49,320 bases of DNA from Acidocella sp. (GTDB lineage Bacteria; Pseudomonadota; Alphaproteobacteria; Acetobacterales; Acetobacteraceae): contig JAMFRU010000053.1 of assembly GCA_026224875.1 (NCBI GenBank), positions 1 through 49,320 on the forward strand, given 5' to 3'. The position numbers were made by a program, and so were the translations under genes. The notes below the pieces were generated by a model that saw only the letters and a program-made list of their open reading frames with translations, did not search any database and had not been told where the DNA came from. Shown piece by piece: positions 1-49,320 of the stretch; position 1 is the stretch's first letter; every line of letters begins with the position of its first letter.

Positions 1-115
1 GGAAACTTACGAACAGATCGTCGAAGCCTGCAAAACCGCCTGGAACTGGCTCATCGCAGACCCAAACCAAATCAACTCAATCGGAAGCCGAGATTGGATA
101 TGTGTCAATCTTTAG
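1..115 (+). pseudogene. IS630-family transposase, C-terminal fragment
   Basis: Reading from base 2, the window opens inside a reading frame of 37 codons ending in TAG at 113-115. The translation has the hallmark IS630 tail: YEQIVEACKTAWNW, then ADP, then SIGSRDW and a short hydrophobic end. The tail is the DNA-cutting DDE transposase's last segment; the catalytic residues lie outside the window. Just after the stop comes CTGGTATA, which also follows the other IS630 tail at the far end of the window, so the element end and its TA target duplication probably lie around 121-128. Whether the gene is intact upstream cannot be seen. Confidence 0.85.
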
Positions 116-132
116 ATGAACTGGTATAAGCA

Positions 133-239
133 GCGCTTTTTGAAAAAAGCGCGCAAAAACTTTTGGCCCTGTGGGCGTTAGCCATGCCAACGCCCACAGG
201 GCCAAAAGTATTTTGCTTCTTTTTGTGAACAAAAAGAAG
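133..239. repeat. Cluster of three perfect hairpins, possible terminator or dispersed repeat
   Basis: Three palindromes follow each other. The first is GCGCTTTTT (133-141) against AAAAAGCGC (144-152). The second has a perfect 21-bp stem, 159-179 against 189-209, with a 9-nt loop. The third is CTTCTTTTTGT (216-226) against ACAAAAAGAAG (229-239). No open reading frame of note lies here. The array sits between the IS630 remnant and the 3' end of the secreted-protein gene on the reverse strand, so the U-rich hairpins could terminate that transcript. The similar text AAAAAGCACTTCTT near 3785 suggests that part of it is a genome-dispersed element. Confidence 0.6.
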
Positions 240-248
240 TGCTTTTTC

Positions 249-824
249 TTACTGATTCAACAACGCTGCTATTGCCCCGGGCGGCAGGTTAAGCGGGGTC
301 AGTCCAGGCGGTGGCGTAAACAAATCGGCAGGCTGCGGCGCGAACGTCACGGAGAGCGCCGTTACCTCCGCTGCACCCTGTTTATTATGCCCCGCAAAAT
401 GCAGCACCACGCCCGATGGCGTCAGGCAAACGGTCCCCGTGCCGTTCTTGTCCAGCACCAGATATTTCTCGCAATCGAGCCCCGCATAATGCCCCGCACC
501 AAGTGGGGTAAACTGCGCGCCATCGGCATTGTAAATCTGCGACGTCATCGCCGAAAAATCCGGTGCCTGCACCAGCGCGCGCATCGCCGGAATTATCAGC
601 TCAGCTTGGCCTGAGGGCAAATTCCCCAGCACATAATATCCCGCCGTTGCATCAACACGTGCAAGCTGGTTCGCCGCATCATACCGCAGCTCGTAATTCG
701 CAGGCTGGCGGCCAGTGGCGCTCAGCGCATAGGTCACATCCACATCCCGCGTCGGCAAAAACACCGGCGTGGCAAAGGCCGCACCCGGCAGGGCCGCGGC
801 ACATAAAGTCAGCAAAATTCTCAT
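249..824 (-). CDS. Hypothetical secreted protein coupled to aat
   Basis: A 191-residue protein with an N-terminal signal peptide (MRILLTLCAAALPGAAFA, cleavage predicted after AFA). The mature part is mixed alpha/beta without Cys pairs: it contains RDVDVTYAL near residue 27, GYYVLGNLPSGQAELIIP near 62 and YAGLDCEKYLVLD near 115, a pattern seen in periplasmic beta-rich proteins of unknown role (DUF4412-like folds are one possibility). Its ATG overlaps the aat stop as ATGA (821-824), so it is translationally coupled to aat. I do not recognise a family with confidence. The periplasmic location is inferred only from the signal peptide. Confidence 0.75.
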   Translation of the reverse strand: MRILLTLCAAALPGAAFATPVFLPTRDVDVTYALSATGRQPANYELRYDAANQLARVDATAGYYVLGNLPSGQAELIIPAMRALVQAPDFSAMTSQIYNADGAQFTPLGAGHYAGLDCEKYLVLDKNGTGTVCLTPSGVVLHFAGHNKQGAAEVTALSVTFAPQPADLFTPPPGLTPLNLPPGAIAALLNQ

Positions 825-1486
825 GGTGTTTCCTGTCGCATCGCCTCAATCTCGCGCAGCAATACGGCAGCATCAGGGCTAACAATAAACCGCGCCGCCA
901 CCTCTACAGCCTCCGCCAGCATCTCATGATACGCATTGCGCGGCACTTCCGTGGCGCCGAACCGTGTGAGATGCGAGGTAATGAACTGCGTATCCAGCAG
1001 CGTGAAACCGCCCAGCCGCAGCCGCGCCACCAGATGCACCAATGCCACTTTCGAAGCATCGGTCGCCGTCGAAAACATACTCTCGCCAAAAAACGCCCCA
1101 CCGAGCGAGGCCCCATACAGCCCGCCAACGAGCACCCCATCCTCCCAGCTCTCCACACTATGCGCGAAGCCCAGCCGGTACAGCTCCACGAACAGCCGCT
1201 CGATCTCGGGGTTAATCCAGGTCTCCGGCCGCACGTCGCGCGCCGCGGCACAGGCGGCGATGGTTCCGGCGAAATCCGCATTGGCGGTCACGGTAAACCG
1301 CCCGCTGCGCAGCACCTTCACCAGGCTGCGCGGAATATGGAAGCCATGCAGCGGCAGCACGCCGCGCGCCTCGGGGTCCAGCCAATGCAGGGTTTTCGCC
1401 CCCCGCGATTCCGCCATGGGGAATAGGCCCAGCCGGTAGGCGCGAAGCAGCAGATCCGGCGTAAGCTGAAAATTCCGGGCGGACAT
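821..1486 (-). CDS. aat: Leucyl/phenylalanyl-tRNA--protein transferase
   Basis: Aat transfers Leu or Phe from aminoacyl-tRNA to proteins with N-terminal Lys or Arg, making them N-degron substrates for ClpAP; it is cytoplasmic. The 221-residue length is normal. Family signatures visible are LLLRAYRLGLFPMAE near the N-terminus, LHWLDPEARGVLPL, the GLYGASLGGAFFGESMFS core, and LLDTQFITSHLTRFGA. An upstream in-frame start exists at 1546, but the family begins a few residues before the LTPDLLLRAY segment, so ATG at 1484-1486 is preferred. The downstream secreted-protein gene overlaps by 4 bp, so the two form one transcript. Confidence 0.95.
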   Translation of the reverse strand: MSARNFQLTPDLLLRAYRLGLFPMAESRGAKTLHWLDPEARGVLPLHGFHIPRSLVKVLRSGRFTVTANADFAGTIAACAAARDVRPETWINPEIERLFVELYRLGFAHSVESWEDGVLVGGLYGASLGGAFFGESMFSTATDASKVALVHLVARLRLGGFTLLDTQFITSHLTRFGATEVPRNAYHEMLAEAVEVAARFIVSPDAAVLLREIEAMRQETP

Positions 1487-1602
1487 GGTGTAACGCTCGC
1501 ATGTCCCTTGGCGTCTTGCCAAGTGAAACAAAAGCATAGAATTCACTTGGCACTGCCCCGGAGCCCAAGCACACTCAATCAGGCAACGATTTTGGGGGCG
1601 AT

Positions 1603-1935
1603 ATGGCAGACGCGATCAAGCCGCAGGAAACATTCAAACCACAAACGGTGTGGAACTGGCCGCTTTCGGGCGCGGTCTCAGTGCCCATCACCATGCCGGG
1701 CATCACCATCAACCTTGGCGGCTCGGGCAATCCGGCGCAGGAGCAGGACATGCTCGACCATGTCGGCAGCTATGGCCGGCAAATCGGCTGGCTATGCGAC
1801 GCGCTCGAGGCCGTTTTGAAAAAACAGGACAAGAAGCCGCTGACCAAAAAAGATGAGGAGGCGCTTGAAACCTTTGAGCTCATGGCCGCCACGATACGCT
1901 TCCGCAAAACCCTGAACAAAAAGAATCCCTCCTAA
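1603..1935 (+). CDS. Conserved hypothetical protein, 110 aa
   Basis: A small soluble protein. A purine-rich ribosome site, GGGGGCGAT, precedes the ATG at 1603. The N-terminal half has a beta-type stretch (VWNWPLSGAVSVPITMPGITINLGGSGNP). The C-terminal half is charged and helical, rich in Lys and Glu (residues 65-110). There is no signal peptide, metal motif or membrane span. Divergent promoter space of about 115 bp separates it from aat. I do not recognise the family; its good ribosome site and GC-rich codon use like the neighbours support a real gene. Confidence 0.7.
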   Translation: MADAIKPQETFKPQTVWNWPLSGAVSVPITMPGITINLGGSGNPAQEQDMLDHVGSYGRQIGWLCDALEAVLKKQDKKPLTKKDEEALETFELMAATIRFRKTLNKKNPS

Positions 1936-2004
1936 AAGCGCCTCATAAAAAAGTCCCGGACATTGCTGCCCGGGACCAGAGAATGTGGATTTTTTCTTAT
2001 TATT

Positions 2005-2232
2005 TTAGTGAGAAGAAGAGCAGGCCCAACCATGGTTATGGACCAGCCCGTCATCATATCGGTCTTCCGCCTGAGCCGGCGCGGGCATCAGCTTCACGGG
2101 TGTCATTCTACGGCTGGCTTCCACGAGAATGGCGATGGAGGAATACGCGTCAGCCACCACATCGCGCTGGCGCGCGGCATAACCGCCGCCGAAACCGTCG
2201 GGAGAGCAGGTGGGGATGGTGAACTGACGCAT
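2005..2232 (-). CDS. Small hypothetical protein, 75 aa
   Basis: The start at 2232 is chosen because a near-perfect Shine-Dalgarno AAGGAG (2239-2244) sits 6 nt before it; the frame stays open 78 bp further upstream but without a ribosome site. The product begins MRQFTIPTCSPDGFGGGYAA and ends with a His/Ser tail. It has no signal peptide or membrane span. It lies head to head with the fatty acyl regulator at 2386, with about 150 bp between the starts containing repeated TTTAC-type sites, so it may be a target of that regulator. The function is unknown. Confidence 0.6.
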   Translation of the reverse strand: MRQFTIPTCSPDGFGGGYAARQRDVVADAYSSIAILVEASRRMTPVKLMPAPAQAEDRYDDGLVHNHGWACSSSH

Positions 2233-2293
2233 GATAATCTCCTTATGTACTTGAACCACGGCCCGGTGGAGGCGTTGGTACGCAGTTAAAGTA

Positions 2294-2384
2294 TTTACAG
2301 TGTGGGACAAAGTACAGGAGAGACTTGAGGAAAACCCTCGAAACCAGTGCGTGACTTTACTGTAAAATTTTGCTATTTGTAAAT
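2294..2384. promoter_or_regulatory. Divergent control region with TTTAC(A/T)GT sites
   Basis: TTTACAGT at 2294-2301 recurs as TTTACTGT at 2356-2363. The second copy is part of an 11-bp palindrome, TTTACTGTAAA (2356-2366). Another palindrome, ATTTGTAAAT, lies at 2375-2384, directly before the ATG at 2386. The sites are placed for autoregulation of the XRE-type regulator and control of the small gene at 2232. Members of the RamB/ScfR family usually bind AT-rich sites near their own gene. No Shine-Dalgarno is visible before 2386, so the transcript may be leaderless. The binding role is inference. Confidence 0.45.
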
Positions 2385-2385
2385 C

Positions 2386-3780
2386 ATGTCAAAAACCGCC
2401 ATCGGCAAAACCATCCGCCGCCTGCGCATGGAGCAGGGCCACACCCAGCAAGGGTTCGCCCAAAAGCTCGGTATTTCAACATCCTATCTCAACCTCGTCG
2501 AGCATGACCAGCGCAATGTCACCGCCTCGATGCTGTTCAAACTCACAGACCTCCTCAACGTAGACCTCGCCGCCCTCTCCGGCACCCAGGAGCGCGAATT
2601 CGAAGTCCTCCTGCGCGAAGCCTTCTCGGACCCCGCCTTAAGCGGAGATCCCGTCCCCGAGGCCGAGATTAAAAGTCTGGCCGCCACCCCCAGCGCCGCC
2701 CGCGCGGTATTATCTCTGCACAAAGCCCTGGCCGGCGCACGCGAGGAATCCTCAGGCATAACCCTCCCCTCCGGCCGCAAAATCCTGCTGCCAAACGAGG
2801 AAGTACGGGATTTTTTCCACGCCCATGAAAACCACTTCCCCGCACTCGAAGAAGCCGCAGAAAACATCAGCGCCAAGCTGGACGCCGGCTCAGGCTCCAG
2901 CCACGCTCTGGCCGAACGCCTCCGCCGCGAGCACGGCCTGGTGGTCCGCGTCCAAACCCTCCCCGGCAGCTTGCGCGTGTTCGACGCCGCCAACCGCGTG
3001 CTCACCCTCTCAGAAGACCTGCCCCGCGAAAGCCGCGGCTTCCAAATGGCCTTCCAGCTGGCCCTGCTCGAAGCCCGCGCCCCGGTCGAAGCCATCGTCG
3101 AACGCGCCGCCCCCTCCTCGCGCGACGCAGCCGAGCTCCTGCGCATCGGCCTGCTCAACTACATCGCCGGCGCGCTGCTCATGCCCTACGCCACCATGCT
3201 CAGCGCCGCGCGCGAACGCCGCTACGATGTCGATGCCCTCGCCGCCCGCTTCGGCGTCTCCTATGAACAAGCCTGCCACCGCCTCACCACCCTGCAACGC
3301 GCAGGCGCCCGCGGCGTGCCGTTCTTCTTCCTGCGTGTAGACCCCGCCGGCAACGTCTCCAAACGCTTCTCCGCCGCCGGCTTCCCCTTCATGCGCTTCG
3401 GCGGCACCTGCCCGCGCTGGATCGTGCATTCCGCCTTCGGCACCCCCGGCATCATCCGCGTCCAGGTGGCCCAACTCTCAGAGAAAGAAACCTTCCTCTG
3501 CTTCGCCCGCAGCATCACCGGCCGCCCCGCCCGCTGGGGCGAACCCCCGCCGGTACACGTCATCGCCATGGGTTGCGACGTCTCGCACGCCGGCGAACTG
3601 GTCTACGGCGACGGCCTGAATCTGAGTACAGCCGCAGTAGGCATCGGCCTCTCCTGCCGCCTATGCGAGCGCCAAGACTGCCGCTCCCGCGCCTTCCCCC
3701 CCATAGCCCACCGCCTGGCTATAGACCCCGGCAAAACCAGCGCCAGCCCCTACCAGTTCGCAGCTAAGCCAGGATTTTAA
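2386..3780 (+). CDS. Short-chain fatty acyl transcriptional regulator, RamB/ScfR type
   Basis: A 464-residue regulator. Residues 7-62 are an XRE helix-turn-helix (KTIRRLRMEQGHTQQGFAQK followed by LGISTSYLNLVEHDQRN). The middle is an IrrE/DUF955-like domain in which the metallopeptidase HExxH is absent (FQMAFQLALLEA occupies that place), as in RamB relatives. The C-terminal DUF2083 domain ends with a C-x2-C-x4-C cluster at residues 424, 427 and 432 (CRLCERQDC), followed by RAFPP, typical of this family. Relatives control acetate, glyoxylate or propionate genes in response to short-chain acyl-CoA. No isocitrate lyase or methylcitrate genes are nearby, so its targets here are unclear apart from the divergent small gene. 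Confidence 0.88.
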   Translation: MSKTAIGKTIRRLRMEQGHTQQGFAQKLGISTSYLNLVEHDQRNVTASMLFKLTDLLNVDLAALSGTQEREFEVLLREAFSDPALSGDPVPEAEIKSLAATPSAARAVLSLHKALAGAREESSGITLPSGRKILLPNEEVRDFFHAHENHFPALEEAAENISAKLDAGSGSSHALAERLRREHGLVVRVQTLPGSLRVFDAANRVLTLSEDLPRESRGFQMAFQLALLEARAPVEAIVERAAPSSRDAAELLRIGLLNYIAGALLMPYATMLSAARERRYDVDALAARFGVSYEQACHRLTTLQRAGARGVPFFFLRVDPAGNVSKRFSAAGFPFMRFGGTCPRWIVHSAFGTPGIIRVQVAQLSEKETFLCFARSITGRPARWGEPPPVHVIAMGCDVSHAGELVYGDGLNLSTAAVGIGLSCRLCERQDCRSRAFPPIAHRLAIDPGKTSASPYQFAAKPGF

Positions 3781-3796
3781 AGGCAAAAAGCACTTC

Positions 3797-5011
3797 TTAT
3801 TCTTTGTCCCAGGCCTGCGAGCTCATCGCCACATTCCGTCCGCCGCGCTTGGCGGCGTAAAGCTCGCCATCGGCAATCGCGACCAGATCGCGCATGATCG
3901 CCCCGCGATGCGGTGAGATGCAGCCATAGCCCAGGCTCAGCGTCACAATCCCCGCCGGCAACAGCCCGGCATGGTCCAGCCCCAGCTGCTCCACGCCTTC
4001 GCGCACGCGTTCGGCCACGCTGCGCACGGTTTCCGGCGAGGCTTCGGGCAGCAGAATGGCAAATTCCTCGCCGCCGTAACGCGCCAGCACATCCTGCTCG
4101 CGGATCAGCGTGCCAATCCGTGCCGCCACCCGGCGCAGGCAGTCATCCCCGGCCTGATGCCCATAATGGTCGTTATAGAGTTTGAAATGGTCGATATCCG
4201 CCATAATCAACCCGACCGCCCCGCGCTGACTCCAGCCATGCTGCCAGAACATCGCCAGTGTATCGTCAAAACAGCGGCGGTTGGCGATCCCGGTCAGCGG
4301 GTCGGTCAGGGTTTCGCGCACCAGCCCCTGGTTAGCCGCATCCAGCATCCCGCGCATAATCTGGTCGGCCGTATTAAGCAGAAACATCCGCCGGTCGCGC
4401 CATTCCAGCTGCAGGTTAAAACCGATGGCGGCCGCGGCAATGGACACCTCAATCAACGCCAGCGAACCGATCTCGCCCGGCGGCACGACATGCGAGAAGT
4501 ACAGCGAGACGATGAAGATCAGTGGTGCGGCGGATGTATTGATGAGAAATTCGCGCGGCGGCATCCGCACCGCCATGCTGGTACCAAGCAAAATCAGCGG
4601 CGTGGCCCGTATATCCAGCAGTGCGGCGATGGAGGTGGTACGAATACAGATCAACGCGGTGATGATAGCGGGTGCCACGGTCAGCAGCAGCAGCCAGGCC
4701 GCATAATGCCGGCCAATCCGCCCCCGCCGGTCCAGCTCGATGAACAGCAGCACCGCCGGCGTCATCACCCCAAAGCGCAACAGCCCGGAGAGCGAGACGA
4801 TCTCCGGCATGCTGGTGAATTCACCGACCCAGTAAAAATCGAAAATCAGCGTCAGGGTAATCAGCAGGCGCCGGTTGAACAGCCTGCATTGCAGTAGTCG
4901 TTCCGCCGCATATGCGGCCCGCAACGCCGCCGGCATGGCGGGCAGCCAGCCCGGCTCCGCCAAAGCATGGTCGATCAACGGCAGCAAATTCCGGTCTATG
5001 GCGGTTGGCAA
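3797..5011 (-). CDS. Membrane-bound diguanylate cyclase (GGDEF)
   Basis: A 404-residue enzyme making cyclic di-GMP from two GTP. Residues about 50-200 hold roughly six hydrophobic segments, a membrane sensor of no family I recognise. After a linker comes the GGDEF domain: TLTDPLTGIANRRCF near 235, the metal-binding ADIDHFK near 271, and the active-site GGEEF at 313-317. The product-inhibition site RxxD (REQD, 304-307) sits exactly five residues before GGEEF, so feedback inhibition by cyclic di-GMP is predicted. There is no EAL domain. It stands alone between convergent and divergent neighbours, preceded by GGGAATT as a weak ribosome site. Confidence 0.93.
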   Translation of the reverse strand: MPTAIDRNLLPLIDHALAEPGWLPAMPAALRAAYAAERLLQCRLFNRRLLITLTLIFDFYWVGEFTSMPEIVSLSGLLRFGVMTPAVLLFIELDRRGRIGRHYAAWLLLLTVAPAIITALICIRTTSIAALLDIRATPLILLGTSMAVRMPPREFLINTSAAPLIFIVSLYFSHVVPPGEIGSLALIEVSIAAAAIGFNLQLEWRDRRMFLLNTADQIMRGMLDAANQGLVRETLTDPLTGIANRRCFDDTLAMFWQHGWSQRGAVGLIMADIDHFKLYNDHYGHQAGDDCLRRVAARIGTLIREQDVLARYGGEEFAILLPEASPETVRSVAERVREGVEQLGLDHAGLLPAGIVTLSLGYGCISPHRGAIMRDLVAIADGELYAAKRGGRNVAMSSQAWDKE

Positions 5012-5168
5012 GGCATAATTCCCAGAGCGAGCGAAGCGACCGAAAGGCGCCGCCCCAGCTTAAACCAGACCCGTAAACAACCCGTTTCCAAGTCCCGATT
5101 TAGTTGCGTGCATATTTACCAACCACCGCCCTGCCTGGGCTAAACCGCTCCCGCGTACAAACCGCACA
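5012..5168. other. Intergenic region before the cyclase gene
   Basis: This stretch holds the upstream region of the diguanylate cyclase gene. A GC-rich text GAGCGAGCGAAGCGACC near 5025-5045 resembles small palindromic extragenic repeats. No reading frame with a ribosome site is visible. Confidence 0.4.
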
Positions 5169-5204
5169 TAAAAAAACCCGCCGGCACCAAAAGGGCCAGC
5201 GGGT
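5169..5204 (-). terminator. Rho-independent terminator of the candidate sRNA
   Basis: ACCCGC/GCGGGT (5204-5199 with 5181-5176), extended inward by GGC/GCC across one mismatch, is followed on the reverse strand by seven T residues (5176-5170). It would end the candidate small RNA and any read-through from the trxB-lysR unit. Confidence 0.85.
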
Positions 5205-5300
5205 CAAGTCAACAGGGAGGCTTCACGTCTGGGAGACGTCGGGACCGAAGTCCCAATCCAGCTCCTAAGAGCTGGACGATGCCCGGCTCGCACCGGACAT
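5169..5300 (-). ncRNA. Candidate structured small RNA (~131 nt) with its own terminator
   Basis: On the reverse strand the transcript would begin near 5300, six bases after a TATATA box. It can fold into a row of perfect hairpins: TGTCCGG/CCGGGCA with one wobble (5299-5293 with 5286-5280), CCAGCTC/GAGCTGG with a 4-nt loop (5275-5258), GGGAC-TTCG-GTCCC, a UUCG tetraloop (5254-5241), and ACGTC-TCCCA-GACGT (5239-5225). A single-stranded GAAGCCTCCCTGTT follows, then a Rho-independent terminator. The loop TCCCA and the open GCCTCCC are anti-Shine-Dalgarno-like, as in alphaproteobacterial trans-acting RNAs with CCUCC motifs. A short overlapping reading frame has no ribosome site. I cannot assign a known family. 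Confidence 0.7.
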
Positions 5301-5304
5301 GTTG

Positions 5305-5334
5305 TATATAGGACACATTCAGATTTATTTAAGA
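5305..5334 (-). promoter_or_regulatory. Putative sRNA promoter
   Basis: TATATA at 5310-5305 on the reverse strand is a good -10 box. The AT-rich text upstream includes TTAAAT at about 16 bp spacing, a weak -35. The predicted start falls at the foot of the first hairpin of the candidate small RNA. Confidence 0.45.
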
Positions 5335-5430
5335 GCAAAAATCGATTTGCAGTTGATTTTTTTCGTATCCGTGTTTCGCGTTGTTTCAGCAATGCGCCAG
5401 ACCCCAGGGAATCCGCCGCACTCAACGGTT

Positions 5431-6342
5431 CTAGCGGGTCGGCCCGTTACGTTCGGCAATGGAATTTACCAGAAAATCCCGGAAGACCGACACGCGTTTG
5501 CTGTTCCGCAACTCTTCCGGATACACGAAATACATGTCGATGGAGGGTTTCTTCACCTCCGGCAGCACCGCCACCAATCCGGTCTGGTCCTGCACCAGGT
5601 AGTCCGGCACCGTGCCAATCCCAATCCCGGCGCGCACACAGGCCAGCACCGCCTGCAGCGAATTCACCTCGAGCACGCCACGCCGCGGGATGCCGTCCTT
5701 GCGGCCGATCTCCCCCAGCCAGTTCACATCCGGCACCGGTGGCTTGCGGTCGCCGAACAATATGAGCTTGTGGTTGTCGAGGTCTTCCACCGTCTCCGGC
5801 AGGCCATTCGCCTTCGCATAATCGGGCGACGCCCAGATCTGGCTACGGATTTCACCCAGATGCCGCTGCACCAAATCCGGCTGGCGCGGCGGATGCATAC
5901 GGATCGCTACATCGGCCTCGCGCATGGCAAGGTCGAGGTCGGTATCATCCAGCAACAGCGAGACGGTCACGTCCTGATGCTGATGCAAAAAAGTTTTCAA
6001 CCGCGGCGCGAGCCAAGCCACGCCAAAGCTATGGGTGGTGGTCACCTTCAGCCGTCCCGCCGGTTTCTCCTTGCTTTCGGCCAGCAGCGCCTCGGTCATG
6101 GCGAGCTTGGCGAACACATCGCGCACCGTGCGGTTCAGCGCCTCACCCTGTTCGGTAAGGATCAGCCCGCGCGCATGGCGGTGAAACAGCGGCACGGCCA
6201 GAGCTTCCTCAAGTGCAGAGATCTGCCGCGACACAGCCGACTGACTGAGGTTCAGCGTATCCCCCGCATGGGTAAAACTTCCGGCTTCGGCCACGGCGTG
6301 AAATACACGCAGTTTATCCCAATCCATTTTTTGTCCGGTCAT
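5431..6342 (-). CDS. LysR-family transcriptional regulator linked to trxB
   Basis: A 303-residue LysR protein. The winged helix-turn-helix is at residues 7-66 (FHAVAEAGSFTHAGDTLNLS then QSAVSRQISALEE), and the effector-binding domain runs from about 95 to 295 with the typical ADVAIRMHPP and GIGIGTVPDYLV segments. The ATG follows the trxB stop with no gap (TAA then ATG), and the ribosome site GAGGCGG lies in the trxB end, so the two are co-transcribed. This trxB-lysR pairing is common in Rhodospirillales, where the regulator is often annotated without a known ligand. LysR-type self-control would have to act at the trxB promoter. Confidence 0.92.
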   Translation of the reverse strand: MTGQKMDWDKLRVFHAVAEAGSFTHAGDTLNLSQSAVSRQISALEEALAVPLFHRHARGLILTEQGEALNRTVRDVFAKLAMTEALLAESKEKPAGRLKVTTTHSFGVAWLAPRLKTFLHQHQDVTVSLLLDDTDLDLAMREADVAIRMHPPRQPDLVQRHLGEIRSQIWASPDYAKANGLPETVEDLDNHKLILFGDRKPPVPDVNWLGEIGRKDGIPRRGVLEVNSLQAVLACVRAGIGIGTVPDYLVQDQTGLVAVLPEVKKPSIDMYFVYPEELRNSKRVSVFRDFLVNSIAERNGPTR

Positions 6343-7332
6343 TTATGCCGCCTCGCTAACATGCAGGGGTATGTTGCCCAGGAATTTTTCAACTTCTAAC
6401 GCCGCCATGCATCCGGTTCCCGCTGCCGTTACCGCCTGTCGGTAGGTCTTATCCTGCACATCCCCGGCGGCAAACACGCCGGGTATGGAGGTCTCGGTGG
6501 TCCCAGGATTGGTAATAATATAACCCTCGGCATCCAGTTTCACCTGGCCCTGGAATATCGAGGTCGTGGGCGAATGGCCGATGGCGACGAACACGCCATC
6601 CACGGCCAGATCCTGCGTCTCGCCATTTTTCACATTCCGCAGCCGCACGCTGGTCACAACCTCTGGCGTACCGGAGCCGATAATTTCATCCACCGCATGG
6701 TCCCAGATCACCGATATCTTCGGGTTCTCGAACAGCCGCTTCTGCAAAATCCGCTCGGCCCGCAGATGGTCCCGCCTATGGATCAGCGTCACATGGCTGG
6801 CGTGGTGCGTCATATAAATCGCCTCTTCCACCGCCGTATTGCCGCCGCCGATCACGGCCACGCGCTTACCGCGGTAGAAAAACCCATCGCAGGTGGCGCA
6901 GGCGGAAACACCTGCCCCCTGGTACTTTTGCTCGGATTCCAGCCCCAGCCAGCGCGCCTGCGCGCCGGTGGAAATAATCACGGCATCTGCCTCGAACGCC
7001 ACGCCGCCATCGGTCACGGCCTTGAACGGGCGCGCGGAAAAATCCACCTCGGTCGCGATATCATAGAGGATTTCGGTACCGACGTGCTCGGCCTGCTTGG
7101 CCATCTGCTCCATCAGCCACGGCCCCTGGATAGGATCGGCGAATCCCGGATAATTTTCCACATCGGTGGTAATGGTCAGCTGCCCGCCCGGCTGCAGCCC
7201 GGCGAGAAGCACCGGGCTCAAATTCGCGCGCGCGGCATAAATGGCGGCGGTATAGCCCGCCGGCCCGGAACCGATGATCAAAACCCTGGTTTTTTTCACC
7301 GCAGCGCTTACGTCAGAGATTACGTCAGACAT
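6343..7332 (-). CDS. trxB: Thioredoxin-disulfide reductase
   Basis: TrxB passes electrons from NADPH through FAD and a redox disulfide to thioredoxin. The 329-residue protein has the FAD-binding GSGPAG at residues 21-26, the active-site CATC (Cys145 and Cys148), the NADPH-binding GGGNTAVEEA and the C-terminal FAD signature GVFAAGDVQDKTYRQAVTAAG. Length is normal. The start at 7332 has a weak site GAAGAGAC 8 nt upstream; an upstream in-frame ATG at 7347 lacks suitable spacing. It is the first gene of the trxB-lysR unit and is divergent from the metallo-hydrolase at 7491. Confidence 0.96.
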   Translation of the reverse strand: MSDVISDVSAAVKKTRVLIIGSGPAGYTAAIYAARANLSPVLLAGLQPGGQLTITTDVENYPGFADPIQGPWLMEQMAKQAEHVGTEILYDIATEVDFSARPFKAVTDGGVAFEADAVIISTGAQARWLGLESEQKYQGAGVSACATCDGFFYRGKRVAVIGGGNTAVEEAIYMTHHASHVTLIHRRDHLRAERILQKRLFENPKISVIWDHAVDEIIGSGTPEVVTSVRLRNVKNGETQDLAVDGVFVAIGHSPTTSIFQGQVKLDAEGYIITNPGTTETSIPGVFAAGDVQDKTYRQAVTAAGTGCMAALEVEKFLGNIPLHVSEAA

Positions 7333-7490
7333 GGAAAGTCTCTTCATCCTGAATTCTGTACAGTTCTACATATCCGCTGCGATGGAGCCGTTACAAGAGA
7401 GAGTTGCACAAAACGCATGGCACCGGCCCAGGTTTTTTACGTTCCACCACACACCATTCACAATCCGGCACCGTCTCTTATATTGATTTC

Positions 7491-8471
7491 ATGCCCTATC
7501 CCTTATCCGACCATTTTGACGGCGCGCATTTCTTCAATCCCGAACCCACGATACGTACCGGCGGCGAACAGGGGGGCAAAAAGCGCGGAGGGCTTTGGAG
7601 TTTTCTGTTCGCACGGCTGCGGCGCGATGAATCCATATGGTCCAGATGGCCAAAATTCGTTGAAAACAAACAATTTCCGCCACCGGAGGGTACCGCCACC
7701 CTAAGCTGGATCGGCCACAGCACCTTCCTGCTCCGCCTTCCGGGCCTTACAGTGCTCACCGACCCGGTATTTTCCAAGCGCTGCTCGCCGGTCCAGTTCG
7801 CCGGCCCCAAACGCGTGCGCGACCCCGGCATCGCTTTGGCGGACCTGCCAAAAATCGACGTGATCCTGCTCTCGCACAACCATTACGACCATATGGATAT
7901 CAGCTCCCTCCGGGAATTATACCGCCACTCCCCCGACGTGCAGATCGTCACCACCCTCGGCAACACCGTCTACCTCGCCAAAAAAGGCCTCCCCGGCGCC
8001 ATCGAGCTAGACTGGTGGCAGGAGGAAACCGTGCATGGCGCGCGCATCATCGCCACCCCGGCCCGGCATTTCGCCGCCCGCACTTTATGGGACCGCAACG
8101 AGACCCTTTGGGGCGGAATGTACCTCGAATATCAGGGCCACAAAATCTTCTTCGCGGGCGACACCGGCTACACCAAATATTTCGCCGAAATCCGCAAGCG
8201 CCTGGGCGCGCCAACATTGGCCATGCTGCCCATCGGCGCCTACGAGCCGCGCTGGATGATGGGCCCGGTGCATCTGAACCCCGCCGACGCCGTCCAGGCC
8301 ATGCTCGATCTGGACGCCACAAAAGCCGTCGGCATCCATTTCGGCACATTCCAACTCACCGCCGAGCCCATCGACGCCCCAATCCACGATCTGAAGACGG
8401 CAATGCTGGCAGCAGGCGAGCCGCTGGAACGCTTCTTCACTTTGGAAACCGGCGAAACCACCGCGCTTTAA
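7491..8471 (+). CDS. Metallo-beta-lactamase-fold hydrolase (UlaG/NAPE-PLD-like)
   Basis: A 326-residue cytoplasmic metallo-hydrolase. Residues about 60-75 hold LSWIGHSTFLLRLPG. The metal-binding SHNHYDHMD (HxHxDH) follows near 127, then the further ligands TPARHFAAR near 187 and FFAGDTGY near 220, and a late His in GIHFGTFQ near 285. The layout matches bacterial relatives of N-acyl-phosphatidylethanolamine phospholipase D and of UlaG. The substrate is not predictable. A longer in-frame extension to 7404 exists, but its sequence is not family-like, and MPYPLSDHFDG is preferred. There is no clear ribosome site. tlyA follows 29 bp later. Confidence 0.88.
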   Translation: MPYPLSDHFDGAHFFNPEPTIRTGGEQGGKKRGGLWSFLFARLRRDESIWSRWPKFVENKQFPPPEGTATLSWIGHSTFLLRLPGLTVLTDPVFSKRCSPVQFAGPKRVRDPGIALADLPKIDVILLSHNHYDHMDISSLRELYRHSPDVQIVTTLGNTVYLAKKGLPGAIELDWWQEETVHGARIIATPARHFAARTLWDRNETLWGGMYLEYQGHKIFFAGDTGYTKYFAEIRKRLGAPTLAMLPIGAYEPRWMMGPVHLNPADAVQAMLDLDATKAVGIHFGTFQLTAEPIDAPIHDLKTAMLAAGEPLERFFTLETGETTAL

Positions 8472-8500
8472 CGCAAGCCCGCGCTGGTATACAGCGAGCC

Positions 8501-9241
8501 ATGGCAAAACAGCGCGCCGACCTCATGCTCGTCAACACCGGCCTGGTGGAATCCCGCGCCAAAGCGCAGGCGCTCATCATGGCCGGGCTCGTCTACGCCG
8601 GCACCGCCCGCGTCACCAAAGCCGGCGACCTCCTGCCCGAAGACGCGCAGCTGAATGTCAAAGGCCAGGACCACCCCTGGGTATCGCGCGGCGGCGTAAA
8701 ACTCGCCCACGGTCTGGCCCATTTCGGCCTCAACCCCGAAGGCCGCATCGGCCTGGACGTCGGCGCCTCCACCGGCGGTTTTACTGACGTGCTGCTCACC
8801 AACGGCGCACCCAAAGTCTACGCGGTAGACGTCGGCCACGGCCAGCTCGCCTGGAAACTCCGCTCAGACCCGCGCGTCATAATCCTGGAAAAAACCAACG
8901 CCCGCCACCTCACGGCGCAAATCATCCCCGAACCCATAGGTGCCATAGTCTGCGACGCCAGCTTCATCGGTCTGCAAACAGTCCTACCCGCCGGCCTGGC
9001 CTTATGTGCCCCAGGCGCCTTCGCCGTAGCCCTCATAAAACCCCAATTCGAAGCCGGCCCCGGCCAGGTAGGCAAAGGCGGCGTGGTGCGCGACCCCGAA
9101 ATCCACATCGAAGTCTGCACCCGCATCAACAACTGGTTCGCATCCCTCCCCGGCTGGACAGTGCTCGGCATCACCACCAGCCCCCTCAAAGGCCCCGAAG
9201 GCAACATCGAATTCCTCATCGGGGCCCAGCGCGAAAATTAG
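8501..9241 (+). CDS. tlyA: TlyA-family rRNA 2'-O-methyltransferase / hemolysin-like protein
   Basis: A 246-residue protein. Residues about 1-60 form an S4 RNA-binding domain (RADLMLVNTGLVESRAKAQ). A short linker with WVSRGGVKLAHGL leads to an FtsJ-like methyltransferase: GLDVGASTGGFTDVLL is the SAM-binding motif, followed by YAVDVGHGQLAWKLR and the CDASFIGL segment. TlyA methylates 16S and 23S rRNA in mycobacteria; most proteobacterial members are known only as TlyA-like methylases, and the hemolysin name is historical. The frame is open much further upstream, but the family starts at MAKQRADLML, so ATG at 8501 is used. An inverted repeat starts at its stop codon. Confidence 0.93.
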   Translation: MAKQRADLMLVNTGLVESRAKAQALIMAGLVYAGTARVTKAGDLLPEDAQLNVKGQDHPWVSRGGVKLAHGLAHFGLNPEGRIGLDVGASTGGFTDVLLTNGAPKVYAVDVGHGQLAWKLRSDPRVIILEKTNARHLTAQIIPEPIGAIVCDASFIGLQTVLPAGLALCAPGAFAVALIKPQFEAGPGQVGKGGVVRDPEIHIEVCTRINNWFASLPGWTVLGITTSPLKGPEGNIEFLIGAQREN

Positions 9242-9258
9242 GTGGTGGTCAGTTTGAA

Positions 9259-9586
9259 ACTTGGGTAGCGGGTCAGATTAGAGATCCGTTATGGGCCGGG
9301 AGCTGCCCGTTCGCTCTGGAGCCAGAAATGCAGGGAGCGGACATGCCAACGGCAAAGGGCCTTTCCTCGCCGTTCGGTTGGCCGGACTTACCAACCGAAA
9401 GTTGACGTTCTGCGGACGGTGATTTCCAGAATCCAGAAATTGGGGGACTCCCGAATATAGGACTCGAACTGACGGCCTTGCGGATTATATTTCGGAATAG
9501 GGGCGACATAATCTCTAATGGATGGGCGCTTACCGGAGGAATCAGCAATAAGTTGCAGTAGTATGTTTGGCTGTTATGATGACGAC
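9259..9586. other. Non-coding left part of the inserted segment
   Basis: No reading frame with a ribosome site is visible. The stretch holds small hairpins, for example GGTTGG/CCAACC around 9377-9397 and AACGGC/GCCGTT around 9349-9375. It looks like decayed sequence. A purine-rich GGAGGA at 9536-9541 is not followed by a start codon at a usable distance in the downstream frame. Confidence 0.4.
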
Positions 9587-10276
9587 ATGGAAACGTCCGT
9601 CACCAATCAGAAAACAAGCCCGACGAAATTGCTCGGTGCGTTCATTCTCCCAATTTTGCTTTGTTTTGGTGGTTTGCTTCGTATCCGGCACATTGAGGCG
9701 CAGCATCTGTTTGCCGCCGGTTTCGCGGCGTGGGGAAATACAAGCTTCGATATCCGCATTGTTCCCGGACACTCGCTTTCTCTCGTACAAAAATATACCA
9801 CCAGTGGGGACATCGAAGATGCGCTTATTCCATCGGTCGTAGCCGGCTTGGTTGGATTATGGCTCGCATTTTTATGGCCTGCACGGTTGCGTATATTCAA
9901 AAATGTAAAAGCTGCGCTCGTCGTTCTTCTCATCACTGCAATTCCGTCCTCGCTTTTGGCATATGCCATCTTTCTTGTCATTACGCCTCCGCCCCACGCT
10001 ACGATCAACTTGGACGCAAACACCATCAGCGGTACAGATCTCGGCCCATCGCCGCTTAACCAAATCAGCAGCTTTGGCTGTGCCATCGTAAACGGAAGAA
10101 GAAGCTCCACCTGGGTGGTCGGGGTGCAAACCCTGAACGGCGGGGAATTCACTATCCTCCCCATTTTCGCCGCACCGACTTTTCAAGACGGTGGTGCAAT
10201 CCCCACGCTCATTGCGCAAACGCTATCAGACTTCATCGTCAGCCATGGCACCAAGTTCCCAGCAGTAACCGACTAA
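9587..10276 (+). CDS. Hypothetical membrane protein, 229 aa
   Basis: Predicted membrane segments lie near residues 15-32 (KLLGAFILPILLCFGGLL), 80-98 (ALIPSVVAGLVGLWLAFLW) and 108-130 (the AALVVLLITAIPSSLLAYAI stretch), followed by a soluble C-terminal domain of about 95 residues. The start is uncertain: the frame is open from 9518, and METSVTN at 9587 was chosen because the first membrane span then starts near residue 15. No convincing ribosome site precedes any candidate. Codon use is less GC-rich than in the flanking genes, which fits acquisition with the surrounding inverted-repeat segment. No family is recognised. Confidence 0.55.
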   Translation: METSVTNQKTSPTKLLGAFILPILLCFGGLLRIRHIEAQHLFAAGFAAWGNTSFDIRIVPGHSLSLVQKYTTSGDIEDALIPSVVAGLVGLWLAFLWPARLRIFKNVKAALVVLLITAIPSSLLAYAIFLVITPPPHATINLDANTISGTDLGPSPLNQISSFGCAIVNGRRSSTWVVGVQTLNGGEFTILPIFAAPTFQDGGAIPTLIAQTLSDFIVSHGTKFPAVTD

Positions 10277-10630
10277 TGTCTGATAACGTATTGAAACGCG
10301 AATGTCCGGGTCTAGGGCATCGCGGCCCGTTACAGACAGCTTCCCACCCGACCACTCATTTGCCGCCTACCTTGGAGCAGTTGCTTCTTAGAAGCGGGGC
10401 GACGTGCTGAGCGGCAGTCATGGGCGTGAAGTGATCGTCCGCTAAACGCTGGGTTGGGCCGGAATCGGAACGTCAGTCTTGGGCGCATTCCCGCCGCGAC
10501 AACCGCTTGGCCTGAGTTCGTTGAAATCAGAAATTCATACTGACCCGCCACCAAACCCAGGGTAAGATTTACCTCCGTAAAAAACGGGTTTCAAACATTG
10601 CTCATCCCATCTCGGGACCAAGAATAGCGA
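10277..10630. other. Intergenic region, apparently decayed sequence
   Basis: No supportable gene. It contains the right inverted-repeat end of the inserted segment (about 10535-10555). The reverse-strand frame at 10330-10554 lacks a ribosome site and a recognisable product, and was not called. The final 60 bp lie beyond the 3' end of the EamA gene, and no clear terminator is seen. Confidence 0.4.
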
Positions 10631-11509
10631 TCACGAATAACGCTTGGCCGCCACCACGCAGCTTGCCACCGCCGCCATCACCGCCACCAACGGCCAGCCG
10701 ATCGTCTCATGCAGCAGCGTTGCGGCCAAAATCAGCCCGAATCCAGGCTGCAGCAATTGCAACTGCCCCACCGTGGCTATGCCCCCCTGCGCCAGCCCGC
10801 GGTACCAGAACAAAAACCCGATCAGCATGCTGAACACCGAAACATAGCCCAAACCCACCCAGGCCCTGCCGCCAACCTGCCCCAAGGCATCGGGCCAGGC
10901 GAAAAACATCAGCCCCGCCATCAACGGCAACGATAACACCAGCGCCCAGGACACCACCTGCCAGCCGCCAAGCGTACGCGACAGTTTTGCCCCCTCCGCA
11001 TAGGCCAGCCCGCAGATCACAATGGCGCCGAGCATGAACAAATCGCCCACCGACGCCCCGCCCACCCCATGCGCCAGCGCATAGCCCGCAATCAACGCGC
11101 TTCCCACAAGCGAAAACAGCCAGAACGCTGAGTGGGGCCGCTCACCACCGCGCAGCACCGCAAACGCCGCAGTGGAGAGCGGTAACAGCCCGATATAAAG
11201 GATCGACCTTGCGGCGGTGAGATGCGTCAAAGCCAGCGCCGTGAGCAACGGAAACCCAACGACCACGCCTGAGGCCACAATCAGCAGGGACCAAACATCC
11301 TTGCTTGCAGGCCGCTTCTCGCGAAACACCAACAGCAAAATGAGCCCCAGCACCCCGGCAATCACCGCCCGCGCGCCGGTGAGAAACACCGGTGTAAACC
11401 CAGCATCCGCCATCCGCGTCGCCGGCAGCGAGCCGCTGAAAATCAGCACGCCGATAAACCCGTTAATCCAGCCTTGAGTTGCTTGCTTAGGAGAGGCCTT
11501 AGTTTCCAT
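10631..11509 (-). CDS. EamA/DMT-family transporter (metabolite exporter)
   Basis: A 292-residue inner-membrane protein with about ten hydrophobic segments in two EamA repeats (residues roughly 15-140 and 155-290), typical of the drug/metabolite transporter superfamily that exports amino acids and similar small molecules. The start METKASPKQ at 11509 is preferred to the longer frame, since the upstream residues belong to the overlapping DUF1127 gene. The gene overlaps the DUF1127 stop by 11 bp. The divergent MocR-type regulator at 11701 is the probable controller; MocR genes next to EamA exporters are a common arrangement. The substrate is unknown. Confidence 0.88.
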   Translation of the reverse strand: METKASPKQATQGWINGFIGVLIFSGSLPATRMADAGFTPVFLTGARAVIAGVLGLILLLVFREKRPASKDVWSLLIVASGVVVGFPLLTALALTHLTAARSILYIGLLPLSTAAFAVLRGGERPHSAFWLFSLVGSALIAGYALAHGVGGASVGDLFMLGAIVICGLAYAEGAKLSRTLGGWQVVSWALVLSLPLMAGLMFFAWPDALGQVGGRAWVGLGYVSVFSMLIGFLFWYRGLAQGGIATVGQLQLLQPGFGLILAATLLHETIGWPLVAVMAAVASCVVAAKRYS

Positions 11510-11702
11510 CGCGCGGCACATCCCAGAACGGGCGCGACGCCTCGAATTCGGCAGCCCCGGCGCAAATCCCAATATCCCGCAGCATCGCTGCATCCATGCC
11601 CGCCATCGCCCGGCGCGAGCGCCAGACCCGTACGGCTCGCCCCACCCACAGGAAGGGTTGCGTTATCGCGGAAGAATGTGTAGCGTTACTATATATTATC
11701 AT
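11499..11702 (-). CDS. DUF1127 small protein
   Basis: A 67-residue frame ending with the DUF1127 pattern: AVRVWRSRRAMAGMDAAMLRD followed by IGICAGAAEFEASRPFW, matching the family's Arg-rich helix, LLRDIG and FEASRPFW signature. Small DUF1127 proteins of this type include ones that bind RNA and act in phosphate, carbon or small-RNA turnover (for example CcaF1 in Rhodobacter). The start at 11702 is the outermost ATG; an internal ATG at the MAGMD segment would remove the Arg-rich helix. Its end overlaps the EamA start, giving a two-gene unit. Its ATG overlaps the divergent regulator's ATG as CATG. Confidence 0.7.
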   Translation of the reverse strand: MIIYSNATHSSAITQPFLWVGRAVRVWRSRRAMAGMDAAMLRDIGICAGAAEFEASRPFWDVPRDGN

Positions 11703-13131
11703 GAAAACAGATAGCAGTGATACCCGCGTTACGCAACATCTGAAGCGCCTCGCCGCCAGCGAGGCCCCCGGCGCACGCTTGCCCTCCGTCCGCACCTTAA
11801 TGCGCGAGCTCAGCGTCAGCCCCGTTACCGTGCAACACGCGCTGGACCGCCTCACCCGTGAAGGTGTTATCGAAGCCCGCCCCGGCCTGGGCACCTTCGT
11901 CGCCAAACGCCCCGAAGAATCCACCCCCGCCCGCGCCGATTACGCCTGGCAATCCGCCGCCCTCGGCCCTGCCCGCTTCTCGCTCCGCGGCCTGGCCGGC
12001 ATGATGTCCACGCCCCCCGCCGGCGCGCTACAGCTCAACAAAGGCTACCTCCCCAACGCCCTCCAAGCCGGCTCCCTGCTAACCGCCGCCGCCGGCCGCG
12101 CCCTACGCCGCCCCGGCATCTGGGACCCGCAACCGGTCGACGGATTACCCGCCCTGCGTGACTGGTTCGCCGCCGAAACCTCCGGCGCCTTCCAGCCGCG
12201 CGATGTCATCATTTGCCCCGGCACCCAGGCCGCCATCGCCGCCGCCTTCCGCGCGCTGGCCGCCCCCGGCGATCCAATCCTGTTCGAAAGCCCGAGCTAC
12301 ACAGGTGCGATGGCCTGCGCCGAAGCCGCCGGTCTGCTCATCGTCCCCGTCCCCGCCGATGAACACGGCGTCCGCCCCGACATGCTGGAAGACGCCTTCC
12401 GCCGCACCGGATCAAAACTCTTCTACGGCCAGCCCAACCACGCCAACCCCACCGGCGCCACCCTGCCCGAAGACCGCCGGACCGCCGTGCTCGCGATTTT
12501 GGCGCAAGCCGGCGCGTTGATGATCGAAGACGACTGGGCGCATGATTTCCACCTCGACACAGCAGCCCCCTTACCGCCGCTCGCAGCGCAAGATCCCAAC
12601 GGCCACATCATCTACGTCCGCTCGCTCACCAAATGTGCGGCGCCCAGCCTGCGCGTCGGCGCCATCTGCGCCCGCGGGCCGGCCTTCGAGCGCCTCCACA
12701 ACGCCCGCCTCGCCGACGATTTCTTCGTCCCCGGCCCATTGCAGGAAACCGCAATCCAGCTCGTCACCTCGCCCAGCTGGCCCCGCCATCTCAAAATTTT
12801 ACGCGGTGCGTTGCGGGAGCGCCGTGACGCCCTGGCCGCCGCCATCACCAAACATTTCGGCGCCGAATCCCTGCCCGACACCCTGCCCGGCGGCCTACAC
12901 CTCTGGGTCCGGTTGCCCAACGGCGTGTCAGATGAAATCCTCACGCAAAAAGCCGCCGCAAGGGGCATCCTCATCAGCGCCGGCACGCATTGGTTCCCCG
13001 CCGAACCGCCCGCCCCTTACGTCCGCCTCGGCTTTGCCAACATAGACGCTGAACAGGCGGAATACGCCATCTCAACCCTGGCCGGGCTTGTACAACGCAA
13101 CAATGTTCAGAGCCGCTCGAACACGCTGTAA
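11701..13131 (+). CDS. MocR-type GntR regulator with aminotransferase domain
   Basis: A 476-residue fusion. Residues about 1-70 are a GntR winged helix-turn-helix (LPSVRTLMRELSVSPVTVQH). Residues about 110-470 are a fold-type I aminotransferase domain with NHANPTGATLPEDRR, EDDWAHDF and the PLP lysine in VRSLTKCAAPSLRVG. MocR regulators sense amino acids or vitamin B6 through PLP. Its divergent neighbours, DUF1127 and the EamA exporter, are the likely targets. No Shine-Dalgarno is visible before the ATG; an AT-rich TACTATATATTATC lies directly upstream and suggests a leaderless transcript. The 3' end overlaps the convergent DUF3237 gene by 25 bp. Confidence 0.93.
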   Translation: MKTDSSDTRVTQHLKRLAASEAPGARLPSVRTLMRELSVSPVTVQHALDRLTREGVIEARPGLGTFVAKRPEESTPARADYAWQSAALGPARFSLRGLAGMMSTPPAGALQLNKGYLPNALQAGSLLTAAAGRALRRPGIWDPQPVDGLPALRDWFAAETSGAFQPRDVIICPGTQAAIAAAFRALAAPGDPILFESPSYTGAMACAEAAGLLIVPVPADEHGVRPDMLEDAFRRTGSKLFYGQPNHANPTGATLPEDRRTAVLAILAQAGALMIEDDWAHDFHLDTAAPLPPLAAQDPNGHIIYVRSLTKCAAPSLRVGAICARGPAFERLHNARLADDFFVPGPLQETAIQLVTSPSWPRHLKILRGALRERRDALAAAITKHFGAESLPDTLPGGLHLWVRLPNGVSDEILTQKAAARGILISAGTHWFPAEPPAPYVRLGFANIDAEQAEYAISTLAGLVQRNNVQSRSNTL

Positions 13132-13604
13132 ACCGGCCCTTCCGCTGGCCGGTACCCGGCCGCCACGGCGGCAATTTTATTGATCCACGCATACTGAGGT
13201 GCTGCGGTCTGAAAAGCCGCCGCCATCCGGAAATAATAACGTCCGGGATCAACCGTCTCGCCTTGCTCCAGCCGAGTGATCACCTCCGCCGGCCCGTGCC
13301 TTACCCCCCGATATTCCATAGCGATCAATGTGTCATCGGATGTTTTCAGCACCAGCCGCACATCGAGCCCGGTGCTGCTCCCGTCACTGCGCACCGCCTG
13401 CCAGTCAGCCCCGCCCTCCAACACTTCTCCCGAGAGCCGCGTGCCCGCAAAAACCCCGCCGGTCACCACGCCAATCCGCCGGAACCCAGCCGGGGTTTCC
13501 CCAACCACCTGCAGCGGCCGCACTTTCAAGCGCAGCACGAACAGCGGCCGTGTTTGGATGCATTGGAGTTCCACCGGCAGGTTTTCGGGAAAATCAGCAC
13601 TCAT
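13107..13604 (-). CDS. DUF3237 family protein
   Basis: A 165-residue protein matching DUF3237 along its length: TRPLFVLRLKVRPLQVVGET, then RRIGVVTGGVFAGTRLSGEV, then GGADWQAVRSDGS, YRGVRHGPAEV and DPGRYYFRMAAAFQTAAPQY followed by AWINKI. The family is a beta-barrel protein of unknown reaction, often encoded among hydrolases, SDRs and SnoaL-like proteins of aromatic or terpenoid breakdown. It overlaps the stop of the upstream regulator gene as TGATG, so the two are coupled. This makes it part of the cluster shared with the divergent SDR at 14160. Confidence 0.88.
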   Translation of the reverse strand: MSADFPENLPVELQCIQTRPLFVLRLKVRPLQVVGETPAGFRRIGVVTGGVFAGTRLSGEVLEGGADWQAVRSDGSSTGLDVRLVLKTSDDTLIAMEYRGVRHGPAEVITRLEQGETVDPGRYYFRMAAAFQTAAPQYAWINKIAAVAAGYRPAEGPVYSVFERL

Positions 13605-14059
13605 CAGAGGCCCTCTTCATCTTCATTGAGCACCCCATCCAACGCATCATGCACCCGCTGGTAAAACCCACCCATATCCGCCAACCGCGCGGCGGCATCT
13701 GCACCAGGCCGTGCTTGCGCCGTGCTCTTCAAAAGGCTCGCCATCGCGCCAATAAATCGCGCCTGCTCCGCCAAAAACCCGGCGCAGCGCTCGGCCACGC
13801 CATAACGCACACGCTTGGTCCCGCGCTCGCTATAACATTGCACAACGCCGTAACGCTCCAGCAGCCGCGCCGCGACGGAGGCGCTGCTCTTGCTGATGCC
13901 CAAACCCGCCACCAGCTCATCCAACGTGAGCGGTGCCGGACTGAGCATGAGATAACCCTGAATCCGCGCCGCAATCGGCGGCATCCCCATCGGGATGATC
14001 AGCTGCGCCAACGCCTCAACGAAAGGATCATCACCATCAGGGCGCGCAACATCAGCCAT
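13604..14059 (-). CDS. MarR/GbsR-like transcriptional regulator
   Basis: A 151-residue winged-helix regulator. The helix-turn-helix is LTLDELVAGLGISKSSASVA at about residues 44-63, followed by ARLLERYGVVQCYSERGTKR as recognition wing and a C-terminal dimerisation helix. The fold resembles the GbsR branch of MarR regulators. It is divergent from the SDR gene at 14160 with the palindrome ATATTCG-N8-CGAATAT (14091-14112) between them; the same motif precedes 15886. It is therefore the best candidate for the cluster's repressor and for autoregulation. The ligand is unknown, presumably a cluster substrate. Confidence 0.87.
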   Translation of the reverse strand: MADVARPDGDDPFVEALAQLIIPMGMPPIAARIQGYLMLSPAPLTLDELVAGLGISKSSASVAARLLERYGVVQCYSERGTKRVRYGVAERCAGFLAEQARFIGAMASLLKSTAQARPGADAAARLADMGGFYQRVHDALDGVLNEDEEGL

Positions 14060-14090
14060 GCCTGGTTAAGCCTCCCGCGTGCGTTTTGAC

Positions 14091-14112
14091 ATATTCGACA
14101 TCCGCCGAATAT
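14091..14112. promoter_or_regulatory. Operator ATATTCG-N8-CGAATAT (copy 1)
   Basis: Perfect half sites ATATTCG (14091-14097) and CGAATAT (14106-14112) separated by 8 bp, placed between the divergent regulator (start 14059) and SDR (start 14160) genes. The same half sites with identical spacing occur at 15842-15863 before the second SDR gene, which argues for one regulator acting at both places. Confidence 0.75.
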
Positions 14113-14159
14113 AGTCGCCGCAACCTCGAACAATCAAGCCGATACGGGATGGAGCAAAA

Positions 14160-14915
14160 ATGACCGAACCAGCACCATTGCGCGTGGCCCTCATCACCGG
14201 CGCCGCGCGCGGTCTCGGCCGCGCCATAGCCGAAGCGCTCGCCGCCCAAGGCGTCGCCCTCGTCCTGGTTGATATTCTCGCCGACCGGCTGGAAACCACC
14301 CGCGCCGAACTGGCCACGCAAGGTGCCAATTGCACCGCCTTCACCACGGACATCGCCATAAAAGCCAACTGCACCGCCGCCGTCGCCTACGCCATCGCGA
14401 CCTACGGCCAACTCGATATCCTCATCAACGCCGCCGGACTCATGCGCTTCAACCACGCCACGGACGTCCCGGAAGACGAATTCTGGCGCATCATGCAGGT
14501 CAACGCCGCAGCACCCTTCTTTCTGGCCCAGGCCGCCATCCCGCATCTGCTGGCCAGTGCGGGCAACATCGTCAACGTGCTCAGCCAAAGCGCGCTCATG
14601 GGCACCGCCTATATCGTGCCCTACTCAATGTCCAAGGCGGCCCTGCTGCAGCTCACCAAATCCCTGGCCGTGGAATATGCCGAGCAGAACATCCGCATCA
14701 ACGCCGTGGCCCCCGGCGCCATGATGACCGAGATCAGCACCGGCACGCGCCCCCCGGCCGATGCCGATTACGCCAAAATCAAACGATATTCCGGCACCCG
14801 CCCGCCAGCTGAGGCAGCGCAAGTCGCGGCCGTTGTCGCCTTCATCTCCTCCCCCGCCGCCAGCGCCGTACACGGCGCCATCTGGCCGGCCGATTGCGGC
14901 GTCACCGCAGGCTGA
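14160..14915 (+). CDS. Short-chain dehydrogenase/reductase (first in cluster)
   Basis: A 251-residue classical SDR, NAD(P)-dependent. Cofactor motif TGAARGLG is at residues 15-22. NAAG replaces the usual NNAG near 90, the catalytic Ser lies in the NVLSQSALMG segment near 138, and YSMSK (Tyr/Lys) lies near 155. The Asp in LVLVDILADR at the end of beta 2 suggests preference for NAD(H). It lies 100 bp from the divergent regulator across the palindromic operator and 34 bp before the LLM oxidoreductase gene. It probably oxidises an alcohol intermediate of the pathway; the substrate is unknown. Confidence 0.92.
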   Translation: MTEPAPLRVALITGAARGLGRAIAEALAAQGVALVLVDILADRLETTRAELATQGANCTAFTTDIAIKANCTAAVAYAIATYGQLDILINAAGLMRFNHATDVPEDEFWRIMQVNAAAPFFLAQAAIPHLLASAGNIVNVLSQSALMGTAYIVPYSMSKAALLQLTKSLAVEYAEQNIRINAVAPGAMMTEISTGTRPPADADYAKIKRYSGTRPPAEAAQVAAVVAFISSPAASAVHGAIWPADCGVTAG

Positions 14916-14949
14916 TAGGCTGCGCTCAACCACCCAAAGGAAGCAAAAC

Positions 14950-15822
14950 ATGAGCACGGAACCCAAAGACAAGCTCGGCAAAATCGGCATTTGGTCCATG
15001 GAGCTACGCTTCGGCGACCGCGCTGAAGCATTGGAAGCCGCCGCCGAACTGGACCAGCTAGGCTACGGCGCAATCTGGGTGCCGGGCGGCATGGACGACA
15101 ACGTGCTTAAAGACATGGACCAGCTGCTCGCCGCCACGAAAAAAGCCGTCATCTGCTCCGGCATTCTCAACATCTGGAAGCACCAGCCCGCGGATGCCGG
15201 CGCCTGGTGGAACGGCCAGACCCCAGCAAACCAGGAGCGCATCCTGCTCGGCCTTGGCGTCAGCCACGCCCCCCTCATCGGGGAGGCCTACGCCAAGCCG
15301 CTCACGGCCATGAAGCATTTTCTCGCCGGCCTCGGCCATGCGAACGTCCCGGCTTCGGCGCTGTGCCTCGCCGCCCTGCGCCCGAAAATGCTGGAACTGG
15401 CCGCCGAACACACCGCCGGCGCGCACCCCTATCTCGTCACCGTCGAACACACCGCCCAGGCCCGCCAGATTCTAGGCGCGGACGCCCTGCTCGCCCCAGA
15501 ACTGGGCGTGATTCTGGACACCGGCCCTGCCGCCGCGCGCGAAAAAGCCCGCACCGTCATCGGCCATTACGCGCGCCTGCCCAATTACGTGAACAGCTGG
15601 CTCGCTCTTGGCTTCACCCAGGAAGAGATCACCACCGGCAGCGACCGCCTGGCCGACGCCCTGTTCGCCTGGGGCACGCCTGAAAAAATCGCCACCCGCA
15701 TCAACGAGTATCTGGCGGCGGGTGCCAACCACGTCTGCCTGCAGCTCATCACCGGCGCCGAGCGCCCCACCGTTTCGGCCGCGCGTGAAGGCTGGCGCAC
15801 CCTCGCCGCCGTGTTGCTTTAG
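14950..15822 (+). CDS. LLM-class (TIGR03620-like) flavin oxidoreductase
   Basis: A 290-residue luciferase-like TIM-barrel protein. GKIGIWSMELRFGDRAEALE near the N-terminus, LDQLGYGAIWVPGG, ICSGILNIWKHQPAD and RILLGLGVSHAPLIGEAYAK follow the TIGR03620 pattern, a group assigned to coenzyme F420 by relation to mycobacterial enzymes. In an alphaproteobacterium FMN or F420 are both possible. The start has a good site AAAGGAAGC 7 nt upstream; the longer frame to 14761 overlaps the SDR gene and is not credible. Same strand as both SDRs, so a redox step in the same pathway is likely. Confidence 0.9.
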   Translation: MSTEPKDKLGKIGIWSMELRFGDRAEALEAAAELDQLGYGAIWVPGGMDDNVLKDMDQLLAATKKAVICSGILNIWKHQPADAGAWWNGQTPANQERILLGLGVSHAPLIGEAYAKPLTAMKHFLAGLGHANVPASALCLAALRPKMLELAAEHTAGAHPYLVTVEHTAQARQILGADALLAPELGVILDTGPAAAREKARTVIGHYARLPNYVNSWLALGFTQEEITTGSDRLADALFAWGTPEKIATRINEYLAAGANHVCLQLITGAERPTVSAAREGWRTLAAVLL

Positions 15823-15834
15823 TCCTGCATCCCG

Positions 15835-15870
15835 TGGCAGTATATTCGATAATTATCGAATATACTGCCA
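15835..15870. promoter_or_regulatory. 36-bp perfect palindrome containing operator copy 2
   Basis: The half TGGCAGTATATTCGATAA (15835-15852) is followed by its exact reverse complement (15853-15870). Inside it are ATATTCG (15842-15848) and CGAATAT (15857-15863), spaced by 8 bp exactly as in the copy at 14091-14112. It lies 13 bp after the stop of the LLM gene and 15 bp before the ATG at 15886. It has no T-run, so an operator for the cluster regulator is more likely than a terminator. Confidence 0.75.
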
Positions 15871-15885
15871 AAGAGGGGAAAGATC

Positions 15886-16689
15886 ATGATTGGAGAGGAT
15901 CCGTTCGACCTGCAGGGGCAGGTGGCGCTCATCACCGGTGCCGGCCAGGGGGTTGGCCGCGGCATCGCTTTGGCCCTCGCGCATCACAACGCCGGCGGCA
16001 TCGCGGTCAATGATTTCGTCCTCGAACGCGCCGAAACCGTCGCCGCTGAAATCCGCGAACTCGGCATCCCAGCTTATCCCGTCCAGGCCGATGTCGGCGA
16101 CCGCGCCAGTGTCGCCGCCGCCTTCGCCGCAGCCACATCCGCGCTGGGAACCATCACAATACTGGTAAACAACGCCGGCAATGCCGGGCCTAGCGCACAA
16201 ATGGGCATGGGCCCTAATTTCTGGGACGCCGACCCGCAGGAGTGGGACCGCTATTTCCGCACCAACACTTTTGGCGTGCTCAACTGCTGCCATGTGGCCC
16301 TGCCGGAAATGGTCAAAGCCCAGCGCGGCCGCATCGTCACCATCGTGTCGGATGCCGGGCGTGTCGGCGAAGCCCGCCTCGCCGTCTACTCCGCCGCCAA
16401 AGCCGCCGCCGGTGGCTTCATACGCGCCCTCGCCCGCGAAACCGGGCGCTATGGCATCACCTCCAACGCCATCTCCCTCTCCACCATCGCCCCGCCCATG
16501 GACGACGCGGCACTCGCGGAAATGATGGGCACCGAACGCGCCAAGCAGCAGCTCTCCCGCTACGCCATCCGCCGCTACGGCCGGCCAGACGACGTCGCCC
16601 TCATGGCGCTCCTCCTCTGCTCGCCGGCCTCATCCTGGATCACCGGCCAAACCTACCCCGTAAACGGCGGCTATTCTTTCGCGCAATAA
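15886..16689 (+). CDS. Short-chain dehydrogenase/reductase (second in cluster)
   Basis: A 267-residue SDR with TGAGQGVGRG at about residues 18-27, NNAG near 97, catalytic Ser in TIVSDAGRVG, and YSAAK near 169; the end WITGQTYPVNGGYSF is typical of the fabG-like branch. The ribosome site AGAGGGGAAAG is strong. The 36-bp palindrome immediately upstream suggests separate, regulated initiation of a sub-operon made of this gene and the SnoaL-like gene 13 bp downstream. Asn and Asp at the end of beta 2 (AVNDFVLERA) suggest NAD(H). The substrate is unknown. Confidence 0.92.
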   Translation: MIGEDPFDLQGQVALITGAGQGVGRGIALALAHHNAGGIAVNDFVLERAETVAAEIRELGIPAYPVQADVGDRASVAAAFAAATSALGTITILVNNAGNAGPSAQMGMGPNFWDADPQEWDRYFRTNTFGVLNCCHVALPEMVKAQRGRIVTIVSDAGRVGEARLAVYSAAKAAAGGFIRALARETGRYGITSNAISLSTIAPPMDDAALAEMMGTERAKQQLSRYAIRRYGRPDDVALMALLLCSPASSWITGQTYPVNGGYSFAQ

Positions 16690-16702
16690 GGGAGGCATAA
16701 AA

Positions 16703-17257
16703 ATGTCCGAAACCAAACTGGCCATTCTCATCGCCAAAGACGAAATCCGCGAACTCGGCATGCTCTATTCCCGCGGCGTAGACCGCAAGGACGTCGCCCT
16801 CCTGCGCACGCTCTACACGGCCGACGCCACAGATACCCATGGCGACACATTCGACGGCGGCGCCGGGGATTACGTAGATTTCCTGGAAAAATCCTTCCCC
16901 TACATGCGCTACAGCGGCCACCACATCTGCAACCATCTTATTACGGTATCGCTTGGTTCCGATGTCGATACCGGTGAAGGCGAAATCTACGCCTACACCT
17001 TCCACATCATCCCCGACGGCAAGGGCGGCTGGCTCGAAGACCTGCGCCTGGTTCGCTACCTCGACCATTACCGCAAGGATGGCGGCCATTGGAAATTCGC
17101 CAAACGCGTCGTCACCTACGATTATTCCAGCACACGCCCCGCGCAAATCCCCGCAGGCGACACCATCACCGTCCCGCTCGACCCCGCAACCTATCCACAG
17201 GAAACCAGCTACGTCGTTCTATCGAGCCGGCTGTTCGCACGCGGCCCCCGCGCTTAA
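16703..17257 (+). CDS. SnoaL-like (NTF2-fold) protein
   Basis: A 184-residue protein with the NTF2/SnoaL-like layout: an N-terminal helix (IAKDEIRELGMLYSRGVDRK), then DVALLRTLYTADATDTHGD, FPYMRYSGHHICNHLI, and a curved sheet ending WKFAKRVVTYDYS. This cone fold serves in dehydratases, cyclases and isomerases such as scytalone dehydratase, as well as ring-hydroxylating dioxygenase beta subunits. The Asp/His pair in TDTHGD and GHHICNH could be catalytic. A strong ribosome site GGGAGG sits 8 nt before the ATG. It fits a dehydration or isomerisation step beside the two SDRs. Confidence 0.85.
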   Translation: MSETKLAILIAKDEIRELGMLYSRGVDRKDVALLRTLYTADATDTHGDTFDGGAGDYVDFLEKSFPYMRYSGHHICNHLITVSLGSDVDTGEGEIYAYTFHIIPDGKGGWLEDLRLVRYLDHYRKDGGHWKFAKRVVTYDYSSTRPAQIPAGDTITVPLDPATYPQETSYVVLSSRLFARGPRA

Positions 17258-17313
17258 CCATCTATGCCGCCGTCGTCGCTCGCGGTATTAAAGGGCCACC
17301 CAGAGGACGATCA

Positions 17314-17799
17314 TTGTTCAACTTCAAACCAGCCGCCAACCGCTCGGTCCTCGGTCTCCGCCAGGCGGTCATCTCGGTCATAGCCGCCTTCGCCGCCTAC
17401 ATCCCCACCCATTTCATTGGCCTGCACCAGGGTTTCTGGTCCGCCATCACCGCCATCTCGGTGGCGCAAATGGAGTTCCGCGACACCAAGACCACGGCCC
17501 GCAAACAATTCACGGGTGCCATCATCGGTGGCCTCGTCGCACTCGTACTAATCTTAAGTTTCGGCGATCACCTGATCGTCTACGCCGCCGCAATCATGCT
17601 CGCCGTGCTGCTATGCTGGCTCCTCAACGTCAGCGACGCCAGCCAGCTCGCCGCCGTCACCGCCACCATCATCCTGCTGGTCCCGCACATCGGCTCCCCA
17701 CAGCTCATGCTGGCCTCACGCCTGTCCGAAGTCGGCTGGGGTGTCTGCGTGGGGCTCGGGGTCGTTTGGTTAGAGGAGCGCATTTTCCATAAGGATTGA
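17314..17799 (+). CDS. FUSC-family-like membrane protein, short, TTG start
   Basis: A 161-residue membrane protein with about five hydrophobic segments: LRQAVISVIAAFAAYIPTHF, GFWSAITAISVAQMEF, FTGAIIGGLVALVLILSFGD, LIVYAAAIMLAVLLCWLLNV and AAVTATIILLVPHIG. The pattern is one half of an FUSC/YccS-type exporter. TTG at 17314 is preferred because AGAGGA (17302-17307) sits 6 nt upstream; no ATG fits, and the frame further up overlaps the SnoaL-like gene. It ends the cluster and could export a pathway compound. FUSC exporters are usually far longer, so this may be a single-module member. Confidence 0.72.
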   Translation: MFNFKPAANRSVLGLRQAVISVIAAFAAYIPTHFIGLHQGFWSAITAISVAQMEFRDTKTTARKQFTGAIIGGLVALVLILSFGDHLIVYAAAIMLAVLLCWLLNVSDASQLAAVTATIILLVPHIGSPQLMLASRLSEVGWGVCVGLGVVWLEERIFHKD

Positions 17800-17876
17800 T
17801 TTATGCGAATGGCCGCTTGGGGCTGGAAGTAGACTGACCGGTTTCACAAAAATATGCACAAAAAGCAGACATTAAA

Positions 17877-17906
17877 TTGACTGTTCCGAGAATATCTAAT
17901 TATAAC
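17877..17906 (+). promoter_or_regulatory. Promoter of the threonine attenuator
   Basis: TTGACT (17877-17882), an 18-bp spacer and TATAAC (17901-17906) form a good sigma-70-type promoter. The predicted start falls at about 17912, the A of the leader-peptide ATG, so the leader would be translated from a leaderless end. Confidence 0.75.
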
Positions 17907-17911
17907 AAAGA

Positions 17912-17992
17912 ATGAGCGGTATTCATCTGATCAGCACCACGACGACAACGACGACCAGCATTTGCGGGTCGCCTGGAGGTCGTGCGCGCTAG
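17912..17992 (+). CDS. Threonine leader peptide (26 aa, seven consecutive Thr codons)
   Basis: The frame ATG (17912) to TAG (17990-17992) encodes a 26-residue peptide starting MSGIHLIS, then seven Thr codons in a row (17936-17956: ACC ACG ACG ACA ACG ACG ACC), then SICG and an Arg-ending tail. A run of one amino acid in a short peptide before an alternative-hairpin terminator is the mark of an attenuation leader, as in thrL or the pheST leader. No Shine-Dalgarno is visible; the predicted transcription start coincides with the ATG. Ribosome stalling when charged tRNA-Thr is scarce would favour expression of the downstream synthetase. Confidence 0.85.
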   Translation: MSGIHLISTTTTTTTSICGSPGGRAR

Positions 17993-18055
17993 GATCAGAA
18001 ACGCCGCAGACCACCAAGGGCCCCGCCGGGAACGGACGGGGCCCTTGGTGTTTTT
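17951..18055 (+). terminator. Attenuator: alternative antiterminator and Rho-independent terminator
   Basis: The terminator is a perfect 14-bp stem (18012-18025 with 18037-18050, CACCAAGGGCCCCG arm) with an 11-nt loop and T5 (18051-18055). A competing pairing joins CCTGGAGGTC (17972-17981) to GACCACCAAGG (18009-18019), nine pairs with one mismatch and one bulge, and would capture the terminator's 5' arm. A third pairing, ACGACC (17951-17956, inside the Thr codons) with GGTCGT (17978-17983), blocks the antiterminator when the leader is untranslated. This is the classic 1:2, 2:3, 3:4 arrangement. The pairings are read from sequence; the regulatory logic is inferred. Confidence 0.85.
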
Positions 18056-18093
18056 AGCCTCCGTCTCTCGGCTTCAACTGACGGAGACTTACC

Positions 18094-19314
18094 ATGAACG
18101 AACTCGATCATCGCCAATTGGGAAATAACCTCGACCTCTTTCATCAGCAAGAGGAAGGCCCTGGAATGGTTTTCTGGCATCCACGCGGGTGGGAACTTTA
18201 TCGCGTGATCGAAGACTATATTCGATCACGAATGCGTAGTGCCGGCTTTCGGGAAATCAGAACACCGCAACTGCTGGCCAGATCGTTATGGGAGCAAAGC
18301 GGTCACTGGGAAAAGTTCGGAGAAAATATGTATTCATTGATCGATGGGGAAAGAGCCTTCTGCCTGAAGCCGATGAGTTGCCCGTGTCATGTACAGGTCT
18401 TCAAAAAACATGTCCGATCTTATCGCGATCTGCCCATACGATATTCGGAATTCGGTGCCTGCCATCGCGACGAACCATCTGGCTCATTACAAGGACTGAT
18501 GCGGACTCGCGCCTTTGTTCAGGATGATGCTCATGTTTTTTGTACTGAGAGTCATATTGAGCCCGAGGTCCGGAGGTTCTGCAACCTGTTAAGGGTGATC
18601 TATGGCGATCTCGGCTTTCCCGATTTCTCTGTCGCCTTTTCAACACGGCCAGCAAAACGCGCTGGAACCGATGAGGTGTGGGATCGGGCTGAAGCAGCAT
18701 TGTCAAATGCGGTGGAACGCACGGGTCTGAATTTCATCGTTCGGGAGGGCGAAGGAGCATTTTATGGCCCAAAACTCGAATTTCACCTGACTGATGCTAG
18801 AGGCCGGAATTGGCAATGCGGTACCGTGCAACTCGATCTCGTTCTGCCGGAACGATTAGGCGCCGAGTTTGTTTCTGAATCAAATACTCATGAGATTCCG
18901 GTAATGATTCATCATGCGGTTCTCGGCAGTATGGAACGCTTTATCGGCATGCTGCTGGAACATTATGAGGGATGGCTTCCGGTTTGGTTGGCTCCCGACC
19001 AGGTGGTGGTGGCAAGTGTCAGTGCTGCGAGCGACACTTACGCACATCACATTCAACATCTGCTTTCAAATGCGGGCGTTCGCGCCACTCTTGATGATCG
19101 ATCCGAGCGGCTTCCCAGGAAGATCGTCGACGCACGGGAACGTTGCGTTCCAATCTTCCTAACCGTGGGAAAACGCGATCAGGAAAATCAAACTGTGTCG
19201 TTGAGATTGCGCGATGGCAGCCAAGAGACAATGAATTTAGCGGAAGCAATAGAGCAGATCGGAGGAGAAGCGCTGTCTCCGATCTTCAAAGCAACCTCCA
19301 AGTTAAGCTCTTAG
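18094..19314 (+). CDS. Truncated threonyl-tRNA synthetase paralog (no TGS or editing domain)
   Basis: A 406-residue class II synthetase core plus anticodon-binding domain (from about 300). It starts where the catalytic core of full-length ThrRS (about 640 residues) starts, so the TGS and N2 editing domains are absent. The Zn ligands are present: Cys96 in MSCPCH, His147 in QDDAHVF and His273 in PVMIHHAVLG. Motif 2 (YSEFGACHRDEPSGSLQGLM) and motif 3 (GSMERF, 278-283) are intact, so it should charge tRNA-Thr but not clear Ser-tRNA-Thr. An atypical Cys98 replaces the usual Gly in MNCPGH. GC is below that of the neighbours, suggesting transfer. ACGGAGAC precedes the ATG; expression is gated by the Thr leader. 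Drug-resistant or starvation-induced second ThrRS roles are possible. Confidence 0.9.
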   Translation: MNELDHRQLGNNLDLFHQQEEGPGMVFWHPRGWELYRVIEDYIRSRMRSAGFREIRTPQLLARSLWEQSGHWEKFGENMYSLIDGERAFCLKPMSCPCHVQVFKKHVRSYRDLPIRYSEFGACHRDEPSGSLQGLMRTRAFVQDDAHVFCTESHIEPEVRRFCNLLRVIYGDLGFPDFSVAFSTRPAKRAGTDEVWDRAEAALSNAVERTGLNFIVREGEGAFYGPKLEFHLTDARGRNWQCGTVQLDLVLPERLGAEFVSESNTHEIPVMIHHAVLGSMERFIGMLLEHYEGWLPVWLAPDQVVVASVSAASDTYAHHIQHLLSNAGVRATLDDRSERLPRKIVDARERCVPIFLTVGKRDQENQTVSLRLRDGSQETMNLAEAIEQIGGEALSPIFKATSKLSS

Positions 19315-19375
19315 ATTGTGTCCGTGGGCTGTCTCGGTTCGAGAGACAGCCTACGTCGCGCAGAACGGGCGTTAC

Positions 19376-20584
19376 TCAAAGCACTCTGCCGCCGCGCAGC
19401 CCAAAATACACCAGCGCCAGCAACGGCAGCACTGCCCCAATCGCGCAAATTCCGCCCCAGCCATAATGCGCAAAAACAGGGCTCACCAAAGCCGAACCCA
19501 CCGCCCCACCGATAAAGAAAATCGCCATGAACACGCCGTTCAGCCGCGAGCGCATGGCGGGTGCGATGGCAAAAATCGAGCGCTGGCTGAACACGAGATT
19601 GGCCTGCACCCCGGCATCCAGCAACACACCCGCCAAGGCCAAAGCCACCACGGAATGGCCAATCAGCCCGCCCCAGGCAGCCAGCACAAAAGACGCCGCA
19701 ATGGAAAGCAATGCGAACACGGTGCCGGGAATGCCCAAATCCCTGTCTGCCAGCCGCCCGGCAATGGGCGCCACGAGCGCGCCGGCCGCCCCCACGAGGG
19801 CAAAAACCGCAATGCCGCGCTGGGTATAATGGAACTGCGTGATCAGCAGCAAAGGAGACGCCGTCCAGAACAAAGTGAACGCGGCGAAAGCGGCTGCCTG
19901 GTACAAAGCACGATGCCGCAATAACCGAATACGAACCGGCAGCACGAGCAGCGATTTTAGCAGCCCGAAATAATGCTCCCGTGCCGCCGGCGCCCGTTGC
20001 GGCAAAGCAATGCGCAGCACCACCAGCAGTAGCGCCATCGCCACGGCCGAGGCGTAAAACACCGCGCGCCAGCCGAACCCAGCGGCAATCAGGCTGGCAA
20101 CAGGGCGCGCCAGCAGTATCCCAACCAGCAACCCGCTCATCACATTGCCGACAATGCGGCCACGCAAATGGTCCGGCGCCAGATTGGCCGCCAAAGGCAC
20201 GATCATCTGCACGGCAACCGAGGTAAGCCCCACCAAAGCCGCGGCCACCAGAAAAACCCCGCCAGTATGCGCCGATGCAATAATCAGCAAGGCCGGAACC
20301 GACGCCCCAATCGTCAGCATCAGCAGCCGGCGGGTTTCAACGATATCGCCCAGCGGCACCAGCAGCAGCAGCCCCGCCGCATATCCCAGCTGCATCAGCG
20401 TCACCACCAGGCTCGCCGTATGCCGCCCCAGCCCGATATCCGGCCCGATCAGCGCAATAAGCGGCTGCGCATAGTAAATATTCGCGACAATAATCCCGCA
20501 GGATGCCGCCAGCAGAAACACCATCGCCGCGGAAGGTGCTGCAACACCCGTCACGCCATCTTCGCCAACATTTCGGAGCTGCAT
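19376..20584 (-). CDS. MFS transporter (drug-efflux-like)
   Basis: A 402-residue inner-membrane protein with about twelve hydrophobic segments. Between helices 2 and 3 lies LVPLGDIVETRRLL, the MFS motif A position. The GIIVANIYYAQPLIALIGPD start and the RIVGNVMSGLLVGILLARPV segment (motif C-like region) resemble the group of proton-driven exporters annotated as sugar or drug efflux (YnfM/AraJ-like). Substrate cannot be inferred. The ATG at 20584 has AAGGCGG about 8 nt upstream. It is convergent with the ThrRS-like gene; between them GGCTGTCTC/GAGACAGCC (about 19328-19353) forms a hairpin without a T-run. Confidence 0.88.
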   Translation of the reverse strand: MQLRNVGEDGVTGVAAPSAAMVFLLAASCGIIVANIYYAQPLIALIGPDIGLGRHTASLVVTLMQLGYAAGLLLLVPLGDIVETRRLLMLTIGASVPALLIIASAHTGGVFLVAAALVGLTSVAVQMIVPLAANLAPDHLRGRIVGNVMSGLLVGILLARPVASLIAAGFGWRAVFYASAVAMALLLVVLRIALPQRAPAAREHYFGLLKSLLVLPVRIRLLRHRALYQAAAFAAFTLFWTASPLLLITQFHYTQRGIAVFALVGAAGALVAPIAGRLADRDLGIPGTVFALLSIAASFVLAAWGGLIGHSVVALALAGVLLDAGVQANLVFSQRSIFAIAPAMRSRLNGVFMAIFFIGGAVGSALVSPVFAHYGWGGICAIGAVLPLLALVYFGLRGGRVL

Positions 20585-20672
20585 GACAATAACCGCCTTC
20601 GGAGGATCGGCCAGTCCTATTGTCCCAAATCCCAGCCAGCAACCCTGCCCGCCGCACCCCAGGCTTGCGAGG

Positions 20673-20841
20673 CTAAGAGGCTGTTTGAGAAGTCACATAC
20701 GCTCCCGTCATCCCCGCTTACCCCGTCATCCTCGCGAAAGCGGGGATCTCCGGCTCCCAAGGCCTTGGGAGTCACAGATTCCCGCTTTCGCGGGAATGAC
20801 GGGGTAATCTCACCAGAGCGACTTCTGATACAGCCTCTTAG
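20673..20841. mobile_element. MITE-like element, 169 bp, with 22-bp terminal inverted repeats
   Basis: Left end 20673-20694 begins CTAAGAGGCTGT and ends AGAAGTC. Right end 20820-20841 is its reverse complement with 2 mismatches in 22. Inside is a second inverted repeat of the type CCCCGTCAT...CGCGAAAGCGGG (about 20723-20748) with CCCGCTTTCGCGGGAATGACGGGG (about 20781-20804). There is no coding capacity. The ends resemble IS5/ISL2-type termini, and TA sits at both outer borders (CTA and TAG), so a TA target duplication is plausible. The stop codon TAA of the cupin gene lies inside the right end. Confidence 0.75.
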
Positions 20842-21275
20842 TCCTGCGGCGGTGACCAGCCAGGCGGTGCCATCTCAAACCCGGCAAATTCAAACGCCGG
20901 GGCTACGACGCAGCTGACCAGGCTCCAGCCGCCCAGGCTGCATGCTGCTTGCCACGCCCCGGCCGGCACCACAGCCTGCAACATCTGGCCCGCGCCTGCA
21001 TCCGGGCCCAGCGTCAACGCCGCCGTGCCAACCCCCAGCTGCAACGGCGCCCCCGCCTGCCACAACCAGATTTCGGCCGCATCCACCCGGTGCCAATGCG
21101 AGTGTTCGCCCGCCGCGAGGAGAAACAAAATGCTTGTCCCGGCCCCGCGCCCGCCGCCAGTGGGCTGGTCGCGCCAAAGCTCCCGGTAATGCCCGCCTTC
21201 AGGATGCGGCGCCAAGCCAAGCGCCTCCCGCACAGCCTCGGCGGGCAGGCTCTGGTCGCGCAGATCGATTGTCAT
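20838..21275 (-). CDS. Cupin_5 (DUF985) family protein
   Basis: A 145-residue cupin: REALGLAPHPEGGHYRELWR near the N-terminus, ILFLLAAGEHSHWHRVDAAE with His residues of the metal/ligand site, then IWLWQAGAPL and VVPAGAWQAACSLGGWSLVS and CVVAPAFEFAGFEMA. It matches the YML079w-like DUF985 branch, whose reaction is unknown; a sugar-epimerase-like or isomerase role has been suggested from the fold. Its start lies 11 bp after the phosphatase stop, so it is the last gene of the reverse-strand run. The stop codon is supplied by the terminal repeat of the MITE-like element, so the original C-terminus may have differed slightly. Confidence 0.88.
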   Translation of the reverse strand: MTIDLRDQSLPAEAVREALGLAPHPEGGHYRELWRDQPTGGGRGAGTSILFLLAAGEHSHWHRVDAAEIWLWQAGAPLQLGVGTAALTLGPDAGAGQMLQAVVPAGAWQAACSLGGWSLVSCVVAPAFEFAGFEMAPPGWSPPQD

Positions 21276-21286
21276 TTAAGCGAGCA

Positions 21287-22213
21287 TCAGCCCGGCAGAA
21301 TCGATTGCGAGAACAAAGCCTTGCCCGTCACATCGACCAGCGCATAGTCAAAACTTTTGCCCGAGAGTTTCACCGTCATGAACCCATGCGACCCCGAGGC
21401 AAACCCGCCGCGGATGGCAGCTTTCGGCGTATAAGTCTGCGAGCCGGCGCCGGTCACCACATAGGTAATCCCGCCCATCTGAACCGATTGCAGCAGATGA
21501 TCATGCCCGCAGATATAAACCGGCACCGCGTGTTTCTGCAGGATAGGGTTGAGCCGCGCGATCAAATCCGGCTGGTCATGGTCGGAGCCATCGCTGTCAT
21601 CGAGTGCCGTATAAATCGGGTGATGCCCGATAACGATGTTCCAATGCGCCTTGGAAGCATCAAGCTGCGCATCCAGCCAATCAAGCTGAGCCTGGCTGTC
21701 CTGGCCTGCAATATTCACCTTGGAACCGGCGTATTTCTTTATGAAAGGCGAGGTGTCGAGATAATAAAACGCCGCCGTCGCGCCGTCCGGCAAGGTCACG
21801 GTCTCGGTGTAATAGCGCGCCGGCAGACGCCAGCGATGGCTGGTGTGAGAATAATCCAACTGCGCCTGCACATTGCCGCGATAATCATGGTTGCCGAGAA
21901 TAACCTTCCAGGGCGATTGCAGCGAGGGTGCGGTATAGATCTCCTCAAACGAGCTTTGCCATTGCGGATCATCCAGCGCCGTCACGCCATCCTCGTAAAA
22001 ATTATCGCCAACCGAAACGGTATACTGGCTCCCGAAGGTCGCAGCGGTTTTGCCCATCTGCACGCCAACTTCGCGCTGCTCATCATGCCCATTGCGGCCC
22101 CAATCGCCGATCAGCACGAAGTTCAGCGTTTTTTCATCCGCTTGAGCAGGTGCCGCAAACGCGGCGCCGGTAATGGCGGTGGAGGCGATGAAAAACCGGC
22201 GTGTCAGCAGCAT
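21287..22213 (-). CDS. Exported metallophosphoesterase (purple acid phosphatase-like)
   Basis: A 308-residue calcineurin-like phosphoesterase with a twin-arginine-like signal (LLTRRFFIASTAITGAAFA) and cleavage near AQA, so a periplasmic enzyme. All metal motifs are present in order: LIGDWGRNG near 35, VGDNFYEDGV near 68, LGNHDY near 107, VIGHHPIY near 195 and CGHDHLLQ near 235. The order and the FYEDG text are those of tartrate-resistant acid phosphatase (ACP5-like) relatives. It hydrolyses phosphomonoesters. It lies in line with the cupin gene 11 bp downstream and 71 bp after pmbA. Confidence 0.9.
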   Translation of the reverse strand: MLLTRRFFIASTAITGAAFAAPAQADEKTLNFVLIGDWGRNGHDEQREVGVQMGKTAATFGSQYTVSVGDNFYEDGVTALDDPQWQSSFEEIYTAPSLQSPWKVILGNHDYRGNVQAQLDYSHTSHRWRLPARYYTETVTLPDGATAAFYYLDTSPFIKKYAGSKVNIAGQDSQAQLDWLDAQLDASKAHWNIVIGHHPIYTALDDSDGSDHDQPDLIARLNPILQKHAVPVYICGHDHLLQSVQMGGITYVVTGAGSQTYTPKAAIRGGFASGSHGFMTVKLSGKSFDYALVDVTGKALFSQSILPG

Positions 22214-22284
22214 GGCGAAATCCTTTAGGCAAACCGGTCAGCCCATATCAAAGCCCCGCCGCTTTGTCTGCGACAATTCAGAGA

Positions 22285-23604
22285 CTATGCGCCGGCCAGG
22301 GTCATACCCTCAATCCGCAGCGTCGGGGCATCCGTGCCGCGCTTGAATTCCAGATCATTGGCCGGCGTTATGTGCAGGAACATATCCTTCAAATTCCCGG
22401 CAATCGTAAACTCGGCCACAGGCTCCGCAAGCACGCCATTGCGGATCATGAACCCAGCCGCCCCGCGGGAATAATCGCCGGTCAGCCCGTTCACCCCCAT
22501 GCCGATCATCTCGGTCACGAACAGCCCCTCGGTAATATCCGCCATCAGCGCCTCGGGGCTCATATCCCCGGCCACCATGTAAAAATTCGAAAGCCCGCCG
22601 GAGTGCCCATTAGACCTCAAGCCGAGCTGATTGGCACTGCGCGTATCAAGAATCCAATCTGTCAGCCGCCCACCCTCGATGAAATTCATCGCTTTCACGG
22701 TCTGGCCCTCACGGTCGAACGGGCGCGAACGGCTGCCGCGCACGCGCAGAGGGTCATCGGTAATGGTGATGCTTGGGCCGAACACGGCTCCACCCAGCGC
22801 ATCCTTCAAAAACGAGGTGCCGCGCGCAATCGAAGCGCCGGAAATGGCGGAGGACAAATGCCCGAGAAAACTGCCCGAAACCCGCGGGTCGAACAATATC
22901 GGCAGTTTCGACGTACCCGGACGCTTGGGATTCAACCGGGCCAGCGCCCGCGCGGCGGCATTGCGGCCAAGCTGCGCCGGATCGCCCAGATCGCTCGCAT
23001 GCAGCGCCGAGCTGTAATCATAATCGCGCTGCATATCCACGCCGGCGCCGGCAATCGCGGTTACCGATATACCATGATACGAGCGCGCATATTCCCCTAT
23101 AAACCCGTGGCTGGTCGCCAACAGCGAAACACTGCGCGACCATGAGGCCGAAGCGCCTTCAGAGTTGGTAATCCCCGGCACGGATAAAGCCGCCTCTTCC
23201 GCCGCCGCCGTATAGCTGAGCAGAAGTTCCATAGCCGGCTCAACCGGGTCGTCGAGGTCAAGAAACCCGGCATCGAGCGGCGCGGGTGCCACGGGAATTT
23301 CAGCATACGGGTCTTCGGGCACAACGCGGGCCATGGCCACGGCCTGCTCAGCCAGCCGGGCAAAAGCGGCATGGTCGATGGAGCTGGCGGAAATAGAAGC
23401 GCTGGAGCGGCCGATAAACACCCGCAACCCTATCTCGCGCGTCTCCGCCCGCTCTGTTTCCTCAATCTTGCCCAGGCGCCGCTGCACGGAAACCGAAGCA
23501 CCGTCATGCAACACAACTTCGGCAACATCGGCACCCGCACGCTTCGCCGCAGCCAGCAGCCCCGCGGCTGCATCGGAAAGCCCTTTGTTGAAGCGGGCAC
23601 TCAC
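22285..23604 (-). CDS. pmbA: TldD/PmbA-family metalloprotease subunit
   Basis: A 439-residue PmbA (TldE) protein, the partner of TldD in the peptidase that trims modified peptides and degrades CcdA in E. coli. Visible landmarks: ETREIGLRVFIGRSSASISA near 55, PKRPGTSKLPILFDPRVSGS near 230, GSRSRPFDREGQTVKAMNFI near 290, and GVNGLTGDYSRGAAGFMIRN near 375. The HExxxH site of TldD is absent, as usual in this subunit. The start is GTG: GTGA overlaps the stop of the M16 gene, so they are coupled. No tldD gene is in the window. Confidence 0.93.
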   Translation of the reverse strand: MSARFNKGLSDAAAGLLAAAKRAGADVAEVVLHDGASVSVQRRLGKIEETERAETREIGLRVFIGRSSASISASSIDHAAFARLAEQAVAMARVVPEDPYAEIPVAPAPLDAGFLDLDDPVEPAMELLLSYTAAAEEAALSVPGITNSEGASASWSRSVSLLATSHGFIGEYARSYHGISVTAIAGAGVDMQRDYDYSSALHASDLGDPAQLGRNAAARALARLNPKRPGTSKLPILFDPRVSGSFLGHLSSAISGASIARGTSFLKDALGGAVFGPSITITDDPLRVRGSRSRPFDREGQTVKAMNFIEGGRLTDWILDTRSANQLGLRSNGHSGGLSNFYMVAGDMSPEALMADITEGLFVTEMIGMGVNGLTGDYSRGAAGFMIRNGVLAEPVAEFTIAGNLKDMFLHITPANDLEFKRGTDAPTLRIEGMTLAGA

Positions 23605-24866
23605 GCCGTCAACCTATCGATAATGGCGGAGAATTTCGGCACCTGGCTCACCGGGCCAATGCTCGCAAGCGTGGGTTTTTGACGGAATATTTTCGCGCCC
23701 GCCGCCTGCACCTGTTCCACCGTCACCGCCTCGATTTTCGCAATCGTCTCAGACACCGGGATAATACGGCCAAAAATCTGCCACTGCCGCGCCAGCTGCT
23801 CGCAGCGGGAACCTGTGGATTCCAGGCTCATCAGCAACCCGGCCTTCAACTGCGCTCGCGCCCGGGCCAGCTCGGCCTCGCTTACATTATGCTGCACCTT
23901 TTGCAGCTCCTCCAGCGTCACCGGCATAAGTTCGGCCGCCTCGGACTCACCCGTACCGGCATAAATGCCAAACAACCCGCCATCTTCAGCCGGCGAGGTA
24001 AAGCTATAAATCGAGTAAACCAGCCCACGCTTTTCCCGGATTTCCTGGAACAGCCGCGACGACATACCCCCGCCCAGCACGGTGGAAAGCAGCATCGAAG
24101 GGTAATAATCTACCTCGCCATAGCCCGGCGCGTTGAACCCGAGCACAATATGCGCCTGGTCCAGATCGCGCATCTCCCGGTACTCGCCGCCCATATAGTC
24201 GGACGGCATCGGCGCTTCCCGCTCGGCACGCGGCAGCTTGGAGAAATGCCGCTCAGCCAGCTCCACCACATCCTCGTGGCGCAAATTCCCGCTGGCGGCG
24301 ATCACCATGTTCTCAGGCGTATAATGCGCCTGCATAAACCCGTGCAGCGCCTCGCGCTTCATCCCGCGGATGATCTGCTCCGTGCCCAGCACCGGCCGGC
24401 CCATTGGCTGCGACGGGTAAGCGGCGGACTGGAAATGGTCGAACACGATATCATCAGGGGTATCATTCGCCTGGCCGATTTCCTGCAAAATCACGCCGCG
24501 CTCGCGCTCGACCTCATCGGGCTCAAAGGTAGAATTACACAGAATATCGCCAATGATATCAACGCCGAGGGCCAAATCTTCCTTGAGCAGCTTCACATAA
24601 TAAGCCGTCTGCTCACGCGAGGTGTAAGCGTTGATATGCCCGCCGACATTCTCGATCGCCTCGGCAATATCCACAGCCGATCGCGTATCGGTGCCCTTGA
24701 AAGCCATATGTTCGAGAAAATGCGCCACACCGTTCTCGGCAGCGGTCTCGTTCCTGGTGCCGGCGCCCACATAGGCGCCGAAGGAGATCGTCTCCACCCG
24801 CTCCATGCGCTCGGTCAGCACGGTGAGGCCGGATGGCAGAGTGGTGATGCAAACCTGTTCAGACAT
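23601..24866 (-). CDS. M16-family zinc metallopeptidase (processing-peptidase-like)
   Basis: A 421-residue single-chain M16B peptidase. The inverted zinc motif HxxEH is HFLEH at residues 49-53, followed by MAFKGT; the distal Glu lies in the ERERGVILQEI region near 125. C-terminal domain hallmarks are GGGMSSRLFQEIREKRGLVY near 280. It resembles mitochondrial processing peptidase beta and PqqL/YmxG. The chosen ATG (24866) has AGGAAT upstream and overlaps the thrC stop by 8 bp; the frame open further upstream runs into thrC and is rejected. The thrC-M16 order is conserved across Alphaproteobacteria. Cytoplasmic or periplasmic location is unclear; no signal peptide is visible. Confidence 0.94.
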   Translation of the reverse strand: MSEQVCITTLPSGLTVLTERMERVETISFGAYVGAGTRNETAAENGVAHFLEHMAFKGTDTRSAVDIAEAIENVGGHINAYTSREQTAYYVKLLKEDLALGVDIIGDILCNSTFEPDEVERERGVILQEIGQANDTPDDIVFDHFQSAAYPSQPMGRPVLGTEQIIRGMKREALHGFMQAHYTPENMVIAASGNLRHEDVVELAERHFSKLPRAEREAPMPSDYMGGEYREMRDLDQAHIVLGFNAPGYGEVDYYPSMLLSTVLGGGMSSRLFQEIREKRGLVYSIYSFTSPAEDGGLFGIYAGTGESEAAELMPVTLEELQKVQHNVSEAELARARAQLKAGLLMSLESTGSRCEQLARQWQIFGRIIPVSETIAKIEAVTVEQVQAAGAKIFRQKPTLASIGPVSQVPKFSAIIDRLTA

Positions 24867-26262
24867 TAACATTCCTGTTGGCAAAATTCCGCACGCATGT
24901 CTCGATAGCAGCCAAATCATTAGGCGCGCGGATAAACTTCTCGTCTCTCTCATATAGGTTGGAAAGATGCGGCGGTAGTGGCGGGCGGCTGCCCACCGCT
25001 TTTTCGATGGCATCGGGGAATTTTGCGGGGTGCGCGGTGGCCGCGGCAATCACCGGCATGCCGATGGGGCCCAGCTCCCGTGCTGCGGCAATGCCGATGA
25101 TGGAATGTGGGTCGGCCAGATATTCGGCTTCCCGGAACAGCCGGGCAATTTCGGCCAGCGTCTGCTCGTCCGACAGGGTGAATGCCTTGAAATCCTTGGC
25201 AATGGCGCGCCACACCGGCTCGGCCACGCTCATTTTGCCCGTGCTGCGGAAATCCGCCATGGTCTGGCGCAGCAAATCCGCATCCCGGCCCAAAAACTCA
25301 AACAGCAGCCGCTCGAAATTGGAGCTGAGCTGAATATCCATGGAAGGCGACAGGCTGGCCTCCACCCCACGCACGGACATGTCGTTGGCGCTCAGGAAGC
25401 GGGCCAGAATATCGTTGCGGTTGCTCCCCACGATGAACCGGGCAATCGGCACGCCCATCTGCTTGGCGGCCCAGGCGGCCAGAATATTGCCGAAATTGCC
25501 GGTGGGGACGGATACGGCGACATCGCGCTCCGGCGCGCCCAAATTCAGTGCCGCGTACACATAATAAGGGATTTGCGCCGCAATCCGGGCAAAATTGATG
25601 GAATTCACCGCCGAAAGGTTCATCTCGGTGCGGAACGGCGCATCGGCAAACATCGCCTTCACCAGATCCTGGCAATCGTCGAAATTACCCTTCACCGCGA
25701 TGTTCAGCACGTTATCGGCCTGCACAGTCGTCATCTGCCGGCGCTGCACCTCGGAGGTTTTGCCCTCGGGATGCAGAATGGTGATGTCGATATTCTTCCG
25801 CCCCGCCACGGCCGCGATGGCCGCCGAGCCGGTATCGCCCGAGGTCGCCCCCACAATCCGGATTTTCTCGCCCTTATCCGCCAGCACATGCTCGAACAGA
25901 TGCCCGACCAGCTGCAGCGCCATATCCTTGAAGGCCAAAGTCGGCCCGTGGAACAGCTCCAGCGCATAGATATTCGTATCCAGCTGCACCAAAGGTACGA
26001 CGGATTTGTTGGTAAACCCGGCATAGGCGCGGCGGCACATGCCCTGCAAATCCGCAAAACCGATGCTGCCCTCGGTGAACGGCGCCAGCACGCGCGCGGC
26101 AAGCTCGGGATATGGAAGTCCGCGCAAAGCCCGCAAATCAGCGGCCGAAAAACGCGGCCAGCTGGCTGGCATATAAAGCCCGCCATCATTGGCGAGGCCC
26201 GCCAGCAGCACACCGGCGAAATCAAGCTCGGGTGCCAAGCCACGGGTCGATTGGTAGCGCAT
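24859..26262 (-). CDS. thrC: Threonine synthase
   Basis: ThrC converts O-phosphohomoserine to threonine with PLP. The 467-residue protein is of the longer class (fungal and gammaproteobacterial type). It has RYQSTRG at the start, ANDGGLYMP, the PLP lysine at residue 112 in FHGPTLAFKDMALQ, and the cofactor loop VGATSGDTGSAAI. The ATG at 26262 is chosen because AAGGA lies 7 nt upstream; a TTG eight codons earlier lacks such spacing. It overlaps the M16 peptidase gene by 8 bp and follows hemW by 55 bp. No Thr leader is visible in front of it. Confidence 0.97.
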   Translation of the reverse strand: MRYQSTRGLAPELDFAGVLLAGLANDGGLYMPASWPRFSAADLRALRGLPYPELAARVLAPFTEGSIGFADLQGMCRRAYAGFTNKSVVPLVQLDTNIYALELFHGPTLAFKDMALQLVGHLFEHVLADKGEKIRIVGATSGDTGSAAIAAVAGRKNIDITILHPEGKTSEVQRRQMTTVQADNVLNIAVKGNFDDCQDLVKAMFADAPFRTEMNLSAVNSINFARIAAQIPYYVYAALNLGAPERDVAVSVPTGNFGNILAAWAAKQMGVPIARFIVGSNRNDILARFLSANDMSVRGVEASLSPSMDIQLSSNFERLLFEFLGRDADLLRQTMADFRSTGKMSVAEPVWRAIAKDFKAFTLSDEQTLAEIARLFREAEYLADPHSIIGIAAARELGPIGMPVIAAATAHPAKFPDAIEKAVGSRPPLPPHLSNLYERDEKFIRAPNDLAAIETCVRNFANRNVNV

Positions 26263-26317
26263 CAAGAAATCCTTATGGTCCGCCAACTTATACGGTCAGT
26301 CGATGCGGGTGCCTATA

Positions 26318-27466
26318 CTATCGCAGCAATGCGGGCAGCAATGCGTCCAGCCGGTGGCGGCCTTGTGTGGTGGCGGTGATCCGCTCCGGGGTCAGGGTGA
26401 CGTAACCCTCCTCAATACAGGCGGCCAGAATATCCGTCTCCACCGCCTCCTCCAGCGCCACCCCGGTACGGGCGGTAAAATACGGGATGGAAACCCCCTC
26501 CGCCAGCCGCAGCCCCATCAACAGCGCCTCGCGCGCCTGGTCGGCCGGGGTTACGGGCAGCTCTTCCGTGGTGCCATGGCCTTGGGCCTGCACCAGCGCC
26601 ATCCAAGCCTCGGGTGCGCGGTGGCGGGAGGTAGCCAGCAACTTGCCGCCAATACTCACCCGCCCATGCGCCCCAGGGCCAATCCCGGCGTAATCCTGAT
26701 AGCGCCAATAAGCCAAATTATGCCGGGATTCCGCGCCCGGCCGCGCGTAATTGGAAATCTCATAGGGCTCCAGACCAAAGCGCGCGCCCTCTTCGGCGGT
26801 GGCCTCATACAGCCGCGCCGCCAGCTCCTCCTCCGGCAGCACAAATTCCCCCCGGCCATAAAGGGTCGCAAATTTCGTCCCCTCTTCAATCGTCAGCTGG
26901 TAAAGCGAGAGATGATCCGCCGCCAATGAAAGGGCTTGCCGCACCTCCGCCCGCCAGCCCGCCTCGGTCTGCTCCGGCCGTGCATAAATCAGATCAAACG
27001 AAATCCGCGGGAAAATCCTAGCCCCCAGCTCAATGGCGGCAATCGCCTGCCCCGCACTATGCTGCCGCCCGAGAAATTTCAGCGAAGCTTCATCAAAGCT
27101 CTGCACCCCGATGGAAACCCGGTTAACCCCGCCCGCCCGGTACGCCGCAAACCTGCCCGCCTCGATACTGGTCGGATTAGCCTCCAGCGTTATCTCGGCC
27201 CCCTCCGCCAGGTTAAAAAGCCGCCCGGCATCCTCGATTAGCAGCGCCACGGAGTCCGGTTCCATCAGGCTCGGTGTGCCACCCCCAAAGAATATGGAAT
27301 TCACCACCCGCGGCCCCAATCGCGCCGCCTCCCACGCCAGCTCGGCCCGCAATGCGCCAAGCATTTCAGCCTGCGGCAACCGCTCCCGCACATGCGAATT
27401 AAAATCGCAATACGGGCATTTGGCCAGGCAGAACGGCCAGTGGATATATAAAGCGAGGGTTTCCAT
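26318..27466 (-). CDS. hemW: Radical SAM heme chaperone HemW
   Basis: A 382-residue radical SAM protein of the HemN-like HemW group, which binds heme and delivers it to enzymes such as cytochromes; it is not the coproporphyrinogen oxidase itself. The 4Fe-4S site is C13-x3-C17-x2-C20 (CLAKCPYC). It is followed by FFGGGTPSLM, SIGVQSFDEASLKFLGRQHS and the C-terminal SRHNLAYWRYQDYAGIGPGA typical of HemW. The ATG at 27466 has GAGGCAGGG just upstream; GTG directly before it is an alternative. It opens the reverse-strand run that includes thrC. Confidence 0.94.
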   Translation of the reverse strand: METLALYIHWPFCLAKCPYCDFNSHVRERLPQAEMLGALRAELAWEAARLGPRVVNSIFFGGGTPSLMEPDSVALLIEDAGRLFNLAEGAEITLEANPTSIEAGRFAAYRAGGVNRVSIGVQSFDEASLKFLGRQHSAGQAIAAIELGARIFPRISFDLIYARPEQTEAGWRAEVRQALSLAADHLSLYQLTIEEGTKFATLYGRGEFVLPEEELAARLYEATAEEGARFGLEPYEISNYARPGAESRHNLAYWRYQDYAGIGPGAHGRVSIGGKLLATSRHRAPEAWMALVQAQGHGTTEELPVTPADQAREALLMGLRLAEGVSIPYFTARTGVALEEAVETDILAACIEEGYVTLTPERITATTQGRHRLDALLPALLR

Positions 27467-27618
27467 CACCCTGCCTCTAGCCCCAGCACCCGCCGGTTGC
27501 GAGTCTGCTTGGGCACGTTGAACGGCGGCCAGGCTTGTCCAGCGGCGAGCCGCAACTATATGGTTGGGTAACGATGCTTCGGAATCGTATCCGTCAGATC
27601 AACAACAGGGGAAGAGTA

Positions 27619-28011
27619 ATGCACTTAAAAACATGCATCATGGCGGGCGTTTTCGCCCTCGTCGCGGCCGCCGGCGCCAAAGCCGATTGCGCCAACACCA
27701 ACAGCCCGTTCGACGACGTCTATTGCGACATCCAGGTGTTCCACCAGGCCGACCACCAGTTGAACGACGATTACGGCGCCCTCAAAAAACTCCTCAATCC
27801 AGCCCAGCAGGCCAGCCTGAAACAGGGCGAAGTCGCCTGGATCGAGGACCGCAATTCCCAGTGCACGCAATCGGATAATGATTACGAATACGTGTCAATG
27901 GATTGCGCCGTCAGCATGACCAACAAGCGCGATGATTTTATAAATGCCCGCGAACGCGAATGCGCCAGCACGGGGTGTGTGGATAGCGAGCTGGCGAAAG
28001 AGAACGATTGA
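27619..28011 (+). CDS. LprI-like (DUF1311) secreted protein
   Basis: A 130-residue exported protein. Signal peptide MHLKTCIMAGVFALVAAAGA with cleavage near AKA-D. The mature part has the LprI/DUF1311 pattern: CANTNSPFDDVYCDIQVFHQ, then DHQLNDDYGALKKLLNPAQQ and a LKQGEVAWIEDRNSQC segment, with six further Cys suggesting three disulfides. The family includes LprI of Mycobacterium, a lysozyme inhibitor, and many periplasmic proteins of unknown role. The ribosome site AGGGGAAGAG precedes ATG 27619. It is divergent from hemW and convergent with the alanine-rich protein. Confidence 0.85.
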   Translation: MHLKTCIMAGVFALVAAAGAKADCANTNSPFDDVYCDIQVFHQADHQLNDDYGALKKLLNPAQQASLKQGEVAWIEDRNSQCTQSDNDYEYVSMDCAVSMTNKRDDFINARERECASTGCVDSELAKEND

Positions 28012-28051
28012 ACGGGCGGCCGGATGGCGTTTGTCAGCCGGCCACCCTTAC

Positions 28052-28606
28052 TCAATTTCCAAACAGTCCGCTCGCCTTTTTAACTTCAGCCTTACCTGTA
28101 TCAGTCATAAGCGATTGCGCGCCTTGCGCTGTATCGACGGTAGCGGTCGCATTCGCGTTCGCTGTAACGGTCGCTGCATTCGCTTGTGACTGAATAACCG
28201 CGGTTTGCGCGTCCTCCTGGCTCAGGTCGTGGTTAATCATATCGTTTTCCCGGTCTGCATCGGTCTTTTCCGTCTGTAGTTCTATTTCCTGCTGCTGAAT
28301 TAACAGCTGCCGCTCCGTCTCCTGAAAATTAACATCCCGTTTTTCTTGCGCCGCCGCGGCGGCATTTGCGGCTTTTTGTGCCGCCGCCGCACGCGCCTCA
28401 ACAGATCTCTGCTGCGCCCGCGCCGTAGAGACTGCCTGGGTTTGCTTCTGGTCCGCGGCCTTTGCCGCTGCCGCCGCTTTTGCCTGGTTCTGGTCCTGCG
28501 CCGCGCTCATGGCATCGATGCCGCTTGTGATCTGCGTTTGACTTGTCTGGGCGAAACAAAAACCCGGCAGAACAACCAAAAACGATGCCAGAAGAATATT
28601 TTTCAT
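28052..28606 (-). CDS. Exported Ala/Gln-rich coiled-coil protein
   Basis: A 184-residue protein with signal peptide MKNILLASFLVVLPGFCFA, cleavage before QTSQ. Residues about 40-145 are dominated by Ala, Gln, Lys and Glu and should form a long coiled coil (AKAAAAAKAADQKQTQAVST and the AAAAQEKRDVNFQETERQLL stretches). The tail is Ala/Thr/Asn rich with ATVTANANATATVDTAQGA. No enzyme motif is present. It follows the glycine-zipper lipoprotein gene by 31 bp on the same strand, so an envelope function shared with it is plausible. I recognise no family; low-complexity composition limits any homology call. Confidence 0.7.
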   Translation of the reverse strand: MKNILLASFLVVLPGFCFAQTSQTQITSGIDAMSAAQDQNQAKAAAAAKAADQKQTQAVSTARAQQRSVEARAAAAQKAANAAAAAQEKRDVNFQETERQLLIQQQEIELQTEKTDADRENDMINHDLSQEDAQTAVIQSQANAATVTANANATATVDTAQGAQSLMTDTGKAEVKKASGLFGN

Positions 28607-28637
28607 GACGTGTCCGCCGTAAAAATGCATTGCTGGA

Positions 28638-29156
28638 TCAGGTGTTTTTTGCCGGTGGGCAAACCGCATTTGGTTGAATCCGGGTTTCACCTGGTTGCGT
28701 TGCGATAACAAGCGATTTGCCCGGCGCAAATTGGCACAGCTCACCTACTTGTGTTGATGTCATCAGATTACCGTCCTGATTATAGCCAAGCGTGACGCCA
28801 TTCACCAAAGCCGTACCCGGAACAAGTGAGCCGGCCGCGGCACCCGCGACGCCCCCCACAATCCCGCCGGCAAGCCCGTTATGCGACCCCATATTATTGC
28901 CGAGGACGCCGCCCAGAACAGCACCCAGAACAGCACCGCCGGCTTGCGCGGTCTGTTGCGCCCGCGTGTTGTCGACTTCAACCTTGGCCGGGGAGATTGA
29001 AAGGATTGTTACCACTTCCGCGGCCTGTTGCTGGTTCACCTGATCAGCCTGATAAACATTCGCCTGCAAATCTGCGCCCGGTGGTGTGCATCCGGCCAAA
29101 AGGGCTAAAAGGGGGAGAGCCGAAATGCCGATCAGAGCGGTTCTTTTCAGGGGCAT
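28638..29156 (-). CDS. Glycine-zipper lipoprotein (SlyB/PcP-like)
   Basis: A 172-residue lipoprotein. Lipobox LLAGC follows MPLKRTALIGISALPLLA, so the mature Cys is lipidated, and the residue after it (Thr) favours the outer membrane. The central part is a glycine zipper of about 40 residues (GGAVLGAVLGGVLGNNMGSH, then GGIVGGVAGAAAGSLVPG) resembling SlyB/OmpA-like glycine-zipper domains that insert in membranes. The C-terminal domain has GYNQDGNLMTSTQVGELCQF and ends with a Cys pair. It is the first of a two-gene unit with the coiled-coil protein. Confidence 0.85.
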   Translation of the reverse strand: MPLKRTALIGISALPLLALLAGCTPPGADLQANVYQADQVNQQQAAEVVTILSISPAKVEVDNTRAQQTAQAGGAVLGAVLGGVLGNNMGSHNGLAGGIVGGVAGAAAGSLVPGTALVNGVTLGYNQDGNLMTSTQVGELCQFAPGKSLVIATQPGETRIQPNAVCPPAKNT

Positions 29157-29172
29157 GGGGTTACGCGACCTT

Positions 29173-29208
29173 CAGGGCTAAAGATTATGGCAGGGCTAAA
29201 GATTATGG
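29173..29208. repeat. Perfect tandem duplication, 2 x 18 bp
   Basis: CAGGGCTAAAGATTATGG occurs at 29173-29190 and again, without a gap, at 29191-29208. It lies upstream of the glycine-zipper lipoprotein gene in the divergent space before the ABC transporter. It looks like a recent slippage duplication. Confidence 0.9.
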
Positions 29209-29418
29209 TGCCGGATTGGTTCTAATAAATTAACCGTTTCACATATTGTGCTACCGGCCGCTGGATCACACGTAAAGGTAGAAAATAGCCTGATCGCGAA
29301 TTCGTGTTCGGTTGTAAAGGACTGCCCCGCATGTATGCCGCAGGATGGGCAGCGGCGTTCGCGCGGCATGAGAACCAGCCCCCTTGGCACAGCCCCGCGC
29401 CCCGCCTATCCCACCCCC

Positions 29419-30168
29419 ATGGAAGCGATCCGGATCAAAAATCTCGTCAAGCGCTACACCCATACGCTGGCGGTGGACGACATCTCCTTCACCCTCGCCC
29501 CCGGCAAAATCCTCGGCCTGCTCGGCGGCAATGGTGCGGGCAAAACCACCACCATCTCGATGTTGCTCGGCCTGCTCACCCCCACCTCGGGCCACATCAC
29601 CGTGCTGGGCCACGACATGGCGCGCGACCGTTTCCCCGCCCTCCAGCGGATGAATTTTTCGTCCCCCTATATCGCCCTGCCCGCCCGGCTCACGGTGCGC
29701 GAAAACCTCGAAGTCTACGGCCATCTCTACAACGTACAGCGCTTAAAAACCCGGATCGGGGAGCTGGCGGAACAATTCAACCTCACAACCCTGCTCAACC
29801 GCGCGGCGGGCGAGCTTTCCGCCGGCCAGAAAACCCGTGTCGCACTGGCCAAATCCCTCATCAACAAACCCGAGCTTCTGCTCCTCGACGAGCCCACCGC
29901 CAGCCTGGACCCCGACACCGGCGATTACGTCCGCACCATGCTGGAGGCGTACCGGCGCGACACAGGTGCGGCCATCCTGCTCGCCTCGCACAACATGGCC
30001 GAGGTCGAGCGCCTGTGTGACGAGGTGCTGATGATGAAAACCGGCAAAATCGTAGACCGCGGCGCGCCGGATGAGCTGATCACCCGCTACGGCCGGGAGG
30101 ATCTGGAGCAGGTGTTTCTGGATATAGCCCGCAGCGGAGCGGTAAACACTGAGAGCGAAGCATTATGA
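29419..30168 (+). CDS. ABC-2 type transporter, ATP-binding protein
   Basis: A 249-residue ABC ATPase. Walker A GGNGAGKTTT is near residues 39-48, Q-loop area near 85, signature LSAGQ near 135, Walker B LLLLDEP near 155, and the switch His in LLASHNMAEVERLC near 192. The layout is that of the multidrug/polysaccharide export (CcmA-like, DrrA) branch, paired with a one-domain permease. MEAIRIKNLVKRY at 29419 is a natural family start although no clear ribosome site is seen; the frame extends upstream to 29248 in non-family sequence. The stop overlaps the permease ATG (ATGA, 30165-30168). Confidence 0.92.
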   Translation: MEAIRIKNLVKRYTHTLAVDDISFTLAPGKILGLLGGNGAGKTTTISMLLGLLTPTSGHITVLGHDMARDRFPALQRMNFSSPYIALPARLTVRENLEVYGHLYNVQRLKTRIGELAEQFNLTTLLNRAAGELSAGQKTRVALAKSLINKPELLLLDEPTASLDPDTGDYVRTMLEAYRRDTGAAILLASHNMAEVERLCDEVLMMKTGKIVDRGAPDELITRYGREDLEQVFLDIARSGAVNTESEAL

Positions 30169-30956
30169 ACCGCCGCATCTGGGGCCTCATCTATCGCCAC
30201 ATCTGCATGTACCGCCGCTCCTGGCCGCGCGTGGTCGAAATCGCCTACTGGCCAACCTTGAACATGCTGATCTGGGGCTTTACCTCGTCCTACATAGCGC
30301 ACGCCCACGCCGGCCCGCGCGCTTTGGCCGCCGGCGCGCTCATCGGCGGCGTGCTGCTGTGGGAAATCACGCTCCGCAGCCAGATGGGCGTGACCATCGG
30401 CTTTCTGGAGGAAATCTGGTCGCGCAATCTTGGCCACCTGTTCGTCAGCCCGTTACGCCCGGCCGAGCTCATCGGCGCCCTGGCGGTGGTTTCCGCCTTT
30501 CGGACATTGGTTGGCCTGTTTCCCGCCACAATCATCGCCTACCTGCTGTATCGCTATGATATTTTTGCCCCCGGCCCGGTCATGCTACTGTTCTTCGCCA
30601 ACCTGCTCTTCATGGGCTGGTGGATGGCGCTCGGCATCGTCTCTCTCCTGTTCCGCTATGGCGCGGGTGCCGAGGCCCTCGCCTGGACGCTCGCATTCGG
30701 CATCACACCTCTGGCTTGCGTCTATTACCCCATCGCCGCTCTGCCCGTCTGGCTCCAGCCTTTCGCCCAGGCGCTCCCGGCAGCCTATATTTTCGAAGGC
30801 ATGCGCTCAGCCCTCGCCGGCCTACCGCTGGATTGGGGCAAGCTCGCCTACGCCAGCGTTCTCAACATGGCCTGGATGCTTGCGGCCCTGGCCATTTTTG
30901 CCGGCGAATTCCGCCGTGCGCGCATCAACGGCGCGCTGATCAGTATCGGAGAGTAA
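30165..30956 (+). CDS. ABC-2 type transporter, permease protein
   Basis: A 263-residue permease with about six hydrophobic segments, among them WPTLNMLIWGFTSSYI, ALAAGALIGGVLLWEI, VMLLFFANLLFMGWWMALGI and AWTLAFGITPLACVYYPIAA. The ABC-2 signature region (Ala-Leu-Pro near YIFEGMRSALAG) is at about residue 205. It forms the membrane half of an exporter with the overlapping ATPase; each works as a dimer. The substrate is unknown. The histidine phosphatase gene starts 2 bp after its stop. Confidence 0.92.
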   Translation: MNRRIWGLIYRHICMYRRSWPRVVEIAYWPTLNMLIWGFTSSYIAHAHAGPRALAAGALIGGVLLWEITLRSQMGVTIGFLEEIWSRNLGHLFVSPLRPAELIGALAVVSAFRTLVGLFPATIIAYLLYRYDIFAPGPVMLLFFANLLFMGWWMALGIVSLLFRYGAGAEALAWTLAFGITPLACVYYPIAALPVWLQPFAQALPAAYIFEGMRSALAGLPLDWGKLAYASVLNMAWMLAALAIFAGEFRRARINGALISIGE

Positions 30957-30957
30957 G

Positions 30958-31626
30958 ATGCATAAATTCTGGTTCATCCGCCACGCTCTGGTACACCCGG
31001 CCGCTCTGGCCAATCTGTATGGCACCGATGACGTGCCGATCTGCGACGACACGATGGCAGCGCAAACCGGGCGTTATGCCGCGCTTGCGGCCCGGCTGCC
31101 GCGCGCGGCGCGCTTCATCTGCACGCCGCTTTCGCGCACCCAGCTTACCGCCGCGGCTTTGTTTCGCGCCGGCTACCCCACGCAAACCCCGCAAATCGAC
31201 CGCGCCTTCGTCGAGCAGGATTTTGGTGCCCTGCAGGGCCAGCCGATCGCCAATTTCGACACGCGGCAGGAAGACGAGCGCCACCCGTTCTGGCCCATCC
31301 ATGCCGCTGAAACCCCGCCCGGCGGCGAGAGTTTTGCGCATTTGATCGCCCGTGTCGGCGCCGGGCTGGAAGCGTTGCGGGAGACTGCCGTGCCCGGCGG
31401 CAATACCATCGTCGTCAGCCATGGCGGCGCCATCCGCGCCGCCTGCGCCCATGTGCTGGGCCTCACCCCGCACCAGGCCTTGTGTCTGCAAATCGACAAC
31501 ATCTCGCTCACCAAGCTGGAGCATAATTCTCGCGGCTGGCGTGTCTTGTCAGTTAATGAGCATCCGTCCATTCTGGCTTGTGAAACCGCGGCACAAGGGC
31601 CAGTTAGGCCGGTAACAATGGCGTAA
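30958..31626 (+). CDS. Histidine phosphatase family protein
   Basis: A 222-residue phosphoglycerate-mutase-like phosphatase. The N-terminal motif is FIRHALVHP (RHA instead of the common RHG, a known variant), the second Arg lies in CTPLSRTQLT, Glu is in PPGGESF near 123, and the second His is in VVSHGGAIRA near 158. The fold acts through a phosphohistidine intermediate, and related enzymes hydrolyse phosphosugars, alpha-ribazole phosphate or other phosphomonoesters. GGAGAGTAAG precedes the ATG, and the gene follows the ABC permease directly, so one transcript is likely. Substrate unknown. Confidence 0.9.
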   Translation: MHKFWFIRHALVHPAALANLYGTDDVPICDDTMAAQTGRYAALAARLPRAARFICTPLSRTQLTAAALFRAGYPTQTPQIDRAFVEQDFGALQGQPIANFDTRQEDERHPFWPIHAAETPPGGESFAHLIARVGAGLEALRETAVPGGNTIVVSHGGAIRAACAHVLGLTPHQALCLQIDNISLTKLEHNSRGWRVLSVNEHPSILACETAAQGPVRPVTMA

Positions 31627-31648
31627 TGCTATTCCAAGGAGTTCCCTC

Positions 31649-32326
31649 ATGAAGCGTCTCTTGCTTGCGGCTGCCCTGGCCTTGGCCCCCGCTCTGGCGT
31701 GGACCGCCCCGGCGTTGGCGGATTCCCCGCAGCATCTGGTGGACAGTTCCACTTTGGCCCTTGAAGACCTGGTGGGCGGCTCCTCGGGTGGCCAGATCCA
31801 GGCCTATCTGCACAAGGCCAAGGGCGTGGTCATCTGCCCCAATATTTTTCGCGGCGGCCTGGTGTTCGGTGGCGAGGGTGGCGGCTGCGTAATGGCAGCC
31901 CGCACCGCCGACGGCAGTTGGTCCTATCCGGCGCTGTACAACCTCGGCAGCGGCAGTTTCGGCCTGCAGATCGGCGTGCAGAATTCCGAGGTGATCATGC
32001 TGATCATGACCACTGACGGGCTGAACGCACTGCTGAACTCGCAATTCAAATTCGGCGGCGATGCCGGCATCTCGGTCGCCACTTTCGGCACCGGTGTGAA
32101 CGGCTCGATGTCCACCGCGCTGAACGCCGATATCATCAGCTTCTCCAAGAGCCAGGGTCTGTACGGTGGCGTGTCGCTGGGCGGTTCGGTGCTGGGCAAT
32201 GATTCCGGGGCGCAGCAGAAATACTACGGGCAGGAGCTGGCCGCACGGCAGATTGTGGTTGAAGGCCAAGGCAGCAACCCCGGCGCCAACCCCCTACGCA
32301 CCCTGTTAGGCCGCTACGGCCAATAG
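31649..32326 (+). CDS. Exported SYLF/YSC84-like lipid-binding protein
   Basis: A 225-residue protein with signal peptide (MKRLLLAAALALAPALAWTA, cleavage near ALA-D). The mature part is a SYLF (DUF500, YSC84) domain: AKGVVICPNIFRGGLVFGGE, then GGGCVMAARTADGSW, LYNLGSGSFGLQIGVQNSEV and LNADIISFSKSQGLYGGVSL. In eukaryotes the domain binds phosphoinositides and actin; bacterial members are periplasmic lipid-binding proteins. AAGGAG lies 7 nt before the ATG. It is 22 bp after the phosphatase gene and is followed by a hairpin that could terminate the unit. Confidence 0.9.
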   Translation: MKRLLLAAALALAPALAWTAPALADSPQHLVDSSTLALEDLVGGSSGGQIQAYLHKAKGVVICPNIFRGGLVFGGEGGGCVMAARTADGSWSYPALYNLGSGSFGLQIGVQNSEVIMLIMTTDGLNALLNSQFKFGGDAGISVATFGTGVNGSMSTALNADIISFSKSQGLYGGVSLGGSVLGNDSGAQQKYYGQELAARQIVVEGQGSNPGANPLRTLLGRYGQ

Positions 32327-32344
32327 GAGAATAAGTTTTTGGGT

Positions 32345-32368
32345 GCCGCCTTTTTACAAAAAGGCGGC
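32345..32368 (+). terminator. GCCGCCTTTTT hairpin downstream of the SYLF gene
   Basis: GCCGCCTTTTT (32345-32355) pairs perfectly with AAAAAGGCGGC (32358-32368). T5 precedes it at 32336-32340, but no T-run follows it on the plus strand. It may end transcription of the SYLF unit or be a dispersed palindrome like those at 133-239. Confidence 0.55.
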
Positions 32369-32394
32369 AAACTCTCTCCGTAGGGGCAACATAG

Positions 32395-33288
32395 ATGGGC
32401 TTGCTGGATGCACCTTTTAACCTAGCCCTGGACCTGCGGGCAGAGGTAGCCGAAAGCCCCCTGTGGGACGCCAAGCGCAATGTGCTGTGGCTGGCCGATG
32501 TAGAGGCGAACCGCGTGCTGGCCTACGATGTGCAGACCAAGCAGACCAAGCCGTTTTTATTCCCCGAGGTCGTAACCTCGATCGGCCTGTGCCAATCCGG
32601 CCGCCTGCTGGTGGCGCAGCGCCGCAGCGTGTTGCTGTTCGACCCCGCCACCGGTGCCCAAGAGGTGCTTACAGAACTCACCGGCGAGCTTCCGCAAAAC
32701 CGGTTGAACGACAGCAAAACCGGCCCGGATGGCTGCTACTGGGCCGGCAGCATGAACGACCTGCCGGACAAAACCCCATCGGCCATCCTCTGGCGTATCA
32801 CGCCGGACGGCAAGGCCGAACGCAAACTCGACGGCCTCACCCTCATCAACGGCATCGCCTGGTCGCCTGGGGCTGAGCGTATGTATGTCACCGACACCAG
32901 AGGCCCGTGGATCGACGTGTGGGATTTTGATGTGGCGACGGGGGGTATGAGCAACCGCCGCCGGGTAGCGACCTTGGCGCAGGAGGACGGCAGGCCCGAT
33001 GGCGGCGCTTGCGATGCCGCCGGGCGCTATTGGTCGGCGGGCGTGTCCGCGGGGTGCCTAAACGTGTTCACGCCCACCGGCGCGCTGGAGCAAAAAATCG
33101 CTTTTCCCGTTCCGTCCCCCACCATGCCGTGCTTTGCCGGGCCGGACCTCACCAGCCTGTTCGTCACCAGCCTGAAGCACGGCCGCCCGGAGGAGATGCA
33201 GCGCCGCTACCCGGCGATGGGCGGTGTGTTTTTCGCACCAGGCGCCCCGGCCGGGCTGGCACTCACGCCATTTGCCGACGGCGCCTGA
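32395..33288 (+). CDS. SMP-30/gluconolactonase family protein
   Basis: A 297-residue six-bladed beta-propeller lactonase. Metal ligands expected in the family are visible: Glu in AEVAESPLWDAK near 20, Asn in NRLNDSKTGPDG near 104, Asn in LINGIAWSPGAERMYVTDT near 150 and Asp in EDGRPDGGACDAAGRYW near 200. Family members open sugar lactones such as gluconolactone or arabinono-lactone. The site TAGGGGCAAC precedes ATG 32395. Its last 82 bp overlap the convergent LysR gene, and its stop lies in a 15-bp tandem duplication. Confidence 0.9.
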   Translation: MGLLDAPFNLALDLRAEVAESPLWDAKRNVLWLADVEANRVLAYDVQTKQTKPFLFPEVVTSIGLCQSGRLLVAQRRSVLLFDPATGAQEVLTELTGELPQNRLNDSKTGPDGCYWAGSMNDLPDKTPSAILWRITPDGKAERKLDGLTLINGIAWSPGAERMYVTDTRGPWIDVWDFDVATGGMSNRRRVATLAQEDGRPDGGACDAAGRYWSAGVSAGCLNVFTPTGALEQKIAFPVPSPTMPCFAGPDLTSLFVTSLKHGRPEEMQRRYPAMGGVFFAPGAPAGLALTPFADGA

Positions 33289-34190
33289 ATAAAATCGGCC
33301 TGAATAAAATCCACAAACGCGCGCAACGGCGCCGGCAGATGGCGCCGCCCCGGATAATACAGAAACGGGCCTGAATAGCGCTGCCACCATGGCTCCAGCA
33401 CCGGCACCAGCGCGCCGCTCGCGAAAAACGGGCGCAGCCATTCTTCAAAAATTCCGACGATACCCGTACCAGCGCATGCCGCGGCCACGGCCAAATCAGT
33501 TGCCCCGCCGGCGCTTACAATCAGCTGCCCGCTTGGCTCAACCAGCACAATCTCGCCATCGCGCTCAAATTCCCAGGGTGTCGTCAGCGTACCGCTGGGA
33601 AACCGGCCGCGAATACAGGCATGGGCCAGCAAATCGCGCGGATGTTCCGGGCACCCGTGGCGCGCCAGATAGGCGGGGGACGCGGCCGTGGCGGAACGCT
33701 GGTAACGCGGCCCGATCGGCACCGCGATCATGTCCTGCTCCAGCCTTTCCTCATAGCGTATGCCGGCATCGCAACCCGATGCCAGCACATCGACGAAACT
33801 CTCCTCGGCAACCACTTCGAGCTGAATATCGGGGTAAGCTGCCAGAAAAGGTGGAATGATGGAGGGCAGCACCAGCCGTGCCGCACTTATCGGCACATTC
33901 AGCCGCAACAGCCCGGCGGGGCGGTCGCGAAAATGGTTGACCACATCGAGCGCCGTCTGCACGCTCTCCAACGCGGGCACCAGCCGTTCCAGCAGCCGCG
34001 CGCCCGCCTCGGTGGGGGCGATGCTGCGTGTGGTCCGGTGCAGCAACCGCACACCGAGCTGGCGTTCAAGCCGTGTTACCGCCTCGCTCAGGCTGGAGGC
34101 GGCACTACCCGTGGCCAGTGCCGCGCGCCTGAAACCACCGGCCCGCGCCACCGCGAGAAACGCATTCAGATCGCCAAGATTTTCCGTCAT
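33207..34190 (-). CDS. LysR-family regulator, divergent from aldo-keto reductase
   Basis: A 327-residue LysR protein: helix-turn-helix FLAVARAGGFRRAALATGSA followed by ASSLSEAVTRLERQLGVRLL (residues about 10-50), effector domain with RLNVPISAARLVLPSIIPPF and CDAGIRYEERLEQDMIAVPI. It belongs to the CrgA/AaeR-like branch. A typical end would come just after LRAFVDFIQA (near residue 300); here a 15-bp duplication gives FIQADFIQA and the frame runs 80 bp antisense into the SMP-30 gene. It faces the aldo-keto reductase gene, with the palindrome GAACGG-G-CCGTTC (34204-34216) in between, its likely operator. Confidence 0.9.
   Translation of the reverse strand: MTENLGDLNAFLAVARAGGFRRAALATGSAASSLSEAVTRLERQLGVRLLHRTTRSIAPTEAGARLLERLVPALESVQTALDVVNHFRDRPAGLLRLNVPISAARLVLPSIIPPFLAAYPDIQLEVVAEESFVDVLASGCDAGIRYEERLEQDMIAVPIGPRYQRSATAASPAYLARHGCPEHPRDLLAHACIRGRFPSGTLTTPWEFERDGEIVLVEPSGQLIVSAGGATDLAVAAACAGTGIVGIFEEWLRPFFASGALVPVLEPWWQRYSGPFLYYPGRRHLPAPLRAFVDFIQADFIQAPSANGVSASPAGAPGAKNTPPIAG
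33284..33311. repeat. Tandem duplication with 15-bp period at overlapping gene ends
   Basis: CCTGAATAAAATC at 33284-33296 repeats at 33299-33311. The first copy contains the SMP-30 stop codon (TGA, 33286-33288). In the LysR frame the duplication encodes FIQAD-type residues twice, in frame. Confidence 0.9.
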
Positions 34191-34200
34191 TGTACGCTAC

Positions 34201-34218
34201 TCCGAACGGGCCGTTCCG
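34201..34218. promoter_or_regulatory. Palindrome between LysR and aldo-keto reductase genes
   Basis: GAACGG (34204-34209), one base, CCGTTC (34211-34216) lies 13 bp before the LysR start and about 80 bp before the aldo-keto reductase start. The place fits a LysR autoregulatory site. The assignment is inference. Confidence 0.45.
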
Positions 34219-34293
34219 ATTAACGCATATTATCGAACAAACCGGAACTGCCTATATCCGCGCTGCATTCATTTGCAATCAAAGGACACCAGC

Positions 34294-35172
34294 ATGACCG
34301 ATATCAGCAAAGCCGGCACATTCACCCTCGGCTCTCATACCGTAAACCGCATGGGCTACGGCGCCATGCAGCTGGCCGGCCCCGGCGTATTCGGGCCACC
34401 GAAAGACCGCGCCACCGCGCTGGCCGTGCTGCGCGCCGCCGTGGAAGCCGGGGTCAACCATATCGACACCAGCGATTTCTACGGCCCGCATGTCACCAAC
34501 GAGATTCTTCGCGAGGCGCTGCACCCTTACAAAGCCGACCTCACCATCGTCACCAAAATCGGCGCGCGGCGGGGTGCCGATGCATCATGGAACCCGGCCT
34601 TCGCACCGGCGGAGCTGACCCAGGCCGTGCACGACAACCTGCGTAATCTCGGCCTGGACGTGCTCGATGTGGTAAACCTCCGCGCCATGTTCGGCGTCCA
34701 CGGCCCGGCCGAAGGTTCGATCGAGCCGTCGCTCACAGTGCTTGCCGAGCTTCAGCGCCAGGGGCTGGTCCGCCATATCGGCCTCAGCAACGTAACACCC
34801 ACCCAGATCGCGCAGGGGCGGGGCATCGCCGAAATCGTCTGCATCCAGAACAACTATAACCTCGCCCACCGGGAAGACGACGCGCTGCTGGACGATCTGG
34901 CGGCGGCGGGCATCGCCTATGTCCCCTATTTCCCGCTCGGCGGTTTCACGCCGCTGCAATCGGCAACGCTGAACGACGTCGCCGCCACTCTCGGCGCCAC
35001 GCCGATGCAGGTGGCGCTGGCCTGGCTGCTGCAGCGCTCACCCAACCTCCTGCTTATCCCAGGCACATCGTCGCTCGCGCATTTGCAGGAAAACCTCGCC
35101 GCCGCCGAACTCGTCCTGCCGCCGGGCGCGTTGGCAGCGCTCGACGGCATCACAAACGAGGCGGCTCAGTAA
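34294..35172 (+). CDS. Aldo/keto reductase (PdxI/YdbC-like)
   Basis: A 292-residue NADPH-dependent reductase. GYGAMQLAGPGVFGPPKDRA near residue 20, the catalytic Asp/Tyr in HIDTSDFYGPHVTNE, the catalytic Lys in IVTKIGARRG, and the cofactor segment IPGTSSLAHLQENLAAAEL are visible. The AMQLAGPGVFG pattern and the N at the usual His position (VVNLR) are those of the YdbC group, in which E. coli PdxI reduces pyridoxal to pyridoxine. AAAGGACACC precedes ATG 34294. The divergent LysR gene is its probable regulator. Pyridoxal as substrate is a guess from subgroup. Confidence 0.9.
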   Translation: MTDISKAGTFTLGSHTVNRMGYGAMQLAGPGVFGPPKDRATALAVLRAAVEAGVNHIDTSDFYGPHVTNEILREALHPYKADLTIVTKIGARRGADASWNPAFAPAELTQAVHDNLRNLGLDVLDVVNLRAMFGVHGPAEGSIEPSLTVLAELQRQGLVRHIGLSNVTPTQIAQGRGIAEIVCIQNNYNLAHREDDALLDDLAAAGIAYVPYFPLGGFTPLQSATLNDVAATLGATPMQVALAWLLQRSPNLLLIPGTSSLAHLQENLAAAELVLPPGALAALDGITNEAAQ

Positions 35173-35290
35173 CCATCACGCTGGGGGTGTTCTCGTCCTT
35201 GCGCGTCAGCTCAAAGCCTTCGTTGATTAGCTCGAAGGGTAAACATGGGTTATGAGACCGAGGATATCATCAGCTTCACCCAAGATATGG
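35173..35290 (-). pseudogene. Remnant of a zinc-dependent alcohol dehydrogenase (C-terminus)
   Basis: On the reverse strand, ILGEADDILGLITHVY reads in one frame and PFELINEGFELTRKDENTPS followed by VMVTE reads in another, separated by a one-base frameshift near 35243. Together they match the end of class III-type alcohol dehydrogenases; the intact gene at 36220 ends DDLITHVLPFEQINEGFELM with a similar tail. No upstream part of the enzyme remains. The segment runs into the stop of the aldo-keto reductase gene. It is the scar of a second dehydrogenase lost or displaced near frmA. Confidence 0.75.
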
Positions 35291-35322
35291 GGAGGTGGGA
35301 AACCGCCGCCCCATATCTTGTA

Positions 35323-36150
35323 TTATTCAGACTTACGTCTGATTTCCGTGAGGCGCATTGATTGTAAGTCACCCCGCGCCTCGACCCGCCCTGCCGCAGC
35401 GAGGTGTTGGATACGGGACCAATAGAAATCATCACCAAGTTGTATTTCTTGTGTGTCCCAAAACTCTCCGATAATGTCGCCGACGACACGGGCCGCTTTG
35501 CGCCATTCCGGCGTGATATGGCTGAGGATACTGTCATCGAAGTAATCGAGCGGCGCTGAGATGAGTGTATGGTTTTCCAGCACGCGCAGCGGGGCGTTTT
35601 CCCGGCGTAGCCTGCCCCAGAGGCTCAAGTGCAAGTCTGCGTCTGTTGCATCGAGTATTTTAACGCTCCCGAAATATGGGTCAGTAAAAAACTCACGCGG
35701 CGACACTATGCCGGTGGCAACCGCATAACGCGGAATGGCGGGTGTATTACGCGGTAATGCCAAAACATCGGTAATATCGACGACCTCATATGGCTTGCCG
35801 TCCAAACGCCACACAAATTCCAAAAACCCCGTATATTCGCTAGTACAACGACGAGAGAACCAAGCAATGGCTCGGCCTTCATGGGTAGTTGCCCGGTGCC
35901 AGAAGACATCGTCGCGGCGAAAATCCAGCCCGGACGAATCTGACTCGCCACCCCAGTCCCAGCCCAGCTCTTCGCGGACCCATTTAGCGCGAAGCACCGG
36001 GTCAGGTGGGTCTATTGGTCCGAAATTGAGGGCATCAAATTGCCCAACAACCTCATCGTTGCGGCCAGAATCCGCTATTGCCTGACGAAGACTGGCGGCA
36101 GCAGAAGAGCCAAACACGACGTGGAGGATCGGCGCAGTGCTATTCGTCAT
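35323..36150 (-). CDS. DUF1835/DUF3658 domain protein
   Basis: A 275-residue cytoplasmic protein. The N-terminus HVVFGSSAAASLRQAIADSG followed by VVGQFDALNFGPIDPPDP is the DUF1835 pattern, and the C-terminal part with WRKAARVVGDIIGEF fits DUF3658. Both are of unknown biochemical role. A strong ribosome site AAGGAGCAG sits 5 nt before the ATG. GC is lower than in flanking frmA, and the gene sits between a dehydrogenase remnant and frmA, so it may have come with the event that broke the old dehydrogenase. Confidence 0.8.
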   Translation of the reverse strand: MTNSTAPILHVVFGSSAAASLRQAIADSGRNDEVVGQFDALNFGPIDPPDPVLRAKWVREELGWDWGGESDSSGLDFRRDDVFWHRATTHEGRAIAWFSRRCTSEYTGFLEFVWRLDGKPYEVVDITDVLALPRNTPAIPRYAVATGIVSPREFFTDPYFGSVKILDATDADLHLSLWGRLRRENAPLRVLENHTLISAPLDYFDDSILSHITPEWRKAARVVGDIIGEFWDTQEIQLGDDFYWSRIQHLAAAGRVEARGDLQSMRLTEIRRKSE

Positions 36151-36219
36151 ATCTGCTCCTTGGGGCCCAGCCCAAACTCATCATCATGCGGAACATTAAA
36201 GAGTCAAACCGTGGGTGGC

Positions 36220-37329
36220 TTAATACACCACCACACTCCGAATACTCTCGCCCCGGCGCATCAACTCGAACCCCTCGTTGATCTGCTCAAACGGCAGCAC
36301 ATGGGTGATAAGATCATCGATGTTGATCTTGCCATCCATATACCAATCGACAATCCGCGGCACATCGGTACGCCCGCGCGCGCCGCCGAACGCCGTGCCC
36401 TTCCATGTTCGCCCCGTGACCAGTTGGAACGGCCGCGTAGCAATCTCCTGCCCCGCGCCGGCCACGCCGATGATGATGGACGTGCCCCAGCCGCGATGGG
36501 TGCATTCCAGCGCCTGGCGCATGACTTTCACATTGCCGATGCATTCGAACGAAAAATCCGCCCCGCCATCGGTGAGGTTCACCAGATACGGCACGAGGTC
36601 CTCGCCAATTTCGGAGGGGTTCACAAAATGCGTCATGCCGAATTTCTCGGCCATGGCTTTGCGCCCGTTATTCAAATCCACGCCGATGATTTTATCGGCC
36701 CCGGCAATGCGCGCGCCCTGAATAACGTTGAGCCCGATCCAGCCGAGACCAAAAATAACCACGTTATCGCCTGGCTGCACTTTGGCGGTGTTGAACACGG
36801 CACCGATGCCGGTGGTAACGCCACAGCCGATGTAGCAGATCTTATCGAACGGCGCGTCCTCACGCACTTTCGCCAGTGCGATTTCGGGCAGCACGGTAAA
36901 ATTGGCGAAGGTCGAGCAGCCCATGTAATGCATCACCGGCGCGCCGTCGCAGGAAAAACGCGAAGTACCGTCGGGCATAACCCCCTGGCCCTGCGTGCCG
37001 CGAATGGCGGTACACAGATTACTCTTGCGCGAGAGGCAGGTTTTGCAACTGCGGCATTCAGGCGTGTAGAGCGGGATAACGTGGTCGCCCTTTTTGAGCG
37101 AGGTTACCCCGGGCCCAATTTCCACCACCACGCCGGCACCCTCATGGCCCAGAACGGCGGGGAAAATGCCCTCGGGGTCGGCGCCGGAGAGGGTGTAGTC
37201 ATCGGTATGGCAGATGCCGGTGGCTTTCACCTCGACCATCACCTCACCGAATTTCGGCCCGTCGATATCGATAATCTCAAGAGAGAGCGGCTGACCCGCC
37301 GCCCGTGCCACCGCCGCTCTGGTCTTCAT
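36220..37329 (-). CDS. frmA: S-(hydroxymethyl)glutathione dehydrogenase / class III alcohol dehydrogenase
   Basis: A 369-residue NAD-dependent zinc enzyme that oxidises S-hydroxymethylglutathione, the adduct of formaldehyde, and reduces S-nitrosoglutathione. Catalytic zinc ligands lie in ATGICHTDDYTLSG (Cys40), LGHEGAG (His) and CYIGCGVTTGIGAV. The structural zinc has four Cys in CRSCKTCLSRKSNLC. The NAD motif is VVIFGLGWIGLNV. The ATG overlaps the serB stop by one base (TAATG), and GGAGCGG precedes it, so serB and frmA are co-transcribed. No frmB esterase is in the window. Confidence 0.96.
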   Translation of the reverse strand: MKTRAAVARAAGQPLSLEIIDIDGPKFGEVMVEVKATGICHTDDYTLSGADPEGIFPAVLGHEGAGVVVEIGPGVTSLKKGDHVIPLYTPECRSCKTCLSRKSNLCTAIRGTQGQGVMPDGTSRFSCDGAPVMHYMGCSTFANFTVLPEIALAKVREDAPFDKICYIGCGVTTGIGAVFNTAKVQPGDNVVIFGLGWIGLNVIQGARIAGADKIIGVDLNNGRKAMAEKFGMTHFVNPSEIGEDLVPYLVNLTDGGADFSFECIGNVKVMRQALECTHRGWGTSIIIGVAGAGQEIATRPFQLVTGRTWKGTAFGGARGRTDVPRIVDWYMDGKINIDDLITHVLPFEQINEGFELMRRGESIRSVVVY

Positions 37330-38210
37330 TATTCCGCTCCCCCCTTAAACGCCGATGCGGGATATCCCTGCGCGAACAGCAGCGAGGTCAAATCCGTATG
37401 CTCGATGCGGTTGACCACCTGCCCGGCCACGATTGGTTTGGCGTAAAATGCAACACCCAGGCCTGCCGCCTTCAACATCGGCAGATCATTGGCGCCATCG
37501 CCCACCGCCAGTGTGGCATGAAGTTTTACCCCCCGCGTTGCCGCCAACTCTTCCAGTGCCGCCAGCTTCGCATCCTTGTCCAAAATCGGCTCGCCGACCT
37601 CGCCCGTGAGTGCAGTGCCGTCATCCAGCAGCGTGTTGGAGCGGTGCTCATCGAACCCCAACGCCTCGGCCACACGGGAGGTGAAATAGGTGAAGCCGCC
37701 CGAAACCAGTGCCGTGGTGGCGCCAAAACTCTTCATCGTCGCCACCAGCTCGCGCGCACCGGGAGCGATTTTGGTCTCGGCCCAGGTCTTCTCAAGTGCC
37801 GAGAGGTTCAACCCCTTCAGCATCGCCACCCGCTCGCGCAAAGCCGAGGGAAAATCCAGCTCGCCGTTCATCGAACGGCGGGTAATCTCGGCAATTTGCT
37901 CCTTGAGCCCGGCAAAAGCGGCAATCTCATCCAGCGTCTCGGTTGTCACGATGGTGCTGTCCATATCCGCCACCAGCACCGCCTTGCGCCGGCCACGGAA
38001 TTTGGTGACGAACAAATCGACCGCTTTATGGTCGAGCGCTGCCAGCAAAGCGGCGCGGTCCGGCAGGATTTGCGTGATGAACTCCACCGCCTGGCGCTCG
38101 GACAGCCATTTGGGATGCATGCCGGAGCAAAAATCCATGGCATGGGCGGCGCAGGCCGGGGTAAGGGGGCCGGCTTGCTGATTGGCACTCAAAATGACGA
38201 TATAGGACAT
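37329..38210 (-). CDS. serB: Phosphoserine phosphatase
   Basis: A 293-residue HAD-family enzyme for the last step of serine synthesis. The nucleophile motif is DMDST at residues 82-86; ALVSGGFTYF is motif II, and the VGDGANDLPML motif IV follows near 255. The first 75 residues form the small ACT-like N-domain usual in this type. ATG 38208-38210 shares bases with the miaA ATG (CATG), so the mRNA is likely leaderless or starts are staggered. It is co-transcribed with frmA by a one-base overlap. Confidence 0.95.
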   Translation of the reverse strand: MSYIVILSANQQAGPLTPACAAHAMDFCSGMHPKWLSERQAVEFITQILPDRAALLAALDHKAVDLFVTKFRGRRKAVLVADMDSTIVTTETLDEIAAFAGLKEQIAEITRRSMNGELDFPSALRERVAMLKGLNLSALEKTWAETKIAPGARELVATMKSFGATTALVSGGFTYFTSRVAEALGFDEHRSNTLLDDGTALTGEVGEPILDKDAKLAALEELAATRGVKLHATLAVGDGANDLPMLKAAGLGVAFYAKPIVAGQVVNRIEHTDLTSLLFAQGYPASAFKGGAE

Positions 38211-39177
38211 GGGCACGACTGGTAGGACAGAGAGCGGTATTGGGCAACGCACCGCAGTAATACTGGCGGGCCCCACGGCCAGCGGTAAATCGGCTCTGGC
38301 CCTTACTTTGGCCAAGCGGCTGGGCGGCACGATCATCAACGCCGACGCCATGCAATGCTACCGCGAGCTACGCACCATAACCGCCCGCCCCAGCCCGCAG
38401 GACGAAGCGCAAGCCCCGCATCTTCTATACGGCGTGCGCGCGGCGGAAAAACCCGCCAACGCCGCCTGGTGGCGCGAAGCCGCTCTGGCCGCGCTGGCGC
38501 AAACCGAGATGCCCATCATCTGCGGTGGAACGGGCATGTATTTCTCGTCCCTTATCAACGGCATAGCCAACATCCCCGACCCCGGCGAGGCCGCCCGCAC
38601 CGAAGCCCGCACCCTGCTGGCCGAACTCGGCCCCGAAGCCCTGCACGCCAAACTCGACCCCGAAACCGCAGCCAAACTCAAACCCGGCGACAGCCAGCGT
38701 ATCGCCCGTGCCTACGAGGTGCTGCTCGCCACCGGCCGCGGCCTGGCCTGGTGGCAGGCGCAACCAACCGAGCGCCTCACCGGCTGGAATTTGCGCATGA
38801 TCCTGCTCGACCCGCCCCGCGAGAGCCTGCGCGAGGCCATAACCACGCGCTTCGACGCGATGCTGGAAGCCGGCGCTTTGGCCGAGGTGGAGGCATTTCT
38901 CGCCCTCGGCCTGGACCCGGCGCTGCCGTTAATGCGCGCGCACGGTGTGCCGGAACTGGCGGCCTACCTGCGCGGCGAGGCCAGCCTGACGGACGCCACC
39001 GCCCGTGCCATCCTCGTCACCCACCAATATACCAAGCGCCAAATGACCTGGTTCCGCCACCAGAAACTGGTGGACACTGCTGCCATGCAAATAATTCATT
39101 CAATAACCGCCTCTTTCACGCAACTTTCGGAAAGTTTTATTGGTAATTTAACTAATTTTATAAATCAATATGATTGA
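38209..39177 (+). CDS. miaA: tRNA dimethylallyltransferase
   Basis: MiaA adds dimethylallyl to A37 of tRNAs reading UNN codons. The 322-residue protein has the P-loop GPTASGKS (21-28), the INADAMQCYRELRTITARPS segment, ICGGTGMYFSSLING near 105 and the C-terminal HQYTKRQMTWFRHQ near 275. The last 30 residues are encoded by markedly AT-rich DNA (39085-39177), which probably doubles as the ilvB promoter. The start ATG overlaps the divergent serB ATG as CATG; no good ribosome site is seen, so an alternative later start such as ATT at 38239 is possible. miaA before ilvB is usual in related genomes. Confidence 0.94.
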   Translation: MGTTGRTESGIGQRTAVILAGPTASGKSALALTLAKRLGGTIINADAMQCYRELRTITARPSPQDEAQAPHLLYGVRAAEKPANAAWWREAALAALAQTEMPIICGGTGMYFSSLINGIANIPDPGEAARTEARTLLAELGPEALHAKLDPETAAKLKPGDSQRIARAYEVLLATGRGLAWWQAQPTERLTGWNLRMILLDPPRESLREAITTRFDAMLEAGALAEVEAFLALGLDPALPLMRAHGVPELAAYLRGEASLTDATARAILVTHQYTKRQMTWFRHQKLVDTAAMQIIHSITASFTQLSESFIGNLTNFINQYD

Positions 39178-39209
39178 CCTGCCGCGCCGCAGCGGGTAAT
39201 CCGTGCCAC

Positions 39210-39235
39210 TCAAACCTAGCGATCAAACCTAGCAA
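39210..39235. repeat. Tandem duplication, 2 x 13 bp, in the ilvB leader
   Basis: TCAAACCTAGCGA (39210-39222) is followed directly by TCAAACCTAGCAA (39223-39235). It lies in the 75-bp leader between miaA and ilvB. I found no leader peptide with Ile, Leu or Val codons and no terminator, so no attenuator is supported here. Confidence 0.75.
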
Positions 39236-39252
39236 TGGGCAGGACGAGAAGT

Positions 39253-41048
<1,796 letters not shown>

Positions 41049-41049
<1 letters not shown>

Positions 41050-41558
41050 TGGGTGCCACGGATATGCGCAGTGCGACAATGTCAGTGCTGGTTGAAAACG
41101 AATCCGGAGTTTTGGCGCGTGTTATCGGCCTGTTCTCAGGGCGGGGCTATAATATCGATAGCCTAACGGTGGCGCCGGTGGAGCGTGATGGTTCGAAAAG
41201 CCGCATCACCATCGTTACGCAAGGCACCGAAATGGTGATCGAGCAGATCAAGGCGCAGCTCGACCGGCTGGTGCCGGTTTATAAGGTGCTGGATCTCTCC
41301 GAAGGGCCGCATCTGTCGCGTGAACTGGCGCTGATAAAAGTGCTGGGAACGGGCGAAAAACGCGCCGAGGCTTTGCGGCTGGCGGATGCTTTTCGGGCGC
41401 GGGTGATTGATGCGACGACGGAAAGTTTTACGTTTGAGTTGACCGGCGCAACGGACAAATTGGACGCGTTTTTGGATTTGATGCGGCCTGTGGGGCTGGC
41501 GGAAGTGTCGCGCACCGGGGTGGCGGCGATTGCCCGCGGGGTTAAGACGATCGGGTAA
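41049..41558 (+). CDS. ilvN: Acetolactate synthase, small (regulatory) subunit
   Basis: A 169-residue ACT-domain protein (family name IlvN or IlvH) that activates IlvB and gives valine feedback. The N-terminal ACT domain is SVLVENESGVLARVIGLFSG through RITIVTQGTE; the C-terminal domain begins near 80 and ends EVSRTGVAAIARGVKTIG. The first ATG (41049) overlaps the ilvB stop; MSVLVENESG eleven codons later is an alternative start. In many relatives ilvC follows directly; here a 3-kb insert separates them. Confidence 0.95.
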
Positions 41559-41897
41559 AATGGCGGAAAGCCGGCTGACGTTATTGGATGTTTGTCCGGC
41601 GATATTGGATAGATGGCGTGACGGGATGGCATTCTAGGGCCGAACCAGCCCGGGTGTCTCCGAACGGTCAGTCGATGGGTAGGATGGCGCTAGCCATCAA
41701 CGGGGCCGGGATGTGGAAGGCGTCGGTTTTGCGTTGCTCTGGCCATCCTTGCTGCCTCGTGTGAGCATCAGATCAAGCGCGGGGAAAGTGACGGGGAACC
41801 GGTTTGCCAGACATACCAAGCTGGCCACAAACAGAGGGCGCTCCCCTTTTACTTATAGCTGTATCGAAGCAAAGGAAGGTTCGGCTATATTAACTGC
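41559..41897. other. Intergenic region between ilvN and the orphan gene
   Basis: No supportable gene. The frame at 41713-41922 has no ribosome site. A purine-rich AAAGGAAGG at 41871-41879 is 18 nt before ATG 41898, too far to act well. The sequence shifts from GC-rich to AT-richer along it, marking the left border of the accessory insert. Confidence 0.4.
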
Positions 41898-43670
41898 ATG
41901 GATAAGACTTGGTTTGAAATGAAGGACATCCGCAAAAGACGCATCTCCGATGCTGTCTGGATTCCGCTTCGCGTGTCCGAGCGCATAACTCACGAAGGTT
42001 CTTATGGATATGTGGGTTACAAGGACGAGTTTTTGGGCGTCGGCAGCGTTGTCTTCCCCATAGACCACCGTGAAAAGGCCAAATCTCTCCGCTGGCCCGA
42101 TATAGGAATTGGGCACAGCCAACGCGTCTGGGCTACTAGCGAATACTATAAGCCCGTGGACGTTTATCAATATGAGGATGAGGTTGATCTTGGCATTGAC
42201 CTCGTACTTGTTCAGACTTTCAATGCCGATGAGCTAAATGTATGGCATCTTAATCAAGACCTTGTTTTCGCGTTGGGTCTTATGCGCGAAGGCGACGAAT
42301 GGGTTTGTCCTGACGAAGATTACTGCGTGGTGGCAAAACTTCGCAAGGATAGCGGAAATAGTCCAGTTTCTCTTGAGATTCGTAATGAGTATCTTCGTGA
42401 TTATCTCTGCGCCAGAAATATGTTCTTGCGTATTTCGCTGTATCGTAGCCGCACGGTAATAGTTGAAGATCCTGCAGAGGCTGGATCTTCGGAAGAAATA
42501 AAGTTCGAGAACGACAACGATAGATTCGAGCTTCGAGTTATACCTCTTGTTGAAGGTGGAGGTTTCGGAAGCGGCAGTTATGCCGTGTTCAACATGAGCC
42601 GTACTGACGTCGATCCAGACGAGGACGTGCCTCTCCCAGGACCAGAAACCGCTTCAAATACAGCTCATCAGTCGTGGACGGGTGAGGGTAAGGGGCGCCA
42701 GGTTTATTGTGTCAGTGGCGAGCTGTGGCGCGATGAAGAAATCGATCCAAGCAAGCAAAGTCCGCGTGTTCGGCGAGACAGCGTCGCCACAGGTATTCAC
42801 TATATCGTAGATGCCGTTGGTACGCGCCTCTCAAGTGAAGACCTGGAAGACGAACGCAACCCGCGATGGCTTTGGTTTCGTCCCGACCTTGTTCCCGCAC
42901 TCATGAAGCATCGCGGCGGCAGCTTGCGGTGGTATACTCAAGAGACCGGTGGCGTCGCGTGTTCTCCGAACGACTCGACCCATTTCGGGATTAATGCATC
43001 AGGATTGATTACAGTCTACGCCTACGATATTGCAAAGCTGCCGCTGTGGCAGCAAAGAATCTGGGCGGGCTACAACGTGGCGCCAGAGGGTGGGGTATCG
43101 AAAGAGCTTTTGTCGGCCCAAATGGCAACAAAGGTCGCGGAAACCAATGCTCCAGAAGAAATTTTGTCCAAAATTTTAAATAGATTGGACAAGGTTTTTC
43201 ATGAAGGCATAGGGACTGCTTTATTTCGGCCCCACACGGCAACGGCAGAGCTACTCAAATCTATAAGTAGATTTCGCGCACTTGAACCGAGCGGAGTATT
43301 TGCGCTAGCCAAGGATTTAATGCGGTTATTGGCTGATCGCATTGACGCCGCCGCAATTCAAAAAATGCTTCCGTCCTCGAAAGGCGAAAATCTAGGATCA
43401 CTGAAGTCTTTAGAGAAATACCTTGCGACGATGATCGCACCTGAGAAAGCAAGACTGGTCATGGGGCCTTTAGCCGGTGCTTATGATTTACGTGTTGCCG
43501 ACGCTCATTTGCCGTCGAAAGAACTCAACGCATCATTTAAACTCGTCCGCGTCGATCCAAACGCGTCTCTGCTTGAGCAGGGGTTTTGGCTGATCGCCTC
43601 TGTCGTGTCTTCGTTAATCAATATTTATGAGATCGTGATAGAGGCTCAAAAGAAACATAATACCGATTGA
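41898..43670 (+). CDS. Orphan protein of 590 aa, unknown function
   Basis: A large soluble protein I do not recognise. Codon use and GC are clearly below those of the neighbours. The N-terminal part (about 1-215) is rich in beta-type segments with RVSERITHEGSYGYVGYKDE and a DVYQYEDEVDLGIDLVLVQT stretch. The middle has VYCVSGELWRDEEIDPSKQS and RWLWFRPDLVPALMKHRGGS, then ACSPNDSTHFGINASGLITV. The C-terminal part (about 385-560) is helical (LPLWQQRIWAGYNVAPEGGV, LLKSISRFRALEPSG). There is no signal peptide and no clear nucleotide-binding or nuclease motif. Sitting alone beside a toxin-antitoxin pair in an insert between ilvN and ilvC, it could be a defence or stress gene, but that is speculation. 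Confidence 0.75.
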   Translation: MDKTWFEMKDIRKRRISDAVWIPLRVSERITHEGSYGYVGYKDEFLGVGSVVFPIDHREKAKSLRWPDIGIGHSQRVWATSEYYKPVDVYQYEDEVDLGIDLVLVQTFNADELNVWHLNQDLVFALGLMREGDEWVCPDEDYCVVAKLRKDSGNSPVSLEIRNEYLRDYLCARNMFLRISLYRSRTVIVEDPAEAGSSEEIKFENDNDRFELRVIPLVEGGGFGSGSYAVFNMSRTDVDPDEDVPLPGPETASNTAHQSWTGEGKGRQVYCVSGELWRDEEIDPSKQSPRVRRDSVATGIHYIVDAVGTRLSSEDLEDERNPRWLWFRPDLVPALMKHRGGSLRWYTQETGGVACSPNDSTHFGINASGLITVYAYDIAKLPLWQQRIWAGYNVAPEGGVSKELLSAQMATKVAETNAPEEILSKILNRLDKVFHEGIGTALFRPHTATAELLKSISRFRALEPSGVFALAKDLMRLLADRIDAAAIQKMLPSSKGENLGSLKSLEKYLATMIAPEKARLVMGPLAGAYDLRVADAHLPSKELNASFKLVRVDPNASLLEQGFWLIASVVSSLINIYEIVIEAQKKHNTD

Positions 43671-43787
43671 AGCATGCCGATGAGTGCAGCGAACCGAAAA
43701 CCATCGATTGTTCATGGAAGTGGCCATAGCCCGTGTGAGTAGCTAGTCGTAGATGTCCCACCTACGCGGGGCATGACGGAGGAGGGA

Positions 43788-44176
43788 TCAAGGCCCGTTA
43801 ACCACCCTCTCCCTCAACCACCCAGCAAGCTCCTCCTCGCCGACAACACCTGCCGCGAGCCCCTCAATAATCCGCACGGCTTCCATTTTATCGAATGCCA
43901 GCTGCACGCCGTTATCTGCCAAGAACAGTCGGGCCGCGATCCAGGCGGTGCGTTTGTTCCCGTCAATAAAACCCATGTTGCGGGCTAGCCCGAAAGCATA
44001 GGCGGCGGCCAGCGCCGTGGAGTCCGCATCTTTATACAGGGCAAGATTGCGCGGTCGGGCGAGGGCGGATTCGATAGCGCCTTGGTCGCGCACCCCTGCT
44101 GCGCCGCCATGTTCGGCTAATTGCTGGTCGTGGATGGCGTGGATCAGCGGGGCAGCGATCCACCGCCACGGCGGGC

Positions 44177-44180
<4 letters not shown>
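43788..44180 (-). CDS. Doc-type Fic toxin with altered catalytic motif
   Basis: A 130-residue Doc (death-on-curing) protein; phage P1 Doc phosphorylates EF-Tu. The Fic core reads ARNMGFIDGNKRTAWIAARL, where Doc/Fic proteins have H-x-F-x-D/E-G-N-x-R. Here the catalytic His position is Met69, while Phe71, Asp73, Gly74, Asn75 and Arg77 are kept. This could make it inactive or alter the reaction. The helix before it (ALARPRNLALYKDADSTALA) is Doc-like. It starts with ATGA overlap to the antitoxin stop (44177-44180). Confidence 0.88.
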
Positions 44181-46071
<1,891 letters not shown>

Positions 46072-46094
46072 CGGGGTGTTTTCGAGGAAAAAGG

Positions 46095-46267
46095 CCAGGG
46101 CTCTGCCCTGGACCCACCAAGGGCCATTGGCCCTTGGATCCCATGACTTAAGGGTTTGAAAGGGGCCTGCCATCCAGCCTTTCCAGAGGCAAGGGCCGGC
46201 CCCTTTCAACCCTTAAAGCTATCGGGGGTCTGGGGCCTCAGGCCCCAGCGGGTCGAGGGCAGAGCCC
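46095..46267. repeat. Large cruciform-type palindromic repeat, ~170 bp
   Basis: Outer arms GGGCTCTGCCCTGGACCC (46098-46115) and 46250-46267 pair at 17 of 18 positions. Inside are CCAGGGC/GCCCTGG (46095-46101, 46105-46111), CCAAGGGCC/GGCCCTTGG (46117-46125, 46129-46137), a 19-bp stem with one bulge (46148-46167 with 46198-46216) and CTGGGGCC/GGCCCCAG (46230-46237, 46241-46248). It has no coding content and lies between convergent genes. Elements of this look are dispersed in Acetobacteraceae genomes; here it may also terminate transcription in both directions. Confidence 0.8.
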
Positions 46268-46277
46268 CGCCTTTTGT

Positions 46278-47492
46278 TTACGCCACGATCCCGAGCGCCC
46301 GGAGGCCGTCGATTTGGGTTTGGGTTAGGCCGAGGCCAGTGCGGAGGATTTCGTTGGTGTGTTGGCCAAGGATTGGCGGGGCTGTTGGGGTTGGTTGGGG
46401 GCTGCCTGGGAATTTTATGGGGCGGCTGGTTATGGGGATTTTGCCTAAGGTGGCGTGCTCGGTTTCTACTACCATTTCGCGGGCTATTGCTTGAGGCTGG
46501 GAGAGGGCTTCTAGGATGCCGAGGATGGGGGCGTGGGGGACTTCGTATTTGGAGAATAGTTCGACCAGCATTTGCACATTGCGCTGGCTGGTGAAGGCGG
46601 AGATGATTTCGTTGACCTGAAGGCGGTTGTCGCGGCGTTTTTGGATGATGTTGAAGCGCGGGTCTTCGGTGAGGTCTGGCCGGCCGATGGCTTCGCAGAT
46701 GCGCTTCCAGAAACCGTTGGTGAGGCAGGCGACGATGATGGAGCCGTCCAGTGCCGGGAAGATGCCGTAGGGGACGAGGTTGGGGTGTTCGGAGCCTTGC
46801 GGGAGCGGGTCTTTTTCGGTGAACCAGGCGAGTTGGGGTAGGTAGGCTAGCATGTTGATCATGCCGTCCATGAGGCTGACATCGATGAGGCGGCCGCGGC
46901 CGGTGACGCTGCGCTCGTACAAGGCCGCGAGGATGCCCATGGGGCCGTTGACGCCGCCGACGAGGTCGCCGAGCGGGATGCCGAGTTTAGTGGGCGCGCG
47001 GCCGGCTTCGCCGTTTACGCTCAGGGCACCCGACATGGCTTGCAGCACGATGTCGAACGAGGGACGATCGCGCAGGGGGCCGGTCATGCCGTAGCCGGAG
47101 ATGGCGCAGTAGATGAGGCGCGGGTTGATGGCGGAGAGGGCTTCATAGCCGAGGCCCAGGCGGTCCATGACGCCGGGGCGGTAGTTTTCGATCAGCACAT
47201 CGCATTGGGCGGCGAGGTCTTTGACCAGCGCCACGCCCTCGGCGGATTTAAGATCGATGACGATGCTCTTTTTGCCGCGGTTTATGGCGAGGAAGTAGTG
47301 GCTTTCCTTGTCGCGGAAGGGGGGGAACAGACGTGTGTCATCGCCGTCACCCGGCGGTTCGAGCTTCCATACCTCGGCGCCGAGATCGGCCAAAGCGAGC
47401 GATGCGGCGGGGCCTGCCAGCACGCGCGTAAAATCGAGAACGCGGATGCCCTGCAGCGGTCCAGCCCAGTCAGCAGCGACAGTCTCAGTCAT
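46278..47492 (-). CDS. Family III CoA-transferase (CaiB/BaiF)
   Basis: A 404-residue CoA-transferase of the formyl-CoA/carnitine type. GIRVLDFTRVLAGPAASLAL near the N-terminus, VEVWKLEPPG-like AEVWKLEPPGDGDDTR, AINRGKKSIVIDLKS and the IDVSLMDGMINMLAYLPQ segment, whose Asp is the expected acyl-accepting residue, are visible. It moves CoA between carboxylic acids; the substrate cannot be told. MTETVAADWAG at 47492 is preferred over a TTG ten codons upstream. It is divergent from the threonine dehydratase gene. Confidence 0.93.
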   Translation of the reverse strand: MTETVAADWAGPLQGIRVLDFTRVLAGPAASLALADLGAEVWKLEPPGDGDDTRLFPPFRDKESHYFLAINRGKKSIVIDLKSAEGVALVKDLAAQCDVLIENYRPGVMDRLGLGYEALSAINPRLIYCAISGYGMTGPLRDRPSFDIVLQAMSGALSVNGEAGRAPTKLGIPLGDLVGGVNGPMGILAALYERSVTGRGRLIDVSLMDGMINMLAYLPQLAWFTEKDPLPQGSEHPNLVPYGIFPALDGSIIVACLTNGFWKRICEAIGRPDLTEDPRFNIIQKRRDNRLQVNEIISAFTSQRNVQMLVELFSKYEVPHAPILGILEALSQPQAIAREMVVETEHATLGKIPITSRPIKFPGSPQPTPTAPPILGQHTNEILRTGLGLTQTQIDGLRALGIVA

Positions 47493-47588
47493 TGAACGCG
47501 CAATCCCCAAATTTTCTTTCAACCCGTATAGTACTTGCAGCCCCTACGGTAAAAGGCCGCAGGTTCAGGCCAGAAGTGTGAGGATGAA

Positions 47589-48575
47589 ATGCCCAGTATG
47601 TTTGCGATCAATGCCGATGACGTGCGCAGTGCCGCGAGGATGCTTTCTGGTATCGCCGTGCGCACACCTTTGCTGGAATACGCGGTTTTGAATGAACTTG
47701 CGGGCCGGCGTGTGTTGGTGAAATTCGAAGGCGCGCAGCACACGGGGTCATTCAAATTTCGCGGGGCGTATAATCGGTTGGCGCGGATCGAGGAGGCAGC
47801 CCGCGCCGGCGGGGTGGTCGCATGGTCGTCGGGCAACCATGCGCAGGGTGTCGCGGCGGCGGCAAGGCTGCTGGGCATGCGGGCCACCATCGTCATGCCG
47901 TCCGACGCGCCTGCCATCAAGAAGGAAAATACGGAAGCATTGGGCGCGGAAATCGTGCTGTATGACCGGCAGACCGAATCCCGGGAAGACATCTCGGCGG
48001 CACTGGCGGCGAGACTGGGCGCGACATTGGTGCCGCCGTTCAACGATCCATTCGTTATCGCGGGGCAAGGGACAGTCGGGTTGGAGATTTTGCAGCAGGC
48101 GGAGGCGGCTGGGGCGGGGCTGGGGCAGGTTCTGGTGTGCTGCGGCGGCGGCGGGCTTACGGCCGGGGTTGCAACCGCCATCAAGGATGCGGATCCGTCG
48201 ATCGATGTTTATAGCGTCGAGCCCTCGGCCTATGATGACACGGCGCGGTCGCTGGTCAGCGGCCGGAACGAGACGGTGGCGGCGGGCGCTTACTCCATCT
48301 GCGATGCGCTGCTGACCCCTAGCCCCGGTGAAATGACATTTCCCATCAACCAGGCACTGCTCTCTGGCGGTCTGGCGGTGACCGACGAGCAGGTGAAGGG
48401 GGCGATGCGTTTTGCCTTCGAAAAGCTCAAGCTTGTGGTTGAGCCGGGCGGTGCCGTCGCTCTGGCGGCGGTGCTGTATAGCCTCGCTCCTAGAACTGAG
48501 CGCGCAACTTCCGTGGTTGTGTCAGGTAGCAATGTTGACCCCGAACTCTATGCGTCGATTATCTCCTGGCGTTGA
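47589..48575 (+). CDS. Threonine/serine dehydratase (PLP, fold type II)
   Basis: A 328-residue enzyme deaminating threonine to 2-oxobutyrate (isoleucine precursor) or serine to pyruvate. PLP lysine 56 is in TGSFKFRGAYN, the phosphate-binding CCGGGGLTAGVA lies near 180, and SSGNHAQGVAAAARLLG binds the substrate. There is no C-terminal ACT-like regulatory domain, so it is the short catabolic type (TdcB or serine racemase-like) rather than biosynthetic IlvA. GAGGATGAA precedes the ATG. With ilvBN and ilvC nearby it could feed isoleucine synthesis, but catabolism is equally possible. Confidence 0.92.
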   Translation: MPSMFAINADDVRSAARMLSGIAVRTPLLEYAVLNELAGRRVLVKFEGAQHTGSFKFRGAYNRLARIEEAARAGGVVAWSSGNHAQGVAAAARLLGMRATIVMPSDAPAIKKENTEALGAEIVLYDRQTESREDISAALAARLGATLVPPFNDPFVIAGQGTVGLEILQQAEAAGAGLGQVLVCCGGGGLTAGVATAIKDADPSIDVYSVEPSAYDDTARSLVSGRNETVAAGAYSICDALLTPSPGEMTFPINQALLSGGLAVTDEQVKGAMRFAFEKLKLVVEPGGAVALAAVLYSLAPRTERATSVVVSGSNVDPELYASIISWR

Positions 48576-48587
48576 AAAGCGGCCCTC

Positions 48588-49208
48588 TTACATCGCAACT
48601 TCGCGGAAGACCTCGCCGATCTTTTTGCCGTCTTCGAAATAGCCGAGGCCGTAATCGCCTTTGATGGTGGTGCGCTGGGTTTGGCGTTCCCATTTGGGGT
48701 CGCAGCCTTCGACGGCGTGCAGCATGCGCCAGTTGTCCCAGATTAGCAGGTCTGTGGGTTTCCAGTCGTGCCAGTAGGAAACCTGGTCCGCCTTGCGGTT
48801 GAGTTCCTGGCAGACTTCCTCGAACAAAGCTTCGCCTTCGGCGTCTTCATGGTGTTCCAGGCCGACTGACATCCAGGGGCCGACGTGCAGGACTTTATTG
48901 CCGTCTCTGCGGGTCCATACGGCGGGGTGCATGGCGCGCGGGAAGATGCGGGATTCCTCTACGGTTTTCATCTCGAAATCCTGGTCGCCAAAGCTTTTGA
49001 AATTACGGCCGAAGCGCATTTTGGTGAGGCGCGTGTCCAGCGTGTAAATCACGTTCAGCTTCTCGATTTTCGCGCGCAGTTCGGGCGAGAAATTCTTGTA
49101 TATCTGGATGCCGTCGGAAAAACCTGTACGGCTGCCTTCGCCTTTGGGGGCGTTGATGACGGCGCGCAGCACACCGGCGCGGTTCAGCTCGTTGTTATAC
49201 CAGTCATC
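48588..49208 (-). pseudogene. TauD/TfdA-family dioxygenase, N-terminus removed by IS630
   Basis: The frame reads WYNNELNRAGVLRAVINAPK through to the end of a Fe(II)/2-oxoglutarate dioxygenase. Present are the distal His in LIWDNWRMLHAVEG and the 2-oxoglutarate Arg in QRTTIKGDYG. The first half, including the HxD iron ligands, is missing. The in-frame stop immediately upstream is the TAA of an IS630-type transposase on the same strand and in the same frame. A start of its own (GTG at 49172) would give only 194 residues, so the enzyme is almost surely inactive. Intact relatives have about 280-300 residues. Confidence 0.85.
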
Positions 49209-49320
49209 TTAGCCTCTGACACACGCCCATCCCCTTGTTCCGATTGAAATGATTCTGGCTGGGTCGTTGACCAAGAAGAGCCATGCCTGTTTGCAAGCTT
49301 CGAGCATTGCCTCGTAGCTA
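49209..49320 (-). pseudogene. IS630-family transposase, C-terminal part, running off the window
   Basis: On the reverse strand, from the window edge to TAA (49209-49211), the translation begins SYEAMLEACKQAWLFLVNDP, continues ARIISIGTRGWACVRG, and stops. This is the IS630 tail pattern and differs from the fragment at 1-115, so two different copies flank the window. After the stop come ATGA and CTGGTATA, the same end sequence as on the left. The remaining transposase lies beyond the window. Confidence 0.85.

Follow-up and report, generated by a model that had tools for sequence, protein, structure and literature searches.

A threonine-codon leader probably attenuates the gene for a standby, editing-less threonyl-tRNA synthetase in alpha- and betaproteobacteria

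The window, as we call the whole 49,320-nt stretch of Acidocella sp. DNA that was analysed, contains a gene for a short threonyl-tRNA synthetase (ThrRS). In front of this gene lie a predicted promoter, a short open reading frame (ORF) rich in Thr codons, and a predicted intrinsic terminator. The features are as follows:

17877-17906, + strand: predicted promoter, read directly from the DNA; TTGACT (17877-17882), an 18-nt spacer and TATAAC (17901-17906)
17912-17992, + strand: leader peptide ORF of 26 codons, MSGIHLISTTTTTTTSICGSPGGRAR, read from the DNA
17936-17956, + strand: seven consecutive Thr codons, which form RNA segment 1 and pair with segment 2 in single folds
17975-17986, + strand: RNA segment 2, GGAGGTCGTGCG / GGAGGUCGUGCG, with alternative partners in folds, either the Thr codons (segment 1) or segment 3
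18005-18015, + strand: RNA segment 3, CGCAGACCACC, the antiterminator partner of segment 2 according to covariation; it overlaps the base of the terminator 5' arm
18012-18055, + strand: predicted intrinsic terminator, with arms 18012-18028 and 18033-18050 followed by TTTTT (18051-18055)
18094-19314, + strand: short threonyl-tRNA synthetase of 406 aa, with its ATG at 18094 and a stop ending at 19314; class II core and anticodon-binding domain

The short protein is recognizable as a ThrRS by several features. It scores 464.6 bits against the NCBIfam thrS model (cut-off 383.65), aligning with model positions 171-562 of 565; it has a class II core; and it carries C, H, and H at the positions aligned with C334, H385, and H511, which we take to be the Zn ligands of E. 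coli ThrRS. A Pfam scan finds PF00587 and PF03129 only, with neither a TGS nor a tRNA_SAD editing domain in the short protein. It therefore lacks the TGS/tRNA_SAD combination of a canonical bacterial ThrRS, which the other copy in the genome possesses. Among solved chains, those nearest to it are truncated ThrRSs, made as catalytic-core constructs. The original prediction had described a promoter, a 26-codon leader with seven Thr codons, a terminator with five T's, and a ThrRS core with all Zn ligands but no TGS or editing domain; the DNA elements lie where it put them, and Pfam and the residue alignment agree on the protein.

The other copy is a full-length ThrRS of 643 aa, containing TGS, tRNA_SAD, core, and anticodon domains, and it is 53% identical to the short protein over the shared part. 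A search for such a gene had been proposed as a check, together with the idea that the short enzyme is a standby. This idea fits the 20 genomes checked, all 20 of which have exactly two ThrRS matches (E up to 1e-60), one full-length frame and one short. Archaeal-type split ThrRSs have a freestanding editing protein, a separate small tRNA_SAD protein. This arrangement was considered and rejected here, as no separate small tRNA_SAD protein was found in the 95%-complete source assembly. PF07973 has only two matches in this assembly, the 643-aa ThrRS and a 916-aa frame, which is the size of an AlaRS. Trans-editing, if any, would therefore fall to the full-length ThrRS.

Within the leader region, the ATG at 17912 is positioned 5 nt past TATAAC, and the stop codon occupies 17990-17992. 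The terminator stem (18012-18050) consists of 14 outer and 3 inner pairs and is very GC-rich, with a bulged head; its core is conserved among homologous leaders. The fold of the 145-nt leader RNA has an energy of -80 kcal/mol (z = -8.5), and none of 200 shuffles is equally low. A generic scan of the window reported neither a promoter nor a terminator on the + strand, because its rules demand a T at position 6 of the -10 element and a loop of 3-8, and TATAAC and the bulged head fail these rules. Judged by the homologues, however, the predicted promoter and terminator are not due to chance. Of 77 homologous leaders, 76 have TTGAC within the 60 nt 5' of their ATG, and in 73 of these 76 the distance from TTGACN to ATG is 29-31 nt. 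(Spacing was judged on this distance only, since the choice of -10 sequence is free and the -10-to-ATG gap is thus unreliable.) Such spacing implies that transcription starts at or near the leader AUG. Consequently, the leader mRNA is probably leaderless, with its start at or next to the leader ATG; the trpL RNA of S. meliloti is likewise reported to begin with AUG (PMC10117765).

Thr codons are present in the leader frames of all 77 leaders, ranging from 2 to 14 per frame, and in 25 of the 77 the longest unbroken run is 1-3 codons. The Bradyrhizobium leaders contain only 2-5 Thr codons each, which weakens the sensor; all six are missed by a filter for five Thr in eight codons and were found by reading the DNA. 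At the window locus, two hallmarks of a leader-peptide attenuator are seen, a short ORF with clustered cognate codons and an intrinsic terminator 5' of the structural gene.

A third hallmark, a mutually exclusive antiterminator, is indicated by covariation and a slide control in 52 leaders and by single folds. Segment 2 ends just 5' of the leader stop codon, where a terminating ribosome would cover it, and this closeness of the stop behind segment 2 is the geometry that attenuation requires. The covariation set comprises 52 of the 77 leaders (GGAG type), and the remaining leaders were judged by single folds, apart from four (L182, L204, L205, and L206) that were missed by the terminator pattern. 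In the 52 leaders, 87.1% of the cells in the antiterminator helix are paired, versus 29.6-54.1% with slid partners, although the helix has an advantage over its slid versions in that the structure came from one of the aligned sequences. For covariation, the score is 0.188, versus 0.128 (sd 0.011) for shuffled alignments, and 18 cells are doubly changed versus 6.9 after shuffling; for each measure, 0 of 500 shuffles is as high. The number of helix pairs changed on both sides, 4, is not above the shuffles (110 of 500 as high). Clear compensations are GGUUGC/GCAAACC, GGUCGC/GCAGACC, and GGAGAUUGC/GCAAAUCCCC. Leaders L171 and L202 are among those that break an antiterminator pair, and the Bradyrhizobium leaders build an equivalent helix from other sequence, CUGG(U)/ACC(C)AG. 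The antiterminator displaces just the lowest pairs of the terminator; thus, switching must rely on timing and on the gap before the T-run.

The leader is closely tied to the short gene. A covariance model of the leader, R1, was built from 21 leaders, which match by construction. R1 matches end to end upstream of the short gene in 77 of 78 sources, including 56 of the 57 sources that were not used for building. The exception, L207, has lost its first ~65 codons and has unrelated sequence in front. When counted by short genes found by protein, 78 of 79 have a full-length leader match upstream. Among 69 further ThrRS loci, an R1 match next to the gene is seen only in L069, which is itself short (89.9 bits); none of the 68 other thrS loci has an adjoining match. 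L098 has a 24.6-bit match, but this lies 2.5 kb before the matched core, and L110 has a 15.6-bit fragment on the opposite strand. No Rfam family matches in the window at the gathering threshold. Thr_leader (RF00506) reaches 27.9 bits in the window and 33.7 in L052, on the right strand and at the right place, but these scores are below its gathering score of 55 and do not place the leader in this family. At E up to 1, a search of seven loci returned this sub-threshold Thr_leader and three other rows that are sub-threshold or unrelated. A T-box was also considered and rejected, since Rfam gives no T-box match in the window or, at E up to 1, in the seven loci. The original prediction had interpreted the region as an attenuator, naming covariation as a check, and both the conservation of the leader and the covariation of the antiterminator support this.

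Short ThrRSs are found in Paraburkholderia, Burkholderia, Inquilinus, Bradyrhizobium, and metagenome-assembled genomes, spanning alpha- and betaproteobacteria. A protein search of genome contigs, from which the best 80 of 577 matches were used, yields at least 21 short loci among these 80, the first 20 plus L069. At the thresholds used for the protein search, the genus of P. fungorum (G397) has the short gene in 46 of 127 genomes and that of B. algeriense (G415) in 21 of 146, indicating that this gene is accessory. In the family to which the window belongs, 378 of 397 genomes have a ThrRS match, and among the family matches listed, all but the window copy are 51-57% identical, which is the level of full-length enzymes. 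Three family frames of 400, 412, and 461 aa (G075, G206, and G252), located near contig ends, were set aside, and four further family genomes with two matches lie outside the short-gene count.

In a 62-row maximum-likelihood tree, 32 short enzymes fall on one side of a branch with 100/100 support, and the other side holds 29 full-length enzymes and that of E. coli. Loci selected by their leaders are included in this tree and in the residue counts below, but they are excluded from the 78/79 given above; the misframed L004 and L010 are omitted from the tree, yet remain in the residue alignment of the window protein. In this tree, the window copy falls into a group with eight copies from Burkholderiaceae (100/98). 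In addition, the short gene has a GC content of 51% (GC3 50%), versus 59-66% (GC3 72-79%) for five nearby genes. This grouping and the lower GC suggest that the window copy was probably acquired horizontally. The low GC had been pointed out at the outset and attributed to transfer of the gene together with its leader, with which the tree, the GC, and the sporadic occurrence all agree. A search for an empty insertion site revealed none; a match to the upstream flanking gene turned up in just 3 of the 15 genus genomes. No cluster of neighbouring ORFs is common across lineages in 21 loci with flanks of up to 3 kb, as judged on crude, unannotated ORF calls that missed the synthetase itself in L041, L042, and L044. 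Some neighbours do recur inside individual genera, namely Paraburkholderia, Inquilinus, Burkholderia, and Bradyrhizobium.

The short enzymes retain several ThrRS residues and differ from full-length enzymes at others. All 86 distinct short enzymes have C334, H385, and H511 (E. coli numbering); R609 is kept in 86 of 87 rows; and R363, K465, Q484, and Tyr462 are kept in 87 of 87 each. Two positions that adjoin Zn ligands mark the clade. S333 is found in 86/86 short enzymes, versus N in 84/85 full-length ones, and H512 in 85/86, versus R in 85/85. Within the anticodon domain, N575 is kept in 5/86 short versus 81/85 full-length enzymes, K577 in 0/86 versus 84/85, and H585 in 0/86 versus 81/85; these clade-wide changes may reflect a shift of tRNA choice. 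All of these rows share ancestry and include leader-selected loci, so they are not independent events. The short set fell from 87 to 86 upon removal of L092, whose gene is full-length but has a broken frame. L149, which is short but preceded by a long open frame, and 12 further rows with at least 130 aa upstream and no recognised editing motif are in neither group, L078 and L086, cut by contig ends, are assigned to neither class, and rows without a full core match, including the broken short genes L192, L193, L194, and L207, were left out. Across eight close pairs of short genes, dN/dS is 0.05-0.18. Consequently, the short ThrRS is under constraint and, to judge from its sequence, looks active.

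Taken together, these comparisons make it very likely that a ribosome-mediated transcription attenuator controls a standby, editing-less ThrRS, which would be derepressed when charged tRNA-Thr falls. In this process, RNA polymerase would start at or next to the leader ATG, and a ribosome would translate the Thr-rich leader. When Thr-tRNA is plentiful, the ribosome would reach the leader stop codon and cover segment 2, allowing the terminator (18012-18055) to form. When charged tRNA-Thr is scarce, the ribosome would stall on the Thr codons and mask segment 1, leaving segment 2 (17975-17986) free to pair with segment 3 (18005-18015). The resulting helix would remove the base of the terminator beside the T-run, and read-through into the short ThrRS gene would follow. 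The enzyme would then recharge tRNA-Thr and in this way switch off its own expression. Because it has no editing domain, any Ser-tRNA-Thr that it might make could be cleared only in trans by the housekeeping, full-length ThrRS. We infer the response to charging from this arrangement; in nature, the drop in charging may be set off by a lack of threonine, by loss of zinc, or by inhibition of the main ThrRS.

Several other explanations must be weighed against this one. The simplest, a chance Thr-rich ORF in front of an ordinary terminator with no regulation at all, could call on the generic scan that reported neither element, but its probability is practically negligible, given that 78 of 79 short genes share this arrangement and that the antiterminator covaries. 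It is unlikely, although worth considering, that the short enzyme is a low-zinc back-up, in which case the main ThrRS would fail for lack of zinc and the attenuator would do no more than register the drop in charged tRNA-Thr that follows. A precedent is Anabaena T2, described as a second ThrRS with impaired editing that is induced by low zinc via Zur (PMC4787780), and Zur-linked ThrRS paralogues that keep the Zn ligands have been predicted in gamma- and betaproteobacteria (PMC2770081); moreover, the S333 and H512 marks of the short clade adjoin Zn ligands. However, the control element here reads Thr codons, all three Zn ligands are kept in the short enzymes, and the 21 loci have no neighbouring ORF in common across lineages, although a zinc gene could hide among such crude calls. 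The altered N575, K577, and H585, which are near-invariant in full-length ThrRSs, raise the further question of whether the tRNA charged by the short protein is another one, or one more besides tRNA-Thr, or whether its role lies outside translation, with the leader coupling it to threonine status. This is improbable, since R609, R363, K465, Q484, and the Zn ligands are kept, and a leader that senses Thr codons fits tRNA-Thr charging as the regulated output.

The original prediction had also offered the possibility of a resistance copy against ThrRS inhibitors such as obafluorin or borrelidin. Such an enzyme would serve self-protection or be an acquired resistance factor, and its inducer would be the tRNA left uncharged under the inhibitor. 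In P. fluorescens, which produces obafluorin, protection comes from a second ThrRS, ObaO, whose knock-out makes the strain sensitive; ObaO is reported in Burkholderia diffusa as well (PMC11252418). Induction based on charging would answer any ThrRS inhibitor, and sporadic occurrence suits an accessory gene. Nevertheless, ObaO has a Ser, tied to its resistance, where E. coli has Gly463, and 86/86 short enzymes as well as the window copy have Gly at this position, so resistance of the ObaO type is not supported here. Tyr462 is also kept (87/87), Met at position 489 is found in just 2/86 short enzymes, and the unannotated neighbours of the 21 loci include no ORF common across lineages. For these reasons, we regard a resistance function as highly improbable.

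A more speculative idea, to which we give only a low probability, is that the loss of editing is a retained function rather than decay, within a self-limiting mistranslation circuit, in which serine is loaded onto tRNA-Thr when threonine is short. As the leader would measure aminoacylated tRNA-Thr rather than threonine, Thr-to-Ser substitutions would keep ribosomes moving and re-close the attenuator from which they arose. Serine could be loaded by an enzyme that combines the clade-wide S333 and H512, beside two zinc ligands, with the absence of editing, a loss that would have been kept since a single origin that preceded the spread through alpha- and betaproteobacteria.

The leader design is not restricted to synthetase genes. 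With stricter filters and an E-value limit of 1e-6, R1 had matches in 35 out of 385 genomes of Alphaproteobacteria. There are 42 R1 matches outside the window, and of the 29 inspected, 12 are followed by a short ThrRS and 10 by a gene read as asd, whereas 7 are other or unclear. Pfam finds semialdehyde dehydrogenase domains in 5 of the 5 scanned among the ten genes read as asd. Thus, the same model finds these leaders, but the gene is biosynthetic, and Thr codons in asd leaders are mixed with Lys and sometimes Met codons. In S. meliloti, SEP5, which has six Thr and three Lys codons and has been seen to be translated, lies in the 5'-UTR of what the authors name the "aspartate dehydrogenase gene" and was proposed by them as a possible leader peptide (PMC10117765). 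In Alphaproteobacteria, one leader-attenuator design therefore appears to be in use for a synthetase gene as well as for asd, which is biosynthetic.

Synthetase genes under attenuation are known already, one of them a second hisS with its own leader, as are duplicated ThrRSs. A widespread, monophyletic, editing-free ThrRS that is tied to its own Thr leader appears to be new; searches of open-access literature brought up no leader-controlled short ThrRS, although an earlier survey of attenuation in aminoacyl-tRNA operons may list one. That the switch-gene pair recurs in distantly related bacteria suggests that it is an ancient reserve on which protein synthesis can draw in an emergency. Here, a conserved control element predicts that a naturally editing-free bacterial ThrRS is expressed when charged tRNA-Thr is low, which makes it testable whether cells accept lower translational fidelity in order to survive a charging crisis.

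Among known systems, E. coli pheST has a leader rich in cognate codons, with an antiterminator and a terminator upstream of the synthetase. However, the pheST attenuator controls the only PheRS of the cell, whereas the target here is a second, editing-less ThrRS. The leader of E. coli thrABC (RF00506) is a Thr-codon attenuator, as is proposed here, but it controls a different gene. B. subtilis ThrZ is a second ThrRS that is induced by threonine limitation through T-box control; it is thus a second ThrRS like the one described here, but there is no T-box match at this locus. In bacilli, a second hisS gene, like hisZ, is preceded by a leader that contains a run of His codons (PMC2965389). This case resembles ours in that a leader peptide controls a duplicated synthetase gene, but it concerns histidine, Firmicutes, and HisRS, and it is not known to involve a missing editing domain. 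Anabaena T2 is likewise a second, stress-made ThrRS with impaired editing, for which a full-length ThrRS is reported to edit in trans (PMC4787780); however, T2 keeps a degenerate editing domain and is under Zur control, whereas here the domain is absent and a Thr leader would exert control. ObaO also stands beside a housekeeping ThrRS, but its Ser at the Gly463 position is absent from the short enzymes. In addition, ObaO is a longer protein, to judge from the construct used, which comprised residues 241-637 (PMC11252418). In the same work, a construct of E. coli ThrRS comprising residues 242-642 was used in ATP-hydrolysis assays (PMC11252418). That construct is a man-made truncation, and the natural short protein covers nearly the same region.

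When used as a search query, the leader model R1, a covariance model built from 21 leaders of genes for the short, editing-less threonyl-tRNA synthetase (short ThrRS), also finds leaders that precede semialdehyde dehydrogenase genes, which we read as asd. At five of these loci (L212, L216, L217, L223 and L224), semialdehyde dehydrogenase domains are detected by Pfam; at L218, L219, L221, L227 and L232, the asd naming is based on the N-terminal sequence. Within the asd leader peptides, Thr codons are mixed with Lys and sometimes Met codons. Thr, Lys and Met are end products of the aspartate pathway.

A similar leader-terminator layout, also matched by R1, precedes GNAT acetyltransferase genes at L234 and L222. 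One of these two leaders contains two Trp codons (MSEFRFSGMWFSYWSTGRG...), and the other has no Thr run. Additional, weak R1 matches are present at L229, L233, L236, L225 and L235, where the next gene is either far off or without clear identity. Genes past two of these matches are:

278 nt past the L233 leader match, an Antibiotic_NAT-family protein
past the L235 leader match, an ABC-transporter ATPase

An end-to-end R1 match (L098:378-523, 24.6 bits) lies upstream of a full-length thrS locus, far from the gene. The window itself holds an ORF, named from its sequence only, at a distance of about 5.5 kb from the gene for the short ThrRS:

24859-26286, minus strand, putative threonine-synthase-like ORF

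At L207, the leader and the first ~65 codons of the short ThrRS gene are gone, and unrelated sequence takes their place upstream; this is probably a decaying copy. In the short ThrRS clade, the anticodon domain has changed at positions 575, 577 and 585 (E. coli numbering). The residues there, which hardly vary among full-length ThrRSs, have given way to others in most or all of the short enzymes, and because of these replacements, tRNA recognition by the short clade may differ from that of the full-length ThrRSs.
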